Origin: Nipponacmea schrenckii
Lineage: Eukaryota > Mollusca > Gastropoda > Lottiidae
Reading direction: 5' to 3'
Length of the DNA stretch: 64,000 nt
NCBI GenBank assembly: GCA_030562195.1
Contig: JAUJPP010000012.1
Coordinates: 22,320,001-22,384,000 of the forward strand
The notes under the pieces were generated by a model. That model ran no database searches, was not told the DNA's origin, and worked only from the letters and a program-made list of their open reading frames with translations. Position numbers and translations under genes: made by a program. Every line of letters starts with the position of its first letter. Positions within the stretch are counted from its first letter, which is position 1. Of this stretch, positions 1 through 64,000 are shown piece after piece.

Positions 1-384
1 GTTATAAAGATTGTGTTAGGGTGATATGAGAATATTATTCTCACAAAAAGCATGGGCCTAGGTCATAGAGCTAGAGCTAGAACTATATATTTCGAAGTGC
101 TGTTAGTTCAGTAAGTAAATAGAAATAAACAAGATAATAATTTGGCGGTACCGACTTATAGTGATCATCTGAAATATCAACAAAATGTATATACAAAGTT
201 CTCCTTACAATCCCCACTTCAAAAGAAAATAAAGATTATGGTTAAGTTATTTCATGAGAATTATTTCTATAGAAGGATCCTGTAGAATTTTGAAAATTAC
301 ACGACAAGAACAGAAAAAATACATTTAAGTTTCCTAATTTGATAAAACAGCAAAAACTATTCAATCCTCGCAATTTTTACTTTC

Positions 385-790
385 CACCCCCAATAAGAAT
401 TACCCACAGGCCCTACAAAAATTAAGACTTATATGATCTTGACATGCAGCCCCCACCCTACAAGATTGAGACCTGTATGATTTTCACTTGCAATCCACAC
501 CCTACAACCCCCTTCCGACAAGAATCGCCCGCAGGTCCTCTCAAAATTAAGACCTGTATGATTGTCTTGCAATCAGCACCCTACAACACCCCACCCCCCA
601 CAAGAATCACCCACAGGCCCTCCCAAGATAGAGACCTGTAAGATCTTGACATGCAAACCCCACCCGACACTCTCCTCCCAACAAGAATCGCCCACAGGTC
701 CTCCCAAGATTAAGACCTGTATGATCTTGACATGCAATTCGCACCCTATAACCCCTCCCCACAGGAATCACCCACGGGCCTAAGATTAAA
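385..790. repeat. Tandem array, about 80-bp unit, five copies
   Basis: The unit contains AAGACCTGTATGATCTTGAC followed by a C-rich stretch and AAGAATCGCCCACAGG. It recurs near 470, 553, 633 and 713, with a degraded copy at the left edge. Copies differ by small insertions. Short open frames here only reflect the C-rich repeat and do not look like a gene. Confidence 0.8.
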
Positions 791-1232
791 CCCCGTACCT
801 GTAATCATGTCAATCTGATTAAGAAGTGATTGAAAGGTGTTTAATCAGATCAAAGATTGGTGTATTAACCGAGGAAATCGGTCTGTCGCGTGACGGCGTG
901 TGTCTAAACGTGTCGTCCAATCAAGCGTGACGATAATCTTAAGAGCGTGACTGATGGAGCGTCACGGTGTACAATGATCAGCTACTGTTTTATTGCCGGC
1001 TGCGCTGCGATGTGTAAGGAACTGTAAGATGTCGGTAATATGTGTCTTGTATTTCCCACCCTGGTCTTTATATAGAATCGATACGGTTTTTTCCTCGATT
1101 CCCTTTTTTGTTACCATTTCACCGTATATAACTGCTCTGTCGAGGAGAACCTGGCTGTATGAGTTACGGAATAATATGAGAATTGATTGTGCTATAAGCT
1201 GCTTTACGTTGTAAAAGTCCAAAATATTTACT

Positions 1233-1372
1233 AGAGAGAAAATGATCGGGGAATATCTGCTCCTAATGACTTGTATATTACCGGGCAATATCACCTATAC
1301 CACAGTAAATACCGGTGTATATAGAGTTATTAGATCTATAATAGAGAGAGAATTGTAGGAGAATATCTGCTT
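1233..1372. repeat. Degenerate duplication upstream of exon 1
   Basis: A segment reading TAGAGAGAAAATGATCGGGG then AATATCTGCT recurs in altered form about 110 bp later. Between the two lies a block (1269-1337) that is repeated on the other side of exon 1 at 2556-2631, including TATTACCGGGCAATATCACC and ATACCGGTGTATATAG. Confidence 0.7.
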
Positions 1373-2333
1373 CACTGATTGTTTTAATGAAACCCAATTG
1401 TTTTATCCGAATAAAAGGAACTGGTCGGGATCGTAGCTGAGTTGCCTTATTTCCAATATCCCTTTCTTTCAATTTTTCTTTTAATTTTCTTATAGTCGTT
1501 TATTATGTGGCTTTAGGAAAGAAAGAGGTGGGGGGGGGGGAGAGGCTTAACGTTAAACATGGATTTTTATATTTTTCACTTCAAGGACTGTCATATTATG
1601 TTCATTGTTTAAAACAATTCTAAGTATCAGCAATATTTGGAACATAGAGTTGAAAACAAGGTTAAGAAAGCACAGGCTCAGGACGTATAAGTTTTATGGT
1701 TCTATTTGGGATGTAAGAAACAGAAATCATTCCTGAGTCCAAAAACTAGTCTAAAATATGAAATGAAATTAGTTTTACGTTCTATTTTTCAATATAAAAC
1801 AAGCCCCTTTAATATTATTGCTACGTCGAGTTGGGATTTATTAATATACTACCCCGGTGAAGCGTGACGGCCCCTAAACATTACTCCTAAATCTACTGCT
1901 ACCCCTACTCAATTAATCTTCTTATTCACCTCCTATACTGCGATCTTGCTAGATCATTACGCCACGAAAACTAGGTCGAATAAACTCACGCGCCTTTTCC
2001 CTCCAAATCAATGATCTCATTTCACGAAATTTCTCAGTAGTAATGCAGGATCTTACTTAAAACGATTCGAGAAACTAATTTGAAGAAATTCTGCAATTTG
2101 AAAAGTTTTCATTGTTTGAAATAAAGTTGCCCGCTACTCGGCGTAGGGATAAGTGTAGTATATGGTCGGAACTACCATGTGTTATTAAAGTTTTGTGTAT
2201 TGGGGTAGGAACACTGTTATTTGTTGTGAAGTTTGTGTTGAGGTTTTTAAATTGATTTTGTCGATGAAATTTGAGGATTAAAACGTCAAATTTGAGGAAT
2301 TACATGGAGCTTTTAGCTGATTTATTCCGTATG

Positions 2334-2341
2334 TGACGTCA
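2334..2341. promoter_or_regulatory. CRE-like palindrome TGACGTCA
   Basis: A perfect 8-bp CREB/ATF palindrome lies 33 nt upstream of the Notch start codon. It could lie in the core promoter or in the 5' leader. A single 8-mer match is weak evidence of function, and the same palindrome is also spread by SINE-2 copies in this window. Confidence 0.25.
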
Positions 2342-2373
2342 AGTGGAATTATTTTCTGTTCTTTTGGAGTATA

Positions 2374-2434
2374 ATGCGGAAAGCCTGGGTTTTAAGCGTG
2401 GTTGTTATTTTATTGAAATGCCTGAATATCGAAG
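2374..2434 (+). CDS. Notch: Notch exon 1: start codon and signal peptide
   Basis: This encodes the N-terminus of a Notch receptor, residues 1-20 plus the first base of codon 21. The peptide has a basic start (MRK) and a hydrophobic core (WVLSVVVILLKCL), as expected for a signal peptide directing the receptor into the secretory pathway. Cleavage probably falls near the end of this exon. The exon ends in GAAG before a consensus donor GTGAGT, leaving a phase 1 intron. The phase fits exon 2, which begins in phase 1 and supplies the first EGF repeat. No upstream in-frame ATG forms a better signal peptide. The assignment depends on splicing to exon 2 across 6.4 kb, which I infer from phase, consensus sites and protein logic rather than from transcripts. 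Confidence 0.8.
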
Positions 2435-3479
2435 GTGAGTTGTGAATCAGTTAGAATTTATCATAAAGAGAGATAGTGGCTTCTTCTAATCAATTTACAC
2501 CAAGACGTGCATTGAATTTCTGATAAAGTTCAGTTTCAATTTGCACTCGAAATAAACTTGTATATTACCGGGCAATATCACCGTATACCACAGTGAAATA
2601 CCGGTGTATATAGACCGTTATTAGACTCAGAAAATTGTATATCGGAGGGCGATATCAGTTATATTGGCCTGACCCTAAAATTGATAAAAATAACTAGCCT
2701 TGAGAAGGAGGTGCCCTATTTCTTAGTTCTCTATAATGGAGATTCGGCTGATTTGGAAGTAATTAGTGACTATTCAACTGACGGCACTGGAACAGACAGA
2801 CGGCAATGGACCAGGTATTGGGTGGATTATAACGCCTAGAGTTCTGTAATTATTGGGTATTTCTTTTAAAAATATTGTGGCCTTGATGGGCTAAATTTAC
2901 AGAATCTTCATTGCAATGTGAACAAAACACCATTGTCAATGTTTATTTAAAAATAATATCAGGGCTATAACAGTGATAAACCATAGTAAATAAATTATGA
3001 ATTTTTTTGGGGCAATATAGTAAAGTACCTTGTGTATACATATATCAATTGCTTATATCTAAATGTATTTTATATTTGAGGGCAATATGAATGATAATCC
3101 ATAGTGTAGGTCCATATCTTTGTAGTGTTATTGTCTTTAAGTTACTTTTATATTAAGAGAAGTTAATTATTGACCATGTGGACTCTACAAAAGTTTGCTT
3201 ATGGAAAAACACATTATTTTTTTCCCATGCTGCTTTCAATTTACTATTCCCATATTTCTGACTTTTGGGTCGAAATCCCAAATCAAGAGACAAAGAGTTA
3301 AAGAATTCAGTTTTAAAAGTCCACACGCCAAATGTAAGGTTTTTATTTGGTTAACATTTTTCAATGTAATGATATTTTAATTTAAACTTCTTGTCGTGCG
3401 TCTCTCAATCTTTACAGCAGATGGTAAAGTGAAAATAAAGACGGCAAAGATCATGTTCCTTCTTGTACAGCCATATGGT

Positions 3480-3740
3480 GTACTGACTTGGCTTTCCCAC
3501 GCTGACTGATTTAAGGGTATTGTGGGGAAGGGGTGACTAATTTTTTAGGGGTAGTGAATGGAGGTAAAGAAGGGGAGTTTGGGGTTGAGGGGAGAAAAGA
3601 CACTGTTAAGATGTTCCACCTTCATCTTCCATTTACTTGTTTTGACTTTCCCACACACTGACTTACTCTGGGGTAGTAAATTGAGAAAAATGGGGAAGGG
3701 GCTATTTTGGGGGTAGTGAAGAAGATAGGAGTGGGGTGGG
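3480..3740. repeat. Two-copy purine-rich repeat in intron 1
   Basis: Two segments of about 130 bp are related. Each starts with a CTTTCCCAC block (3493 and 3649) and continues through GGGGTAGTGAA and GGGGAAGGGG. Each carries one match to the CSL/Su(H) consensus on the minus strand (CGTGGGAA and TGTGGGAA). Because both matches sit in a duplicated segment, they are not independent evidence. Confidence 0.55.
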
Positions 3741-4196
3741 AGGTGGACAAGTAAAATTTGTACTGAGTTACTCCTTGAAGTGTTTTTTGAAGGGGGTCAG
3801 GTATTTAGATTCTAAAAACTTTTCAAAATTTGTTTTAATAGTTTGCGAGACAGTACAAATTTCACCACGCTACGCAATTTCCAGCTCCGCCCATTTACAA
3901 GGGGAGACAACTTATAAAAGCTGTGTTTATCAGCTTCTGTCTTCTACAAGGATCAAATTTCATGATAAAAATTCTTACACAGGGAACTTGTCTGCCAGAT
4001 GGTTGGAATTTAAAACTCTTTTCATACATATGGCTTCTATTTCTTGTCCTCAAAGATAAAGAACTAGCATTTGGAAAATCTTATGAGCAGTAAGCCAGCC
4101 TAGAAGTTGTAAAGAGTTTTGTAAAGGTTCTTAAAGGCACAGTTACTTTTCAACAGTCTTTTTAAACAATCCTATAACAGTAGTGGTCACTTGGCC

Positions 4197-4256
4197 TTGG
4201 CCAGTGCTTATTTAGTGTTATAAGAGATATTCGTCTAAAGAAGCATTGGCCAAAGT
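4197..4256. repeat. Palindromic relative of the 54-bp minisatellite
   Basis: TTGGCCAGTGCTT lies ahead of AAGCATTGGCCAA, an inverted repeat with one mismatch. The sequence between them includes GTTATAAGAGATA, the reverse complement of part of the unit that makes up the large array at 10153-11630. This looks like a dispersed inverted-repeat element of the same family. Confidence 0.6.
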
Positions 4257-4625
4257 CATAACTAACCTATGAATTGTTCTATAAAGGTGTGTAGATATCA
4301 GGCTCGCAAATATTGCTTAATGCCATTTTTTGCCTCTTAACGATTGACTCAATTCATGGATGCCAGATTTCGACACCTTAAAAGTTTTGATTGACAAAAT
4401 TTCATAAATATAGACGAAGGTTTACAAACAACTTTACATTGAGTCATTTTATTCCCACGGGATTTATAATCTATTCATTTTACACTTGGTGAACATTATT
4501 GTTATAATATAAATACAATCTTCAGTTTGATATTTTTAAAGATATCTTGTGTGTTATAATACAATTAGAAAAACATTCATTTGTAAAAGTGGTGTCTTTT
4601 ACATTTTGATTTTTGAAAATGATGG

Positions 4626-4857
4626 CCGGTTTCCTCTTGTCAGTGATGCAGGTTGAAGGGACTGACATGGAAAATGTATCTAGTTGTTCTGATGGGACAA
4701 TAAACCGAGGCCCCGTGTGCTACAGGCTGTGCTCCCTTGACAGTTGGAAATCGCAAAAAGAGTAGGCTAATGCCACTGTCCTGTCTTCATTAGCCCATTA
4801 GGTGCAGAAGAGTAGGATGTAAAACTCCATATATTTCATTTCATTAAATGGTGGATT
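4626..4857 (+). mobile_element. SINE-1, 5'-truncated copy
   Basis: It contains the SINE-1 body landmarks in order (CTTGTCAGTGATGCAGG, GGGACTGACATGGAAAA, GATGGGACAATAAACCGAGG, ACAGTTGGAAATCGCAAAAA) and the tail GTGCAGAAGAGTAGGATG followed by TAAAACTCC and a T-rich end. The tRNA-like head is missing, and part of the body before the tail is deleted. Confidence 0.85.
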
Positions 4858-5978
4858 TCAATGAAATCCAAAACAAAAGCCGCAATCGAAAAAATATTTC
4901 GAAGAAACATGTGTTGCAGCTTCCCTATCCTTCTTTAAGGGATGAAGTTGTATAATTTTAGTTCTACAAGGTGATACAGTCGTCTAAAACTAAATTCTTT
5001 AACTTTTGGTCATATTTTACTTTACTGAACAAGTATAAGGTATAGACGGATACGAGGTTAATATTCGAATATTAACTGAGGGGTTTGAGGTCTATATCTA
5101 ACTTACAATCCAAGGAAAACTATGTTTCTTTTTTTACTATTAACCCCCTTTTTCCGATAGATTGGTCCACAGGTTAATATATGAAATAATCGTCGTCGAC
5201 ATCAAAGGTAAAATAATACCGTGGATTGTAAAATTCATAACAACCTAGTCGTATGATTTGAAATCTACAAAGTGATACAGTTGGCTCAAACAACCATTTA
5301 ATTCACAAGAAATTTTAAGCAAAAACTTTAAAAAATTCAAAAAGAATTTAAAAGAACTTCATTTCATTTTGAAGTAAAATACAAGAATTCAAAATGAAGA
5401 GCTTTTCACAAGATGGGTGTTGAATACATTTTCAAAAGCATTTGAACGAAATGTGCATAAAGTCTACATAATTTAACAGTTGTCCTTAGATCTTTAAGTA
5501 GGATCTAAGACTCTTTCATTTCAAAGTCAAAGTCAAAAATTTAGTATTCAGAATGAAGAGCTTTGAACTAGATGTACGGAAATATATTTTTTTATGTGCA
5601 TTGAGTCTACATAATCAGATGACAATGTACTATAAAAGCAGAAGTTGTCCTTCAGACTTCACCAGACGTAACACAAGAATTCTTGATTCAAACAGGAGAA
5701 TATTTACTTTTTGTGTTTTGTGTAGAAATGTATTTTTAAAACCAACAAACTGTGGTAGAATTTTTAAAATCAACAATTGAATCATATAGATGGTGGGAAA
5801 ATAAATTTCATGTCTGTCGTCGAAGGTCGTACACGCTAGAGATTATAATCCAAGACTAGAAGTTTTAATCCTTTTGTTGCTACAGAAAAACTCTAAGATA
5901 AAAGATATAAATATCTTAATGTATGCTTAACAAGTAGCTATCTGTGTTTCTTTTAAAAATGACAATCTGATAAATAAT

Positions 5979-6174
5979 TTAAAGGGATAATAGGTTTTAG
6001 AGTGACCATCAAATTTGAAAATTTTAAACTTGGTCAATAAGAGCTCTATTCATCAGTAAATATACCTGCTGCTATAAATATCATAAAAAAATAAATATCC
6101 AAAAAACTAAGTTATTATCCATAAAAATGCTTAATAAATTGATTAAGTGTTTTTTCAATAATGACTAAGGTTTG
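5979..6174 (+). mobile_element. MITE family M1, left half
   Basis: It begins TTTAAAGGGATAATAGG and continues through the family landmarks AATAAGAGCTCTATTCATCA and TATACCTGCTGCTATAAAT, ending near AATAATGACTAAGG. The right half, with the other terminal inverted repeat, is absent. Confidence 0.75.
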
Positions 6175-6239
6175 TGGAATTAAGCCTCCATTCTACTATC
6201 TGTAGAGCTTATCCAGATTGTTTCATACTTTATGACCCA

Positions 6240-7300
6240 TGCTTTTTTGAAGCATGCTATTCTCATTTGGCCAATGTTAAGTACATTTGTTATTAGCATG
6301 GAAGGTCATATACTCCCTTCTTTAAACCCAAACCTAAGCCTAAACCCAAACCCATATATTCGTGAACAAATTTCAATGCATCTATAACCAGTATGATTCC
6401 TAGTTTATTGCTTAGGCCAGTGCTTTTTTGAAGCATGCCATACTCTTTTAAACCTAAACCTTAACCTACACCCAAACCTAAACGTTAACCCAACCCAAAC
6501 CTAAACCCATACATAGTTGAACAGATATCAATGCATCTGTAACCAGTATGATTCCTAGTTTATTGCCTAGGCCAGTGCTTTTTTGGAGAATGCCATCTCA
6601 TTTAAACCTAAACCTAAACCTTAACCCAACCCAAACCTAAACCCATACATAGTTGAACAGATATCAATGCATCTGTAACCAGTATGATTCCTAGTTTATT
6701 GCCTAGGCCAGTGCTTTTTTGAGCATGTCATACTCATTTCAACCTAAATTAACTAAAAACCTCTAACCCAAACCCAAACCCATAAACCCATACATAGTTG
6801 AACAGATATCAATGCATCTGTAACCAGTATGATTGAAACTGTTTAAATTGCAGAGTTTTTAAGAAATAACCTGCCATTCATATTCAAAATAGATTACCAG
6901 TGTTTACATTAAAAACAAATAACGTGTTCATTCCTTAGATCAGATGATTTTAGTTATTCCTAGCCCAGGTTTTTGGAGAATGCATCTCATTTCAACTTTT
7001 AAACCTAAACCAAACTTTATCTAAACCCAAACCTAAATTACATAGTTGAACGATTAATGCTTGTAACCAGTAGATTCCTTGTTTATTGCCTAGGCCAGTA
7101 CTTTTTTGGAGAATGCCATCTCATTTCAACTCATTTAAACCTAAACCCAAACCTTAACCAAACCCAAACCTAAACCCATACATAGTTGAACAGATATCAA
7201 TGCATCTGTAACCAGTATGATTCCTAGTTTATTGCCTAGGCCAGTGCTTTTTTGGAGAATGCCATCTCATTTCAACAGTGTTAAGTACATGTAAAAATCT
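6240..7300. repeat. Complex tandem repeat with telomere-like tracts
   Basis: The unit of roughly 110-180 bp comprises a CCTAAACCCAAACC tract, a constant block (CATAGTTGAACAGATATCAA, CTGTAACCAGTATGATTCC) and TAGGCCAGTGCTTTTTTGGA. Copies sit near 6330, 6440, 6600, 6740, 7000 and 7130. The tract reads as degenerate TTTAGG/TTTGGG on the minus strand, resembling but not equal to the TTAGGG telomere repeat usual in animals. The TAGGCCAGTGCTT block is shared with the 54-bp array at 10153. Confidence 0.75.
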
Positions 7301-7559
7301 ACCAAACCAAACGCCATGTATTGTTGGAGATTGTGAGAATGGTTTTAGTTATTACCGAGCCAACCCAGTTTTCAATGCATCTGTAACCAGTATGATTGAA
7401 ACTGAATCTAGTTGCAGTAGTTTTAAAAATAGACCTGATCTTGGTTCGAAATAGATTTGGTGACTCATTTTCATTCCATCACAGAATAATACTTCTTCAT
7501 TAGACTCAAATTTATTATCTCGCCTTGGTTTTGATAAATTTTGTACAGCAATGGTTAAA

Positions 7560-7905
7560 AAAACTGCCATCACCTTGTATAAGATAATGCTAGTGTCCCT
7601 CATCACACACTGCATGGCCTTGCCATCTTCGATAGCCCATTTAGGTACAGATGAGGAGGATGTAAAACTCCATCACCTTTATAAGATAATGCTAGTGTCC
7701 CTCATCACACACAGCATGGCGTTGCCCATCTTCAATAGCCCAGTAAGGTGCAGTAGAGTAGGATGTAAAACTCGATTCATTTCGTTTCATTTCTACAGCA
7801 AAGGTTATAAAACCTGCTTTTATAAGAATGCTGTTGCCCATCTTCAATAGCCTGGTTAAGTGCAGAAGAGCAGGATGTAAAACTCCATTCATTTCATTTA
7901 TATCT
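7560..7905 (+). repeat. SINE-1 tail amplified in tandem (three copies)
   Basis: The 3' part of SINE-1 (CACACACTGCATGGC through GAGGATGTAAAACTCC) is repeated three times with a spacing of about 110 bp. Each copy ends with the AAAACTC tail (near 7665, 7765 and 7880). This looks like local tandem duplication of one inserted tail rather than three insertions. Confidence 0.7.
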
Positions 7906-8281
7906 ATACCTTTTTATATTTAAAATTTTAAAATTTATGTTTATTCTAAGACGTAATTTTCCTTTAGATTATGACAATTTAACCCCCCTATAATTACCTC
8001 ATTATGTTTTTAATTCAATCTATAATTTACACAGGTGAATAGAGTTCGTTTATATTTCCCATCATTCACTTCTACTCTTTGCTCCGTAAAATTGACCTCA
8101 CTTGACCTTAGTGACACCACAATTATGTTTATGTACGTATGCAAGAAAACAAACAACGCAATTTCATACTTATACTTTTCAATATAATTGAATATTCCTT
8201 CCAATTGAGTGTAAGTTTTAGGGTCGTACTTATTTTGAATACTTGATGTAAAAAGGGCGTTTATGAAAGTTCTTCTTGTTA

Positions 8282-8335
8282 TTTTCAATTAGGTGCAGTA
8301 GAGTAGGGTGTAAAACTCCATTTCATTTTATTTCT
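8282..8335 (+). mobile_element. SINE-1 tail fragment
   Basis: Only the last part of SINE-1 is present: AGGTGCAGTAGAGTAGG, then TGTAAAACTCC and a T-rich end. A smaller remnant of the same tail lies near 12066-12100. Confidence 0.65.
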
Positions 8336-8408
8336 AGACTTTATTCATTTTAAAATTTTTAAATTTATGTTAATTCTAAGACGTAGTTTTCTATATAAAA
8401 TGGCTACC

Positions 8409-8664
8409 TACAAAAAGAAAGATACAACTATGTTTTATAAGGATAACAACTAAGGTTCACAAGTCCACCATAACAGGGATCCTTTCTACCAGCTGGTCTT
8501 TGGCCAAACCTCTTGGCATTGATCTTTCCCAGATTATCTGTACCCATCGGCTGGAATAAGAATGACTTACTCAAGGTCATCGAACTGTCACACACCAATC
8601 AAGATTAGAACTCATGTCCGACCTTTTTTAATGTATCCAAGCAAATGACGTCATAGAACCCTCT
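8409..8664 (-). mobile_element. SINE-2 copy, minus strand
   Basis: Reverse complement of the SINE-2 body: on the plus strand the tail comes first (ACAACTATGTTTTATAAGG), then GGGATCCTTTCTACCAGCTG, CCAAACCTCTTGGCATTGAT and a box B-like region ending in GACGTCATAGAACC. It stops about 150 bp before exon 2. Box A is missing. Confidence 0.8.
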
Positions 8665-8811
8665 GAAAAACTTAAATCTGTTTTTTTTGTTCAAAACTTT
8701 TATAAAAAACTCCCAAGATATATTTCCTACGTTCTATACCAAATATTTGGTAACAGCTTATAAAAGAAATCAATATCCTAGTAATTTCAATACTCATTTT
8801 TTCCATTTCAG

Positions 8812-8890
8812 GTTTCCCATCATGCCACCCTAACCCGTGTAGAAATGGAAGTACGTGTAAATCTCGGAATAGCGGTGAAAGTTATTGTTT
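8812..8890 (+). CDS. Notch: Notch exon 2: EGF1 (first four cysteines)
   Basis: It encodes the rest of codon 21 through two bases of codon 47. The translation contains CHPNPCRNGSTCKSRNSGES followed by YC, giving cysteines 1-4 of EGF repeat 1 (residues 25, 30, 36 and 46). CRNGSTC fits the O-fucose consensus C-x4-S/T-C. EGF1 lacks the D/N-x-D/N-E/Q start of calcium-binding repeats, as in other Notch proteins. The acceptor is TTTCAG and the donor is GTAAGT. The exon is 79 nt, enters in phase 1 and leaves in phase 2, which from memory matches exon 2 of vertebrate NOTCH genes (79-82 nt). Confidence 0.9.
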
Positions 8891-8927
8891 GTAAGTAGCT
8901 CTTCTTTTTATCTCTCTTGTCCACCTC

Positions 8928-9229
8928 GGTTTCCCCTTGTCAGTGATGCAGGTCGGAGGAACTGACATGGAAAAAGCATCTAGTCGGTCGGATGGGACAA
9001 TAAACAGAGGCCCTTTTGCAAGGCCTGTGCTGTTAAAGATCCCCTCAACAGTTGGAAATCACAAAAAGAGTAGGCTAATGCTGCTGTCCTGGCAAAATTT
9101 TCCTCATTGCACACTGCATGACGTCTGGCTTACAATTCATAGCGCCCTGTATGGCATTGCCCATCTTCATTTGCCCATTAGGTGCAGAAAGAGTAGATTG
9201 TAAAATCCATTCACTCACTTCATTTTATT
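8928..9229 (+). mobile_element. SINE-1, near-complete body
   Basis: It starts 38 nt after the exon 2 donor. Landmarks are CGGTTTCCCCTTGTCAGTGA, GACATGGAAAAAGCATCTAG, GATGGGACAATAAACAGAGG, AAATTTTCCTCATTGCACAC and AGGTGCAGAAAGAGTAG. The tRNA-like head is missing, and a duplicated stretch precedes the tail. Confidence 0.85.
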
Positions 9230-9340
9230 TTATTTTCTTGTACCAATTGATATGCATACAACACACAATATACACCATAAAAAACCCTTAATACCAATAT
9301 ATAGGTGATCAGAACCATAATTTCTTCATACATATACAAA

Positions 9341-9700
9341 GTCCTGATGATGATTGTGTATCAGAAACACATGTGCTTACACTCAGTGCTATATTTCATT
9401 TTCTAAAACTAGCTGTCCTGGTATATAAGATTTATTGACCTGATGAGGGTTGTGTATCTGAAACACATGTTGACTGCATACTGACAGTCAAGTAGCATTC
9501 CAAACAATTCCATTTCTATGATCTATCTGTCCTGATGAGGATTGTGTATCTGAAACACATACTGACTGCATGAGATGAGCTCTAGTCAATTACCTAACAT
9601 TAAGTCCTATATTAGAAGGTTTAACTCCAATTCTAAAACTAGCTGTCCTGATGAGGGTTGTATATCTGAAAACACATGTTGACTGCAATTTAGCTCAAGT
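9341..9700 (+). ncRNA. Hammerhead ribozyme repeat, locus A (four units)
   Basis: Four units contain the core CTGATGA (9344, 9440, 9532 and 9648), a 4-bp stem II closing a 5-nt loop, then GAAA. Unit 1 has stem II TGAT/ATCA but ends in GUG, which is not cleavable. Unit 2 has GGGT/ATCT, GAAAC, loop ACAT and GUU, with cleavage predicted after 9471, but an insertion of about 20 nt separates AGCTGTC from its core. Unit 3 has ACT in place of GUU. Unit 4 has an extra A (GAAAA). The conserved catalytic positions are those of the hammerhead consensus. Unit 2 is the most likely of the four to retain activity, and all look partly decayed. Confidence 0.6.
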
Positions 9701-10152
9701 CCAAAAAGAAACTATATTTGGTGTATTTTTATGATTTGATTTGGTACCGTATTTGCCCTCAAAACCCAAAAATATCATATTGGTCATTTTGCTATGTGAT
9801 AAGTAACCATTTTTCCACTAAGAGAAAACTTCAAACAAAATTAATCAAACCATTTAATAAATTATTAATGAAAACTCTAGACCTCATTTATACAGAAATA
9901 TATTTTAACCTATAAAATGACAAGGATGAAAATCTATGATGACCTTTGACTTGTGTGTGATTTTTTACCTGGAAGATCAAAGAGAATCAGTTGTAATTAA
10001 TGAATTATTAATGAGGTAATTAGTAAGAATAGTTCAGTATTAGTATTAGTTGATGATAATAGATTTGACAAATTACTGTAAGTCACACTACCAATAAATT
10101 AGTATGTCTAAATCTATTTCTTTCGTGTTGAAATCTGTTTCGTGTATTTGTT

Positions 10153-11630
10153 ATCTAGGCAGGTGCTTCTTTAGGACAGTATCTCTTATAACTAGGCCAG
10201 TGTTTCTATAGGAGAGTTTCTCTTATAACACCTAATACTTGTGACCTAGGCCAGTGCTTCTATAGGAGAGTATCTCTTATAACTAGACCAGTGCTTCTAT
10301 AGGACAGTATCTCTTATAACACCTAATACTTGTGACCTAGGCCAGTGCTTCTATAGGAGAGTATCTCTTATAACACCTAATACTTGTGACCTAGGCCAGT
10401 GCTTCTATAGGAGAGTATCTCTTAAACTAGGCCAGTGCTTCTATAGGACAGTATCTCTTATAACACCTAATACTTGTGACCTAGGCCAGTGCTTCTATAG
10501 GACAGTATCTCTTATAACTAGACCAGTGCTTCTATAGGACAGTATCTCTTATAACACCTAATACTTGTGACCTAGGCCAGTGTTTCTATAGGAGAGTATC
10601 TCTTATAACACCTAATACTTGTGACCTAGGCCAGTGCTTCTATAGGAGAGTATCTCTTATAACACCTAATACTTGTGACCTAGGCCAGTGCTTCTATAGG
10701 AGAGTATCTCTTATAACAACTAATACTTGTGACCTAGGCCAGTGCTTCTATAGGAGAGTATCTCTTATAACAACTAATACTTGTGACCTAGGCCAGTGTT
10801 TCTATAGGAGAGTATCTCTTATAACACCTAATACTTGTGACCTAGGCCAGTGCTTCTATAGGAGAGCATCTCTTATAACACCTAATACTTGTGACCTAGG
10901 CCAGTGCTTCTATAGGAGAGCATCTCTTATAACACCTAATACTTGTGACCTAGGCCAGTGCTTATATAGGAGAGCATCTCTTATAACACCTAATACTTGT
11001 GACCTAGGCCAGTGCTTCTATAGGAGAGCATCTCTTATAACACCTAATACTTGTGACCTAGGCCAGTGCTTCTATAGGAGAGCATCTCTTATAACACCTA
11101 ATACTTGTGACCTAGGCCAGTGCTTCTATAGGAGAGCATCTCTTATAACACCTAATACTTGTGACCTAGGCCAGTGCTTCTATAGGAGAGTATCTCTTAT
11201 AACAACTAATACTTGTGACCTAGGCCAGTGCTTCTATAGGAGAGTATCTCTTATAACACCTAATACTTGTAACCTAGGCCAGTGTTTCTATAGGAGAGTA
11301 TCTCTTATAACAACTAATACTTGTGACCTAGGCCAGTGCTTCTATAGGAGAGTATCTCTTATAACAACTAATACTTGTAACCTAGGCCAGTGCTTCTATA
11401 GGAGAGTATCTCTTATAACAACTAATACTTGTAACCTAGGCCAGTGCTTCTATAGGAGAGTATCTCTTATAACAACTAATACTTGTAACCTAGACCAGTG
11501 TTTCTATAGGAGAGTATCTCTTATAACAACTAATACTTGTAACCTAGGCCAGTGTTTCTATAGGAGAGTATCTCTTATAACAACTAATACTTGTGACCTC
11601 GGCCAGTGCTTCTATAGGAGTGTATCTTCT
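10153..11630. repeat. 54-bp minisatellite, 29 units
   Basis: The unit contains TAGGCCAGTGCTTCTATAGG, AGAGTATCTCTTATAACACC and TAATACTTGTGACC. I count 29 units. From about 10525 rightward the spacing is a regular 54 bp. Near the left end several units are about 36 bp because the ACCTAATACTTGTGAC part is missing. Variants such as GAGCATC for GAGTATC cluster in neighbouring units (10860-11170), consistent with local unequal exchange. Confidence 0.95.
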
Positions 11631-12860
11631 TGTAAATGAATACAAAAATTTTATGTAATTGTTTGAAAAATGGAGCCTATGCCTATAAATTTTGTCATTG
11701 AGTAGCAGGGAACTGAGCTAGAAATTTTGTAAATAAAAAATGGATACACAAAACATGTGCTTGTTTGAAAATCATCCAAATTTTATTACTCGAAAGAATT
11801 ATTGAAAATAAATAAACAGGAAATTCTCAAGAAAACTGTCGTTAACCTTTCAACAAGATGGCTACCAGCCAAATATAGTGATTTTCAAATCTACAATTAG
11901 TATTACATGAAGTTTTAGATGAATGAAGATCTATCTTATTTTTTTTATTGGACTTTATTGTGGCTTATCCTTTCCATGATTGGCAGTTAGATGATACAAC
12001 AGTTGTGAAGTTTTGAGTTTTATTATGGTTTCTGTGGATTCTTCTCCGTCCTCATTTGCCGCTACAGGTGCAGGATGTAAAACTCGATTCATTTCAACAG
12101 ATAGAGTTTTCCATTATTGTGGACTGAAATCGCTGGAAAAAGAGGTCTATGTAATGAATTCTGCTCCTCTGATTTTTGTCCGTCTGCCAAGATAGTGAAA
12201 TCTCCCGCCAAAATATTTCTCATTTAGGTGTTGATGAAGGTATATTAATATAGAGATAATTGCGATTCTAACAGCCAATAACTTCTGATACCAATTCTAC
12301 GGAGGTCTGTGTAAATCAACGTGGAATTTTGATGACACTTTTATGCAGACGGCAAAGAATTTTTAAAAAGCGTGCCAAACATGTGGTGTTCCTGATAAAA
12401 TATGAGAGGAACCGTATCCAAGTATAATATTTTAGTCTGGACGCCTACTTGTGTTGATCGAAATCAGAAACATTAAGACATCAGATGTCAAGATGGAGGA
12501 CAGAATCTGTGGGCAAAGTTCTTTTGGATGCAGAATCTGAAGATGTTTTCGTTCTACAGAATAATTGGATTGGATAATGGTAAAAATTGATTATAGTGAT
12601 TGACCAATCAGATAACATTAAAATTATAGAAATAGTTTTCAAGATTGAAGAGCTTGGAAAGACCTTCTCTACAGATTTTCAGTCCTGTCGCCCCCTTTTC
12701 AACCCTTTTAACCCCAAAGTGAGGGAATGGGATCATGCCCCCTAGTAAAAAATATATTGGCCCCCCTACTCTGTTTCCTAGAAACAGCCCTTACCCACTA
12801 ACTGTCCTCTCAAATCCCTTCAAAATACACCACTCCTTACCCCCCTTTCCTCCCCCCCCC
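11631..12860. other. Intron 2 stretch without clear features
   Basis: AT-rich sequence. Apart from a SINE-1 tail remnant near 12066-12100 and C-rich tracts near 12690-12860, I recognise nothing here. Confidence 0.5.
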
Positions 12861-12861
12861 C

Positions 12862-13104
12862 CAAATTACCTAATTGATTCAATATACAGCATTCCTTATC
12901 TAATAACTACCCTAATCAAATTACAAGATTGGCACAACACTTTAGAGAAGGGTCCTACCCACTTCCCAATATTCATCCTGTCCTACCATTTCCCTTTCAT
13001 TCCAATCCTCCCTCAATCTCCCTCTCCCCCCAAATTACCTAATTGATTCAATATACAGCATTCCTTATCTAATAACTACCCTAATCAAATTACGCAGATT
13101 GGCA
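12862..13104. repeat. Pair of direct repeats, about 72 bp
   Basis: A block from CAAATTACCTAATTGATTCA to CCCTAATCAAATTAC plus AGATTGGCA occurs at 12862-12933 and again at 13031-13104, almost unchanged. The spacer is pyrimidine-rich and resembles the sequence just left of the first copy, so the period is about 169 bp. Confidence 0.85.
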
Positions 13105-13559
13105 GCAAGTTGTAATATTTTGATCTATGATGACTTTTTCTTGGCCTTACTGTCAAATATTTCTGGCCTCTCGCTGAAATTTTTGTGTTTTTCATTAACC
13201 CGTCGATTACACTTTTCACATTTTGTGTTAAGTAACAGACATTCTTTTATTCATTTTTCTTCTGGAACGATTTTTCTGCCAATATCTAATGTCTTCCAAG
13301 AGTTGCAGGAATTTCAATTCAGCCTTACAGACAGTGGCAGAAATCTCACAAAAATGCCTTGAAAAATGCCAAGCGTTGACCTCCAACCTTGTAAAGTTTG
13401 CTTTGATGCTTGGTGAAAAAATAGCTTTAAGAGACGAAAAAATTAATTTTTAAAAGAGTCGAAAAAAAAATTATTTCAGGTCATTCATTCATCCCCAGCT
13501 AGCTTGTAACTCACTCAAACATTCATCCTTCATTGCATCTTTCTTAATTGTTTATTGCT

Positions 13560-13690
13560 CTCCTCTCCATTCCTTTGTTCATTCATTCACTCATTCATTC
13601 ATTCATTCATTCATTCACTTATCCATATTTCTTTACTCTTTATTTCTCTCCTTCTTTCATTCATCCATCCATCCATCCATCCATCCAAGA
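13560..13690. repeat. ATTC/ATCC microsatellite
   Basis: Runs of ATTC and then ATCC tetranucleotides with interruptions. The open frame crossing it (SIHSFIHSF-like) is a translation of the repeat and not a gene. Confidence 0.9.
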
Positions 13691-14249
13691 CATCAGAAAG
13701 AAAATTGTGATTCTACACACTAGAACCAAACCACAATTCAAGATGTCAACATAGAAATTGGTTTATTTTTTAATTTCCTTTTTGCTTGAGGCAAATAAAC
13801 AGTGGAAATGGACTCAAAATAACAAGAAATAGAAAAACTATCAGAAGTCAGCCAGCCAAACCTCGGACGAAATAAATTAACACATTTTCACAATTAATAA
13901 TGCATTTTTAATCTTAATTTTGTTTAATTATGTAGGCTGGAAGAAATTTCCAAAGTTATGTTTGAAAATTCTGAAGATATGAACAGTGTCAAATGATAAA
14001 TGCAAGCTGAGAGACACTTCAAGTGTTTTAGCATTCTTTGAATTGATCAGATATTTAGAGCTCTTTCGAATAGTCTGCAATCACCTTGATATTTTGGTTT
14101 ATCCACTCAGTGTTTTCTTTTCTTTATAGAGTCCACATGGCTAATATTACTGTCGTGGGTTTTTTTTCTGTCCAATTTAGTCCTTTTTGTAAAATCAATT
14201 AATTTTGAAATTTTCTTTTATTACCCAATAAAATTGTTAACTGTATTTC

Positions 14250-14583
14250 TTAAAAGGATAATAAGTTTTAGAATGAATATAAAATTAGAAAATTTTAAAC
14301 TTTGCCAATAAGAGCTCTGTTCATAAGTCAATATACCTGCTGCTATAAATAACATAAAAAAATTAATATCTAAAAAACTTAGTAATTATCCTTAAAGATG
14401 CATTTGATTATTGAAAAAAGTAAATAAATTGACTAGGTATTTTTCAAAACTAAGTTTTTTCCCGATTTTAGGGATTCTGTTACTTTATGACACCAGGTAA
14501 GTTCACTGATGAATATATACTCATATTGACCATTCTTGAGAACTTAAATTTTATGTTCATGCTAAGACGCAGTATCCCTTTAA
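14250..14583 (+). mobile_element. MITE family M1, complete copy
   Basis: This 334-bp element is bounded by TTAA at both ends. The left end reads TTAAAAGGATAATAAG and the right end GACGCAGTATCCCTTTAA. The terminal inverted repeats are about 35 bp and imperfect. There is no coding capacity. TTAA target duplication would suggest piggyBac-type mobilisation, but the TTAA could instead belong to the inverted repeat. Internal landmarks are TATACCTGCTGCTATAAAT, GATTCTGTTACTTTATGACA and CACTGATGAATATATACTC. Confidence 0.8.
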
Positions 14584-15759
14584 CTCTGGATTATATTTTG
14601 GTTAAGTTTTCAAGAATAAAGTCCCTGTTAAAAGAACGAATATTTTTGTCCCAACTACAAGTCAGACTGTATGAATTGTATGTGTTTAACGAACAGATGA
14701 AATATGTGCCGAACATGACTTGACGGAATGTTGCTATCGGTTACAAACAATGTTAAACTTCTCAAACCAAACCTCTACTTTTGGTTTTGTTGTAATGGAG
14801 TGAAAACACAGTTTTGGAAGTTTCATCTTTTTCTATTAGTGTTTTTTATGTTGAAATCACTGTAAGGGCAATGCAATTTTAATTCCATGGCCAGTCCCTT
14901 CGAGACTTTTCTAATCAGAGTCAGCTTTCAACAGACAGTCTGCACATAATATAATTTAAAAAATGTCTGATACAATAGCGAGTCCTTGCAAGAATAAATC
15001 TTAAAATAAAAAGTAATTTAAATTTTGATCCTTGCAATTCTTTTTTTTCTAAATTTCTACCCATTCACCTAGCAGACGACATTCCATCACTATAATATTT
15101 ATTTGATGTTACCACTTAATTCAGCAGGTGAAACTGAAATTTTGAATGTAATATTACTGACTGACAGGTGTTTTATTAAAAAAGTAACAAATTCAAATAA
15201 AAGATAGCATTGAGATATAAAAAATGACACCAAACTCAATTTCATCAAATAATTTCAACTGGTGAGCCACCATTTTGAATGCAAACAAAAGCAGAAAGAG
15301 AGAAATCGTGTACCATAACAATTTTAATCAGATTTGAAAATTTGAACATGTCATTGGAAAGATGTGAAGGCATCTGTTCAATTTTCTGTCATATGTTATT
15401 AAGGGGTCAAGGGTCACCCCAGGGGTCATAGGTTACAGGTGGGGGACAAAATGAACAAGGTGCTCTGTGATTGGTTGAAGATGTCAGGTGTTCAGAGATG
15501 ACAGGTGTAAATTGTAGCGGTGAAACTACTGTTAAAAGAGGGTTGTTATCTTGGTTGAATGTTTGCATACCTTTAATATAGCGTCTGGGACAAAGAAGGT
15601 TCTTTTGACAGGTCTTCTAAAATGTTTGCCTTCATTTAGATTCTTAAAAGTAACGTGCATTGTAAAATATTTGTATGTAGGAATTTTTCTTCTCTTAAGT
15701 AAAGAATGTTGTTTATAGATGTAAAGGTCTATATTGTATTTTAAGTCCTTGTAAAAACT

Positions 15760-15803
15760 GGCTGTCCTGATGAGGATTGTGTGTCTGAAACATGTCAACA
15801 GCT
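15760..15803 (+). ncRNA. Hammerhead ribozyme B1 (type I, minimal)
   Basis: Core C3-A9 is CTGATGA at 15767-15773. Stem II is GGAT/GTCT (with G-U pairs) around loop TGTGT. GAAA is at 15787-15790. Stem III is only two pairs (A-U and C-G) around AT. The cleavage triplet is GUC, with the cut predicted after 15796. Stem I pairs GCTGT (15761-15765) with ACAGC (15798-15802), five Watson-Crick pairs plus a flanking G-U, with a C/A mismatch next to the cleavage site. The stem III sequence ACATGT is self-complementary, so two copies could form a dimeric hammerhead. All nucleotides required by the consensus are present; activity is inferred. Confidence 0.72.
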
Positions 15804-15858
15804 TGAGATGAGCTCATTAAGTCAAATTTCGAAAAAATTAAGCCCAATTTTCAAAACT

Positions 15859-15901
15859 AGCTGTCCTGATGAGGATTGTGTGTCTGAAACATGTCAGCAG
15901 T
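15859..15901 (+). ncRNA. Hammerhead ribozyme B2
   Basis: Second unit, 99 nt after B1. Core CTGATGA is at 15866-15872, stem II GGAT/GTCT around TGTGT, GAAA at 15886-15889, then CATGTC with cleavage predicted after 15895. Stem I pairs GCTGT (15860-15864) with GCAGT (15897-15901) through three Watson-Crick and two G-U pairs. The catalytic residues are intact. Confidence 0.7.
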
Positions 15902-15972
15902 AAGAGTTGAAATCTATTCAATTATCTAACATTAAGTTCTATATTACAAAGTTAACCTCCATTTCTAAAACA

Positions 15973-16016
15973 AGCTGTCCTGATGAGGATTGTGTATCTG
16001 AAATGTGTCAGCAGCA
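15973..16016 (+). ncRNA. Hammerhead ribozyme B3
   Basis: Third unit, 114 nt after B2. Core CTGATGA is at 15980-15986, stem II GGAT/ATCT around TGTGT, GAAA at 16000-16003, then TGTGTC with cleavage predicted after 16009. Stem I pairs GCTGT (15974-15978) with GCAGC (16011-16015) through four Watson-Crick pairs and one G-U. Stem II carries A-U where B1 and B2 have G-U, so the pairing is kept while the sequence changes. Confidence 0.7.
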
Positions 16017-16175
16017 TGAGATGAGCTCTAGTTGATAAGTCCTATATTGGAATGAAAACACCAATTTCTAAAACAAGCAGTCCTGATGAGGATTGTGTAT
16101 CTGAAACACATAATGAGTTAGTTAGTTAAGAAACTTAACCTCCATTTCTAGACATGTCCTGATGTAAATTGTGAA

Positions 16176-17100
16176 GAAATTTGTATGTAATTGAACAAAC
16201 TTAAACAGTATCGTTACCTTTCCCCCTCCCTCTCTACCTCCCTCACATCTCCACCCCTAGGAATGTTCAGTGGCACACCTGTAGCTATGAATCTGACCCT
16301 TTAAGCTGTCAGTGTCACCCTAAATTATTTGTTTAAATTAAGTTTTTACATTTTTTTTTTAATTGATTTACACAAAAAAACTGCCACCTCTGGGTTTCAA
16401 AAATTACTTAATCTAAACAAAATGGATTGAAAAAGAGACCCTTTGGGGTTCAATATATGTTTAATTACTCAATTCATTTATTGAAAAAATGCTACCCCAC
16501 AGGCTTAGGGGTGTGGCAGTTAATTTATATGTAAGTTTACAGGTGTTAAGAATAAAACAAAACATAGGTATCCCCTAGGGCCCTAATGTTCAGTGTCCCT
16601 TTTTTTATTTACCTAGCTTTCTTTAAAAATACCACCCACAGGCCAAGGGGTGTGCACCAATCTGTATGTAATTAACAAGTGTTTTAGCATGGAAAACAAA
16701 TGTTACCCTTCAGGGGCCCAAACATTGGGTCTATTATGACGTGCCCCAGGCAAACCTCATCAACTTTAACAATAGTTTTACAATTGATTTAGTTAAGAAA
16801 TCACACTACAAGTGGCAACCTTATGTAACATACAAACACCAACAAAACAGAATTTTAATGGTCTTTAATTGTGTACAAGGGTAACCCTGTTAACTATTTT
16901 ATCAACTTTCTGATTTTTAGTCCAACATTCTTAGTTCCTAAAATCACTTTTGCAAAAACCTAGGAAACAGCTTCTTTAAACTAGAAGTAGCAAGCATGGC
17001 CATATTGTTTTAAGCCTTTTTGTTAAGTTTTCTGATTGGATATATTGCTTATGTTTTAATCCAATTAAAACACTTACAAATTTGTATAAAAAAAAATGTC
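16176..17100. other. Intron 2 stretch without clear features
   Basis: AT-rich sequence with C-rich patches (16220-16260). Weak repetition of a 'CCACAGGC...GGGGTGTG' motif occurs near 16495 and 16633. No gene is recognised. Confidence 0.5.
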
Positions 17101-17111
17101 AAATAATGTCA

Positions 17112-17318
17112 AGGTATAAGATGAAGTTTGTAATAACTTGACATTGTGAAGATGTATAAGATGAAGTTTGTAATAACTTGACATTGTGAAGATGTATAAG
17201 ATGAAGTTTGTAATAACTTGACATTGTGAAGATATATAAGATGAAGTTTGTAATAACTTGACATTGTGAAGATATATAAGATGAAGTTTGTAATAACTTG
17301 ACATTGTGAAGATATAAC
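17112..17318. repeat. 40-bp tandem repeat, five copies
   Basis: The unit GATGTATAAGATGAAGTTTG plus TAATAACTTGACATTGTGAA repeats with an exact 40-bp period and only a G/A change in some copies. Because 40 is not a multiple of three, all three minus-strand frames run through the same peptides; none is a gene. Confidence 0.95.
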
Positions 17319-17645
17319 TTGGATGTGCCCAAACATAAATCAAAAATTGTCTTGTGAAAATTTTTGAATTTTCAAATTTTCAAATCCCCCTGCAGAATGT
17401 TTATGTCAAAAGTTAAGTGTCCTTATTAATCAAACCCCCTGAGAAAATTGACTCAAAAATATCAAATTTTCATAATCGCATTATAATCTACTTTGGGTAT
17501 ATCAAATATAAGCTTAAACACTTGAGATATAGATAGGTTTGGTTTGATTTGAACTCTAGGATTTTAGAATTTGTCTTTTACTCAGGTGTGTTGCAATTGA
17601 TATCATTGTAGAAACTTGTGCATGTTGTAACACTTTTAACAGAAA

Positions 17646-17824
17646 GGAAGCTAATTTGCCCCATTGTACACTGAGTGTAGTCTTCATTAAGCTAAAGTAG
17701 AGCTTGGTGTAAAACTCTATTCCTTATCAATTATCTATAACCAAATTAATTCACAAGAAATGGTTTTCATTAGCCCATAAGGTACAGAAGATTGGGACGT
17801 AAAACTCCATTCATTTCATTTCAT
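17646..17824 (+). mobile_element. SINE-1 tails, two fragments
   Basis: A diverged tail (CCCCATTGTACACTGAGTG to TGTAAAACTC) ends near 17725. A cleaner one (TTCATTAGCCCATAAGGTAC to GTAAAACTCCATTCATTTC) follows at 17764-17824. Confidence 0.65.
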
Positions 17825-17884
17825 ATTGAGTGGCCTTGTCCATCTTTATAAAGCCAAAATCAGCTGGATTTAAAACTTTATCTT

Positions 17885-18420
17885 TCTTTTTGTATTTCAT
17901 TATGTTTCTTTCCATATTTCATTATGTTTCTTTCCATATTTCATTATGTTTCTTTCTATATTTCATTATGTTTCTTTCTATATTTCATTATGTTTCTTTC
18001 TATATTTCATTATGTTTCTTTCTATATTTCATTATGTTTCTTTTTTGTATTTCATTATGTTTCTTTCTATATTTCATTATGTTTCTTTCTATATTTCATT
18101 ATGTTTCTTTCTATATTTCATTATGTTTCTTTTTATATTTCATTATGTTTCTTTCTATATTTCATTATGTTTCTTTCTATATTTCATTATGTTTCTTTCT
18201 ATATTTCATTATGTTTCTTTTGTATTTCATTATGTTTCTTTTATATTTCATTATGTTTCTTTCTATATTTCATTATGTTTCTTTCTATATTTCATTATGT
18301 TTCTTTCTATATTTCATTATGTTTCTTTTTTTTCATTATGTTTCTTTCTATATTTCATCATGTTTCTTTTTGTATTTCATCATGTTTCTTTTTATATTTC
18401 ATTTTGTATTTCTTTATTTT
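17885..18420. repeat. 22-bp pyrimidine-rich satellite, about 24 copies
   Basis: The unit TTTCTTTCTATATTTCATTA plus TG is repeated with small length changes. No frame contains a stop codon in the unit, so long artificial frames of 178-201 codons cross it. Peptides such as YISLCFFLYFIMFLS are translations of the satellite and not a membrane protein gene. Confidence 0.95.
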
Positions 18421-18911
18421 TCTATACCCAAATGAACGTTCATGTTTTTATTTTACGGATAACGAACCATATTCAAATATAACATGACAAATACTGGGAT
18501 ACAAGGGATTATTTTTGTAATTCTTAATGAGAAAAGACTTAGACAACACAATAGGAGGGAGTTGGTAACAAGTGGTTAAACCTGATTTCAAACTTTTTGA
18601 CATACGAACGTCGAATTTACACATTCACACGATTATTCTGTCCTCGTTGTCGAGGCGTATGAATAAATTAAATCAGATTATCTCTTAAACTATGGATTAT
18701 ATTCAAGGGTTTCCCCTCAATAAATCTCATATAAGGATGTGAATTATTGTAACATTTTTAAGGACCTCTTTACATCTAGGTGTGATTTTCCATTCTAGGT
18801 CAAATCCATCTTCATAATGTCCAAATGGGTGTAATGCGTTGACTTCAATAGCCACCTTTCTTGTATCACAAGCTGGTAAATGCAGATAGTTGATAGGATT
18901 GTACACTAACA

Positions 18912-19150
18912 AATATGGTCAATCACTAGCAAATATGGTCAATCACTAGCAAATATTGCCAATCACCAGCAGATATGGCCAATCATTAACAGGCCAATCA
19001 CTAACAGATATGGTCAATCACTAACAGATATGGTCAATCACTAGCAGATATGGTCAATCACTAGCAAATAAAAGGTTAATTTGCTAGCAAGTATGGTCCA
19101 TCACTAGCAGATATGGCCAACCACTTACAAATATGGTCAATCACTAACTA
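18912..19150. repeat. 20-bp tandem repeat, about 12 copies
   Basis: The unit is AATATGGTCAATCACTAGCA, with variants (GGCCAATCACC, CACTAACAGATATGG) and some deletions. It ends just before a minus-strand SINE-2. Confidence 0.9.
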
Positions 19151-19159
19151 CTAAAAGAA

Positions 19160-19335
19160 AAGAAAGAAAGAAACAACTATATTTTACAAGGATAACAACT
19201 TAGGTTCACAAGTCACCGTGACAGGGATCCTTTCTACCAGCTGATCCTTGGTCAAACCTCTTGGCATTGATCTTTCAAGGATAACAACTTAGGTTCACAG
19301 TTAAGGATCCTTTCTACCAGTTGGTCCTTGACAGA
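19160..19335 (-). mobile_element. SINE-2 tail region, partly duplicated
   Basis: Reverse complement of the SINE-2 3' part: AACAACTATATTTTACAAGG, ATAACAACTTAGGTTCACA, GGGATCCTTTCTACCAGCTG, CAAACCTCTTGGCATTGATC. The segment from AAGGATAACAACTTAGG is then repeated once. The head is missing. Confidence 0.8.
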
Positions 19336-21004
19336 TATATCTTATATAATATTTCCATCAAGGGTCACATTAGTCTAAAAAACTTGAGGAATGTCTTGAA
19401 GTTTTAACAGGAATTTACCAAATTTCTATTTCAACTTCTTTTTTTCAAGAATATTCCATTAAAATAATTGAAATAGTGTCAAATTTGAGAGAAATTTGTG
19501 ATAAGCTGTACTTGATTTGTAATTAATTTAGAATTAGACAGTGTTTGATAACGTATTAAAGACTTGATTAGATTATTTTTTATGTCTGTCTGGATAAACA
19601 AACTGCAGTGAAGCCGTCTGCTTTTTTTCCTGGTATGTAAAAATGGAGGACGATATTTGTGAACTGTTGTTAGCTTGTAAAGTTACACCAATCACAACAC
19701 GATATTTGTCTGATTTTTTTGGTTTACTTTCAATTAATTTGGGTAAGGGGTATGTTGTATAAATCACTTTTGACTAATTTTGTACAATTTACAGTGAGTC
19801 CCACCTAAACCAGCCCCCCCATAGGTCATGTGAGAAATGGTGGATTAGAGGACTGCTGGTTTAGTAGGGTCTTATTCTTGTAAGCTTAACTTAACTATGA
19901 TCTTAATGTTCTATTCATTTGATTGGTCAAGTACTGAATTTAGCGTTGTTATCCAATCAGATTACTGATTTTTGGAGAATAAAGCCCTTTGTCCCATTAA
20001 AAACATAAGAACATTTTCAAGGGTTGAAACAAGGGGAATCTATTTTTAATGTTAGATTAGTGATTAAATACTTTGATCAAAAGCAAGGAATTTTTTTTCA
20101 ACTCTGACAGATTCAAATTAACATTTTTCTGATGTGATTCCCTTTTCATCCATGATCTTACAAAATTTGTATGCATCTCATGTTCAAGGTCATTCAGTAT
20201 TCAACCAATCATATGCCTCATATTCCATTTCATTGCATTTAATTTAAAATTCCTTGTTGTAAAAAATAGCAGTTGTTTTTAATTGAACTCTGGACAGATT
20301 ATGATGTGCAGAAGAGGATGCATGGCTTGTATTCATAGTCTTAGTTGTCCAGTACATCATAGATAGAGGAATAGTCTCAGTCATCCAGTACAATTTAGAC
20401 AGAGGCTTGTTAACAATCAGCTTGTAGCTTTGATTCCAACATAAACAAACTTAGTTTCTGATAGGCAACATCTGTACTGTGATTGAAACAGTACAGATAC
20501 AAACTTTAAAAGGGGGGGGGGGACTTCTCAGAGCTAAGGTGTGGGAAGGGGTGTATGCCAAGGGCATTGCACTTGCTTATGAGCTTTGATCCCTGCTCTG
20601 ATATTTAAGAAATTCCTATTTAAACTTTCAAGTGTTTTTATTTGGTGTAAGCATTGGGAGGGCTACCAGGTACAGTGGACTCTCAAAGGCATCTCTTGTA
20701 GCATAAAACATTTGAACCATCCTTAGCTGTTGTTTAAGCAAGGCATACACAATTGTTTGCAATTTGGTGGAAGTTGCTGGCGAAAGCGTTGAGTTCAACA
20801 ATTCCTCTTTTTTCCTCTCCCCCCTCTCCCCTCTCTCCCCCTCTCCCTAGTCCACCAGTATAAGACTAGTATTAAGTATCTAATCTGTAGAGTAAGTGAT
20901 ATCAGGTACAGGATGTCAATATGACTCACCAGGTAATATACTAATTACAGGTAACTTTTATTTTCTTATCAATCTTCACTAATTCCTCTCTATCTCTTGG
21001 ATAT
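19336..21004. other. Intron 2 stretch without clear features
   Basis: AT-rich sequence with a G run near 20513-20522 and a C/T-rich tract near 20810-20850. No gene, array or recognised mobile element seen. Confidence 0.5.
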
Positions 21005-21165
21005 TTCACCAGAAAGAAAGAAACAACTATATTTTACAAGGATAACAACTTAGGTTCACAAGTCGGCCGTGACAGGGATCCATTCTATCAGCTGGTCCTT
21101 GACCAAACCTCTTGGCATTGATTTTTCCTGGATTATCTGTACCAACTTATTGGATGATCTGGGAT
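21005..21165 (-). mobile_element. SINE-2 3' fragment, minus strand
   Basis: AAAGAAACAACTATATTTTA, AAGGATAACAACTTAGG, GGGATCCATTCTATCAGCTG and CCAAACCTCTTGGCATTGAT, followed by GGATTATCTGTACC. It is truncated before box B. Confidence 0.8.
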
Positions 21166-21514
21166 TATGTGTGAAGTACAGTTAGAATAGATTTTTTAAT
21201 TCTCCACCCCAAATAATAACCCCCCTGCCCCACCCAAATAACTGTACCCCCTCACTCAATCTGTACCAAGCCACAAACCTAAAGTAAGAAAGTGCATTTC
21301 AGATATGAGTCATATAGTCAATGATAAGGTTTCATCGTGTAGAAAAATAAGTTAGAGATAAAACAAAGTATAGAGTAAGAATAGGTCTATATTCTTCACC
21401 AACTTATATAATACTACAATTTGGTTTGACTTACATTTTACATGTGCATTGCATGTTAACATTCACCATATCTTTTTTTAGCTTTGTTTTGTTGGATTAT
21501 TTATTTGTTTATTT

Positions 21515-21840
21515 TTTGTTCGTTCATTCATTCATTCATTTTTCTTCGAAGATGTTCTGAAGTTTTTTTTTTATTCATATATATCTGTTCTGTTATTCAA
21601 TATTATGTTCATTTCTTCACTCTATTATTTATTTGTCCATAAGCTGTTTGTTTTCATTCATTCATTTATTCATTCATTTCTTCACTCTATTGTTTATTTG
21701 TCCATAAGCTGGTTCTTTCATTCATTCATTCTTTCATTCAATCATTCAGGACTTCAATCAATCAATCAATCATTCATTCAAATTGATTATATCTGTTCTT
21801 TAAGCATTCATTCATTCTCACTTTAATTCATTTATCCAGT
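21515..21840. repeat. ATTC-rich interrupted microsatellite
   Basis: Runs of ATTC, with a larger duplication around TTCACTCTATT and TTATTTGTCCATAAGCTG near 21615 and 21680. The crossing open frame is a repeat translation. Confidence 0.85.
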
Positions 21841-22192
21841 ATTTTATCCAATCAATATAGAGTGTTCAACCCTCTGATATTTTTCCTATTAAAAGTTTGA
21901 AAGTTCGTGATACGTTGCGACAATATAATTCTATCAGTTTATCCTCGAACCTGTTATTTTCTGACCTGCAGTTCCACACGGAATCGATAAAATTTCATCT
22001 TGCAACTCAGCTGTTTGGAATTGGTCTAGACTTTGTGGAACTTGCAGGAATTCTGGCACTCAATTGACAACAGATTGATCTTCACTGTAGCTTGATTGAG
22101 GATTTTTTTAATCGCAATGTATTAAATTCTAAAACAGTTTCAAAGAAGTTTGATAGAGCATTGGATGTAAAATGGTTTTGTAAAATATTTTA

Positions 22193-22429
22193 TGTGTATC
22201 AGAGACACTGAAATCATCAATTTACACCATTCCAATTTTCAGTTTGATGTCTGTGGTTCCTGTAATTCCACTATAACTAAGTCTTTGATGACCTCACTTA
22301 TCTCTTTATTTGATACAAGCATATTTTGACGTCATTAAACTCTTCAGTATGTTGGATTGCAGGAACCACAGATGTCTGATTGAAAATTGGAATGGTGCAA
22401 ATTGATGCTATCAGTGTTCCTGATACACA
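22193..22429. mobile_element. Foldback (long inverted-repeat) element
   Basis: The left arm 22193-22270 and right arm 22353-22429 are near reverse complements over about 77 bp. The left arm reads TGTGTATCAG, CCATTCCAATTTTCAG, CTGTGGTTCCTG; the right arm reads CAGGAACCACAG, CTGATTGAAAATTGGAATGG, CTGATACACA. The spacer of about 80 bp has no coding potential. Other members of the family are at 42393-42520 and 57255-57560. Confidence 0.75.
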
Positions 22430-23060
22430 TTCCAAATTTTGAAACCCCTTGACAATCTCTTTAACCACAGACTCCTGATTGAAAATTAGAATGGTGCAAA
22501 TTGATACTATCAGTGTTCCTGATACACATTCAAAATTTCGAAACCTCTTGACAATCTCTTTAACCACAGACTTCTGATTGAAAATTAGAATGGTGCAAAT
22601 TGATGCTATCAGTGTCTCTGATACACATTCCAAGTTTCGAAACCTCTTGACAATCTCTTTTACTACAGATGTCTGATTGAAAATTAGAATGGTGCAAATT
22701 GATGCTATCAGTGTTCCTGATACACATTCAAAATTTCGAAACCTCTTGACAATCTCTTTAACCACAGACTTCTGATTGAAAATTGGAATGGTGTAAATTG
22801 ATGCTATCAGTGTCTCTGATACACATTCCAAGTTTCGAAACCTCTTGACAATCTCTTTTACTACAGATGTCTGATTGAAAATTAGAATGATGCAAATTGA
22901 TGCTATCAGTGTTCCTGATACACATTCAAAAACTAGAAAACCTCTTGACAATCTCTTTTACTACAGATGTCTGATTGAAAATTAGAATGATGAAATTGAT
23001 GCTATCAGTGTTCCTGATACACATTCAAAAATTAAAACCTCTTGACAATCTCTTTAATAT
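22330..23060. repeat. 99-bp satellite derived from the foldback right arm
   Basis: Seven units are spaced by exactly 99 bp, measured at TCAGTG (22411, 22510, 22609, 22708, 22807, 22906 and 23005). Each contains CTGATTGAAAATTAGAATGG, CAGTGTTCCTGATACACATT and CCTCTTGACAATCTCTTTA. The first unit is itself the right arm of the foldback element. Since 99 is divisible by three, a 217-codon minus-strand frame with 33-residue repeats runs through it; I regard this as a by-product. Confidence 0.92.
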
Positions 23061-23339
23061 GATGTCTTTGAAAAAATGTTGAAAATTGTGCTAAGTGAAA
23101 ATTTACCCCACTTTCTCATTTGTTGGTTAATGTGTTTATCATATGTCATGAAGTAAATTCTATTTAGACCATTTAGAATCTTAACAAATGACTGATGAAT
23201 TTATGAATGTGTCATTTGAAGGTGATAAATAAAGATATAGAAAACCTTGCTAATAGAAATTTTAAGCCACTTTCTAGTGGGTGTAATGTAGTTTTCGTAT
23301 GCATGAGGGTTAAAGTAAGATTCGGGTAGCCAATCCTAG

Positions 23340-23590
23340 AAAAGGGTGCTTGTAAAGAATTAGTAAAAAGAACTGAGGGTGTTAGTAAGAATAGTAGCCA
23401 TCCTAGAGGGTGTAATAGTAAAGATATCAGTAAGCCAACCTAGAGGGTGTAATAGTAAAGATATCAGTAAGCCAACCTAGAGGGTGTAATAGTAAAGATA
23501 TCAGTAAGCCAACCTAGAGGGTGTAATAGTAAAGATATCAGTAAGCCAACCTTGAGGGTGTAATAGTAAAGATAGCCGTAGCCAAACTAA
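23340..23590. repeat. 37-bp tandem repeat, about six copies
   Basis: The unit AGAGGGTGTAATAGTAAAG plus ATATCAGTAAGCCAACCT repeats every 37 bp. Single relatives lie near 4085 and 45270, and an inverted, degenerate set lies just upstream of exon 7 (62240-62430). Confidence 0.9.
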
Positions 23591-24026
23591 GAGGCTTTCA
23601 AGAGCCACAAAAAATTTAGGATCAAATCTTAAGGAAATTATTATTGGACCTTAAAACCTTGCCTTAAATTTAAAGAAAAGTTGAAACTGTGAAACACTTT
23701 AAAAGTCTCTGGTATCTCAATCGAAACACTTGAAACATTGTGCTTGAAAACCTGAGAAAAAAAACCACAGTCTGTTTATTTACTTTTAAGTTTAAAATTA
23801 TATGAAAATTCAAGATAAATTTACAACTTTCTAACACATTCCTTACAATAAATATAACAAAAAAAAACATGCTTCATATTCAGACTTAACTTGTTTTCAG
23901 TGAAAAACTCAGGCACTTAAGAATGGATTTTTGAAGTCCTCATTCGAAAAGTTAGCATATATTAGCTTGCTCCATTGTGAAACACCGTTTATGGCATTAG
24001 GCAACTTTTAAATTAAGTTAGTCACC

Positions 24027-24093
24027 ATGCCTATCTTTATAAGTCCATTAAAGTGTAGAAGAGTAGGATGTAAAACTCCATTCATTTCATTTT
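24027..24093 (+). mobile_element. SINE-1 tail fragment
   Basis: CCATGCCTATCTTTATAAG, then GTGTAGAAGAGTAGGATG and TAAAACTCCATTCATTTC. Confidence 0.65.
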
Positions 24094-24529
24094 GTATGAT
24101 TGCATTCATCATACAATGATGTTGAAGCATATAAGTAATAAAATCGACAACTTCAACTTTGGTATATGTACTCATCTAACTTAATAATAATTCACTAGAT
24201 CTACGTTCTTAAAACTGCGTTATATTTTTTGTGTATTTTCCCACGAACTCTTAGTGATATGATTAAATACACTTAAATGTTCATGGGTAATGGGTACAAA
24301 ATATTATACGGTACTTCACTACTTCTTTATTGGTACTTGTAATTAATGACTGTTTTATATCAATATGTAACTATAGTATTTTATAGTAAACTAGTACAAG
24401 AGGTGTATTCTTAAAAAATTTGTATAGGATAAAATCCAGATTTTACTAAAATACACATTATTGCAGATAATTGACTTTTGTAGCCTTCTGATAACTTCCA
24501 AGGGTATGGTCAAACGGGATAAACTTTTA

Positions 24530-24770
24530 TGCCCGTCTGAACGCTCGCCATAAACAGTTAACCAGGTTCGAAAGATGGTTGATGTATAAGCTGCCTTAAC
24601 TTTTGTCGTATAAACACACTATTAGTGTCTGACCAATCAGTGGCCTTGAACGCTTGCCGAACAAACGTAAACCAGGTTCAAGATAGGTAGTTATACAAGC
24701 TGCTTAACTTTTGGCGTATAAACACACTATTAGTGTCTGACCAATCAGTGGCCTTGTACTCCAAAATTAT
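24530..24770. repeat. Two-copy tandem repeat, about 120 bp
   Basis: A segment with GAACGCTCGCC, AACCAGGTTCGAAAGATGG, GTATAAACACACTATTAGTG and CTGACCAATCAGTGGCCTTG is present twice in tandem, the second copy ending near 24756. I recognise no function. Confidence 0.85.
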
Positions 24771-24985
24771 TTTAAGACATACAGTTTTCCAATTGGATGA
24801 AAAAACTAAATTTAAAATCAAATTTTTAGGGATTGACCAATCAGATGATTGGAGCTCTTAAATGATTAAGTTAAGTTTTGAAGAATAATGTGCTGAGGAT
24901 TATAGTGCTGCAGTAATTATGGATTGTTTAAAATTTTCAAATTTTATTTCATTCTAAGTCGTTTGGATGGAAATAACAGCTCTTT

Positions 24986-25118
24986 GTAAGGCCTGTTATG
25001 TTAAAGAGGGTGATGTTTGGAAAAAATCCTTCATTGCACACTGCATGGTGTTGCCTGTCTTCGTATGTCCCATTGAGTGCAGAAGAGTAGGATGTAAAAC
25101 TCCATTCATTTCATTTTG
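24986..25118 (+). mobile_element. SINE-1 3' fragment
   Basis: It holds GTAAGGCCTGTTATGTTAAA, CTTCATTGCACACTGCATGG, GTGCAGAAGAGTAGGATG and TAAAACTCCATTCATTTC. The head and most of the body are missing. Confidence 0.75.
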
Positions 25119-25689
25119 TATGATTACATTCCTTTTAATTCAATGAATATAAAAATCTCCCATCCACCTCAATTTTTTAAAATTTGAAGATTCTAATATA
25201 GGTATTAAATTTAGAGTGTGTACCTGTGACCTAATTAGATATCAACTGGGGTATAAATAACTTAATTTTTAAAATCAAGCACCTGCTCTCAATCTGCTAA
25301 TCTGATTGGTTAATATTCATTCAGTCGGTTAATCTGATTGGTTATTAGTGTGAGAATATCACCCTCAGTCTGTATCCCACACTGAATGTCTCACCCCACA
25401 CTCCGTCTTGTATCTATAAACGATATTTGATTGAATAGTAAGTTGCCTGAGGCCATATCCAAACGTTTTCTATTGAATTTCTTTTTCTACTGTTTTCTAC
25501 CTGATATTGTGTGATTGTTTGTTTTTTAATTTTTGAACGAATTAATCAAATTTAAAGATGATTAAAAACTGAATTTTTTAAAAGTAACATTTTGATGAAT
25601 AAGCTTTTAGACATTTATACACTTTTATAATATCCATTAAAATTTTATAGAAATTTATTGTGAATTTTCTTTTTTTTTTGGACGTTCTC

Positions 25690-25880
25690 ACGTTTGAGTC
25701 AAGCAAAAATTTTTCAGAGATCTGACTAAAAATTGGTATGATTTGAATTAATTCTTTCAGTGTTTCTGACACACATAAAAAGTTCAGAAAACCATGTTAC
25801 AAATCCCTGTAAGATCAATTTGCAATCAGAAGTCTGTGATTCCTGCAATTCCAATAAAATTAGGTGTTTGATTGCATCAT
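25690..25880. mobile_element. Diverged foldback-element relative
   Basis: It contains GACTAAAAATTGGTATGATT, TTTCAGTGTTTCTGACACAC and, further on, CAGAAGTCTGTGATTCCTGC plus AATTCCA, matching arm sequences of the foldback family. A smaller piece is at 27118-27200. Confidence 0.55.
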
Positions 25881-26846
25881 TATTGCAAATGTCTAAATTA
25901 TATCTTAAGGTCTGTGTTAAATTGAAAGAACTACAAACTACAACCAAAGTACAAATTTCATCAATCAAAATTGGGAAAAAAATGGAGTCTGAATCAAAGT
26001 CACTTTGTCGCCAAATACTTAAAACAGTAAACACCAAATTTTATTGAAATTGATTAGAAATTGCCAAAAAACGCAGGCGTACAAACACAAGGTTTTCGAC
26101 AATGGAGGTTAAAAATTTGAGGTTAATTGATCTCGCCCAAGAAATTTGTCGTACTGAGTAAACAGTCCTGTTGACATATCACTACACAAAACATTTTAAC
26201 GTTACTGCACCATCGCCAAACTCCACATACAATTACACATTTTTCTCATTTGTTGTCATTTTTCTCTTGTTTTTGTGTTTTCGAATAAGTTACTGGATAA
26301 ATAATGAATTTTAAGGAAAAGAAATTGTCGTCTGGAGTTAATTTTGGCTTTGATTGAATAACGTTGGAGTGAAGGTTTAGGGTAGGGAAGTGTTGGATTC
26401 TGGGTAATTCCACGGTAGAGTCATTCATGAGACTCTGCGTAAAATATTCGACAAAATGCTATGCAGGAATACTAAAATTATTATCAACTACCCATATTTT
26501 TTGGTCATTACTGAGGAAATGGCGTCAATTTTTAAAGCTTACAACTAAAGGAACAAGATGCAGTGAAAATTAGCTGTATTCAGAATTCCAGAAAAACCAG
26601 CGCCAAAGAAAAAGAGAAATTGAACATCTAATAAAATGGAACAATAGAATGGTGTCAATACATGGAATTTAATTCTATAAAATAAAAAAAATTGAATGTC
26701 TATTTAAATATTTTCTATTGATGAAGTGTGATGGGAAAAAGGTTGGGAAAATATGCCTTGTTGCCCTTTGAACTTTTATTTACATTAGGTTCCTTACATG
26801 GTTTTCTGTTGAGTTATTTTACATTTGACTTATACTTCAAACATTG
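25881..26846. other. Intron 2 stretch without clear features
   Basis: AT-rich sequence. Short open frames on both strands lack any domain or codon pattern suggesting a gene. Confidence 0.5.
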
Positions 26847-27077
26847 GAGTGAATGAATGGAGTTTTACGTCCTACTCTTCTGCACCTTATGGGCTAATAA
26901 AGACTGGCAGCGTGCAATGAGGGAAATTTTGCCAGGACAGCGGCATTCCCAAATCTTTTTGCGTTTTCCAACTGTTGAGGGATCTTTAACGTACACAGCC
27001 TGTAGCACACAGGGCCGTGGTTGATTGTCCCATCCGAACAAATGGTTAAACCCTAGACCCTCAGGTTAGTGAGCAGT
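26847..27077 (-). mobile_element. SINE-1, internally deleted, minus strand
   Basis: On the plus strand it begins with the reversed tail (GAATGGAGTTTTACGTCCTA, CTCTTCTGCACC), passes body landmarks (GAGGGAAATTTTGCCAGGAC, GATTGTCCCATCCGAACAAA) and ends in ACCCTAGACCCTCAGGTTAG, the reversed box B region of the head. Part of the body between the two is deleted. Confidence 0.75.
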
Positions 27078-27399
27078 TAGATTTTGGAATGAGGGGTTAG
27101 GTTTCGATATTCATGTAGAATTGCAGGAACTACAGACATCTGATGGAATATTAGAAAGATACACACCAATGCTATACATAAATAGTTTAGAAAAACTCCT
27201 TACAAACTCCAAAACAAATTCATGTAGATAGGGAAAACAGGGGATTTCTGGCGCAGAGGGCATTTTACACCACTCTATTAAAAAAGCTAATATTTACAAT
27301 ATTTAGCTGTGAATTAAGAATCAATTTGTAAAGATTAAGTGAGAACTTTGCTATTGTAAGATCCTCCAGGGAAAAACTGCACCTGGCTTTCTTATACTT

Positions 27400-27860
27400 G
27401 AACGGATGAATGAATTGTTGATTGAAAGAAAGGAGCAAATAAATTAGCACTTGAATGAATGAAAAGAATTGTCAGTTGAGCAGTTGAATGAATGAAATGA
27501 ATTGTCAAAAAAGGAGCAATAAAATGAAAGTAAGGATCAAATAAATGAGCAGTTGAATGAATGAATGAATGAATGAAATGAATTGTCAAAAAAGGAGCAG
27601 TTAAATGAATGAAAGTAAGGAGCAAATAAATGAGCGAGTTGAAATGAATGAATGAAATGAAAAGTCAAAAAAGGAGCAGTTAAATGAAAGAAAGTAAGGA
27701 GCAAATAAATGAGCAGTTGAATGAATGAATGAATGAATGGTTGAATGAATGAATGAATGGTTGTATGAATGAATGAATGGTTGTTGAAAAGAATTGTCTA
27801 AAAAATAGCAGTTAAATGAATGAAAGAAGCAAATAAATTAACAGTTGAATGAATGAATAA
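27400..27860. repeat. GAAT-rich higher-order repeat
   Basis: GAATGAAT runs are interspersed with blocks such as GAATTGTCAAAAAAGGAGCA, GTAAGGAGCAAATAAATGAG and CAGTTGAATGAATG, giving an irregular period of about 60-100 bp over a simple-sequence base. Confidence 0.85.
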
Positions 27861-28829
27861 ATGAATTACCAAAAGAATGAGTAAACAATATTAAGAAACT
27901 TAGAAATAGAGTAGAAATAGAGAAGTAGAGAAATAACGAATGAATGAAGTGAAATATTATCTAATTCAGTAAAATAATCAAAGAGAAACGAAATCAAAGC
28001 TATTTTATATCTTATCTGATAAAGAATCAAAGCAAAATGTATCAGAAGATATCTAAATAAAAAATCTGAAATTGATAAACTTTGTGGTGAAGTGGTGTGT
28101 ATTAACTAACGTTGGTAGTTTAGAAATAAATAGATTTTGGTGGTTATGGGTACTTTGAATCATAATAGGGTTTGGGGTCTTGAATAAGTCTTCTACCCCT
28201 TGGTGTTCATTTGGATTTGCTCCCCCCCCTCCCCTCGTTTTGAACAACCTCCCCTCGTTTTGATCTTTCCTCTACCTCTACTTTAAATTCTTTTTTAATC
28301 ATTTGACATATTGCAAATATTGCCTTGCAAATTTTTCAGCACCTGTTCACCTCCAACCCTCCCTAAGCCTTTGTTTGCTAGAAACGCCACTACCCCCTCC
28401 TGCCCCATCAAGCCACCAAGATAATTGCTTTCATGCCCTCCTTAGTGCCTTATGGTACATCTTATCTGGTATAGCTATTTACGTATGTTCAAGTGATTAT
28501 CACCATGTCAGATATGATAGCCTCTGGTCAGTTGGCCAATTAACATTTTAATTAATATACCTCGTTAATTACATCATCAGTGGTCACATGACAGTAATGT
28601 CTTCATCATTACTAATTGATTTAAGATTTATTTTGGGTTTATCTGATGGTGATTTTAGAGAGGAGTGTAGCTCAAATTGATAGGTGTTTGAAGCCTTGTG
28701 ACATCTCATTTAGTATATCTTTGGAGATAGGGTGATGCAGTGAATGTTATTATTGACCTCTTCCATTGACGTAAATGATGTTTGTGTATCTAAATAGCAG
28801 CGCTGGCCAATGCAGGAATCTGACTGATA
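27861..28829. other. Intron 2 stretch without clear features
   Basis: AT-rich sequence with a C-rich patch near 28221-28260, where CCTCCCCTCGTTTTGA occurs twice in tandem. No gene seen. Confidence 0.5.
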
Positions 28830-29140
28830 AAATTTAAGTTCTCAAGAATGGTCAATATGAGTATATATTCATCAGTGAACTTACCTGGTGTCATAAAGTA
28901 ACAGAATCTCTTAAAATCTTGAAAACTCACAAAACAAACGTAATTTTTGAAAAATGCTTTATCAATTTTTTTTTTTTCAATAATCAAATGCATCTTTATG
29001 GATAATTACTTAGTTTTTTGGATATTTATTTTTTTATGTTATTTATGGCAGCAGGTATATTTACTGATGAATAGAGCTCTTATTGGCCAAGTTTGAAATG
29101 TTAAATTTTATGTTCATTGTAAGACCTATTATCTCTTTAA
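28830..29140 (-). mobile_element. MITE family M1, minus orientation
   Basis: It begins at AATTTAAGTTCTCAAGAATGG, without the outer part of that terminal repeat, and ends in GACCTATTATCTCTTTAA. It is inverted relative to the copy 300 bp to the right. Confidence 0.8.
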
Positions 29141-29442
29141 TAAGGACTGGGTTTATCAGATAAGTTGCTAGTCTATTTGTAAAATTAGGGGCCTGAAGGG
29201 ATTGAAGATAAGAAGAGAAATGTATTAGTATTAACATCTTTATTTATTTCCGTATCTTCTACCATGATTTAAATTACCTCCCTTTATCAATAAATAATTA
29301 GAACCGTTGTTAACTTTATCTAAATAGCTTTACATGAAATTAAATTTGAGGAACAGACTTTTATGGACTAAATAGCTAAGTTAATTTTGAATGAAAGGAA
29401 AGGTCTATTATTGTTACCAAGATATAGTTGTTTAAATCGTAC

Positions 29443-29764
29443 CTTATAGGTCTTAGAATGAACATAAAATTTTTAAATTTTGAATTTAGCCAATAAGATC
29501 TCTATTTATCAGTAAATATACCTGCTACCATAAATAACATAAATAATAAATAGATATCCCAAAAAATAAGTAATTATCCATAAAGATGTATTTGATTATT
29601 GAAAAACACTTTATAAATTGATTAAACGTTTTTTTAAAAATGATTAAGTTTTGTGAGTTTTCCAGATTTTAAGGGATTCTGTTACTTTATGATGAATATA
29701 TACTCATATTGACCATTCTTGATAAATAAAATTTATGTTTATACTAAGATACAGTATCCCTTAA
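29443..29764 (+). mobile_element. MITE family M1, plus orientation
   Basis: It starts CTTATAGGTCTTAGAATGAA and ends ACAGTATCCCTTAA. A short internal deletion removes ACACCAGGTAAGTTCACTG relative to the complete copy at 14250. Confidence 0.8.
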
Positions 29765-31325
29765 ATAGTTGCATGTTGTCCAGTTTTATAGAAGGCCTGG
29801 TATGAGAGGATGAAATCTTACAAAAGAAACAACCAATTTCATACAGATGGCTTTATCCAAATATAATATTTAGAAGTTTCTCATTTTTCCTTGTTTCATT
29901 TTTATCAGAATGTGTTTTAAATTTTTGATATTTTCATTTGGTAAGATTACTGTAATATTACCAGTCTAGACTGAAAAACAGACTGTAAAAATATGGTTTG
30001 AAATTCTTTTACATGTCTTGTTTTATTTGTATTTGAAAAAAAATAAACATTTCATAAATATTTGAAGATTATTATGGAATTCGATAATTCTGTATTTACT
30101 TAAAGTTACTATTTATATCCCAGCACCTGGTTTAAAGGAGCCCAGGCTTATTTGTTTCGGACAATCATCCATGTATATCCATAATTATCTGTGTTTGAAA
30201 AATCATAATGTCTTAAGATATTACGAACGTCCCGTCATATTGGAAAACGGTTCGTCTTGATAATCAAAGAGTTATCCTTCCCGTCATGCAATAGCGGTCA
30301 TCTATATAAATAGACTACAACGCATTTTGAATTGTAGACTTTGTCAACAGGACACACAATTTTCAGACTGACTGGAGACCAGCCGCGTACAGCACGGAAA
30401 AAATGAATAGTGAAATTTTTGTTTGATGTATATTTCAAGGTATTTTGCAATTTTCTTAGAGCTTGAGTATTTCTGAGGACTGTTTAAATGTAACAAAGGC
30501 CCAAAACGGCCCCTAAAAATCAAGATTGGGCCCCTTTAAGCTTTGCCAGTCACCCTTTCAAAAAACTAAAGAAAAAGCTTATTTTGTGCTTGCAAAAAAT
30601 ATTTGAATAAAATTCATGGAGACAATTTTACCATTACATCACTTTCTTTATAAGGTAGAACATAATAAAATAGTGGTCATGGATTCTAATCTAAGACGGT
30701 ATAAGAAAGTCTTCTTCATTCAGTTGACTGACCTCATTGACTGGAATGAAGATCTTGGAATCTGTTATTGTGTCATTGATTTAAAATGCTCAACTCTTGG
30801 ACAGTTTTGAATATTTCAACTTGGCATTTTTAAATTTCATAACTGAAAATAGATAAATAAATACTAAAAACAACATTAAAAGAATTTTGGTAATCCATCT
30901 TAAAAACTATTTGAAAAATTTCCTGAACCATTAAAAAAAAATTCTGAATACAGTGACAAGATATAAGATAGTGTTACAATCTGCAGGTGTAAAGATTAAT
31001 TAATTTTAAGCTAATTAAGAAATGTTCGTTAATTATTCATGAGGACAATGGTGCATTGATAAATGATAATGACAATTAAAACACTTGATGTACTGATTAA
31101 TTAAAAATTATCTTTGGTCTCCAGAGTCTGAGGTGTTAAACAGAGGTCAATGACTCAAATTGACGTCTGAAAGAAGGATAATGCTCTGTTACTTGTTTGA
31201 AGTCGAACATTTGATTTGGATTTGACAAAATGCATACAACTTTGTCATAAATCAGTTTCTTTCTTTTTGGACTTTGTTGTTAGTAAAAGATTCAAATGTG
31301 AATATTTCTTCAGAATTAAGAATCA
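29765..31325. other. Intron 2 stretch without clear features
   Basis: AT-rich sequence without an array, recognisable element or plausible gene. Confidence 0.5.
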
Positions 31326-31329
31326 ACAT

Positions 31330-31745
31330 AATTTTTTAAGGATAACAACTTAGGCTTGCAAGGATCCTTTTCTACCAAATCTGGTCCTTAGTCAAACGAT
31401 CCTTTTTCTACCAGCAGATCCTTGACCAAACAGCTTCATATTGATTTTACAAGAACAACTTAGGTTTGCAAGGATCGGTTCTACCAGCTGGTCCTTAGTC
31501 AAACGATCCTTTTTCTACCAGCAGATCCTTGACCAAACAGCTTCATATTGATTTTACAAGAACAACTTAGGTTTGCAAGTCCACCGTGACAGGGATCCTG
31601 TCTACCAGCTGGCCCTTGGTCAAACCTCTTAGTATAGATTTTATAGGATAACAACTTAGGTTTACAATAATTCTGTCCAATGGATGGTCTTTGACCAAAA
31701 TACTTGTCTTTGGTCTTTCCCAGCTTATAACCATTTACAGCACGT
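31330..31745 (-). mobile_element. SINE-2 3' region, repeated fragments
   Basis: Four or so successive reversed SINE-2 segments carry AAGGATAACAACTTAGG or a variant, GATCC...TCTACCAGC and CCTTGACCAAAC. The third is the best preserved (CCACCGTGACAGGGATCC at 31581). The pattern suggests tandem duplication after insertion. Confidence 0.75.
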
Positions 31746-33082
31746 TCGTGCAATAATAATGAGGGAAGATAAGCTAGGTTAGCAAGCTTTCACACCTAAA
31801 TCAAATGTGCAGTATTTTATTGTTAAGGTACATGCAATATAAAAAAGTACCATTCATCGCTTTTATGGGTTTTGAGATTGAAAAAGTATCACATGTAGAT
31901 AAGCTTTATACTCAAATAAGACTTTTTTGGCAATTTTCTCATGAAAATAAATCATGCTCTCTAAAAATGAAAAACAATTTTGAATATTATCTATAATATC
32001 ATAAATAACAAAAAAAATGTTTATAGTGAGGTCACAAACATGACAAAATGAAATTTGAAATTTGAAAATAATCATTTTGCATTGTGTAGGTGATATGAAA
32101 ATACATCAAGATTCATCAAAATACATTGTGAAATGTCAAAACTAACCCAGTTCCCATGGATTTAATTTCATCAAGTTTTAATAACTTCTCCCATGATATG
32201 AAATAAAATTAGATATACCACGCTTGAATACATTCGTATACCCCAACTTTGACATAATTATATGCTTTTAGTATAATTTGTATATCAGCATTTATGTTCT
32301 GCTTTTACCGTTACAAAGTAGTCCTTAATAGATTGTTATGACCCCTAATATCTTTTTGATAAAAAGGGGTTATCATTTGAATTTTAAGTGGTTGTTTGTG
32401 ATGAGAAAATTTTTCAAATTCAGATTTTTGGGAGTTTGATACGCTATTTAGCAATGTTTTTTCGAACTATTAAAATTAAGAATTAAAGAATATTTGGTAT
32501 GAATTACAAGTGTTTGATTTTTGAATAATTAAATTATTCTATACCTTAGTCAGCTAATTGTACACATATAGTCTGCAGTGTGCAATGAGGGAAATTTTAT
32601 ATTATCAATTGTCTCTGAATGTGAATACATTTTGGCACATTCGACACCAAATTCCTAAAAGCAGAACCAATAAATTTTTTTCTTATTTTTTTTCAAAGTT
32701 TCAAATATACTTGTATATTATTGAAAAGATAAAATTTCGTTTTTTTTTTAAAAATATGTATTTTTTATGTGTCTGTGGAAGTTTATATTTGATGTATTTA
32801 CTCAATAAACTTTCCTTGCCAAATTTACACCAGAAAAATGTGGAAGTCTGAAAAAAAAATGAAATCATAGACTGTGAAAATATTTCATAATAAAGCTGAA
32901 ATTTAATGCCAGGTTTCAATCCAGTCGACACATTTTTTTTCAACGAAGTTTGCAACAATTCCCCTCATTGCTCACACCATTAGTAATTACTGGCTTAAAG
33001 TAGGATGTAAAACTCCAAATCATTTGTGACATTTATAAACTCTAATAGATTTAGATGGCTACATACTAAAGGTTGAATGAAC
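31746..33082. other. Intron 2 stretch with SINE-1 scraps
   Basis: Mostly AT-rich unique-looking sequence. SINE-1 remnants are a reversed GTGCAATGAGGGAAATTTTA near 32580 and a forward CCCCTCATTGCTCACACC...TGTAAAACTCC at 32957-33018. Confidence 0.5.
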
Positions 33083-33240
33083 TAATTTTTTTTATACGCC
33101 CACATTTTAATGTCGTCACTGTTCAGTCCGTCTGTCCGTCCACAATTGCTAGGCAACCGCTTTTTTTTTGTGAAGTATTATGGCATAGAGAGTTGTTTAT
33201 TTACATGATGTTATTTCCTTGGTTATGTCGAGCAAATGGC
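33083..33240 (+). mobile_element. Remnant of a dispersed element (ACGCCCAC type)
   Basis: It contains TTTTATACGCCCACATTTTA, CAGTCCGTCTGTCCGTCCAC and TTGCTAGGCAACCGC. I associate this combination with an abundant non-coding repeat in mollusc genomes, from memory. There is no coding capacity. Confidence 0.4.
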
Positions 33241-33267
33241 GGCTGTGGGTCCCGACTGTGGGTCCCA

Positions 33268-33440
33268 ACTGTGGGTCACGACCTTGAATAAGTCATCTTC
33301 ACTTATAATTCCAGTCCACCCAGCTGTAAATGGGTACGGATAATTCAGAAAAAATGCCAAGAAGTTGTCTGATTACGGACAATTTGTATTTCATAACATA
33401 ATTTGTTATCCTTGTAAAATATAGTTGTTTCTTTCTTTTT
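33268..33440 (+). mobile_element. SINE-2 3' part, plus strand
   Basis: It has ACCTTGAATAAGTCATCTTC, ACCCAGCTGTAAATGGGTAC, AATGCCAAGAAGTTGTCTG and ATCCTTGTAAAATATAGTTG, with an internal deletion of the GGATCC block. Three imperfect copies of CTGTGGGTCCC precede it. Confidence 0.8.
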
Positions 33441-33754
33441 TATTTTTCCTATCTTCTATCGCATGTGTTACGATTTTACCTGCATCACATTTATCAATTG
33501 ATGATGCCAACTACAAGCGATGACTCATTCTGAATTCACTAAAAATACCACAAAACAATTTAGTTACTTATTCTCCCCAAAACACAGGATCTAGTTTAAA
33601 AGCAGATTTATTATTTTGACAACTAAAACTGGGTTTAGGTTGAAAAATGTCTTCGTTTGTCATTTTCAATTTATTCAATTATGTATGTCACAAAACATGC
33701 GTTGTACTCATTCTCGTATTGCACAAAAACATACATGTCAGAGGTAACCATGGG

Positions 33755-34150
33755 TTAGAGGTAACAAGTTACTATGCAACAGAAGGCACTGGTACAGGAT
33801 TAAAACAGTGTTTATTAAGTTACTGTTAGCTAAGCCAATCAGTGATTAAAGTGGCTAAGAGGTAACAAGTTACTATGCAACAGAAGGCACTGGTACAGGA
33901 TTAAAACAGTGTTTATTAACGTTACTGTTTAGCTAAGCCAATCAGGTGATAGAGTGGCTAAGAGGTAACAAGTTACTATGCAACAGAAGGCACTGGTACA
34001 GGATTAAAACAGTGTTTACTAACGTTACTGTTAGCTAAGCCAATCAGTGATTAGAGTGGCTAAGAGGTAACAAGTTACTATGCAACAGAAGGCACTGGCA
34101 CAGGATTAAAACAGTGTTCACTAATGTTACTGTTAGCTTAGCCAATCATG
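33755..34150. repeat. About 102-bp tandem repeat, four copies
   Basis: Copies start at GAGGTAACAAG (33758, 33859, 33962 and 34064). The unit includes ACTATGCAACAGAAGGCACT, ACAGGATTAAAACAGTG and GTTAGCTAAGCCAATCAGTG. A single diverged relative lies at 50965-51020 in intron 6. Confidence 0.92.
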
Positions 34151-34929
34151 GATTATAAAGGAAAACTTCAGTACAAAGAAATTAGTAAAGAATTTCTACC
34201 CCATCCTATTCTCTAGGTATGCCCACTAAAAAAAATATACATCCCCCTACACTAGTGTTGTTGTCATAGTAACAGATTGAATTTAATTTTAAATTGAAGA
34301 AATCTGTTGGTTGGTTTTGTTTGAAGTTTGAGCTGACTCCAGATTTTGTGAAATTTGAGCCGTGGGCCAGATGAGGATGGTAACAGTCTTCCTTTGTCTT
34401 TCGAAAATTGACATCGCATGCGGTGTCTCTAATTTGCCATTTGCCAACCTTGTCAAAAACATATCTTGATTTATCTTTCCTTAATATAAGTTTTAACTAA
34501 ATAACAGACACAAATAGAATTTGAATTATTTTGGGTATAAACTTGGGATACATTCTAGATTTATATGGTGTCTCTTAGTTACCGAGTGAGGTCTTTTAGA
34601 CCAGCAAAATCTGGAAAATCTTAAATTAATTTGTCAGTTGGTCCTTTGATACAGTTTTTGGTTACATAGCAAACACAACTGACGTGTTGGATATTTCTAT
34701 AGCTCTGTCGGTGATGATGTCTGACCTGGCAACGTTTCTGATAGCTGGATATGTTAATTTCCTATAGGAGTCAAATTTGACACTGACACTATTTAGGCCC
34801 ATAGAAGCACTGGCCCTGGTATCAGAAGGGTTGTTACTACAATACATATATAACTCATTGACGATTCAACTTACTGAGGATTAAGCTAGTCCACTGCCAT
34901 TTTGCCCTGTAGGAAATATACTTGAATAC
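34151..34929. other. Intron 2 stretch without clear features
   Basis: AT-rich sequence; no recognised element or gene. Confidence 0.5.
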
Positions 34930-35152
34930 TGCACCCCTTGTCAGTGATGCAGGTCAGAAGGACTGACATACAAAAAGCGTCCAGCTGTTCAGATGGAACA
35001 GGCTGTGCATGTTAAAGATCCGTCAAAAGTTGGAAATCACAAAAAGAATAGGCCAATGCAGCTGTTCTGGCGAAATTTCCCTCATAGCACACTGTATGAC
35101 ATTGCCCGTCTTCATTATCCCATAAGGACTTAAAACTCCATTTCTTTTTCCA
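34930..35152 (+). mobile_element. SINE-1, 5'-truncated copy
   Basis: CCCCTTGTCAGTGATGCAGG, GGACTGACATACAAAAAGCG, CAGGCTGTGCATGTTAAAGA, AAATTTCCCTCATAGCACAC and a shortened tail without the GCAGAAGAGTAGG part. Confidence 0.8.
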
Positions 35153-36530
35153 ATACCTCAAATACCTCAATTTGTAACAAAACCATGGCTGAAAGAAGTT
35201 GAAACATAAAAAATCTAATTTTATTTCCTTGCTTCTAGAAAAAGAAAGGGCTGAAAAATTAAGAGCATTCACACCACCCGTCTAAAACCCAAAACATATG
35301 TTAGTACTTCGAAACAGATGATAAAAATAACTTTAAACTTTTCAAAGATTAACGTGACATCGTTGATAAAATTCAAACATTCTGATTGGATTAAATTAAT
35401 TAATTACTAACAAATGTCAGGGACATTTTGGAAAAAAGTGGGAAAAAATATCAAATTTGATGAAATATAGAAAGAATTTGCTTTGTTTTAATTTAATGAT
35501 CAAGAAGAATACAAAATACTAAAACATTGTGAGCTGTGTGGATTTACAAAGTCTCGGGTGCTTCTAGAAGATGCGTACGTAAGGGAGGGAGTGACTGGAG
35601 GGATAAGAGGCGAACAACGTTCAAGATGCTGAGATGCATTTTAAATACATTTTCAAATTTCACATACACTGTACATTTTACATTTTTAATTTCACATGCA
35701 CTGTACATTTTACATCCTCACCTTACACTGTACATTATTATTTTCCCATGGTACATCTGATCATATACCACAGTCTCTAACTAGTCCAATATAACTTATC
35801 CAAACACATTATATCATAAAGGTTCTGTACTTTGGTGCCAATATCCCTGATATTCACCATAGAACCAATTTACTATAACTCATAAACAGTCTAATAAAAC
35901 TTTAATATGACAATAAATATTCCTACTCAATAAGTTTATAACACCCAAATGCCCAATAAAAATTATCAAATTTAACCTTTGACCTAAAATTAATTTATGG
36001 AACCCTTTATGTCCATATGTCTTGAAATTTTAGTATTTATTTGATTTTCACTTAAACCAATATTTTATACTTAAAGCCAAATAATTTATGAACAGGTCTA
36101 TCAACAATCCAGACTTATTTCACAGTTAGCTGGACACAGCTGGCAATTAAATTTAACAAAACTTCTGAAAAAAATTCTTTGCAGTGTAAAAATCTTACAA
36201 TTTTTATCTTTGAAAATTATTTATGAAATTTCAAATCCAGGTTAAAAATATAGGACAATTTCTTTAAACATTAAAACTATACACAAATAAACCAATGTTA
36301 ATAACCTGACATTTTTCACAATAAGCTGGCCACACTGTGCAAATATATAACTCAAAACTCCTGATTATAAGTACTGTTTTTGACATGAATTCTGATCTTT
36401 GTATCTTGTTCTAGTGTAAATATACAAGAAAATCTTTTATTTTAAGATATAATTTCCCTCTTTTATGGCCAAAAAATGTTCACATTTAAATTTTCGATTT
36501 ATTACCCCTAATTTTTTTTTATAATTTCAG
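35153..36530. other. Intron 2 stretch before exon 3
   Basis: AT-rich sequence. Short repeats of CACTGTACATTTTACAT occur near 35668-35735. I see no gene or known mobile element. Confidence 0.5.
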
Positions 36531-36667
36531 ATGTACAAATGAAAATATTGGAGAATATTGTCAGGATGCCAACCCTTGTCGAGGAAGTTACTGTATGAAC
36601 AATGGGGACTGCAGGGTTGTTGAATCCGGAGGTGGTCAAATGAAAGCGGTCTGTACATGTAAAATAG
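36531..36667 (+). CDS. Notch: Notch exon 3: end of EGF1 and EGF2
   Basis: It encodes the last base of codon 47 to the first base of codon 93. The translation begins with CTNENIGEYC, supplying the last two cysteines of EGF1 (residues 48 and 57). EGF2 follows, with cysteines at 63, 68, 74, 88, 90 and 99 (the last in exon 4). The long loop between its third and fourth cysteines (VVESGGGQMKA) matches the extended loop of Notch EGF2. The third cysteine is preceded by D, so EGF2 lacks an O-fucose site. The acceptor is ATTTCAG and the donor is GTAGGT; the exon enters in phase 2 and leaves in phase 1. Confidence 0.92.
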
Positions 36668-36925
36668 GTAGGTTCTTAATAAGAGTTATTTCCCTTGGAT
36701 TGCATTTATGCTGAACTTAGAGCAACAAGAACTCAAGGTTTAGAGTTTTGACTTTAATGTGAATGGTAACCCTACTTCTTTTTTGTGGAACTTCTCGTCT
36801 GATTAAGACATAGAAAAGTAGGCAATGAGGAAAATTTTGCTATGACAGAAGTGTTACATTAAACTTATTCAAGATCTAAGTTAAAAAGGAAGGTTGAAAT
36901 ATTGTATTTTTTGTGTCCTCCATAG

Positions 36926-37060
36926 GATTCAGTGGAATGATGTGTGAATTTGTGGACCCAAAAAGTGCCTGTTACAGAAATCGCTGTCAAAATGGAGGAA
37001 CCTGTCTGAATGGAGACTCTCTGTCAGTTTTCAGCTGCAAGTGTATGCCTGGTTACAGAG
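36926..37060 (+). CDS. Notch: Notch exon 4: end of EGF2 and EGF3
   Basis: It encodes the rest of codon 93 through the first base of codon 138. It starts with GFSGMMC, closing EGF2, and contains EGF3 cysteines 108, 113, 119, 130 and 132; the sixth (141) is in exon 5. CQNGGTC fits the O-fucose consensus. The intron before it is only 258 nt and ends CATAG. The donor is GTAAGA. Both flanking introns are phase 1. Exons 3 and 4 together give 272 nt, close to the single 260-nt exon 3 I recall for human NOTCH1. Confidence 0.92.
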
Positions 37061-37336
37061 GTAAGATCAAGGGGAGATAAATCTGTTCAGTTTAATTTAC
37101 AAAAGATGCCAAAGTTAAGACTATAGCAACTAGGTTTCACTGTCTCATTCTCATCTGTTGTGCTTGCCATTGTAAAAAGCTTGATTTTAGCTATCTGTAT
37201 CTCTTATCAAAATTGAAATCTGATATCCAGTTCTCTAATAATTTGAACAAAATTGTGGAACTGTGGAAGTTAAGACTGTCATCACTTCCAGGGTGTTATT
37301 GACTTTAAATTTCTGCTATCAGTGGCACTCAATGCA

Positions 37337-37657
37337 ACATGAACATAAAAAGTTAGTTCTCAAGAATGGTCAATATGAGTATATATTCATCAGTGAACTT
37401 ACCTGGTGTCATAAAGTAACAGAATCCTATAAAATCTGGAAAACTCACAAAACTAAGTCATTTTTGAAAAACGCTTTTTCAATTCATTAAGCATTTTTCA
37501 ATAATCAAATTCATCTTTATAGATAATTACTAAGTTTTTTATATATTTATTTATGTTATTTATGGTAGCAGGTATATTTACTGATGAATAGAGCTCTTAT
37601 TGACTAAGTTTAAAATTTTCAAATTTTATGTTCATTCTAAGACCTATTATCCCTTAA
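37337..37657 (-). mobile_element. MITE family M1 inside Notch intron 4
   Basis: A minus-oriented copy makes up about half of the 633-nt intron 4. It runs from a shortened terminal repeat (GAACATAAAAAGTTAGTTC) to GACCTATTATCCCTTAA and ends 36 nt before exon 5, so the branch point of that intron must lie in the last few bases of the element or in the short remaining gap. Confidence 0.82.
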
Positions 37658-37693
37658 AAAATAATAGATATACATATCTGTTTTATATTCTAG

Positions 37694-37898
37694 GAACGCT
37701 TTGTGAGTCAGTAGACTATTGTGCATCAATGCCTTGTCGAAATGGAGGCAAATGTTCTTCCGGTAGTGATGATTACCAATGTCAATGTCCAATTGGATAT
37801 CGTGGCCGAACTTGTATGACAGACATTAACGAATGTGAAGAGAACCCTGGGATATGTCGTAACGGTGGACGATGTCAAAATAGATATGGGAGCTATGA
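37694..37898 (+). CDS. Notch: Notch exon 5: EGF4 and most of EGF5
   Basis: It encodes the rest of codon 138 to two bases of codon 206. EGF4 has cysteines 147, 152, 158, 167, 169 and 178, and its start CASMPC fits the O-glucose consensus C-x-S-x-P-C. EGF5 starts DINEC (calcium-binding) and reads NPGICRNGGRC, closely like human NOTCH1 EGF5 as I recall it. CQNRYGSYEC fits the Asp/Asn hydroxylation pattern C-x-N-x4-Y-x-C. The acceptor is ATTCTAG, the donor GTAAGT. Exons 5 and 6 sum to 339 nt, the length I recall for the single exon 4 of vertebrate NOTCH genes. The upstream in-frame ATG at 37600 lies in intron sequence and is not a start. Confidence 0.95.
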
Positions 37899-38571
37899 GT
37901 AAGTTATCTTTATGCATATTCATATTAAATTTAAATTTTTCTGTATTATTTTTTTGCAAAGAATTTTAATTCTTTTCTCGAATGGTCTTAAGATGGTGTT
38001 AAGATAAAACCCAAGAAAAAATTAAGAAATATTGTAATTTTTATATTTCAATCCCAAATTCATACTTAAAGTCTTGGCTGATAAATTCTACATTGCTTAC
38101 AGATTTGCAAAAACGTTCACCAGAAAATTTTTTTTTATTTTGTCAATTCAACCCAATATTCATGTCACATTTTCGTCCGAATTTTTGACACTGATTTGAC
38201 TCGAATACTAATTAGTACAGATTCATTTTGAATTAATTATTCGTGGACGAATATTTTACCGCCCCAAACTTGACAATTGGTGTGTTTTTATCCCAAAATA
38301 TAAACCATAATGACAAAATTTTGACACCCAAATTCATCATTTTGCCTTATTATAATTTTTGTTTCGCTTGACCCTTGGGTCAGATTTTTGTAAAAAATTT
38401 GGGGGTAATGTTTATGTATGTGAAATACAATAATTCAAATTTAAAACGTTTGTAATTAATCTTAGTTGTAAATGACCGACTGAGTCATACTTTTGTTTCG
38501 TAATTTGTTTTTGCAACATGCAGCCGCATTCTTAGTCTTCTCCCGACCCCCTCCCACCTTGGTCATATTCA

Positions 38572-38909
38572 GGAGCCGCGGTGGCTCAGTGAGCTAGATG
38601 CTTGCTCGCTCGCTAACCTGAAGGTCCAGGGTTCATTCACGGCAAAGGTTGAGATGAACGTTCAGATTTTTCAGCCCTGTTTCCCCCTGTCAGTGATGCA
38701 GGTCGGAGGGACTGACATGGAAAAAGCATCTAGTCGGTTGAATGAGACAAAAAACTGAGGCTCTGTGTGCTACATGCTGTGCACATTAAGGATCCCTCTA
38801 CAGTTGGAAATCTCAAAAATAGTAGGTTAATGCCCCTGTCCTTGCAAAATGTCCCCCATTGCACACTGCATGGTGTTGCCCATTTTCATTCAGGTGCAGA
38901 AGAGTTGAA
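38572..38909 (+). mobile_element. SINE-1, full-length copy with tRNA-like head
   Basis: It begins AGGAGCCGCGGTGGCTCAG. The RNA polymerase III box A match TGGCTCAGTGAG is at 38582-38593 and the box B match GGTTCATTC at 38630-38638, spaced as in a tRNA gene. The body follows (CAGCCCTGTTTCCCCCTGTC, GGGACTGACATGGAAAAAGC, CCCATTGCACACTGCATGG), then a tail cut short at CAGGTGCAGAAGAG. This copy and the one at 53293 define the family. It is a retroposon and not a tRNA gene: the head does not fold into a clean cloverleaf by eye. Confidence 0.9.
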
Positions 38910-39539
38910 TTTCTGTTCATATCAAATCTATTAGGGCCTGTTTATATCTAACAGACCAGCTCTATAAGCCAAACTGGCTTGATCGCCCAGGTTGAAATAT
39001 TTTGGCCTTTTTATATAGATGTGGGCTAAGACTTCAATTCAGTTTTGTCATGTTGGCTTATTAGATTATGCTGTATGCACTCTAGCTCAGAGCTGGGCTT
39101 CCACTTTCTATAAAAGGATGTTTCAGCAAATCTGTAAAAATGGACTTTCGATGAAATCAAGAATTTTAGCAATGTATGACAATGACTTAAGCTATTTCTC
39201 AAATTTATTCTCTAAAAAATTTGACGACTGTAAATGGCACATGGATATATTCAAGTAGGACAATAACAGCAATTAAAAGACAATAAAATAGTAGAAATGT
39301 TAATGAGTCTTGAAAGGTATATATCATTATTAAAACAATGGGTTATGAGAAACGGTCAAACTAACTTTAAAACACGTGTTCCGTACAAATTTTACGATTT
39401 TATCTTAAGTACCTCGGGCTTTGTTTGTGAAAAGCTCATGAATTTTGCATACCCCAAAATATTATTTTTGATACAAATTTTTTGCAAATCTGACACTCAT
39501 ATCTTAACCATTTTGAAAACTAAGTGTGAAAAAAAATAA

Positions 39540-39632
39540 CAAGGCCCTGTGAGCTTCAGGCTGAAATAGAAAATGTCCCTTATTGCACACTACTATAAGG
39601 TGCTGAAGAGTAGGATGTAAAACTCCATTCCA
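39540..39632 (+). mobile_element. SINE-1 fragment before exon 6
   Basis: AAGGCCCTGTGAGCTTCAGG, GTCCCTTATTGCACACTAC, and GGTGCTGAAGAGTAGGATG followed by TAAAACTCCATTCC. It ends 86 nt before exon 6. Confidence 0.75.
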
Positions 39633-39718
39633 ATTATTTTATTTTGATCAGCGCTCCAATATAATTGAAAGCGTTTCGATGTATCTCAATTTGTTAAAAT
39701 TTCTATTTTATCTTTCAG

Positions 39719-39852
39719 ATGTGAATGTCCTCAGAGATATACGGGAAAACATTGTGAAGATATCTACATCCCGTGTCGACCTTCACCTTGCTTGAACAGT
39801 GGAACGTGTACCAAGACCGGAGAATTTGATTATCAATGCACATGCTTATCAG
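39719..39852 (+). CDS. Notch: Notch exon 6: end of EGF5 and EGF6
   Basis: It encodes the last base of codon 206 to the first base of codon 251. [13 protein letters not shown] closes EGF5 (cysteines 207, 209 and 218). EGF6 follows with cysteines 225, 230, 236, 246 and 248; its last (257) is in exon 7. [12 protein letters not shown] is close to the CSPSPCQNGGTC that I recall for EGF6 of both fly and human Notch, which helps fix repeat numbering. CLNSGTC fits the O-fucose consensus. The acceptor is ATCTTTCAG, the donor GTGAGT; the exon enters in phase 2 and leaves in phase 1. Confidence 0.94.
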
Positions 39853-40589
39853 GTGAGTGTTGACATTTCTTAATATACACACAAGTAACACATAATATTG
39901 ATGATAGTAATAACATTAAATCATAACATTTTTTGCATGGGAGGGGGGGGGGGGGGATTTATTGTCCAAATGTGACATGAATTCAAATTTTGAAGTTACT
40001 ATTGTTCTCATTTTTGTTTAAAAAAAACAATTTTGGTTTTAAAAACAAAACCCTTAATTTTTTTTTTTTTTTTAAATACACCAATTTTTTTTTTAACAAA
40101 AAAAAAATCCCCAAGAATTCTGTTTTTGGATGAAAATGAGATTTTTTACTGTTATAAATATATTAAGAAAGTTACACTCTTAACTAAAAACCTTAAATAA
40201 CAAATCATGTTTTGGGTTAAGGAATATGGGAATTTGCACCTTTCAAAAGTTCCAAGAATTTTTTCACAAACTATAAAACCTTAAATGACAAATCATGTTT
40301 GGGAGGTTGAAGAACATGGGAATTCTCACCTTTTTTTGAAGTTTGGGGTCAGGGTTACAGATTTTCTGACCAGAAACATGGGAAAGAACATAACACAGAC
40401 TGGTCAGTTCGGTCCAGAGGTTGTTGAACAGACGGTAAAAACATGACCTTGGACATCAAAGGTCAAAAGTAAATATATTACAAATGGAAATTATATCTCT
40501 TCAAAAAAAATTGAAAGTATGAACATTAATCTACTAAATCTAATGTTTGTTTTTTTTGTTTTTTTTGTGAACACGTGTTTGAAAATATT

Positions 40590-40800
40590 TCCACATGTGT
40601 ATTAGGGACACTTTTAGTTTTCAATCAAAAGTCAGTGGTTCCTGCTGCAATTCCACTAAAACTAAATGTTTGGTGATGTCACTCTTTCAAAAGCTCATAT
40701 TGATATTTGAAGACCTTTGCACCTTTCTAGTTTTCAACCAAAAGTCTGTGGTTCCGGCAATTCCACTAAAAAGCTGATATTAATATCCAAAGACCTATGA
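40590..40800. mobile_element. Foldback-family fragments (tandem pair)
   Basis: Two related segments carry TTCAATCAAAAGTCAGTGG and TTCAACCAAAAGTCTGTGG followed by TTCC...GCAATTCCACTAAAA, matching the left-arm type of the foldback element. They are spaced about 120 bp apart. Confidence 0.6.
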
Positions 40801-41164
40801 AATAGATAGGTCTTGTGAATTGAAGTCATTGCCCAAAACAAAGTTATTTCCCAGTAAAGTGCAAGTTGTTTTGTCAAATTAAGTTTGATGAGGTAGAAAG
40901 AAGAACAGGTCATTAAAGACTGGACAATCATTTATTTTACGGACAACATTTGAAGTCTAAATGTGTGTAACTAATTTGACAGACCGTGAACTAAATGAAT
41001 TTATCTTCAATTTATGGGAACTGAAGTCAATTTTTGTACAGTGGATTTGAACTTTTGCCTGTATTTTTTACTATTTCTTGGTATTTCTATGGTATGATAT
41101 ATTTTTGAATGAGATACAACATTTTTTGTGGTATCAAATATATTCTTCATCTACACCCCCCCCC

Positions 41165-41800
41165 CCTTCTAGGACAGTTGGATAGCTTGGTGGGTAGTGA
41201 GTGGGGTTGTTGTCTGCTAGGACAGTGGAATAGATGGGTGGGTAACAAGTTGGATTGTCCTCTGCTAGAACAGTGCAATAACTCAGTAGTGAGTTGGATT
41301 GTCGTCTGCTAGGACAGTAGAATAGATGGGACGGTAGTGAGTTGGATTGTCATCTGCTAGGACAGTGGAATAGATGGGTGGGTAGAGAGTTGGATTGTCA
41401 TCTACTAGGACAGTGGAATAGCTTGATTTGTAGTGTGTTGGACTGTCATCTGCTAGGACAGTAGAATAGATGGGACGGTAGTGAGTTGGATTGTCATCTG
41501 CTAGGACAGTGGAATAGATGGGTGGATAGAGAGTTGGATTGTCATCTACTAGGACAGTGGAATAGCTTGGTTTGTAGTGTGTTGGACTGTCGTCTGCAAG
41601 GACAGTGAATAACTCAGTGGGTAACAAGTTGGGTTGTCATCTGCTAGGACAGTGGAATAGATGGGTGGGTAGAGAGTTGGATTGTCGTCTGCTAGGACAG
41701 TGGAATAGTTCAGTGGGTAACAAGTTGGGTTGCCATCTGCTAGGACAGTAGAATAGCTCGCTGGGTAGTGTGTTGGACTGCCGTCTGCTAGCCATCATTT
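41165..41800. repeat. 48-bp minisatellite, about 13 copies
   Basis: The unit CTGCTAGGACAGTGGAATAG plus ATGGGTGGGTAGTGAGTTGG plus ATTGTCAT repeats every 48 bp (for example at CTAG 41169, 41217 and 41265), with one 44-bp unit. Because 48 is divisible by three, a 114-codon minus-strand frame (VLADDNPTHYRPIYST repeated) crosses it; there is no other support for a protein. Confidence 0.93.
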
Positions 41801-42095
41801 AAAATAATTATCTGAAATTGAAACTATATAAGTCCACTTTAATTTTAACCTAAATTTTAAGTGTCTCATATGTTTCGAATTATGTAAAAGAAAAAAAAGA
41901 TAATTTTCAGCTGATAAGAATAAATTAATGTCTTGTCAAAACAGAAAATATGTCTGCGACTCTGGTTACTAGGCAACCAGGCAAAAAATTATTTTGACAG
42001 TGAAAATGGTAACATGCCTTGTCGACTTAAATAATTTGTCTTGGAATTTGAATTTAATTCTAAAACTTTATGTGTAATGGATACACTGAAAGCTC

Positions 42096-42385
42096 CTTTC
42101 CTATAGCACAGCGGTTAGATCGTTGGTACTTTACGTCATGACGTCATTTGCTTGGATGCGTTCAAAATGCCGGTCGGGGTTCTAATCTCGATCAGTGTGT
42201 GATCGATGATCTTGAATAAGTCATCTTCACTCACAATTCCAATCCACCCAGCTGTAAATGGGTATGGATAATCCGAGAAAGATCAATGCCAAGAGGTTTG
42301 GCCAAGGACCAGCTGGTAGAAAGGATCCCTGTCAAGGCAGAAGTGTGAACCTAAGTTGTTGTCCTTGTAAAATATAGTTGTTTCC
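42096..42385 (+). mobile_element. SINE-2, full-length copy with tRNA-like head
   Basis: Box A match TAGCACAGCGG is at 42104 and box B match GGTTCTAATCT at 42178, farther apart than in a tRNA gene because of an insert containing TTACGTCATGACGTCATTTG. The body reads CTTGAATAAGTCATCTTCAC, CACCCAGCTGTAAATGGG, ATGCCAAGAGGTTTGGCCAA and ACCAGCTGGTAGAAAGGATC; the tail is TTGTAAAATATAGTTGTTTC. This copy defines the family. Confidence 0.88.
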
Positions 42386-42392
42386 AATTTTC

Positions 42393-42520
42393 AGTCAGCA
42401 GTTTGTGGGTTCCTACAATTCCACTTTAATTAATTGTCATAAAAAAACTTAGTTTCAGTGGAATTGCAGGAACCACAGATGTGTGAATGAAAATTGGAAT
42501 GATTTAAATAGATTCTATCA
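42393..42520. mobile_element. Compact foldback element
   Basis: The left arm (CCAATTTTCAGTCAGCAG, GGGTTCCTACAATTCCAC) and right arm (GTGGAATTGCAGGAACCACA, GAATGAAAATTGGAATG) form an imperfect hairpin with a short AT-rich loop. It lies directly after SINE-2. Confidence 0.7.
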
Positions 42521-42529
42521 TTGTCCTTA

Positions 42530-45500
42530 AATAAAATATTAAGTAGAATGCGATAACTGGTAAATTAATAATTTTCAAGCCCTTGATTTGAATTTATTTT
42601 CCCAGCTGATTTATTTTAATATTTTTAAAACACTTGAGATGTAGATGGTTTGTCTATATTGTGTATGAAATGAAATGTTGTCTCTAGTTTTGAAGACTTA
42701 TTATCAATTTTCAGTCCGTCTTGAGAACTATTTCCGTTAAATTACAGGAAGCCCGGCAAGAGGATCTTTAAGATTGGTTTTGACTTCTGTTACATTTTTG
42801 GTTTAAACTTCAATTTAGTTTGATAATGTCAGATTTTCCCAAATACAAATGCCATGTTAAATAACTAAAAGTTAAGTTTAGATCTTTGAATTTCTGCTTC
42901 CATGGCCTGTCCTTTTGACATTCTGTCTATTATGCAAGCCATGAAGAGGGTCTAGGAAGCATTCTCCCCGGGAAATTTGAAAAGCTTGATCTGCGCCTGG
43001 AAACCAATACGAAAGCACAAATACAAGATTTCAAACAAAGCTCCTTGGTAATCAATCACCAACAGGACGTTTATCTCTCACGATGCTTATAGTTCGAAGT
43101 ATATTCCCCACTTTTTGGTCATTCCCCAATTCCCACCTTCCTTCTTAATCCCCCTCCAATTCTCCCTTCCAATTCCCCCTTCCTTCCAAATTCCCCTCCA
43201 ATTCTCCCTTTCAATTCTCTCTTCCTTTCAAATTCCCCCATGACTTTTCAATTCCCCCTTCGAGTCCATATGGACCCCAGTTGAAAAGCACTGCTCTAGA
43301 TGATTAAACAATAGGATTAGATAATGCTTCCATGACCAGTGCTTACAGGAATCTGGATGTCTGTTATCTAGAGGAAAGTCATCATTAATTAAATATTTAC
43401 TCTAATTAAAACTGAAGTAATTTGGAGACTGTGATATTTTAAATTCTTTCGACACCCACCCATATCCTGTCCACTTCAAAATTTCAAAAGGTTTGCCACA
43501 TTTGAAATGAATCCTTGTTATACTGCTTGTGAGAAATTAAAACTTGGCTTGATAAACAATAATAGCTATGTGGCTTCTCTGAATAGGATGCAAAGTTGAC
43601 AGACTCTATTGCACAGTGCTATCAGGTGTTCGGGAAATACTAAAACATCTCTTAATAGTTTGAAAATTATGTTTTTTCCACAACCAATGCTTATGTGGTT
43701 CCTGAATGACTTTACTGAAAGTCACTATCTTCTGCTGGTCTGATAAAATTTATCTCATTACACACTGCATGGTGTTGCCTTCTTTGAATTATATGCCTGG
43801 TTGCCTAGTAACCAGAGTCGCAGACCAATAAACCAGCCTCTGTAAAAAGATCTTTAATGTGTTTTATCAAAAATGAACTAGTTGCTAGTGACACTTGTGA
43901 CCTTTTAAAATAAACTTTATTTTATTGACTCGAGATTGGGGTTATGCAAAATTTATGTATAAAATTACCTCCCTTTATAGAAAGTTACGCAGCTTTGTCA
44001 TTTAGGGCTATTCCATGCTTAGTGATAGCATTGTATTTGCCAGTCATGTATGAATTCAGACAGAAATGTATGGTAATGATACATTGTTTATTAAAAATTT
44101 CAACCACCTCCCTCCACACTAGGAAATACCAAGCATTTTTTGAATGTATGTAAATTATAAATGCTTGAATTGGTAGTGATATATGTAATTTAGATGGCCG
44201 ACAGATGGCACTTACTTTGCTTTTAGCTCCAAAATTGTTGTTGAAAAATTTTATGCAGATTTTGTGAAGCCATGGGTGGCTTTATCCTTGTAAAATTTAA
44301 CTGATAAATAATACAGTATTCTGATTGGATGATAAAGCTAAAACATTTCATTTATTGACTTATTGACCAATCAGATGACTGGAAAACATTTCACATATTT
44401 ACCAGGCCTGTCTGACTGTGGTTCTTGAATGTAAAATACCTTCACTTGAAACTTTAAAGTTTCTGTGTACATACTTGATAAAGAACAAAGAAAAATCACA
44501 AATTACATAAGTTTACAAAATTGTAAACTTCTAGGTAAAGATTCTTCTGTTAAACCCTTTTCTTCAGATGTGTACAAGATTACGTAACGGATAATTCTTT
44601 TGTTGACCAAAGTTTGAAACAAAAGAATCGGCAGTAATTCGCGAGAATAACACCTCCATGGCAAACCGTGACTGGAAGATGAAAAACTTAAGGCTTTATT
44701 TTGCATATCTTGTTGGTTTTGGTGCGTAAACATTTTTGGGATTTTTTTGCCATTAACACTCAACCTATGAAACATGACATCTGAGCCTCAGTTTCAAGGA
44801 CAAAGGAATTTTAAGTAAACTGACAATAAATCTTGTTGAAAATAAACGCAGGAATTTTTTTAACCAATCGATAAGCTAGGAACATGTCTAAAATTAAGAC
44901 AGGGATTGTTTTGAGGGTGTTGGTTGTGCGTAAAATAAAGACTTCGACCTGTGTTTGGTTTTAGAGTAAAACATCTTTCTGTCTAGCGGAATAGAAATCT
45001 TAAAATGTGCAAAATTGATGTCTGCTTGATCTAAGTTGAAAGCTGAGGCTGATTCTTAAACACAACATTTTTTCTTTTCTTGGGAAGGATTCAAACCTGT
45101 GGCAACTTATGTCTCCTATCTTTTGAGCTATACCTCAGCCACAAAAATGCAGTATTGATCTTCACAAAGTTCGAAAGTTGTTAACCCCTTGAGATCCCAA
45201 TTTTTGTAAGCCAACGTGTTAAATGAAAACTAAAATCTAAGACTAATTCGATGTTACATCACTGCAAATTTATTAAGCCAACCTAGAAAGTGTAAAGTAA
45301 TCATTGCCGTGTCGTCAAGTCACATGACTATCGCTAGGAGACATCTCTCCATGTTGACTTTGTATATTGAATTATTTTGTTCGCAGTGACTAGTGAATAT
45401 TTACCTAGTTTGATTTCCACCTTGTTAATTTTCTATCAGGGCTGAAAAAATCTCATTGCATCCTTTTAATATACTGATGACAAAACTTGACACATGTTTC

Positions 45501-45880
45501 GAATGCAACATACTATTTTCAGGTACTAGTACAGTTATTAATTCAGGTCCATTCTTCGACTTTTGGTTGCCAAAACAAAATGTTAGTAAATTAACAAGGA
45601 CTATGAAATGAAGACTGGCGTTCGATTTTTGTTTCATGTTTGTGAATTAACGCTGAACGGTATGCAGCAAACCAATATTGTGGTGATATTGTTCAAACAC
45701 AGTTCCGTTCTCTCTGACCTCTTTGTCATAGGAAAAACTTTTTCAATAAAATAAACAAGAGTTGAAAATTGAAAAGAGTTTGAAACACAATCTTTCGGTT
45801 TGATTGCCCTATTTTTAAATCAGTGTAAAGTTTTCTATTTTTGAGATTTTTGAGGCACTGGCCTGGGTAAAAAATTCAAC
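42530..45880. other. Intron 6 stretch with few features
   Basis: Mostly AT-rich. A pyrimidine-rich segment at 43110-43265 repeats CCAATTCTCCC and AATTCCCC motifs. A SINE-1 scrap (CTCATTACACACTGCATGG) is at 43756-43774, and a single copy of the 37-bp array motif (AAGCCAACCTAGAAAGTGTA) is near 45276. No gene seen. Confidence 0.5.
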
Positions 45881-46137
45881 CTGATTTCCCCTTGTCAGTG
45901 ATGCAGGTCAGAGGGACTGACATGGAAAGAGCGCCTATTTTTTTCGGATAAGACAACCAACTGAAACCCCATGTTCTACAGCTGTACATTTAAAATTCCC
46001 CTTGACAGTTGAAATCGCAATGAGAGTATGCAATTTATTGGCAAAGTTTCCCTCATTACACACTGCATGGTGTTGCCGTTTTCATTAACCCATAAGGTGC
46101 AGAAGAGTAGGGCGTAAAACTCCCTTTATTTCATTTA
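45881..46137 (+). mobile_element. SINE-1, 5'-truncated copy
   Basis: TTTCCCCTTGTCAGTGATGC, AGGGACTGACATGGAAAGAG, GGATAAGACAACCAACTGAA, TTTCCCTCATTACACACTGC and GTGCAGAAGAGTAGGGCG followed by TAAAACTCC. Confidence 0.82.
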
Positions 46138-47584
46138 TGTTAAAAAATGGGTCATTTGATTGTAGACAAGCGAAATCCAGATCAATTTGGCACCTGAGAA
46201 TTAATTTAGGGATTGAAAGAAATCTACTGCCTATTGTGAGTCTTAAAACCAATCACTTGTATTCTTATAGAACAACACTGTGTTCCTTTGTAAGGGTGTT
46301 ACAGTCTTTTAATGATTGTATTCAGAGGGGGGCTGGAGCAATATTGATCACCTTACAATCAATTACAGCACAAGATATAAAAAAGGCTGGCACTTAAATA
46401 AAAGGGCTTACAGAGCTATTAAGAGGAAAATCAGTTTTAATTATTTAGCTTAGAAATGAATGGAGACTGTTGAAAGGTTTTAATTTGTTTTCGTTATTTG
46501 CTTTAAGATGTATTGGGCTAGTCTCTATGTAACATTATGTCAAAGTGTGCTCATGTTTGGATTCTGGTTTTAAGAAACAGACATGACTGATGCTTAGGTT
46601 GTCATGACAACAGCCTGATGTTCCATCACAAAAGGTGCTTTTTTGCACCGAGGTGTGTTGAATGTTTGAGGTGGGGAAAACAGAAAAGAATAAATACCCT
46701 CAGATTTAAGCAGTGAAAAGCCTAAATAGGGTTTGGTATTGATTTTAACATCTTTGCCATGTAAGGAACTCTTCTGTCAATGAAAACCAAAAAGAGATCT
46801 TGGTTAATATTTCTAAAGAACGTGTGCTGTTTTTCTTAAGTTGCAGTTTTGATAATTATTCTTTTGAAAGTAAATTGAATTCTCCAAAAATGATAAAATG
46901 AAAAATGGAGTTTGGTTTTTCATTTTAAACGTCTTTTCCATTTTTATGTTCCTTGCTCCAAATTTCAAATTGAAACATGTTTTATAGTTGTTTTGGGAAT
47001 TTTGGAAATTTTTAAATGGCCAAAAAGGAATTAATAATATTTAAGATGTCAAATAAAGGTCAAGCTAATAGAGTTCCTGCAACTTCCATCAGGAATTGAA
47101 AATTCTGTAAATTCTTAAGAAATGGAAAATGGAATATTATGAGGTTACTTGAAGTTCATGATCTTGGAGGAATTTTTATGGGTTTTTTTGTGGTGGGAAA
47201 AAATATATAGTTCCTAAATCAAAATTAGAAAATCTCAAATTCATCTGTAGAAATTTAGGGGAAAGAATTCCAAATTTTACCTGAAGATTTTTCTAAAATT
47301 TTATCAACACAAAGATATTTTTACTGCAATAGTAATAGTTAGAGGCTAATAATTCAATTCTTTGTCAAAGTGTGAAGAAAAGTAAGATGTAAAACTCCAC
47401 TTTATTGAAAAGAATAGTTGTTGAGTGTTATTTAATTAAGTGTTAAATCTATTAGGTGTTATAACAGGTATCAAGTCAGGTGTTAGGTGTTTTTTAATAC
47501 TTGATATAGGTGTCCTAATATACTTAATCCCCACCCACAATATTACACTTTGAAAAAAAAATGGCTGAAATTTAGCTACCTTTA
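46138..47584. other. Intron 6 stretch without clear features
   Basis: AT-rich sequence with one SINE-1 tail scrap at 47370-47402. The open frame at 46137-46397 (86 codons) has no recognisable domain. Confidence 0.5.
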
Positions 47585-47715
47585 CTTAAGGGATAATAAG
47601 TCTTAAAATGAAAATAAGAATTAGAAATTTTAAACTTGGCCTATAATAGCTCTATTCATCAGTAAATATACCTGCTACCATAAAAAACATAGAAAAAATA
47701 AATAGATCATAAAGA
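47585..47715 (+). mobile_element. MITE family M1, left fragment
   Basis: CTTAAGGGATAATAAGTCTT, CTATTCATCAGTAAATATAC and CTGCTACCATAAAAAACAT, then the family sequence stops. ATTC-type repeats follow at 47722-47800. Confidence 0.72.
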
Positions 47716-48225
47716 TAGTTCATTCGTTCAGTTAGCAGATCATTCATTCATTCATCCTATTCTTAAGACAATTCATTCCTTCATCCATTCATCAGTCAAT
47801 ACTACCCCTAAGGCAGGAGATCAATGGAAAGTTTGAGTAGATGTAATTTTTCAATCTTGACAGATTAAGTGAATGTGTTAGGGTATCTATTGTCCTTGTT
47901 ACATACCTTGAGTACAACTTAGCTTACAAAAACAATTGGGACCCTGAAACAGTGGTCTTAGTTGAATTGTGTTTAAAGATGTGTATGGGGTCTCCAGTAT
48001 AATTTTCGAAGATTTGGGACTGACAAGTTTTTGAAGGAGGGCACTCTAGTCTTAGTTTTAAGTGTTGAGGAAGGACGATTTTTGGAACTTATTGATTGAA
48101 ATGAGCCCAGAGGAAAAAATCAAAATAATTTAAGAGTGCTTCTATACAGATAAGTAAAGGAAAAACAGAAAAAAAAAAATGGCACATTGGATTTCAACAA
48201 ATTAACGTTTTTATTTTGTTCAGAG

Positions 48226-48280
48226 ACATAAGGTACAGAAGAGTAGGACGTAAAACTCCATTCATTTCATTTCATTCGTT
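48226..48280 (+). mobile_element. SINE-1 tail fragment
   Basis: CATAAGGTACAGAAGAGTAG then GACGTAAAACTCCATTCATT. Another tail scrap is at 49350-49388. Confidence 0.7.
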
Positions 48281-49978
48281 CAAAGAAAGAAGTTGAAAGC
48301 TGAAAATGTGAAAAAAAGGACCAGAAATTACAAATGAAGTGAAGAAATAAAAGTTTTACTTCAAGATAAACTGCAGTTTCTGCATTTATAACATCTATTT
48401 TCTCCGAGTCTTATCTTGAAAAGTTGAAATTTGAGAAGTCTGAATATAAACAAGGTGTCAGTTAGCCTGCAGGCACAGTGTCCTAGAAACTTCATTCTAC
48501 GTCCCTAAACAGATGTTAGCGAGAGTTGTTGCTGAAATTGTTTTGAAGTTTATAATTGTCTTATATTTTGATTGTTTCTGGTGTTCCAAGTGTGAATGGC
48601 TCCATGTTAGGAATTGTGAAGCCAGACGGCTAAAAACTTGGTTCTTAACAGATTCAAATTTGGCAGAGCAAGTGAAGGCACTATAATTGTGATTTTTGGA
48701 ATTGAAAGTGTCAAGTGATTTGTGTTATTTGGTTCCAAGTACCAGTACAGATATTGGAACTTACTTTATCTCAAAGCTGCATAAAAATTCCAAAACATTT
48801 TAAACTGATCAGAAATAAAATACTGCATTTCGATAGATAGGCCCTATGTGATGAAACTTGCAAATTTTCGAGGATACCCCAAAAAAAAGAGTGGATCATC
48901 TCTTTCATTGCTGTGTTATGTTTTTATGAAATCAGTTGTTTTCATTTTAACATTGTGAAATGAACTTTGCACCCGGAAATTTCTTCTAAGTTGTCTCTTA
49001 TATTGAAAACTTTTCAAAATGTCAACATCTGAAGTCATCTGTCCCTAAATAGAAGTCTTTATATTATTGTCATGTTTTAGCCTATAGCCCTACAAGCTGT
49101 TAACATTTCAATTTAACTTGCGTAGCCTTGAGGAATACATTTCTATAACCTAAAACATTTCAATTTAATTTCTATAGCCGCGAGTTATTAAAGTTTTTGA
49201 TTGTTTTCAATAGCCTAGTGTAGCTAAACTTTGTATTTTTCTAGCCTACAGACATACTCAAAACATTTCAATTGGATGTCTCTAGCATACAGATGCATTT
49301 TTCTGCATCTCAAAATTTTTCTATTAATTTTTGTCTGTAGGTAAGTCCCATCTATTAGAAAAGGATGTAAAACTCCATTCAATTCATTAGTTGTACGGTT
49401 TAAATCAGATATACTTTCTTGTCTAAAGTCATATTCAGAAAAGTCCCAAATAATGTAGGCTAGGAATAATTGCCTTGAATCCAAATTAAACCCCAAAAAC
49501 ATTTTGGTTTGCCTGAAATCCATATTAGAAACCCCCCAAAATACAGTTTTACAGTTAGACCTCTCAGTACCCCCAAATCATTTCATAGCCTGCAGTCAAA
49601 TTTTAATTATCCCAAGGTGCATTGTTCTGTGTCGCAAGCCGTGGTGTATCTCCCTCACGACAGCAGACACAGTTTATTCCCTACAGTACAATAGAGAGTA
49701 GAGTATATAGTCATTGAATACTAGAGTCTCAAATTGAATTGGTGACCTCGAATTTAGAAAGTTGTACAGGACTGTACAGCAAGTGGGCCAAGCTCACGAC
49801 AAACTGAACGCGACTTATAGCTCGTCACACTTCAACGGAAACAGACTACATGTTGTAAAGGAATTCAGTTAGTTTTGTGTTAGGGAAAGAGATAGGTGGT
49901 TGTTTGTGTTTTTTTAAGGATTTTCTCCCTGTTTTTCTCATGGATTATTTATAACAATTGGATTAAAATGTAGCAGAC
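48281..49978. other. Intron 6 stretch with a degenerate repeat
   Basis: Positions 49080-49600 repeat, with much decay, a unit containing AACATTTCAATTTAA and CTATAGCC or TCTAGCCTACAG. Positions 49680-49860 are less AT-rich than their surroundings and not recognisably repetitive. No confident gene. Confidence 0.45.
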
Positions 49979-50039
49979 ATGATGCCTTGGACATATTTTA
50001 CCGTTTTTAAACTTTTGTGGATTTTTCTGCTACTTTTGT
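49979..50039 (+). CDS. Possible alternative first exon (signal peptide)
   Basis: Speculative. An ATG pair (49979 and 49982) opens a frame MMPWTYFTVFKLLWIFLLLL followed by a consensus donor GTGAGT at 50040. The peptide is signal-peptide-like: a short N-terminal part and then a leucine-rich hydrophobic core. The intron phase is 1, the same as Notch exon 1 and compatible with exon 7. The first ATG has G at -3. Preceding sequence (49680-49978) has a TATATAG at about 49703. Against it: the base before the donor is T, not G; splicing to exon 7 would leave an unpaired cysteine from EGF6; and hydrophobic frames are common in AT-rich DNA. Confidence 0.2.
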
Positions 50040-50964
50040 GTGAGTATTTTTTAAACTTTTGTCACTGACTGAAATTGTCAATGTACAGTTACTCTAACAG
50101 TAGATGTATTGTTTATCAAAAATCCTCCATTTTACGTCCTAAAAGTTTCATTTGCACCTAATATGATTTCATTAAAGTACTTTTGCAACATTTCCAGCCG
50201 ATATTTGCCATATTTTTCCCAGGTTAAACAAACTTTGCAAACTTTGAGGACAAAGTTTGTGAAAGTATTATTGATCATGAATGAAGGCGGCCATGTTTGT
50301 TTGTAGAGTGGTGTCTTGGTCTCCGTATAGTCAAATCTAAAGACTCTGGGATTAAAACAGACAGGAAAGTGCACAGATTATCAGCTCTGCATTTTTTAGG
50401 GTTTTTGCGTGTACTTGCTCTATTTTTGAAGTGAAATTGAAAATGTTGCGAAAACTTATGGACCATTTAAACCTCGACTGTTTTTCTGATAAAATTTTTA
50501 AGATCACAGAGTGGGCTAAACTGGATATATATTTTGAGGTTTTCTGATTACTTAGACTTTTTCAAAATTTGTTGACAATTAGTGCATGCATGTGTTTTAC
50601 TTGATGAAAATTCCAAGACCATTGGGTTTTGGCTTGTTACACCTTTGAAGTACTTGAAAGGAGTGTGAAAAAAAACCTATCTAGGGCCTATATATTTCTA
50701 GAATTAGCCTACTGTTAAACCCCAAAACATGATTCCGAGGCCCGTGCTTTCCAGGAATTACGAGATAGTAGTCTCCCCCCCCCCCCCTTATACCTAAAAC
50801 ATGACTAGTCTTAATAAACTATGACTTTAAGGAGAATGTCCCACTGGGCTAAATGCCAACTGGACATATATAGGACAATAAGGAACAAATTTATTTAGGT
50901 TTATGATGTTTTTCTTCAGAAATCAAAACTTTGTAGTAAAATATAGTGATTAGGGTGATTGAAA

Positions 50965-51020
50965 AGTAACAAGTTACTATTCAATATAAGGCACTGGCAC
51001 AGGGTTAAAGTTATGTTTAC
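50965..51020 (+). repeat. Single relative of the 102-bp repeat
   Basis: AAGTAACAAGTTACTATTCA, AAGGCACTGGCACAGGG and TTAAAG match the unit arrayed at 33755-34150, 17 kb away in intron 2. Confidence 0.7.
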
Positions 51021-51580
51021 AATAATTATGTGGTTATGTGTAATGAACTAAATAAAACAACATCATAACGTTATCATATAAAAAATCTTGGACCTAATAA
51101 AGAAATTTATAATACTTATAATTTACATTTAGGGAAATAATGTAAGAGAAACAAAACTTTAACAAACCATCATGATAAATTATAGGCTAGTGTTAAACAA
51201 GGAATACATTTTGTGTTCCTCCACCTTCGCCCTCTCCCAAATTAAATCAGAACAAGATTGAGTGTGATACTGCCATTTATTTGAAATGAAGAATTGAAAA
51301 TAAATAATATAAAATACAAAATTACAATCAATAATCAAGAAGTTATAACGATTTCAGAAAATACCCTAAACTTGTTGGGCTTAATAAACACAAGCAATGA
51401 AGAAGGCACAGAAAATATAAATGAAGGAATGAAATAAAATTAAACAATCTGATTGGTCAAACAAAACACATTATTTTCAATAATGTTTATTGGCAGTCAT
51501 GTACTCGATCGCAGGAACATCAATCTGTTCATTTATTACACATGCTTCGTACAAAAAATGGCCAAGAAAAAGTAGAATTG

Positions 51581-51895
51581 AGTCAAACCTAAATCTAGTT
51601 TCTAAAACCATCCTAATAGGAATTTAATCAAATATTTTATTTCAAAAGTGGTTTAGAAAGCCCTACAAAATATAAAAAGTAACCATATAAACAAGTGCCT
51701 TAAAAAGATATGGAATTTAGTCAAACCTAAATCTAGTTTTTAAAACCATCCTAATAGGAATTTAATCAAATATTTTATTTCAAAAGTGGTTTAGAAAGCC
51801 CTACAAAATATAAAAAGTAACCATAAAAACAAGTGCCTAAAAAAGATATGGAATTTAGTCAAACCTAAATCTAGTTTTTAAAACCAGCCTATTGA
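51581..51895. repeat. 138-bp tandem repeat, 2.3 copies
   Basis: Copies start at AGTCAAACCT (51581, 51719 and 51857), exactly 138 bp apart, with almost no divergence. This suggests a recent duplication. The third copy is cut after AAACC. Confidence 0.95.
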
Positions 51896-52749
51896 AAAAT
51901 GGAATCTAATATTTCAACTTGTAGACACTTGATGAAAGCTGCAGCCTGCCTCCAGTCTTAAACTCTTCAAAATTCCTTCAAGTCAAGGTTCAGTTTGGGA
52001 AAGTTTCTTGTGTTTTAACAACATTGTGTGACAGTCAAAGATTCAAAAATTTCAAGCTCATGCCAAACATTTTCCCTTATTGCCCACTGCATGTCAAGTA
52101 CATAACAGTGTAGCTTTTTTCAGATTAATTCTGTTTGTGCTTCAGTCTGTAATTCTTACTTAATAGATGGAGTTTAAAAATGAGAAAGCTTTTTGGTGCT
52201 GTCTTGAGAATTGTCCCTCATAACACACTGCAAGACATTGCTTGTGTTCTATGATCAAAAAACAAAAGTATGTAACAGTACATGAGGTTTTTGTTCCAAG
52301 TTCGTTCCATGGTTGCTACACGCTGTTAACATTTCTCCAAGATAACTGATAGGTCATGGCAAATTTCCCTCATTGCATACTACAGACCATTGGTGTCTTC
52401 ATTTGCCAATCAAGATACAGATATTAGAAATTCATAAAGAAAATCTCCATGTTATGGTTTTAAAAATTTGTAGAAACTAAACATATACTTGAAATAATAA
52501 GAGCCTTCTCAAATTTCAGTTGTCACAAGTTAGAAAGCTAGAAGTTTAGATATAAAATATCCCCAAATTTTCACTATGTCGACAATCTATGGGAACTTTT
52601 CTTGGCCACTGAGATTCCCATCTGTTCACTGGTCTATTTTTTATGGTTTTGAATTCCTTCAAAGTTGTATTCTTCAGTACAGTCTTCACATCTGGCATGT
52701 GATATTTAAAACAGTTAGAATTTTGAATGAGTTTGTAAGTTGCTGTTAA
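51896..52749. other. Intron 6 stretch with SINE-1 scraps
   Basis: Decayed SINE-1 pieces are visible (TTCCCTTATTGCCCACTGCA at 52072, TCCCTCATAACACACTGCAA at 52213, TTTCCCTCATTGCATACTAC at 52364). Otherwise nothing recognised. Confidence 0.5.
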
Positions 52750-53010
52750 TAGATGTTGGCCAGCTAGGGTCAGTAAAACTGCTCTCAGAAAACTGTGTCC
52801 TTTTTCATTCTTTGGTCTATTTTTTATATTTATATATTTGAAACTACTTGAATTTTATATTAGATAGATGTTGGCCAGCTAGGGTCAGTAAAACTGCTCT
52901 CAGAAAACTTTCTGTGTCCTTTTTCATTCTTTGGTCTATTTTTTATATTTATATATTTGAAACTACTTGAATTTTATATTAGATAGATGTTGGCCATCTA
53001 GGGTCAGTGA
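52750..53010. repeat. About 117-bp tandem repeat, two copies plus part
   Basis: AGATGTTGGCCAGCTAGGGT occurs at 52751 and 52866, and a variant (GGCCATCTAGGGT) at 52985. The unit includes AAAACTGCTCTCAGAAAACT and ATATTTGAAACTACTTGAAT. Only the first base of the third recurrence region is well conserved beyond GTCAGTGAAACTG. Confidence 0.92.
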
Positions 53011-53292
53011 AACTGTAGCCAAATATTTTGTTGTAGTTAAGCTAACTACAGATACATGATATTGTTAGATGTCTGGTAGATGGAGCCAGTGAATTGAAGA
53101 TCAGATCTCACCCTACCCTAAATATTTTTCTTGAAGAATTGAGAAATATTCATAATTTACTAAAATTTGACCCGAAAGTGATGATTAATTTAATGAAGTA
53201 TTTGAAATAATTTCTTCCTTCCTGACTACGTGCTGAAGTCATCATGATGTCTTATCTGATCTCTACTTAAACTCAGGCTACTCTGTTTATAA

Positions 53293-53649
53293 CAGGGACC
53301 CACGGTGGCTCAGTAAGTTAGACGATTGCTTGCTAACCTGAAGGTCTAGGGTTCAATCCTGTCAAAGGTCGAGATGAACGTTCAGATTTTTTTTCAGCCC
53401 TGTTTCCCCCTGTCAGTTATGCAGATCGGAGGGACTGACATGGGAAAAATGTCTAGTTGTTCGGATGGGACAATAAACCTAGAACCCTGTGTGCTACAGA
53501 ATGTGCATGTTAAAGATCCCTTGATAGATGGAATCGCAAAAATAGTAAGATAATGCCGCTTTCTTAGGAAAATTTCTCTCATTGCACACTGCATGGTGTT
53601 GCCCTTCTTCATTAGTCCATAAGGTGCAGAAAAGTAGGATGTAAAACCT
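53293..53649 (+). mobile_element. SINE-1, full-length copy with tRNA-like head
   Basis: Head: GGACCCACGGTGGCTCAGTA, with box A TGGCTCAGTAAG (53306) and box B GGTTCAATCC (53350-53359), a near-consensus match. The body and tail follow completely through GCAGAAAAGTAGGATGTAAA. It is the cleaner of the two complete SINE-1 copies in the window. Confidence 0.92.
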
Positions 53650-54079
53650 TTATCTAAATACCATACATTGCCAATGATTTCTTGAACAGTTACCAAAACA
53701 TCTAGTCCGCTAGTCAGACATGACTGGTAAAATACAGGTTAATCAACAATCCTGTTAAATTCGACTTTCAGCAGGTTTTGCTTGAGGTTGACAATTTTCA
53801 TTTTCACATAGAAAGAACCATCTGGTTGCCTGAGAGACCAAAATTTATTGAAATTAGAGACAAATTTTTAATCCCAATAGCAACAAAATACTTTGAGAAA
53901 AATATAAAATTGTGGGAATTATTGAAAGACTGACTAAATACACTGAAATCTTATCTTTATACGAAGTTTTAGATTTCATAAAATATATTTTTTTTATTGC
54001 ATATTCATGTGAAATTTGTTGGCAATTTCTGACCTGAAAAAAAATTAACTTGGGAAGGGAGGATTTATCATTTACAGAG
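53650..54079. other. Intron 6 stretch without clear features
   Basis: AT-rich sequence; no gene or element recognised. Confidence 0.5.
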
Positions 54080-54135
54080 CTCATCTCATGCTACTGACAT
54101 ATGTTTCAGATACACAATCCTCATCAGGACTTCCA
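54080..54135 (-). ncRNA. Hammerhead ribozyme unit, locus C (antisense)
   Basis: On the minus strand: CTGATGA (54127-54121), stem II GGAT/ATCT around TGTGT, GAAA (54107-54104), then C, loop ATAT, GUC, with cleavage predicted after 54096. The catalytic core is complete, but stem I (GAAGTC against AGTAGC) pairs poorly. A GAGATGAGCTC linker follows. A single unit, opposite to Notch transcription. Confidence 0.55.
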
Positions 54136-54189
54136 GTTTCTAGAAATAAACATTAACTGTCCATATAGGACTCAAAAGATTCATTCTAC

Positions 54190-54300
54190 TATTAAAAATT
54201 GAAAAAGAGTGGAGTAATGCCATTGTCCTGCTTAATTTCCCTCATTGCACACTGCGTGGTGTGGCTGTTAATCAGTAGCCATACACAATAAAACATAGTC
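54190..54300 (+). mobile_element. SINE-1 internal fragment
   Basis: AAAAAGAGTGGAGTAATGCC, then TTTCCCTCATTGCACACTGC and GTGGTGTGGCTG. The tail is absent. Confidence 0.6.
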
Positions 54301-54934
54301 AAAAGGTTCTCTTTATTTCCATGTGAAAGTTATTTCGAATTTTCATTGACAATTTTCAAAGATAAGTTTTTCATGATTTTGATTAGAACAAATTTCAGTT
54401 CCTGTAGTTTCGTGGCCATTTTCATTTCCTATTTCCTTGAGAAAAATTCAAAAAGAAAACAAAACATAATTTTTGATGTCTTCCATCCGCTGGCCATCTT
54501 TGTCAAAATCTGAGAAAAGATATTTCAATTTTGTCAAATTTAAATTCACTTGGCATTGATTAAACCTAATTGTGCCCAGCCCCCCAATTTTAACCCCTTG
54601 TAATAATAGTCATGGTAACAATACAGTCCCCTGTGGTGGCAACGACAATTTCTGGTGGTCCAGATTCAACCTTGACCTCATAATGTCGCATAAATTTCCT
54701 GCTGACGATGAGTTTGACCTTTGAAGAAGTGTCGCTATGACGATTTTCCCACTCTTATTTCAGTAATTGTCCCCGGATTGAAAATTTCTCAGACGCCATT
54801 TTTAAATCAGAAAATGTCAACCGAAAGCAAACAGTGACAATGTTTTTTTCCTTTCATAATTAAAATTATTGTTTTTGTATATACTAGTTTAAAATTAAAC
54901 TGATTTAAATGATAACTCCGGCTTAGGTTCTTGT
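54301..54934. other. Intron 6 stretch without clear features
   Basis: AT-rich sequence; no gene or element recognised. Confidence 0.5.
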
Positions 54935-55022
54935 AAGCTTTATTGCACACTGAAAGGCTTTACTAACTTGAGTAGCCAAATCAGGTGCAGAAAGATATGA
55001 TGTAAAACTCCATTCATTTTAT
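54935..55022 (+). mobile_element. SINE-1 tail fragment
   Basis: TTATTGCACACTGAAAGGC, then CAGGTGCAGAAAGATATG and ATGTAAAACTCCATTC. Confidence 0.65.
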
Positions 55023-55319
55023 GTTTCTAAACGATCTTATGATCCTAGAATCTCTGGGACTAAATTCTCCTAATTTTAGGGTTATGTTTTTTATCTCCAG
55101 CATCCTTGGCGGCATGGCGCTATCATATAGTATTATAATATAATCCAGTAACCTACAATTCAAACTAAATATACTATTACCATAATATATACATTATAAA
55201 AGGTCATGACCTTAGATATACTAAACTATATTCATAAAAAGTTTTAAAATTTTCTAAAAAGTCAAAAGTTGGATGAAGTGTATTTTTCTTGGAAAGTCAA
55301 ATGTCCAAAATATTGGGAG

Positions 55320-55580
55320 AGAGAGGATATCTCATGTTACTGACATATGTGTTTGGGATACACAATCCTCATCAGGACTTCTAGTTTCTAGAAATATAGG
55401 AATTAATGTTAGCTAATGGACTAGAGCTCATCTCATGTTACTGACATGTTTCAGATACACAATCCTCATCAGGACAACTAGTTTCTGTAGGAATTAATTT
55501 TAGCTAATTGACTAGAGCTCATCTTAAACTTGTAAGTTTTAGATAAGCAATCCTCATCTCAAAACTCGGGACAACTAGTT
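55320..55580 (-). repeat. Hammerhead-bearing repeat, locus D (three units, antisense)
   Basis: Reading the minus strand, units have cores near 55550 (decayed), 55472-55466 (intact) and 55375-55369 (GAAA changed to CAAA, probably inactive). The linkers match loci A and B (GAGATGAGCTCTAGTC, AATTCCTATATTTCTAGAAA). The spacing of the two clear cores is 97 bp. Confidence 0.75.
55437..55478 (-). ncRNA. Hammerhead ribozyme D2 (antisense to Notch)
   Basis: Core CTGATGA is at 55472-55466 on the minus strand, stem II GGAT/ATCT around TGTGT, GAAA at 55452-55449, then CATGTC with cleavage predicted after 55443. Stem I pairs GTTGT with GTAAC by three Watson-Crick and two G-U pairs. The U-A pair at the second-outermost position of this stem replaces the C-G pair of the intron 2 copies, so both strands changed while pairing was kept. 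A transcript from the minus strand would be needed for it to act. Confidence 0.62.
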
Positions 55581-56127
55581 TTAGTGGAAGAAATTTAGGC
55601 ATAAGCTTATTATGAGCAAGAAATTGCATTCACAATATTTAATGAAATATACCCCTTAAATCTCCCTACAAAATAATGAGTGAGAAAGGGGAATCTGTCA
55701 TAACTTTCTTTATAAATTATTAACTTATGACAAATATGTCATTTTACTCAAAGTAGCTTGAATGTGTGGATTATTTTTCAGGATTCTTCTTTTTAAATTC
55801 ATTGTATAATGACAAATTTTCGAATGACCCTTCCTAAATTTGATTCTAATTTCCACCCTAAAATCATGTTGACTCATAATTCAATAAAAAGGAGGGGGCG
55901 TCCATTTTCTTTGTGTCTTGAAATTTAGGGCTCAGTCAACTGTAACAGAGAAGATAAAAAAAAATAAAATCTTTGATTGAATGAAATGAAAATTCTTTAC
56001 CTGTTTCATATCTTTTCTCACCATCTTCAAGTTTTTATCCTATTTATTTTCTCTCTATATGACATGTGGATTACATGTTCAAGATAAGATATGATAAATT
56101 ACAAGACAAATATACACATAGTAAAAT
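55581..56127. other. Intron 6 stretch without clear features
   Basis: AT-rich sequence; nothing recognised. Confidence 0.5.
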
Positions 56128-56792
56128 GTACAGAAGGGATAGATTAAATGTACAGAAGGGTCAGATATGATTAAAATGTACAGAAGGGACAGATATGATT
56201 AAAATGTACAGAAGGGACAGATATGATTAAAATGTACAGAATGAGAGATATGATTAAAATGTACAGAAGGGACAGATATGATTAAAATGTACAGACATGA
56301 CAGATATGATTAAAATGTACAGAAGGGACAGATATGATTAAAATGTACAGAAGGGACAGATATGATTAAAATGTACAGAAGGGACAGATATGATTAAAAT
56401 GTACAGAATGACAGATATGATTAAAATGTACAGACATGACAGATATGATTAAAATGTACAGACATGACAGATATGATTAAAATGTACAGAAGGGACAGAT
56501 ATGATTAAAATGTACAGACATGATATGATTAATTACGAAGGACGATTGATTAAAATGTACAGAAGGGACAGATATGATTAAAAACAGAAGGGACGGATAT
56601 GATTAAAATGTACAGAAGGGACAGATATGATTAAAAACGGGACGGATATGATTAAAATGTACAGAAGGGACAGATATGATTAAAATGTACAGAAGGGACA
56701 GATATGATTAAAATGTACAGAAGGGACAGATATGATTAAAATGTACAGAAGGGACAATATGATTAAAATGTACAGAAGGGACAGATATGATT
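56128..56792. repeat. 28-bp minisatellite, about 24 copies
   Basis: The unit is AAAATGTACAGAAGGGACAG plus ATATGATT, with variants such as ACATGACAG and a few shortened units near 56520-56645. The right end runs directly into a SINE-1 copy. Confidence 0.95.
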
Positions 56793-57005
56793 AGGTACGC
56801 TTCCATTGACTTGATTCTCCAAGGTTCAATCCAAACAAAGGTCGCAATGAACTTTCATATATATCAATGTTAAAGATCCCTTGAGGTGCTGTGCTGGTAG
56901 AATTCCTCTCATTGTTGACTGTATAGAGTGTCCTGTCTATATTAGGCCATAAGGTGCAGAAGAGTAGGACGTAAAACTCCATTCATTTTATTTCATTTCA
57001 TTTGC
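56793..57005 (+). mobile_element. SINE-1, internally deleted, box B retained
   Basis: CTCCAAGGTTCAATCCAAAC keeps box B (GGTTCAATCC), followed by AAAGGTCGCAATGAAC. The body resumes at GTTAAAGATCCCTTGA and the tail is complete (GTGCAGAAGAGTAGGACG, TAAAACTCCATTC). Confidence 0.78.
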
Positions 57006-57254
57006 AAAGATCGTACCCAATAAGATTAAATGAAAGCAAAGAAAATTTGAATGTAACTACAAAGTTAAATGTATTATTTCATCAATGCTTAAAATAGTTC
57101 TATTTAACTTGAATTGAGAAAAGACTTTAAAGAAAGAAGAAACATAATGAAAAGGGAATTTGTTCACCTGCCTTGCTGTTGACTCACTTAATTTTGATTC
57201 AGGGATGTTGATTTTAAAACCAGTCTTGAATGAATATTGATTCAAAATGTCTGA

Positions 57255-57560
57255 TAGCTCATGACATCAGTGGTTCCTGCAATTCCACTGAAACTAAATG
57301 ATTGATGCCGTCATTAGTTGAGATATATACCTGAAGCTTAATAGGCGATTAAAAACCTTAGGCGATCGTTGATCTCATGCCTAAAACTTAATATGGGATA
57401 AAAAACCTTCTTAGGTGATTGTTGATCTCATGAAACACTTAGTTTGAGTGTAATCACAGGAACAACAGACATCTGATTGAAAATTGGAATGGTGTAAATT
57501 GATGGTATCAGTGTCCCTGATACACATAATTAATTAAGAAAAAACTCTTTACAATCTCTT
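57255..57560. mobile_element. Foldback element with tandem-repeated core
   Basis: The left arm CAGTGGTTCCTGCAATTCCA and right arm GTAATCACAGGAACAACAGA (near 57440-57470) flank a spacer with two copies of an AAACTTAATA...AAAAACCTTA...GATTGTTGATCTCATG unit of about 64 bp. The right flank ACATCTGATTGAAAATTGGA to CCTGATACACA matches the 99-bp satellite unit. Confidence 0.65.
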
Positions 57561-57814
57561 TAAGTAGACCTTAGTCACAAATCTTCTTTAAGAACATACA
57601 TTTGTTGCCTCATACGAAAATTAATAGATCTAGAAATATGCGCATGTTAATTACATGTTCCGGCATTTATAACGAGGTCTAATTAACAGCTTATTAACAC
57701 TTTGATTAATTATGCAGTTTTTACTCTAATTGGAGTTGTAATATTGTAATTGTATTTCATATGGATAGGTTTAAGTATGTGGAGTCTTTGAATCAAGTCA
57801 AATATTTACTGATT

Positions 57815-58345
57815 TTTCAAGCCGTTTTCCCCTGTCAGTATGTCAGTTGGAGGGTCTGATATGGAAAAAGTGTCTTGTTGTTCAAGATAATAATCTTTGA
57901 CCCTGTGTACCACAATCTGTGGCCGATCAATTTCCCTCATTGAACACTTTATGCCATTGTCAATGTGTAAAAAAATATGAGAGATAAGCTCAAATATTCT
58001 GTTGTTATGTTTAAATCCATCTGCTTGACACCTAGAAAATACCTTCAATTAACTTGGCCTGCAAATTTCTCTTCACTTTATGACATTGGCAATGTGAATG
58101 TGTCCAGAAATATGAGAGATAAGCTAAAATATTCTGTATCGTTATGATTATCAATCCTGTCCCCCTGCTATTGGGGCATGCACCTAGTAAAAATCAGCTT
58201 AAAGATTAACTTGGCCTGGCAAATTTCTCTCACTTTATGACATTGTCAATGTGAATGTGTCCAAAATATGAGAGATAAGCTAAAATATTCTGTATCGTTA
58301 AGATTATCACCCCCCACCCTCCTCATGCCCCTATGCTTGGGGCAT
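57815..58345. repeat. SINE-1 fragment followed by 2.5-copy tandem repeat
   Basis: A shortened SINE-1 (CCGTTTTCCCCTGTCAGT, CTGATATGGAAAAAGTGTC, CAATTTCCCTCATTGAAC) runs into a tandem repeat containing TATGAGAGATAAGCTAAAAT at 57976, 58111 and 58267, with AACTTGGCCTGGCAAATTTC and TATGACATTGTCAATGTGAA between. The repeat unit (about 135-156 bp) includes part of the SINE sequence, so the SINE insertion seeded the array. Confidence 0.75.
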
Positions 58346-58656
58346 GCACCTCGCTGATCTAATGTTCTATATTTGTCTATGACCTTATGTAACAATATAG
58401 AACAATGTTCTACTAATTAACATTCTATATTAATTAATATGCTCGTTATAATCCTACTCCCACTGAGTTCATAATATTATTTTACTCCATAATAACAACA
58501 AGACTTATAAAACTGATACAGATTTCAACATAGCCATTAGTGCAGGTGAAAGGGTAGAACAGTTTTATAAAGTTTGATCGAAGAGACATTCTGAATTACA
58601 GAAACTACAGTTTAGTTTTAAACTTTTACTTCTTGATATATTTATCTTTGAAATTG

Positions 58657-58898
58657 GGGTCCGGGGACTGGCATGGAAAAAGCGTCCAGTCGTTTGGATG
58701 GGACAATAAACTGAGGCCCTGTGTGTTACAGACTATGCATGTTAAAGATCACTCAACAGTTGGAAATTTCAAAAAGAGTAGACTAATGCCACTGTCCTTG
58801 CAAAATTTCCCTCATTGCACACTGCATGGTGCTGCCCTTCTTCGTTAGCACATAAGGTGTAGAAAAGTAGGATGTAAAACTCCATTTCATTTTATTTT
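58657..58898 (+). mobile_element. SINE-1, 5'-truncated copy
   Basis: GGGACTGGCATGGAAAAAGC, GATGGGACAATAAACTGAGG, TGCATGTTAAAGATCACTCA, TTTCCCTCATTGCACACTGC, then GTAGAAAAGTAGGATG and TAAAACTCC. Confidence 0.85.
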
Positions 58899-58930
58899 GA
58901 AATGGGGATATCTTCAGTCTCCACTAATTG

Positions 58931-59114
58931 ATCATTGAAAAAAGCTTAATAAATTGATTAAGCATTTTTCAATAATAACTTTGTTTTGTGAGTTTATCAG
59001 ATTTTAAGGTATTCTGTTACTTTATGACACCAGGTAAGTTCACTGATGAATATATACTCATTCTTGAGAACATAAATTTTATGTCCATTTAAGACGCAGT
59101 AGTATCCCTTTAAA
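58931..59114 (+). mobile_element. MITE family M1, right half
   Basis: From ATTGAAAAAAGCTTAATAAA through GGTATTCTGTTACTTTATGA to AAGACGCAGTAGTATCCC. The left half is missing. It begins about 30 bp after the SINE-1 tail. Confidence 0.75.
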
Positions 59115-59525
59115 ATAAAAATTCCCTGTGAAAAATTAATATTATACCCTAAGAAAGCAATGAAAGGGAGACATTAGAAAGCGATAGGTTTCCCTTAAAA
59201 AAAGGTAACAATATACAATTTGCAATTTATTGATCGATGTTGACAGGGCTGGGTAAAAATATAATTAATTTAATATTTGATATAGTTGTAGTCTGAGGTA
59301 TTGACATGTCTTAATCTAGTTCAGATTTCATTTTCTCACCAAAATATCCTCAACTTCATTCATTTTCATATGAGAACAGACTAAATAATAGTATTTTGGT
59401 GAAAAAATCTATTAAGGTTTACCTTCTAATCAAATTTCTAATATCATGAGAAAAAACTTGTGGAATTGGACTGAATTAATTTTAGGCTAGTTCTTCAATC
59501 AGAAACTTTTTTTTATGTGAAAGAT

Positions 59526-59665
59526 AGAGGGTCCTGTCTACCACCTGGGCCTAAGTCAGACATCTTGGGTTGACTTTCCAAGGATTATTACACTCCCATT
59601 TACAGCTGGGTTGACTGGAATATTAAGGAAATATGACTTATTCAGTACCCATTCACAGCTGGGTT
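59526..59665 (-). mobile_element. SINE-2 fragment, minus strand
   Basis: GGGTCCTGTCTACCACCTGG, CCCATTTACAGCTGGGTTGA and a second CCCATTCACAGCTGGGTTGA. Diverged, with one internal duplication. Confidence 0.65.
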
Positions 59666-60004
59666 GACTGGAATAATGTGAAAAGTGGCATAGAAAGTTA
59701 AAGTAAAATTATGAATTTAGGATTATTTTTAATGAAATCATATTTAAAGGTCATTTGAGCGAGTGGGAACATTTTTTCCACGTATTCATTCGGAGTGAAA
59801 ACATGCTTTTTGAATAATAACTCCCTTATATAGTAATAATGGGCCCCCTTTCTTACAATATCTCATAACAGAGTAAATCCTTGTTTTCATATTCCCTTTT
59901 CATACTTCATATAAACCGGGCCAATATCAAGAATAAAGAAGGTAGTAATATAATTAAGGCCTATTATGGTATAGGTTTATTTTGAAATCCCATATATCAA
60001 TATA

Positions 60005-60313
60005 TTTAGTTTCCTAAAGACTAGGGTCCAGGATTCGACCCAGCAAAGATCTTTTTCCGATTTTTTAGTCCTTTTTCTCCTTGACAGTGATGCAGTACAG
60101 GGAACTGACATGGAAAAGTGTCCAGTCGTTTGGATGGGAAAAAAAACCTGAGGCCCGGTGTGCTGCAGGCTGTGGACGTTAAAGATCCTTTGACAGACTT
60201 TGGATATCACAAAATTTCCCTCATTGCACACTGCATGGTCTTCATTAGCCCATTAGGTACAGAAGAGTAGGATGTAAAACTCCATTCATTTTATTTTAGT
60301 TTCCTAAAGACTA
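60005..60313 (+). mobile_element. SINE-1 insertion with perfect 19-bp target duplication
   Basis: The direct repeat TTTAGTTTCCTAAAGACTA occurs at 60005-60023 and 60295-60313. Between them lies a SINE-1 that starts inside the head at GGGTCCAGGATTCGACCC (box B kept, box A lost) and ends with a T-rich tail after TAAAACTCCATTCATTTTA. A long exact target duplication and 5' truncation are marks of LINE-driven target-primed reverse transcription, and its perfection suggests a recent insertion. Confidence 0.93.
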
Positions 60314-62239
60314 TTGTTGTGTAATATAAGATTAAAAATTTGGTTGAGTATTTAGAAAGAGGTTTGGGGGGGGGGGGGTGAGACGTGGGACGGCTACCAA
60401 AATTTTTCTGATCACTGTAAAAGATAAGCAGTATATGGAAGATGTTGTATTTTTTAAGAATTAAATTTCTTGAGAGTAAACTATATTTCAAAACAGAAAT
60501 AACAGTAAAATACCGGTACAGCTTTATATATCTATAATAGATTGGAAAAATAGTAACCAATTTTTTTTTCTTTTGCCTTGATTGTTAATAAATCACGACA
60601 ACAACAATGAGAAATCTGATATACTCTGTTTTTTTTAACTGTTTCTTCTCAATAACCTTTTCCCACGGCTAAATGTATTGAGTCACTCTCTTTTCAAATC
60701 CTTGGCCATCCATTCAATTTTTATACTCTCCTCTTTCATATATAAGCTATCAATCCTTTCATAGCGATTTATTTTGATAATATTGTAGCGACGGTAATTT
60801 GTACTGAATTACTTCCCTTGTTTGTTATTTTAACGCGAGTTTTGAGTTTTGACAGCCTCGTATTAACTGAGTCAATAGGAACGATTTCAAAGATGTCTTT
60901 CAATTAAGGAATCTTTTTTTGTATGACAATATAATGGATTTTGTTAAAGATATTGTGATGGAGGTTTGGTGGTCTAGTGTTTTACCCTGTCGTGTTTTAC
61001 GTTGTCATGTCAACCTTACTCGACAAGGTGTATTTGACATTTTCTTGGCAGAAATGTGTTTATTGAAATTAAGACTGTAACAATATTAGGCTGGTGGTTT
61101 GAAGAAAGTTTTTAGTCCAAAAGACCCAATCAAAAACTGTGGCCTTTGAATTAGAGTACGCAGATGGTTTGTTCCAGAACATACATTTCCCCTCATTGCC
61201 CACTCTTTGAATTTTTATGATTGTCCCTTCGGTCTGTTCTTAATATTTTGTTCTTGTGATAAATTTTGCTTGTGTTTGGATTTTGAATTTACAAATGTGT
61301 TTTGGACTGCAATTGGTATTGTTTGTCTCTTTCACCGTCTGCCTTGGTTTCTTCAAAACACAAAAATATTTTTAGAAAGGTATGATCAATGAAAATTTGG
61401 TCGTATTTGTGGAGCATCATGGTTAAACTAACATCAAAGGTCAAGGGTGAAATTTAACCAATCAGCTCAGAGACAATCTCACTTTCAGTACTTGTTTACC
61501 ATGTTTCGCTGATCGCGCTATTGTTTGTTCTGACACCCATCAACCTCCTAATTCAAAATAGGTCATGTAACTTTTCACACTTTCTCCGAAAATCTAGACA
61601 TCTTGAAAACTTTAAGACCCTAGTTGAAAAAGTTTTACACCCCGTTTGCTAAAGAAAAATATTTTGAAATTGATTTGCCATATATAGAAAATAAGATTTC
61701 AGCAAATAAGCTGTTTTCAAAAATTCAAGTAACTTTGATTTTCAGTTGGACTTTGAGCAATTCTAAATGAATTTGAATTTTCATGGCTTTGAAAATTTTA
61801 AAAACTTGGAATTGGTGCAAATTTATGGTCACAATTTTTAAAAATAATGGGAATGTCTTGTACATGAAACAATTTTTAGAACCAGCACTTTCCAAACGTT
61901 GTCTATTTGAAGACCCCCCAACAACAAACAGGTCAAAGTTCACCCCCACAATTCTAAGAGGTCAAAGTTTAAATAATTTGTCGTAAAAACGATTTTAAAA
62001 TGGTGTAAGTTGGCAAGTTGTCGTTAGGTATAATCTTGTATGCTTTTGGCCGTGATCACACAGTTTCTGATGTTGAAACGAAGAAATTGACGTTGTTGGT
62101 GTTGACATGACAAACATTGACGAAAGCTTATCCCACAATTCCACATTCCCTTGGGAAACTTGCATAGCATTTAAACAAACATTCATCGTTCAATATCCAC
62201 ATCCTGCTTTTACATGCCACCAATTCATAATTCCATAAT
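60314..62239. other. Intron 6 stretch without clear features
   Basis: AT-rich sequence with a G run at 60365-60377 and a SINE-1 scrap near 61185-61205 (TTTCCCCTCATTGCCCACTC). Open frames at 61207-61392 and 61783-61986 lack recognisable domains. Confidence 0.5.
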
Positions 62240-62430
62240 TTTATTCTTTACACCCTCTAGTTTGGCTTTCTGTCTTCACTATTTTCACACTTTACATCCT
62301 CTAGGTTGGCTCACTGTGAATAATCTTCCGGTTGAATGGTTCCGTAATTTTTTACTCTTTGCTTTTTCTAGGTTGGCTTTCTGTCTTCTGTCTAATTATG
62401 TGGTCCTTTACACCCTCTAGTTTGACTAAC
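62240..62430. repeat. Degenerate repeat with decoy splice acceptors
   Basis: Four imperfect copies of TTTACACCCTCTAG followed by TTTGGCT or GTTGGCT lie near 62248, 62292, 62358 and 62408. They are the reverse complement of the 37-bp array motif at 23340-23590. Each contains a pyrimidine stretch ending in CTAG, a plausible 3' splice-site look-alike, 30-200 nt before the true exon 7 acceptor. Confidence 0.6.
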
Positions 62431-62459
62431 TATTTATGGTATATTTTGTCTATTTACAG

Positions 62460-62582
62460 GTTTCCGCGGAAAGAATTGTGAAGAAGACATTGACTATTGT
62501 ATCAACAACAACTGTGGAAATGGTTCTACCTGTATCGATGGCATTAAGGGATATACTTGTAAATGTCCACCCACCATGACAG
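62460..62582 (+). CDS. Notch: Notch exon 7: end of EGF6 and most of EGF7
   Basis: It encodes the rest of codon 251 to the first base of codon 292. GFRGKNC closes EGF6. EGF7 starts DIDYC and has cysteines 264, 269, 275, 284 and 286; the sixth must be in the next exon, outside the window. DIDYC with [12 protein letters not shown] marks a calcium-binding repeat, with the Asp hydroxylation pattern C-x-D-x4-Y-x-C. CGNGSTC fits the O-fucose consensus. The acceptor is TTTACAG, the donor GTAAGC. The length of 123 nt and phases 1/1 equal exon 5 of vertebrate NOTCH genes as I recall them. The gene continues beyond the right edge. Confidence 0.94.
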
Positions 62583-62649
62583 GTAAGCAAGCCCTGCCTT
62601 ACCATGCTACTGCCCTTGCCTCACCCACATTCTATTGTATACCCTTATC

Positions 62650-63072
62650 TGAAAAGGAACTTCGGTTCTAAGGATCTTTTCTACCAGATGGTCCTTGCTC
62701 AAATCTCTTGGTATTGATCTAACAAGGATAACAACTTCGGTTCAAGAGACCCTTTCTACCAGATGGTCTTTGGTAAAATCTCTTGACAATGATTTTACAA
62801 GGATAACAACTTAGGTTTAAGATATCCTGTCTTATGATTCTACAACAATTTCTTATCAAAATGATATATTCATAGCATAGTCTCTTCTTGTGGCCTATGC
62901 CAGTACTCCTATAGGAGAGTATCTCTTATAACACCTTAAACAAGGATGACAACTTAGATTCATGAGATCCTGACTACCAGCTAGTCCTCATTCAAATCTC
63001 TTGATATCCTTTGGATTAAACAACCAGTACCCATTAAACAACCAGTACCCATTAAACAACCAGCTGGGTTGA
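62650..63072 (-). mobile_element. SINE-2 3' fragments, minus strand, repeated
   Basis: Three reversed SINE-2 segments carry AAGGATAACAACTTCGG or a variant, CTACCAGATGGTC and TCAAATCTCTTG. The right end has two extra copies of ACCCATTAAACAACCAG. The segment is interrupted at 62890-62937 by a monomer of the 54-bp minisatellite family. Confidence 0.75.
62890..62937 (+). repeat. Single monomer of the 54-bp minisatellite
   Basis: GGCCTATGCCAGTACTCCTA then TAGGAGAGTATCTCTTATAA and CACCTTA match the unit of the array at 10153-11630, more than 51 kb away. Confidence 0.85.
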
Positions 63073-64000
63073 ATGCATTTCAGTTATTTATTTATATATA
63101 TAAAAATAAAATTTGTTTTAAATCTTTGTTTAAAACTATGAAATTTGGTGTTGTCATGGTTTGATAGTTTTTGTGACTCCAGACGGTAAAGTTAAAAAAC
63201 CTTTAATGGAGATATAAATTGGAAGATAAAAGGTTGCTAAGTAATATATTGTAAATTATAATGGCGTGTATTCAAAAATTGAAAATGAATATTTTGAAAA
63301 TTTACTAAATGCATTAAGACTATTTTTAGAAATTATTGAATGTTCAAATTGGACTGTTCCTTGTTCTTTGTGTTTTTGTTTTTTTTTGTGAAAATCTGAA
63401 CTTTCCAATTTATTTTCTAAAATGCGAAATTTTGCTTTTAGCCTTTAAAATTTTGTGTTTTCTTTATTAAAAAGTAAAAGTCTACTTTACAAATATTAAA
63501 AATATTTTTTCTCATTTTTCGGATCTTTGACAATTTTCCCTTCTTTGATTAAATTATTTCGGGTCCAAAATTAATTTGGTCCATTTTAAAAGCTTAAATA
63601 TCACCAGGGCTCCCTTTAATGATGGTATTTTTATACAAAGTAAGACAATGTAACATAAAGTTCCCAGCTTTGATGGATTATATTTGGGGTTTGTTTACTT
63701 GGGGTCACTGCTTTGAAATTTAAAAATATTATTGACAGCAAATTGAAGCCTTATTCTGGTTATAGACCATTATATTTATTGTTTATTAATTTTGAGTGAG
63801 GAGTTGCTTTTAGGAATATTTCATGAATTGATTGAAAAAATGGACCAAATCATTCCAAAACTTAAGAAACCTTTTTACTATTTGAGATGATTTATTGTCA
63901 TTTATAAAGTGGTGTTGCAACAATATTTTCTTTATTGGGATAACACTTTCTTGGTATAGCACAGATTCTAGTACTGAAAATTGGCTGAGACTTGAACGGG
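63073..64000. other. Notch: Start of Notch intron 7, no clear features
   Basis: AT-rich intronic sequence to the window edge. No exon with EGF-type cysteine spacing was found here, so EGF7 must close further right. Confidence 0.55.

Follow-up and report, generated by a model that had tools for sequence, protein, structure and literature searches.

A dispersed hammerhead-like tandem repeat with copies in a Notch intron of the gastropod Nipponacmea schrenckii

Introduction

The original papers on the minimal type I hammerhead ribozymes of Penelope-like elements (PLEs) and Terminons are reportedly those of Cervera and de la Pena in 2014 and of Lunse et al. in 2017. PMC7761336 describes minimal type I hammerheads as scattered through the genomes of many animals and as arranged in tandem in the pseudo-LTRs of PLEs, where cleavage possibly takes place in dimers. 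One PLE ribozyme that has been studied cut only in the presence of protein, and cleavage was unneeded for insertion in vitro (PMC11167929). In animal retrozymes, according to PMC7229834, type I hammerheads cut the RNAs of tandem repeats; the axolotl motif HHR_Amex1, whose helix III is one pair closed by a palindromic tetraloop, is much more active in dimeric form. Dimer action requires a palindromic loop III together with tandem motifs (PMC6466107).

We describe here a repeat found in the window (the whole stretch of DNA analysed, 64 kb long), where four tandem units, B1 to B4, lie in an intron of Notch. They resemble the PLE and Terminon hammerheads, as PMC7761336 presents these, in being minimal, in having no proper helix III, in occurring both in tandem and dispersed, and, for B1 and B2, in having a palindromic helix III that would suit dimers. 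Unlike those hammerheads, most copies here have G-U at 10.1-11.1 and A-C at 1.1-2.1, the arrays showed no protein-coding sequence, and no PLE carrying the family's hammerhead was found, the sole PLE-like locus read being L078. As in the animal non-LTR retrozymes of PMC7229834, tandem repeats with a type I motif, from dimers to many-mers, are dispersed in the genome and have no LTR, and HHR_Amex1 shares with B1–B3 a helix III of one pair; the units, however, are typically 87 or 114 nt long, whereas those of retrozymes span 150–450 bp. Type I motifs are also found in introns of the amniote genes RECK and CTCL, where they are thought to derive from retroelements, but those motifs are conserved between species (PMC6155905) and the units in the Notch intron are degenerate repeats.

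Tandem units in the Notch intron

An exon at 8812–8890 (forward strand) encodes part of the first EGF module (EGF1) and is followed by a donor site, GTAAG, at 8891. Joined in frame to the next exon, at 36531–36667 on the same strand, which encodes the end of EGF1 together with EGF2 and closes the array-bearing intron, it gives CHPNPCRNGSTCKSRNSGESYCLCTNENIGEYCQDANPC..., and the joined peptide has four PDB matches at E≤1e-10, all of them Notch1. Since the flanking exons join in frame as EGF1-EGF2 and match Notch1, B1–B4 (15761–16106) and a second array, A (9344–9671, forward strand, four units starting at 9344, 9440, 9532 and 9648), lie in sense orientation in one 27.6-kb intron. The first-pass annotation had called it Notch intron 2; that it is a Notch intron is borne out, but the ordinal is only plausible, exon 1 being unlocated. 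More EGF-coding stretches follow downstream at 36991, 37702 and 39774, and the stretch around 37702 has Delta-like 1 as its best match (8.2e-30) and Notch1 as its second (2.6e-29). No prior report of a ribozyme in a Notch intron was found in the titles and abstract openings of the papers listed by a search of open-licence literature, which is weak evidence of absence.

The same annotation described three consecutive hammerheads in sense orientation, and sequence, coordinates, order and strand of three tandem units all agree with this. In each of B1–B3, CTGATGA is followed by a 13-nt stem-loop II, GAAA, three bases and GTC, and GCTGTC, 5′ of CTGATGA, pairs with the bases 3′ of GTC at five of six positions. 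The 5′ half of B1 (15761–15802, forward strand) comprises the stem I 5′ strand (15761–15766), CTGATGA (15767–15773), stem-loop II (15774–15786) and GAAA (15787–15790), and its 3′ half CAT (15791–15793), GTC (15794–15796) and the stem I 3′ strand (15797–15802); an A-C mismatch at 1.1-2.1 precedes five Watson-Crick stem I pairs. B2 (15860–15901, forward strand) has CTGATGA at 15866–15872, GAAA at 15886–15889, GTC at 15893–15895 and the stem I 3′ strand at 15896–15901, the mismatch at 1.1-2.1 being followed by five stem I pairs, two of them G-U. The corresponding parts of B3 (15974–16015, forward strand) are CTGATGA at 15980–15986, GAAA at 16000–16003, TGT at 16004–16006, GTC at 16007–16009 and the stem I 3′ strand at 16010–16015, again with the 1.1-2.1 mismatch and then five pairs, one of them G-U. 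The predicted cleavage triplet GTC ends at 15796 in B1, 15895 in B2 and 16009 in B3. Unit B4 (16083–16106, forward strand) retains the CTGATGA..GAAA core, with GTC gone and CACATAAT next, and a remnant of a fifth core (TGTCCTGATGTAAATTGTG) follows on the same strand at 16155–16173. Elsewhere in the window a lone dispersed unit lies antisense to Notch at 54104–54127 on the reverse strand, which also carries two detected units at 55352–55375 and 55449–55472, with a more decayed unit just upstream on that strand.

A strict descriptor (CTGATGA, four stem II pairs, GAAA, GTH and five stem I pairs at positions 2–6) matched the 64-kb window at 15767, 15866 and 15980 on the forward strand and at 55472 on the reverse strand, and nowhere else; 60 first-order random 64-kb sequences gave no match. 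Eleven sites of the window fit the looser pattern CTGATGA-N13-GAAA, 10 of them exactly and one with a single mismatch, where 2.3 were expected, and none of 100 shuffles reached 11. The core letters, the GUC triplet and the type I order attributed to B1–B3 are thus present. The repeat might nevertheless be a plain minisatellite, or a repeat internal to a transposon, whose likeness to a hammerhead is due to chance; the window holds many further minisatellites, as this reading would have it, but the failure of the full descriptor to occur in any of the 60 random windows argues against it, and with the evidence given below we consider it rather unlikely.

We note that the Notch intron also contains a 54-bp minisatellite at 10518–11635 (20.7 copies, 97 % matches), which is open across 373 codons, its unit being a multiple of three. 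Other long minisatellites of the window are at 56122–56793 (28/56-bp units), 41169–41791 (48/144), 22364–23057 (99) and 17878–18407 (22). The observed/expected CpG ratio of the window is 0.39 at 33 % GC, which fits a genome losing CpG through methylation.

Pairing, folding and covariation

The claim that B1–B3 are intact, with every nucleotide that the hammerhead consensus requires, is too strong, and they are probably better described as weakened hammerhead-like copies. In each of the three units A faces C at 1.1-2.1, leaving stem I not closed there, pair 10.1-11.1 is G-U in a stem II of four pairs, and helix III is a single A-U pair with a 4-nt loop; with CAT or TGT before GTC, a second helix III pair would require a loop of two bases. 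The helix III sequence is self-complementary in B1 and B2 (ACAUGU) and reads AUGUGU in B3. Among 60 distinct units of the family, 1.1-2.1 is C-G in 14, and 10.1-11.1 is G-U in 43, G-C in eight, A-U in one and unpaired in eight. Natural hammerheads with U-U at 10.1-11.1 and with weak helices III are known (PMC3088659), and the weak pairs of B1–B3 are thus compatible with activity.

Covariance models, proposed by the first-pass annotation as a check, did not recognize the units. Rfam gave no hammerhead in the whole window at the gathering thresholds and none in 15600–16300 at E≤10, the models being uncalibrated here on known minimal hammerheads. None was found at E≤10 in nine loci (seven array loci and the two window flanks), nor at E≤5 in twelve loci with fuller patterns, in a scan that lay outside L065–L077. 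A genome search with Hammerhead_1 gave no match in the 73 of 44609 candidates scored and is uninformative, as control genomes were also without a match. The sole Rfam matches in 15600–16300 up to E 10 are to three C/D-box families (best E 0.072). This would suit a C/D-box-like RNA in which CTGATGA is box C and CTGA is box D, both selected for protein binding, although the best match, at 20.3 bits, stays below the gathering score of 40 and the conserved block continues past the D-like box as far as GTC; such an RNA seems to us very improbable.

Predicted folding energies, which exclude tertiary contacts, are unfavourable to the hammerhead. For the 42-nt units B1–B3 the hammerhead fold has energies of +0.8 to +1.9 kcal/mol against minima of −7.8 to −10.3, that is, about 9–12 kcal/mol above the predicted minimum, and for the internal 42-nt consensus it is +2.2 kcal/mol. 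Dimer hammerheads of B1, of B2 and of the internal consensus are at −12.2 to −15.0 kcal/mol, with minima of −22.2 to −27.0. Fuller units of other loci give −3.8 against a minimum of −8.3 kcal/mol (L075), −2.5 against −8.3 (L062) and −1.5 against −6.3 (L068), and the last unit of L053 gives +5.9 against −5.2. A GUCCU-GAUG-AGGAU hairpin competes with the hammerhead fold and is favoured.

No covariation was detected in a chosen set of 40 distinct units, where the score was 0.206 compared with 0.230 in shuffles (480 of 500 at least as high) and 79.5 % of cells were paired compared with 80.1 %. This set consists of 39 of the 62 distinct strings and one unit of L051, the other 23 strings having no usable GTC/GTT or being another repeat, near-duplicates or odd single variants. 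Nor was there covariation among all 60 usable distinct family units from the window and L031–L077 (0.187 against 0.204 in shuffles, of which 468 of 500 were at least as high; 78.3 % of cells paired against 78.9 %). When the set was restricted to the 17 units that have G at 1.1, the score was 0.239 against 0.228, and 171 of 500 shuffles equalled or exceeded it. When partners were slid by one or two bases, 33–50 % of cells paired, a weak comparison since the structure was derived from the same sequences. The lack of an Rfam score and of covariation, together with the favoured hairpin, speaks for a chance likeness.

Core conservation and fuller relatives

In 49 diverged units the 35-base core has a mean of 5.35 edits and the 35-base spacer 9.41, the core having fewer in 36 units and more in 12; in all 130 units with both parts the means are 2.48 and 3.89, with fewer core edits in 55, more in 34 and ties in 41. 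This comparison is biased towards the core, through which 131 of 144 units were found. The cores of B1, B2, B3 and B4 have 2, 1, 2 and 4 edits and their spacers 10, 6, 9 and 11. A second subfamily (F2, the 89-nt units of L053) has 33 of 35 core bases identical to those of the main one (F1), whereas in local alignment the spacers of the two score no better than shuffled sequence (P 0.48), and the identity between F1 and F2 ends at the predicted cleavage base C17. That a block common to unrelated spacers should end at this base counts against a likeness arising by chance.

Some relatives also supply features missing from B1–B3 (C at 11.1, G at 1.1 or a longer loop III), and this again weighs against the chance reading. 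The pattern CTGATGAG..CGAAAC..GTC occurs at 15 places among the matches listed and at one in the control, and these places merge to 13 sites, of which eight belong to the hammerhead-like family and five to another repeat. GTCG after the core was found at 14 places among the matches listed and at none in controls, in a set of which at least one (C703) is the other repeat and the relation of L072 is not clear. In the array-end unit of L075 (CATGTGTCGGCAGT) and in that of the forward strand of L062 (CAGCAGTCGATAGT), stem I is paired at all six positions, 1.1-2.1 included; the two arrays neighbour each other, less than 1 kilobase apart.

We tested the idea that the units are merely canonical hammerheads decayed at CpG. 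None of the 47 distinct units from the first 30 loci has C at 11.1 and most have A at 1.1, so that decay following insertion can account for them only in part; fuller relatives, as described above, do exist. A second repeat family, GGATGGCA-CTGATGAGAATTCTATAATCGAAACACAGTC with near variants, fits the canonical pattern and is present at L056, L058, L060, L063 and L064.

Genome-wide dispersal

With two mismatches or fewer allowed, the 24-nt core has 345 forward and 419 reverse matches in the genome (764 in all), counts that are lower bounds and that include some matches twice, contig C3 being doubled in the assembly; the reversed-pattern control had no match in the genome, and the exact core had none in viral contigs. 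We note that C3 has 59,252,672 bases, or 2 × 29,626,336, and that matches recur at that offset and inflate its counts. Of 100 core places listed, 67 are covered by 16 regions; the remaining 33 all fall in the second half of C3 and were set aside as copies. The arrays stand alone and have from 1 to about 40 units each, spaced mostly by about 80–130 nt and most commonly by 87 and 114; a 70-nt spacer query gave 156 matches in the genome, with 40 of 115 candidates scored. The family is therefore dispersed tandem DNA on both strands and not a feature of Notch, and because the motif is such a repeat its location in Notch looks incidental.

A transposon body shared around the arrays was considered and rejected, since the 19 array-bearing sequences have nothing in common immediately next to the arrays; repeats of other kinds, scattered at a greater distance in the flanks, are common to up to 11 of the 19. 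Among 34 detected groups, 17 have a right array end no more than 37 nt from the start of the core, and 15 have a left end no more than 10 nt away, a set that includes L060 (the other repeat) and L044 (one long array split in three) and in which divergence shortens some extensions.

Near-identical 114-nt units were listed mostly in the outer parts of contigs of known length: C12 at 23.85–25.42 of 25.52 Mb, C9 at 41.6–42.4 of 42.77 Mb, C3 at 28.5–28.8 of its 29.63-Mb unit and C1 at 0.6–1.0 of 13.34 Mb. Many such units are also present in C14 at 22.0–23.3 Mb, and C7 at 12.39 Mb is a possible exception to the outer location.

The statement that each unit could cut the Notch pre-mRNA is weakly supported: the units are in sense orientation in the intron, but weak pairs, unfavourable folds and the want of an Rfam score or covariation stand against it. 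Were B1–B3 active and co-opted, they would cut within the intron and modulate splicing or output of Notch. Their orientation would suit this, as would the cores that B1–B4 have kept while their spacers diverged, and the tandem order and palindromic helix III of B1 and B2 are what dimeric hammerheads require according to PMC6466107. Yet the mismatch at 1.1-2.1, the wobble at 10.1-11.1, the unstable helix III and the poor fold energy all tell against co-option, as do the loss of GTC from B4 and the scattering of the same repeat over both strands and the whole genome. We hold co-option to be a very slight prospect, and the repeat's dispersal on both strands and genome-wide led us to reject a Notch-specific regulator as the first choice.

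Origin of the family and its array ends

A derivation of the motif from a hammerhead is fairly well supported by sequence comparison: the full core with its pairing did not occur in random sequence, the core outlasts the spacer and is kept across the unrelated spacers of F1 and F2, fuller relatives exist, and arrays often end at the module. The reading that we prefer, at a probability of roughly 0.65, is of a non-autonomous tandem repeat, akin to PLEs or retrozymes, in which B1–B4 are minimal type I hammerheads that have decayed or depend on dimers, with cleavage as a prediction. B1–B4 would then represent a single copy of a non-coding tandem repeat that is dispersed in the genome, has units of typically 87 or 114 nt and conserves a minimal type I hammerhead motif as its module, and their sense orientation in the big Notch intron would be due to chance. 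The family may have spread through RNA and reverse transcription, its RNA being trimmed by the hammerhead, and a PLE enzyme would be the most likely mobiliser, such ORFs being abundant in the genome. Units of the internal type, B1–B3 included, have neither a stable helix III nor the 1.1-2.1 pair. Any cleavage by them would probably be inefficient and would take place in two-unit dimers, through the self-complementary helix III sequence ACAUGU that B1 and B2 have. An effect on Notch splicing would not be implied.

Matches to the GIY-YIG domain number 150 of the 150 scored, out of 1144 candidates, many with equal scores and in long ORFs, C3 being counted twice. One 756-aa Penelope-like ORF (L078:954–3224) has a GIY-YIG match above the cut-off and a match to RVT_1 (reverse transcriptase) below it; at this PLE-like locus, the only one read, neither the loose pattern nor Rfam found a hammerhead. 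The genome thus contains a plausible mobiliser, which may be tied to the arrays.

The ends of arrays may differ from their interiors. G or A-A follows GTC in 6 of 23 last units and in 2 of the 94 units that lie further in (Fisher P 7e-4), and G at 1.1 alone is found in 3 of 23 and 1 of 94 (P 0.024); the arrays were not selected on this feature, although the grouping is post hoc and units within the same array depend on one another. The remaining 17 of the 23 last units have neither G nor A-A after GTC. In the L053 subfamily (F2), loop III is two bases longer in the last unit than in inner units. One doubtful possibility is a retroelement of two states, in which the internal units would be crippled by a loop III two bases shorter and by the 1.1-2.1 mismatch, leaving the array RNA in one piece, and a fuller 3′-terminal hammerhead would set the 3′ end of the element, with insertions ending at its stem I. 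The pairing of a fuller 3′-terminal hammerhead with weakened internal ones, as the unit sequences suggest it, may be a new detail.

If the units of this family are active, they would add an unusually short tandem hammerhead repeat to the known kinds, and would offer within one genome a series from fuller to decayed units for the study of minimal hammerheads as dimers and in retroelements. As a probable relic of a mobile element in the intron of a famous gene, the array of B1–B4 also shows how easily such a sequence can pass for a regulator of the gene.
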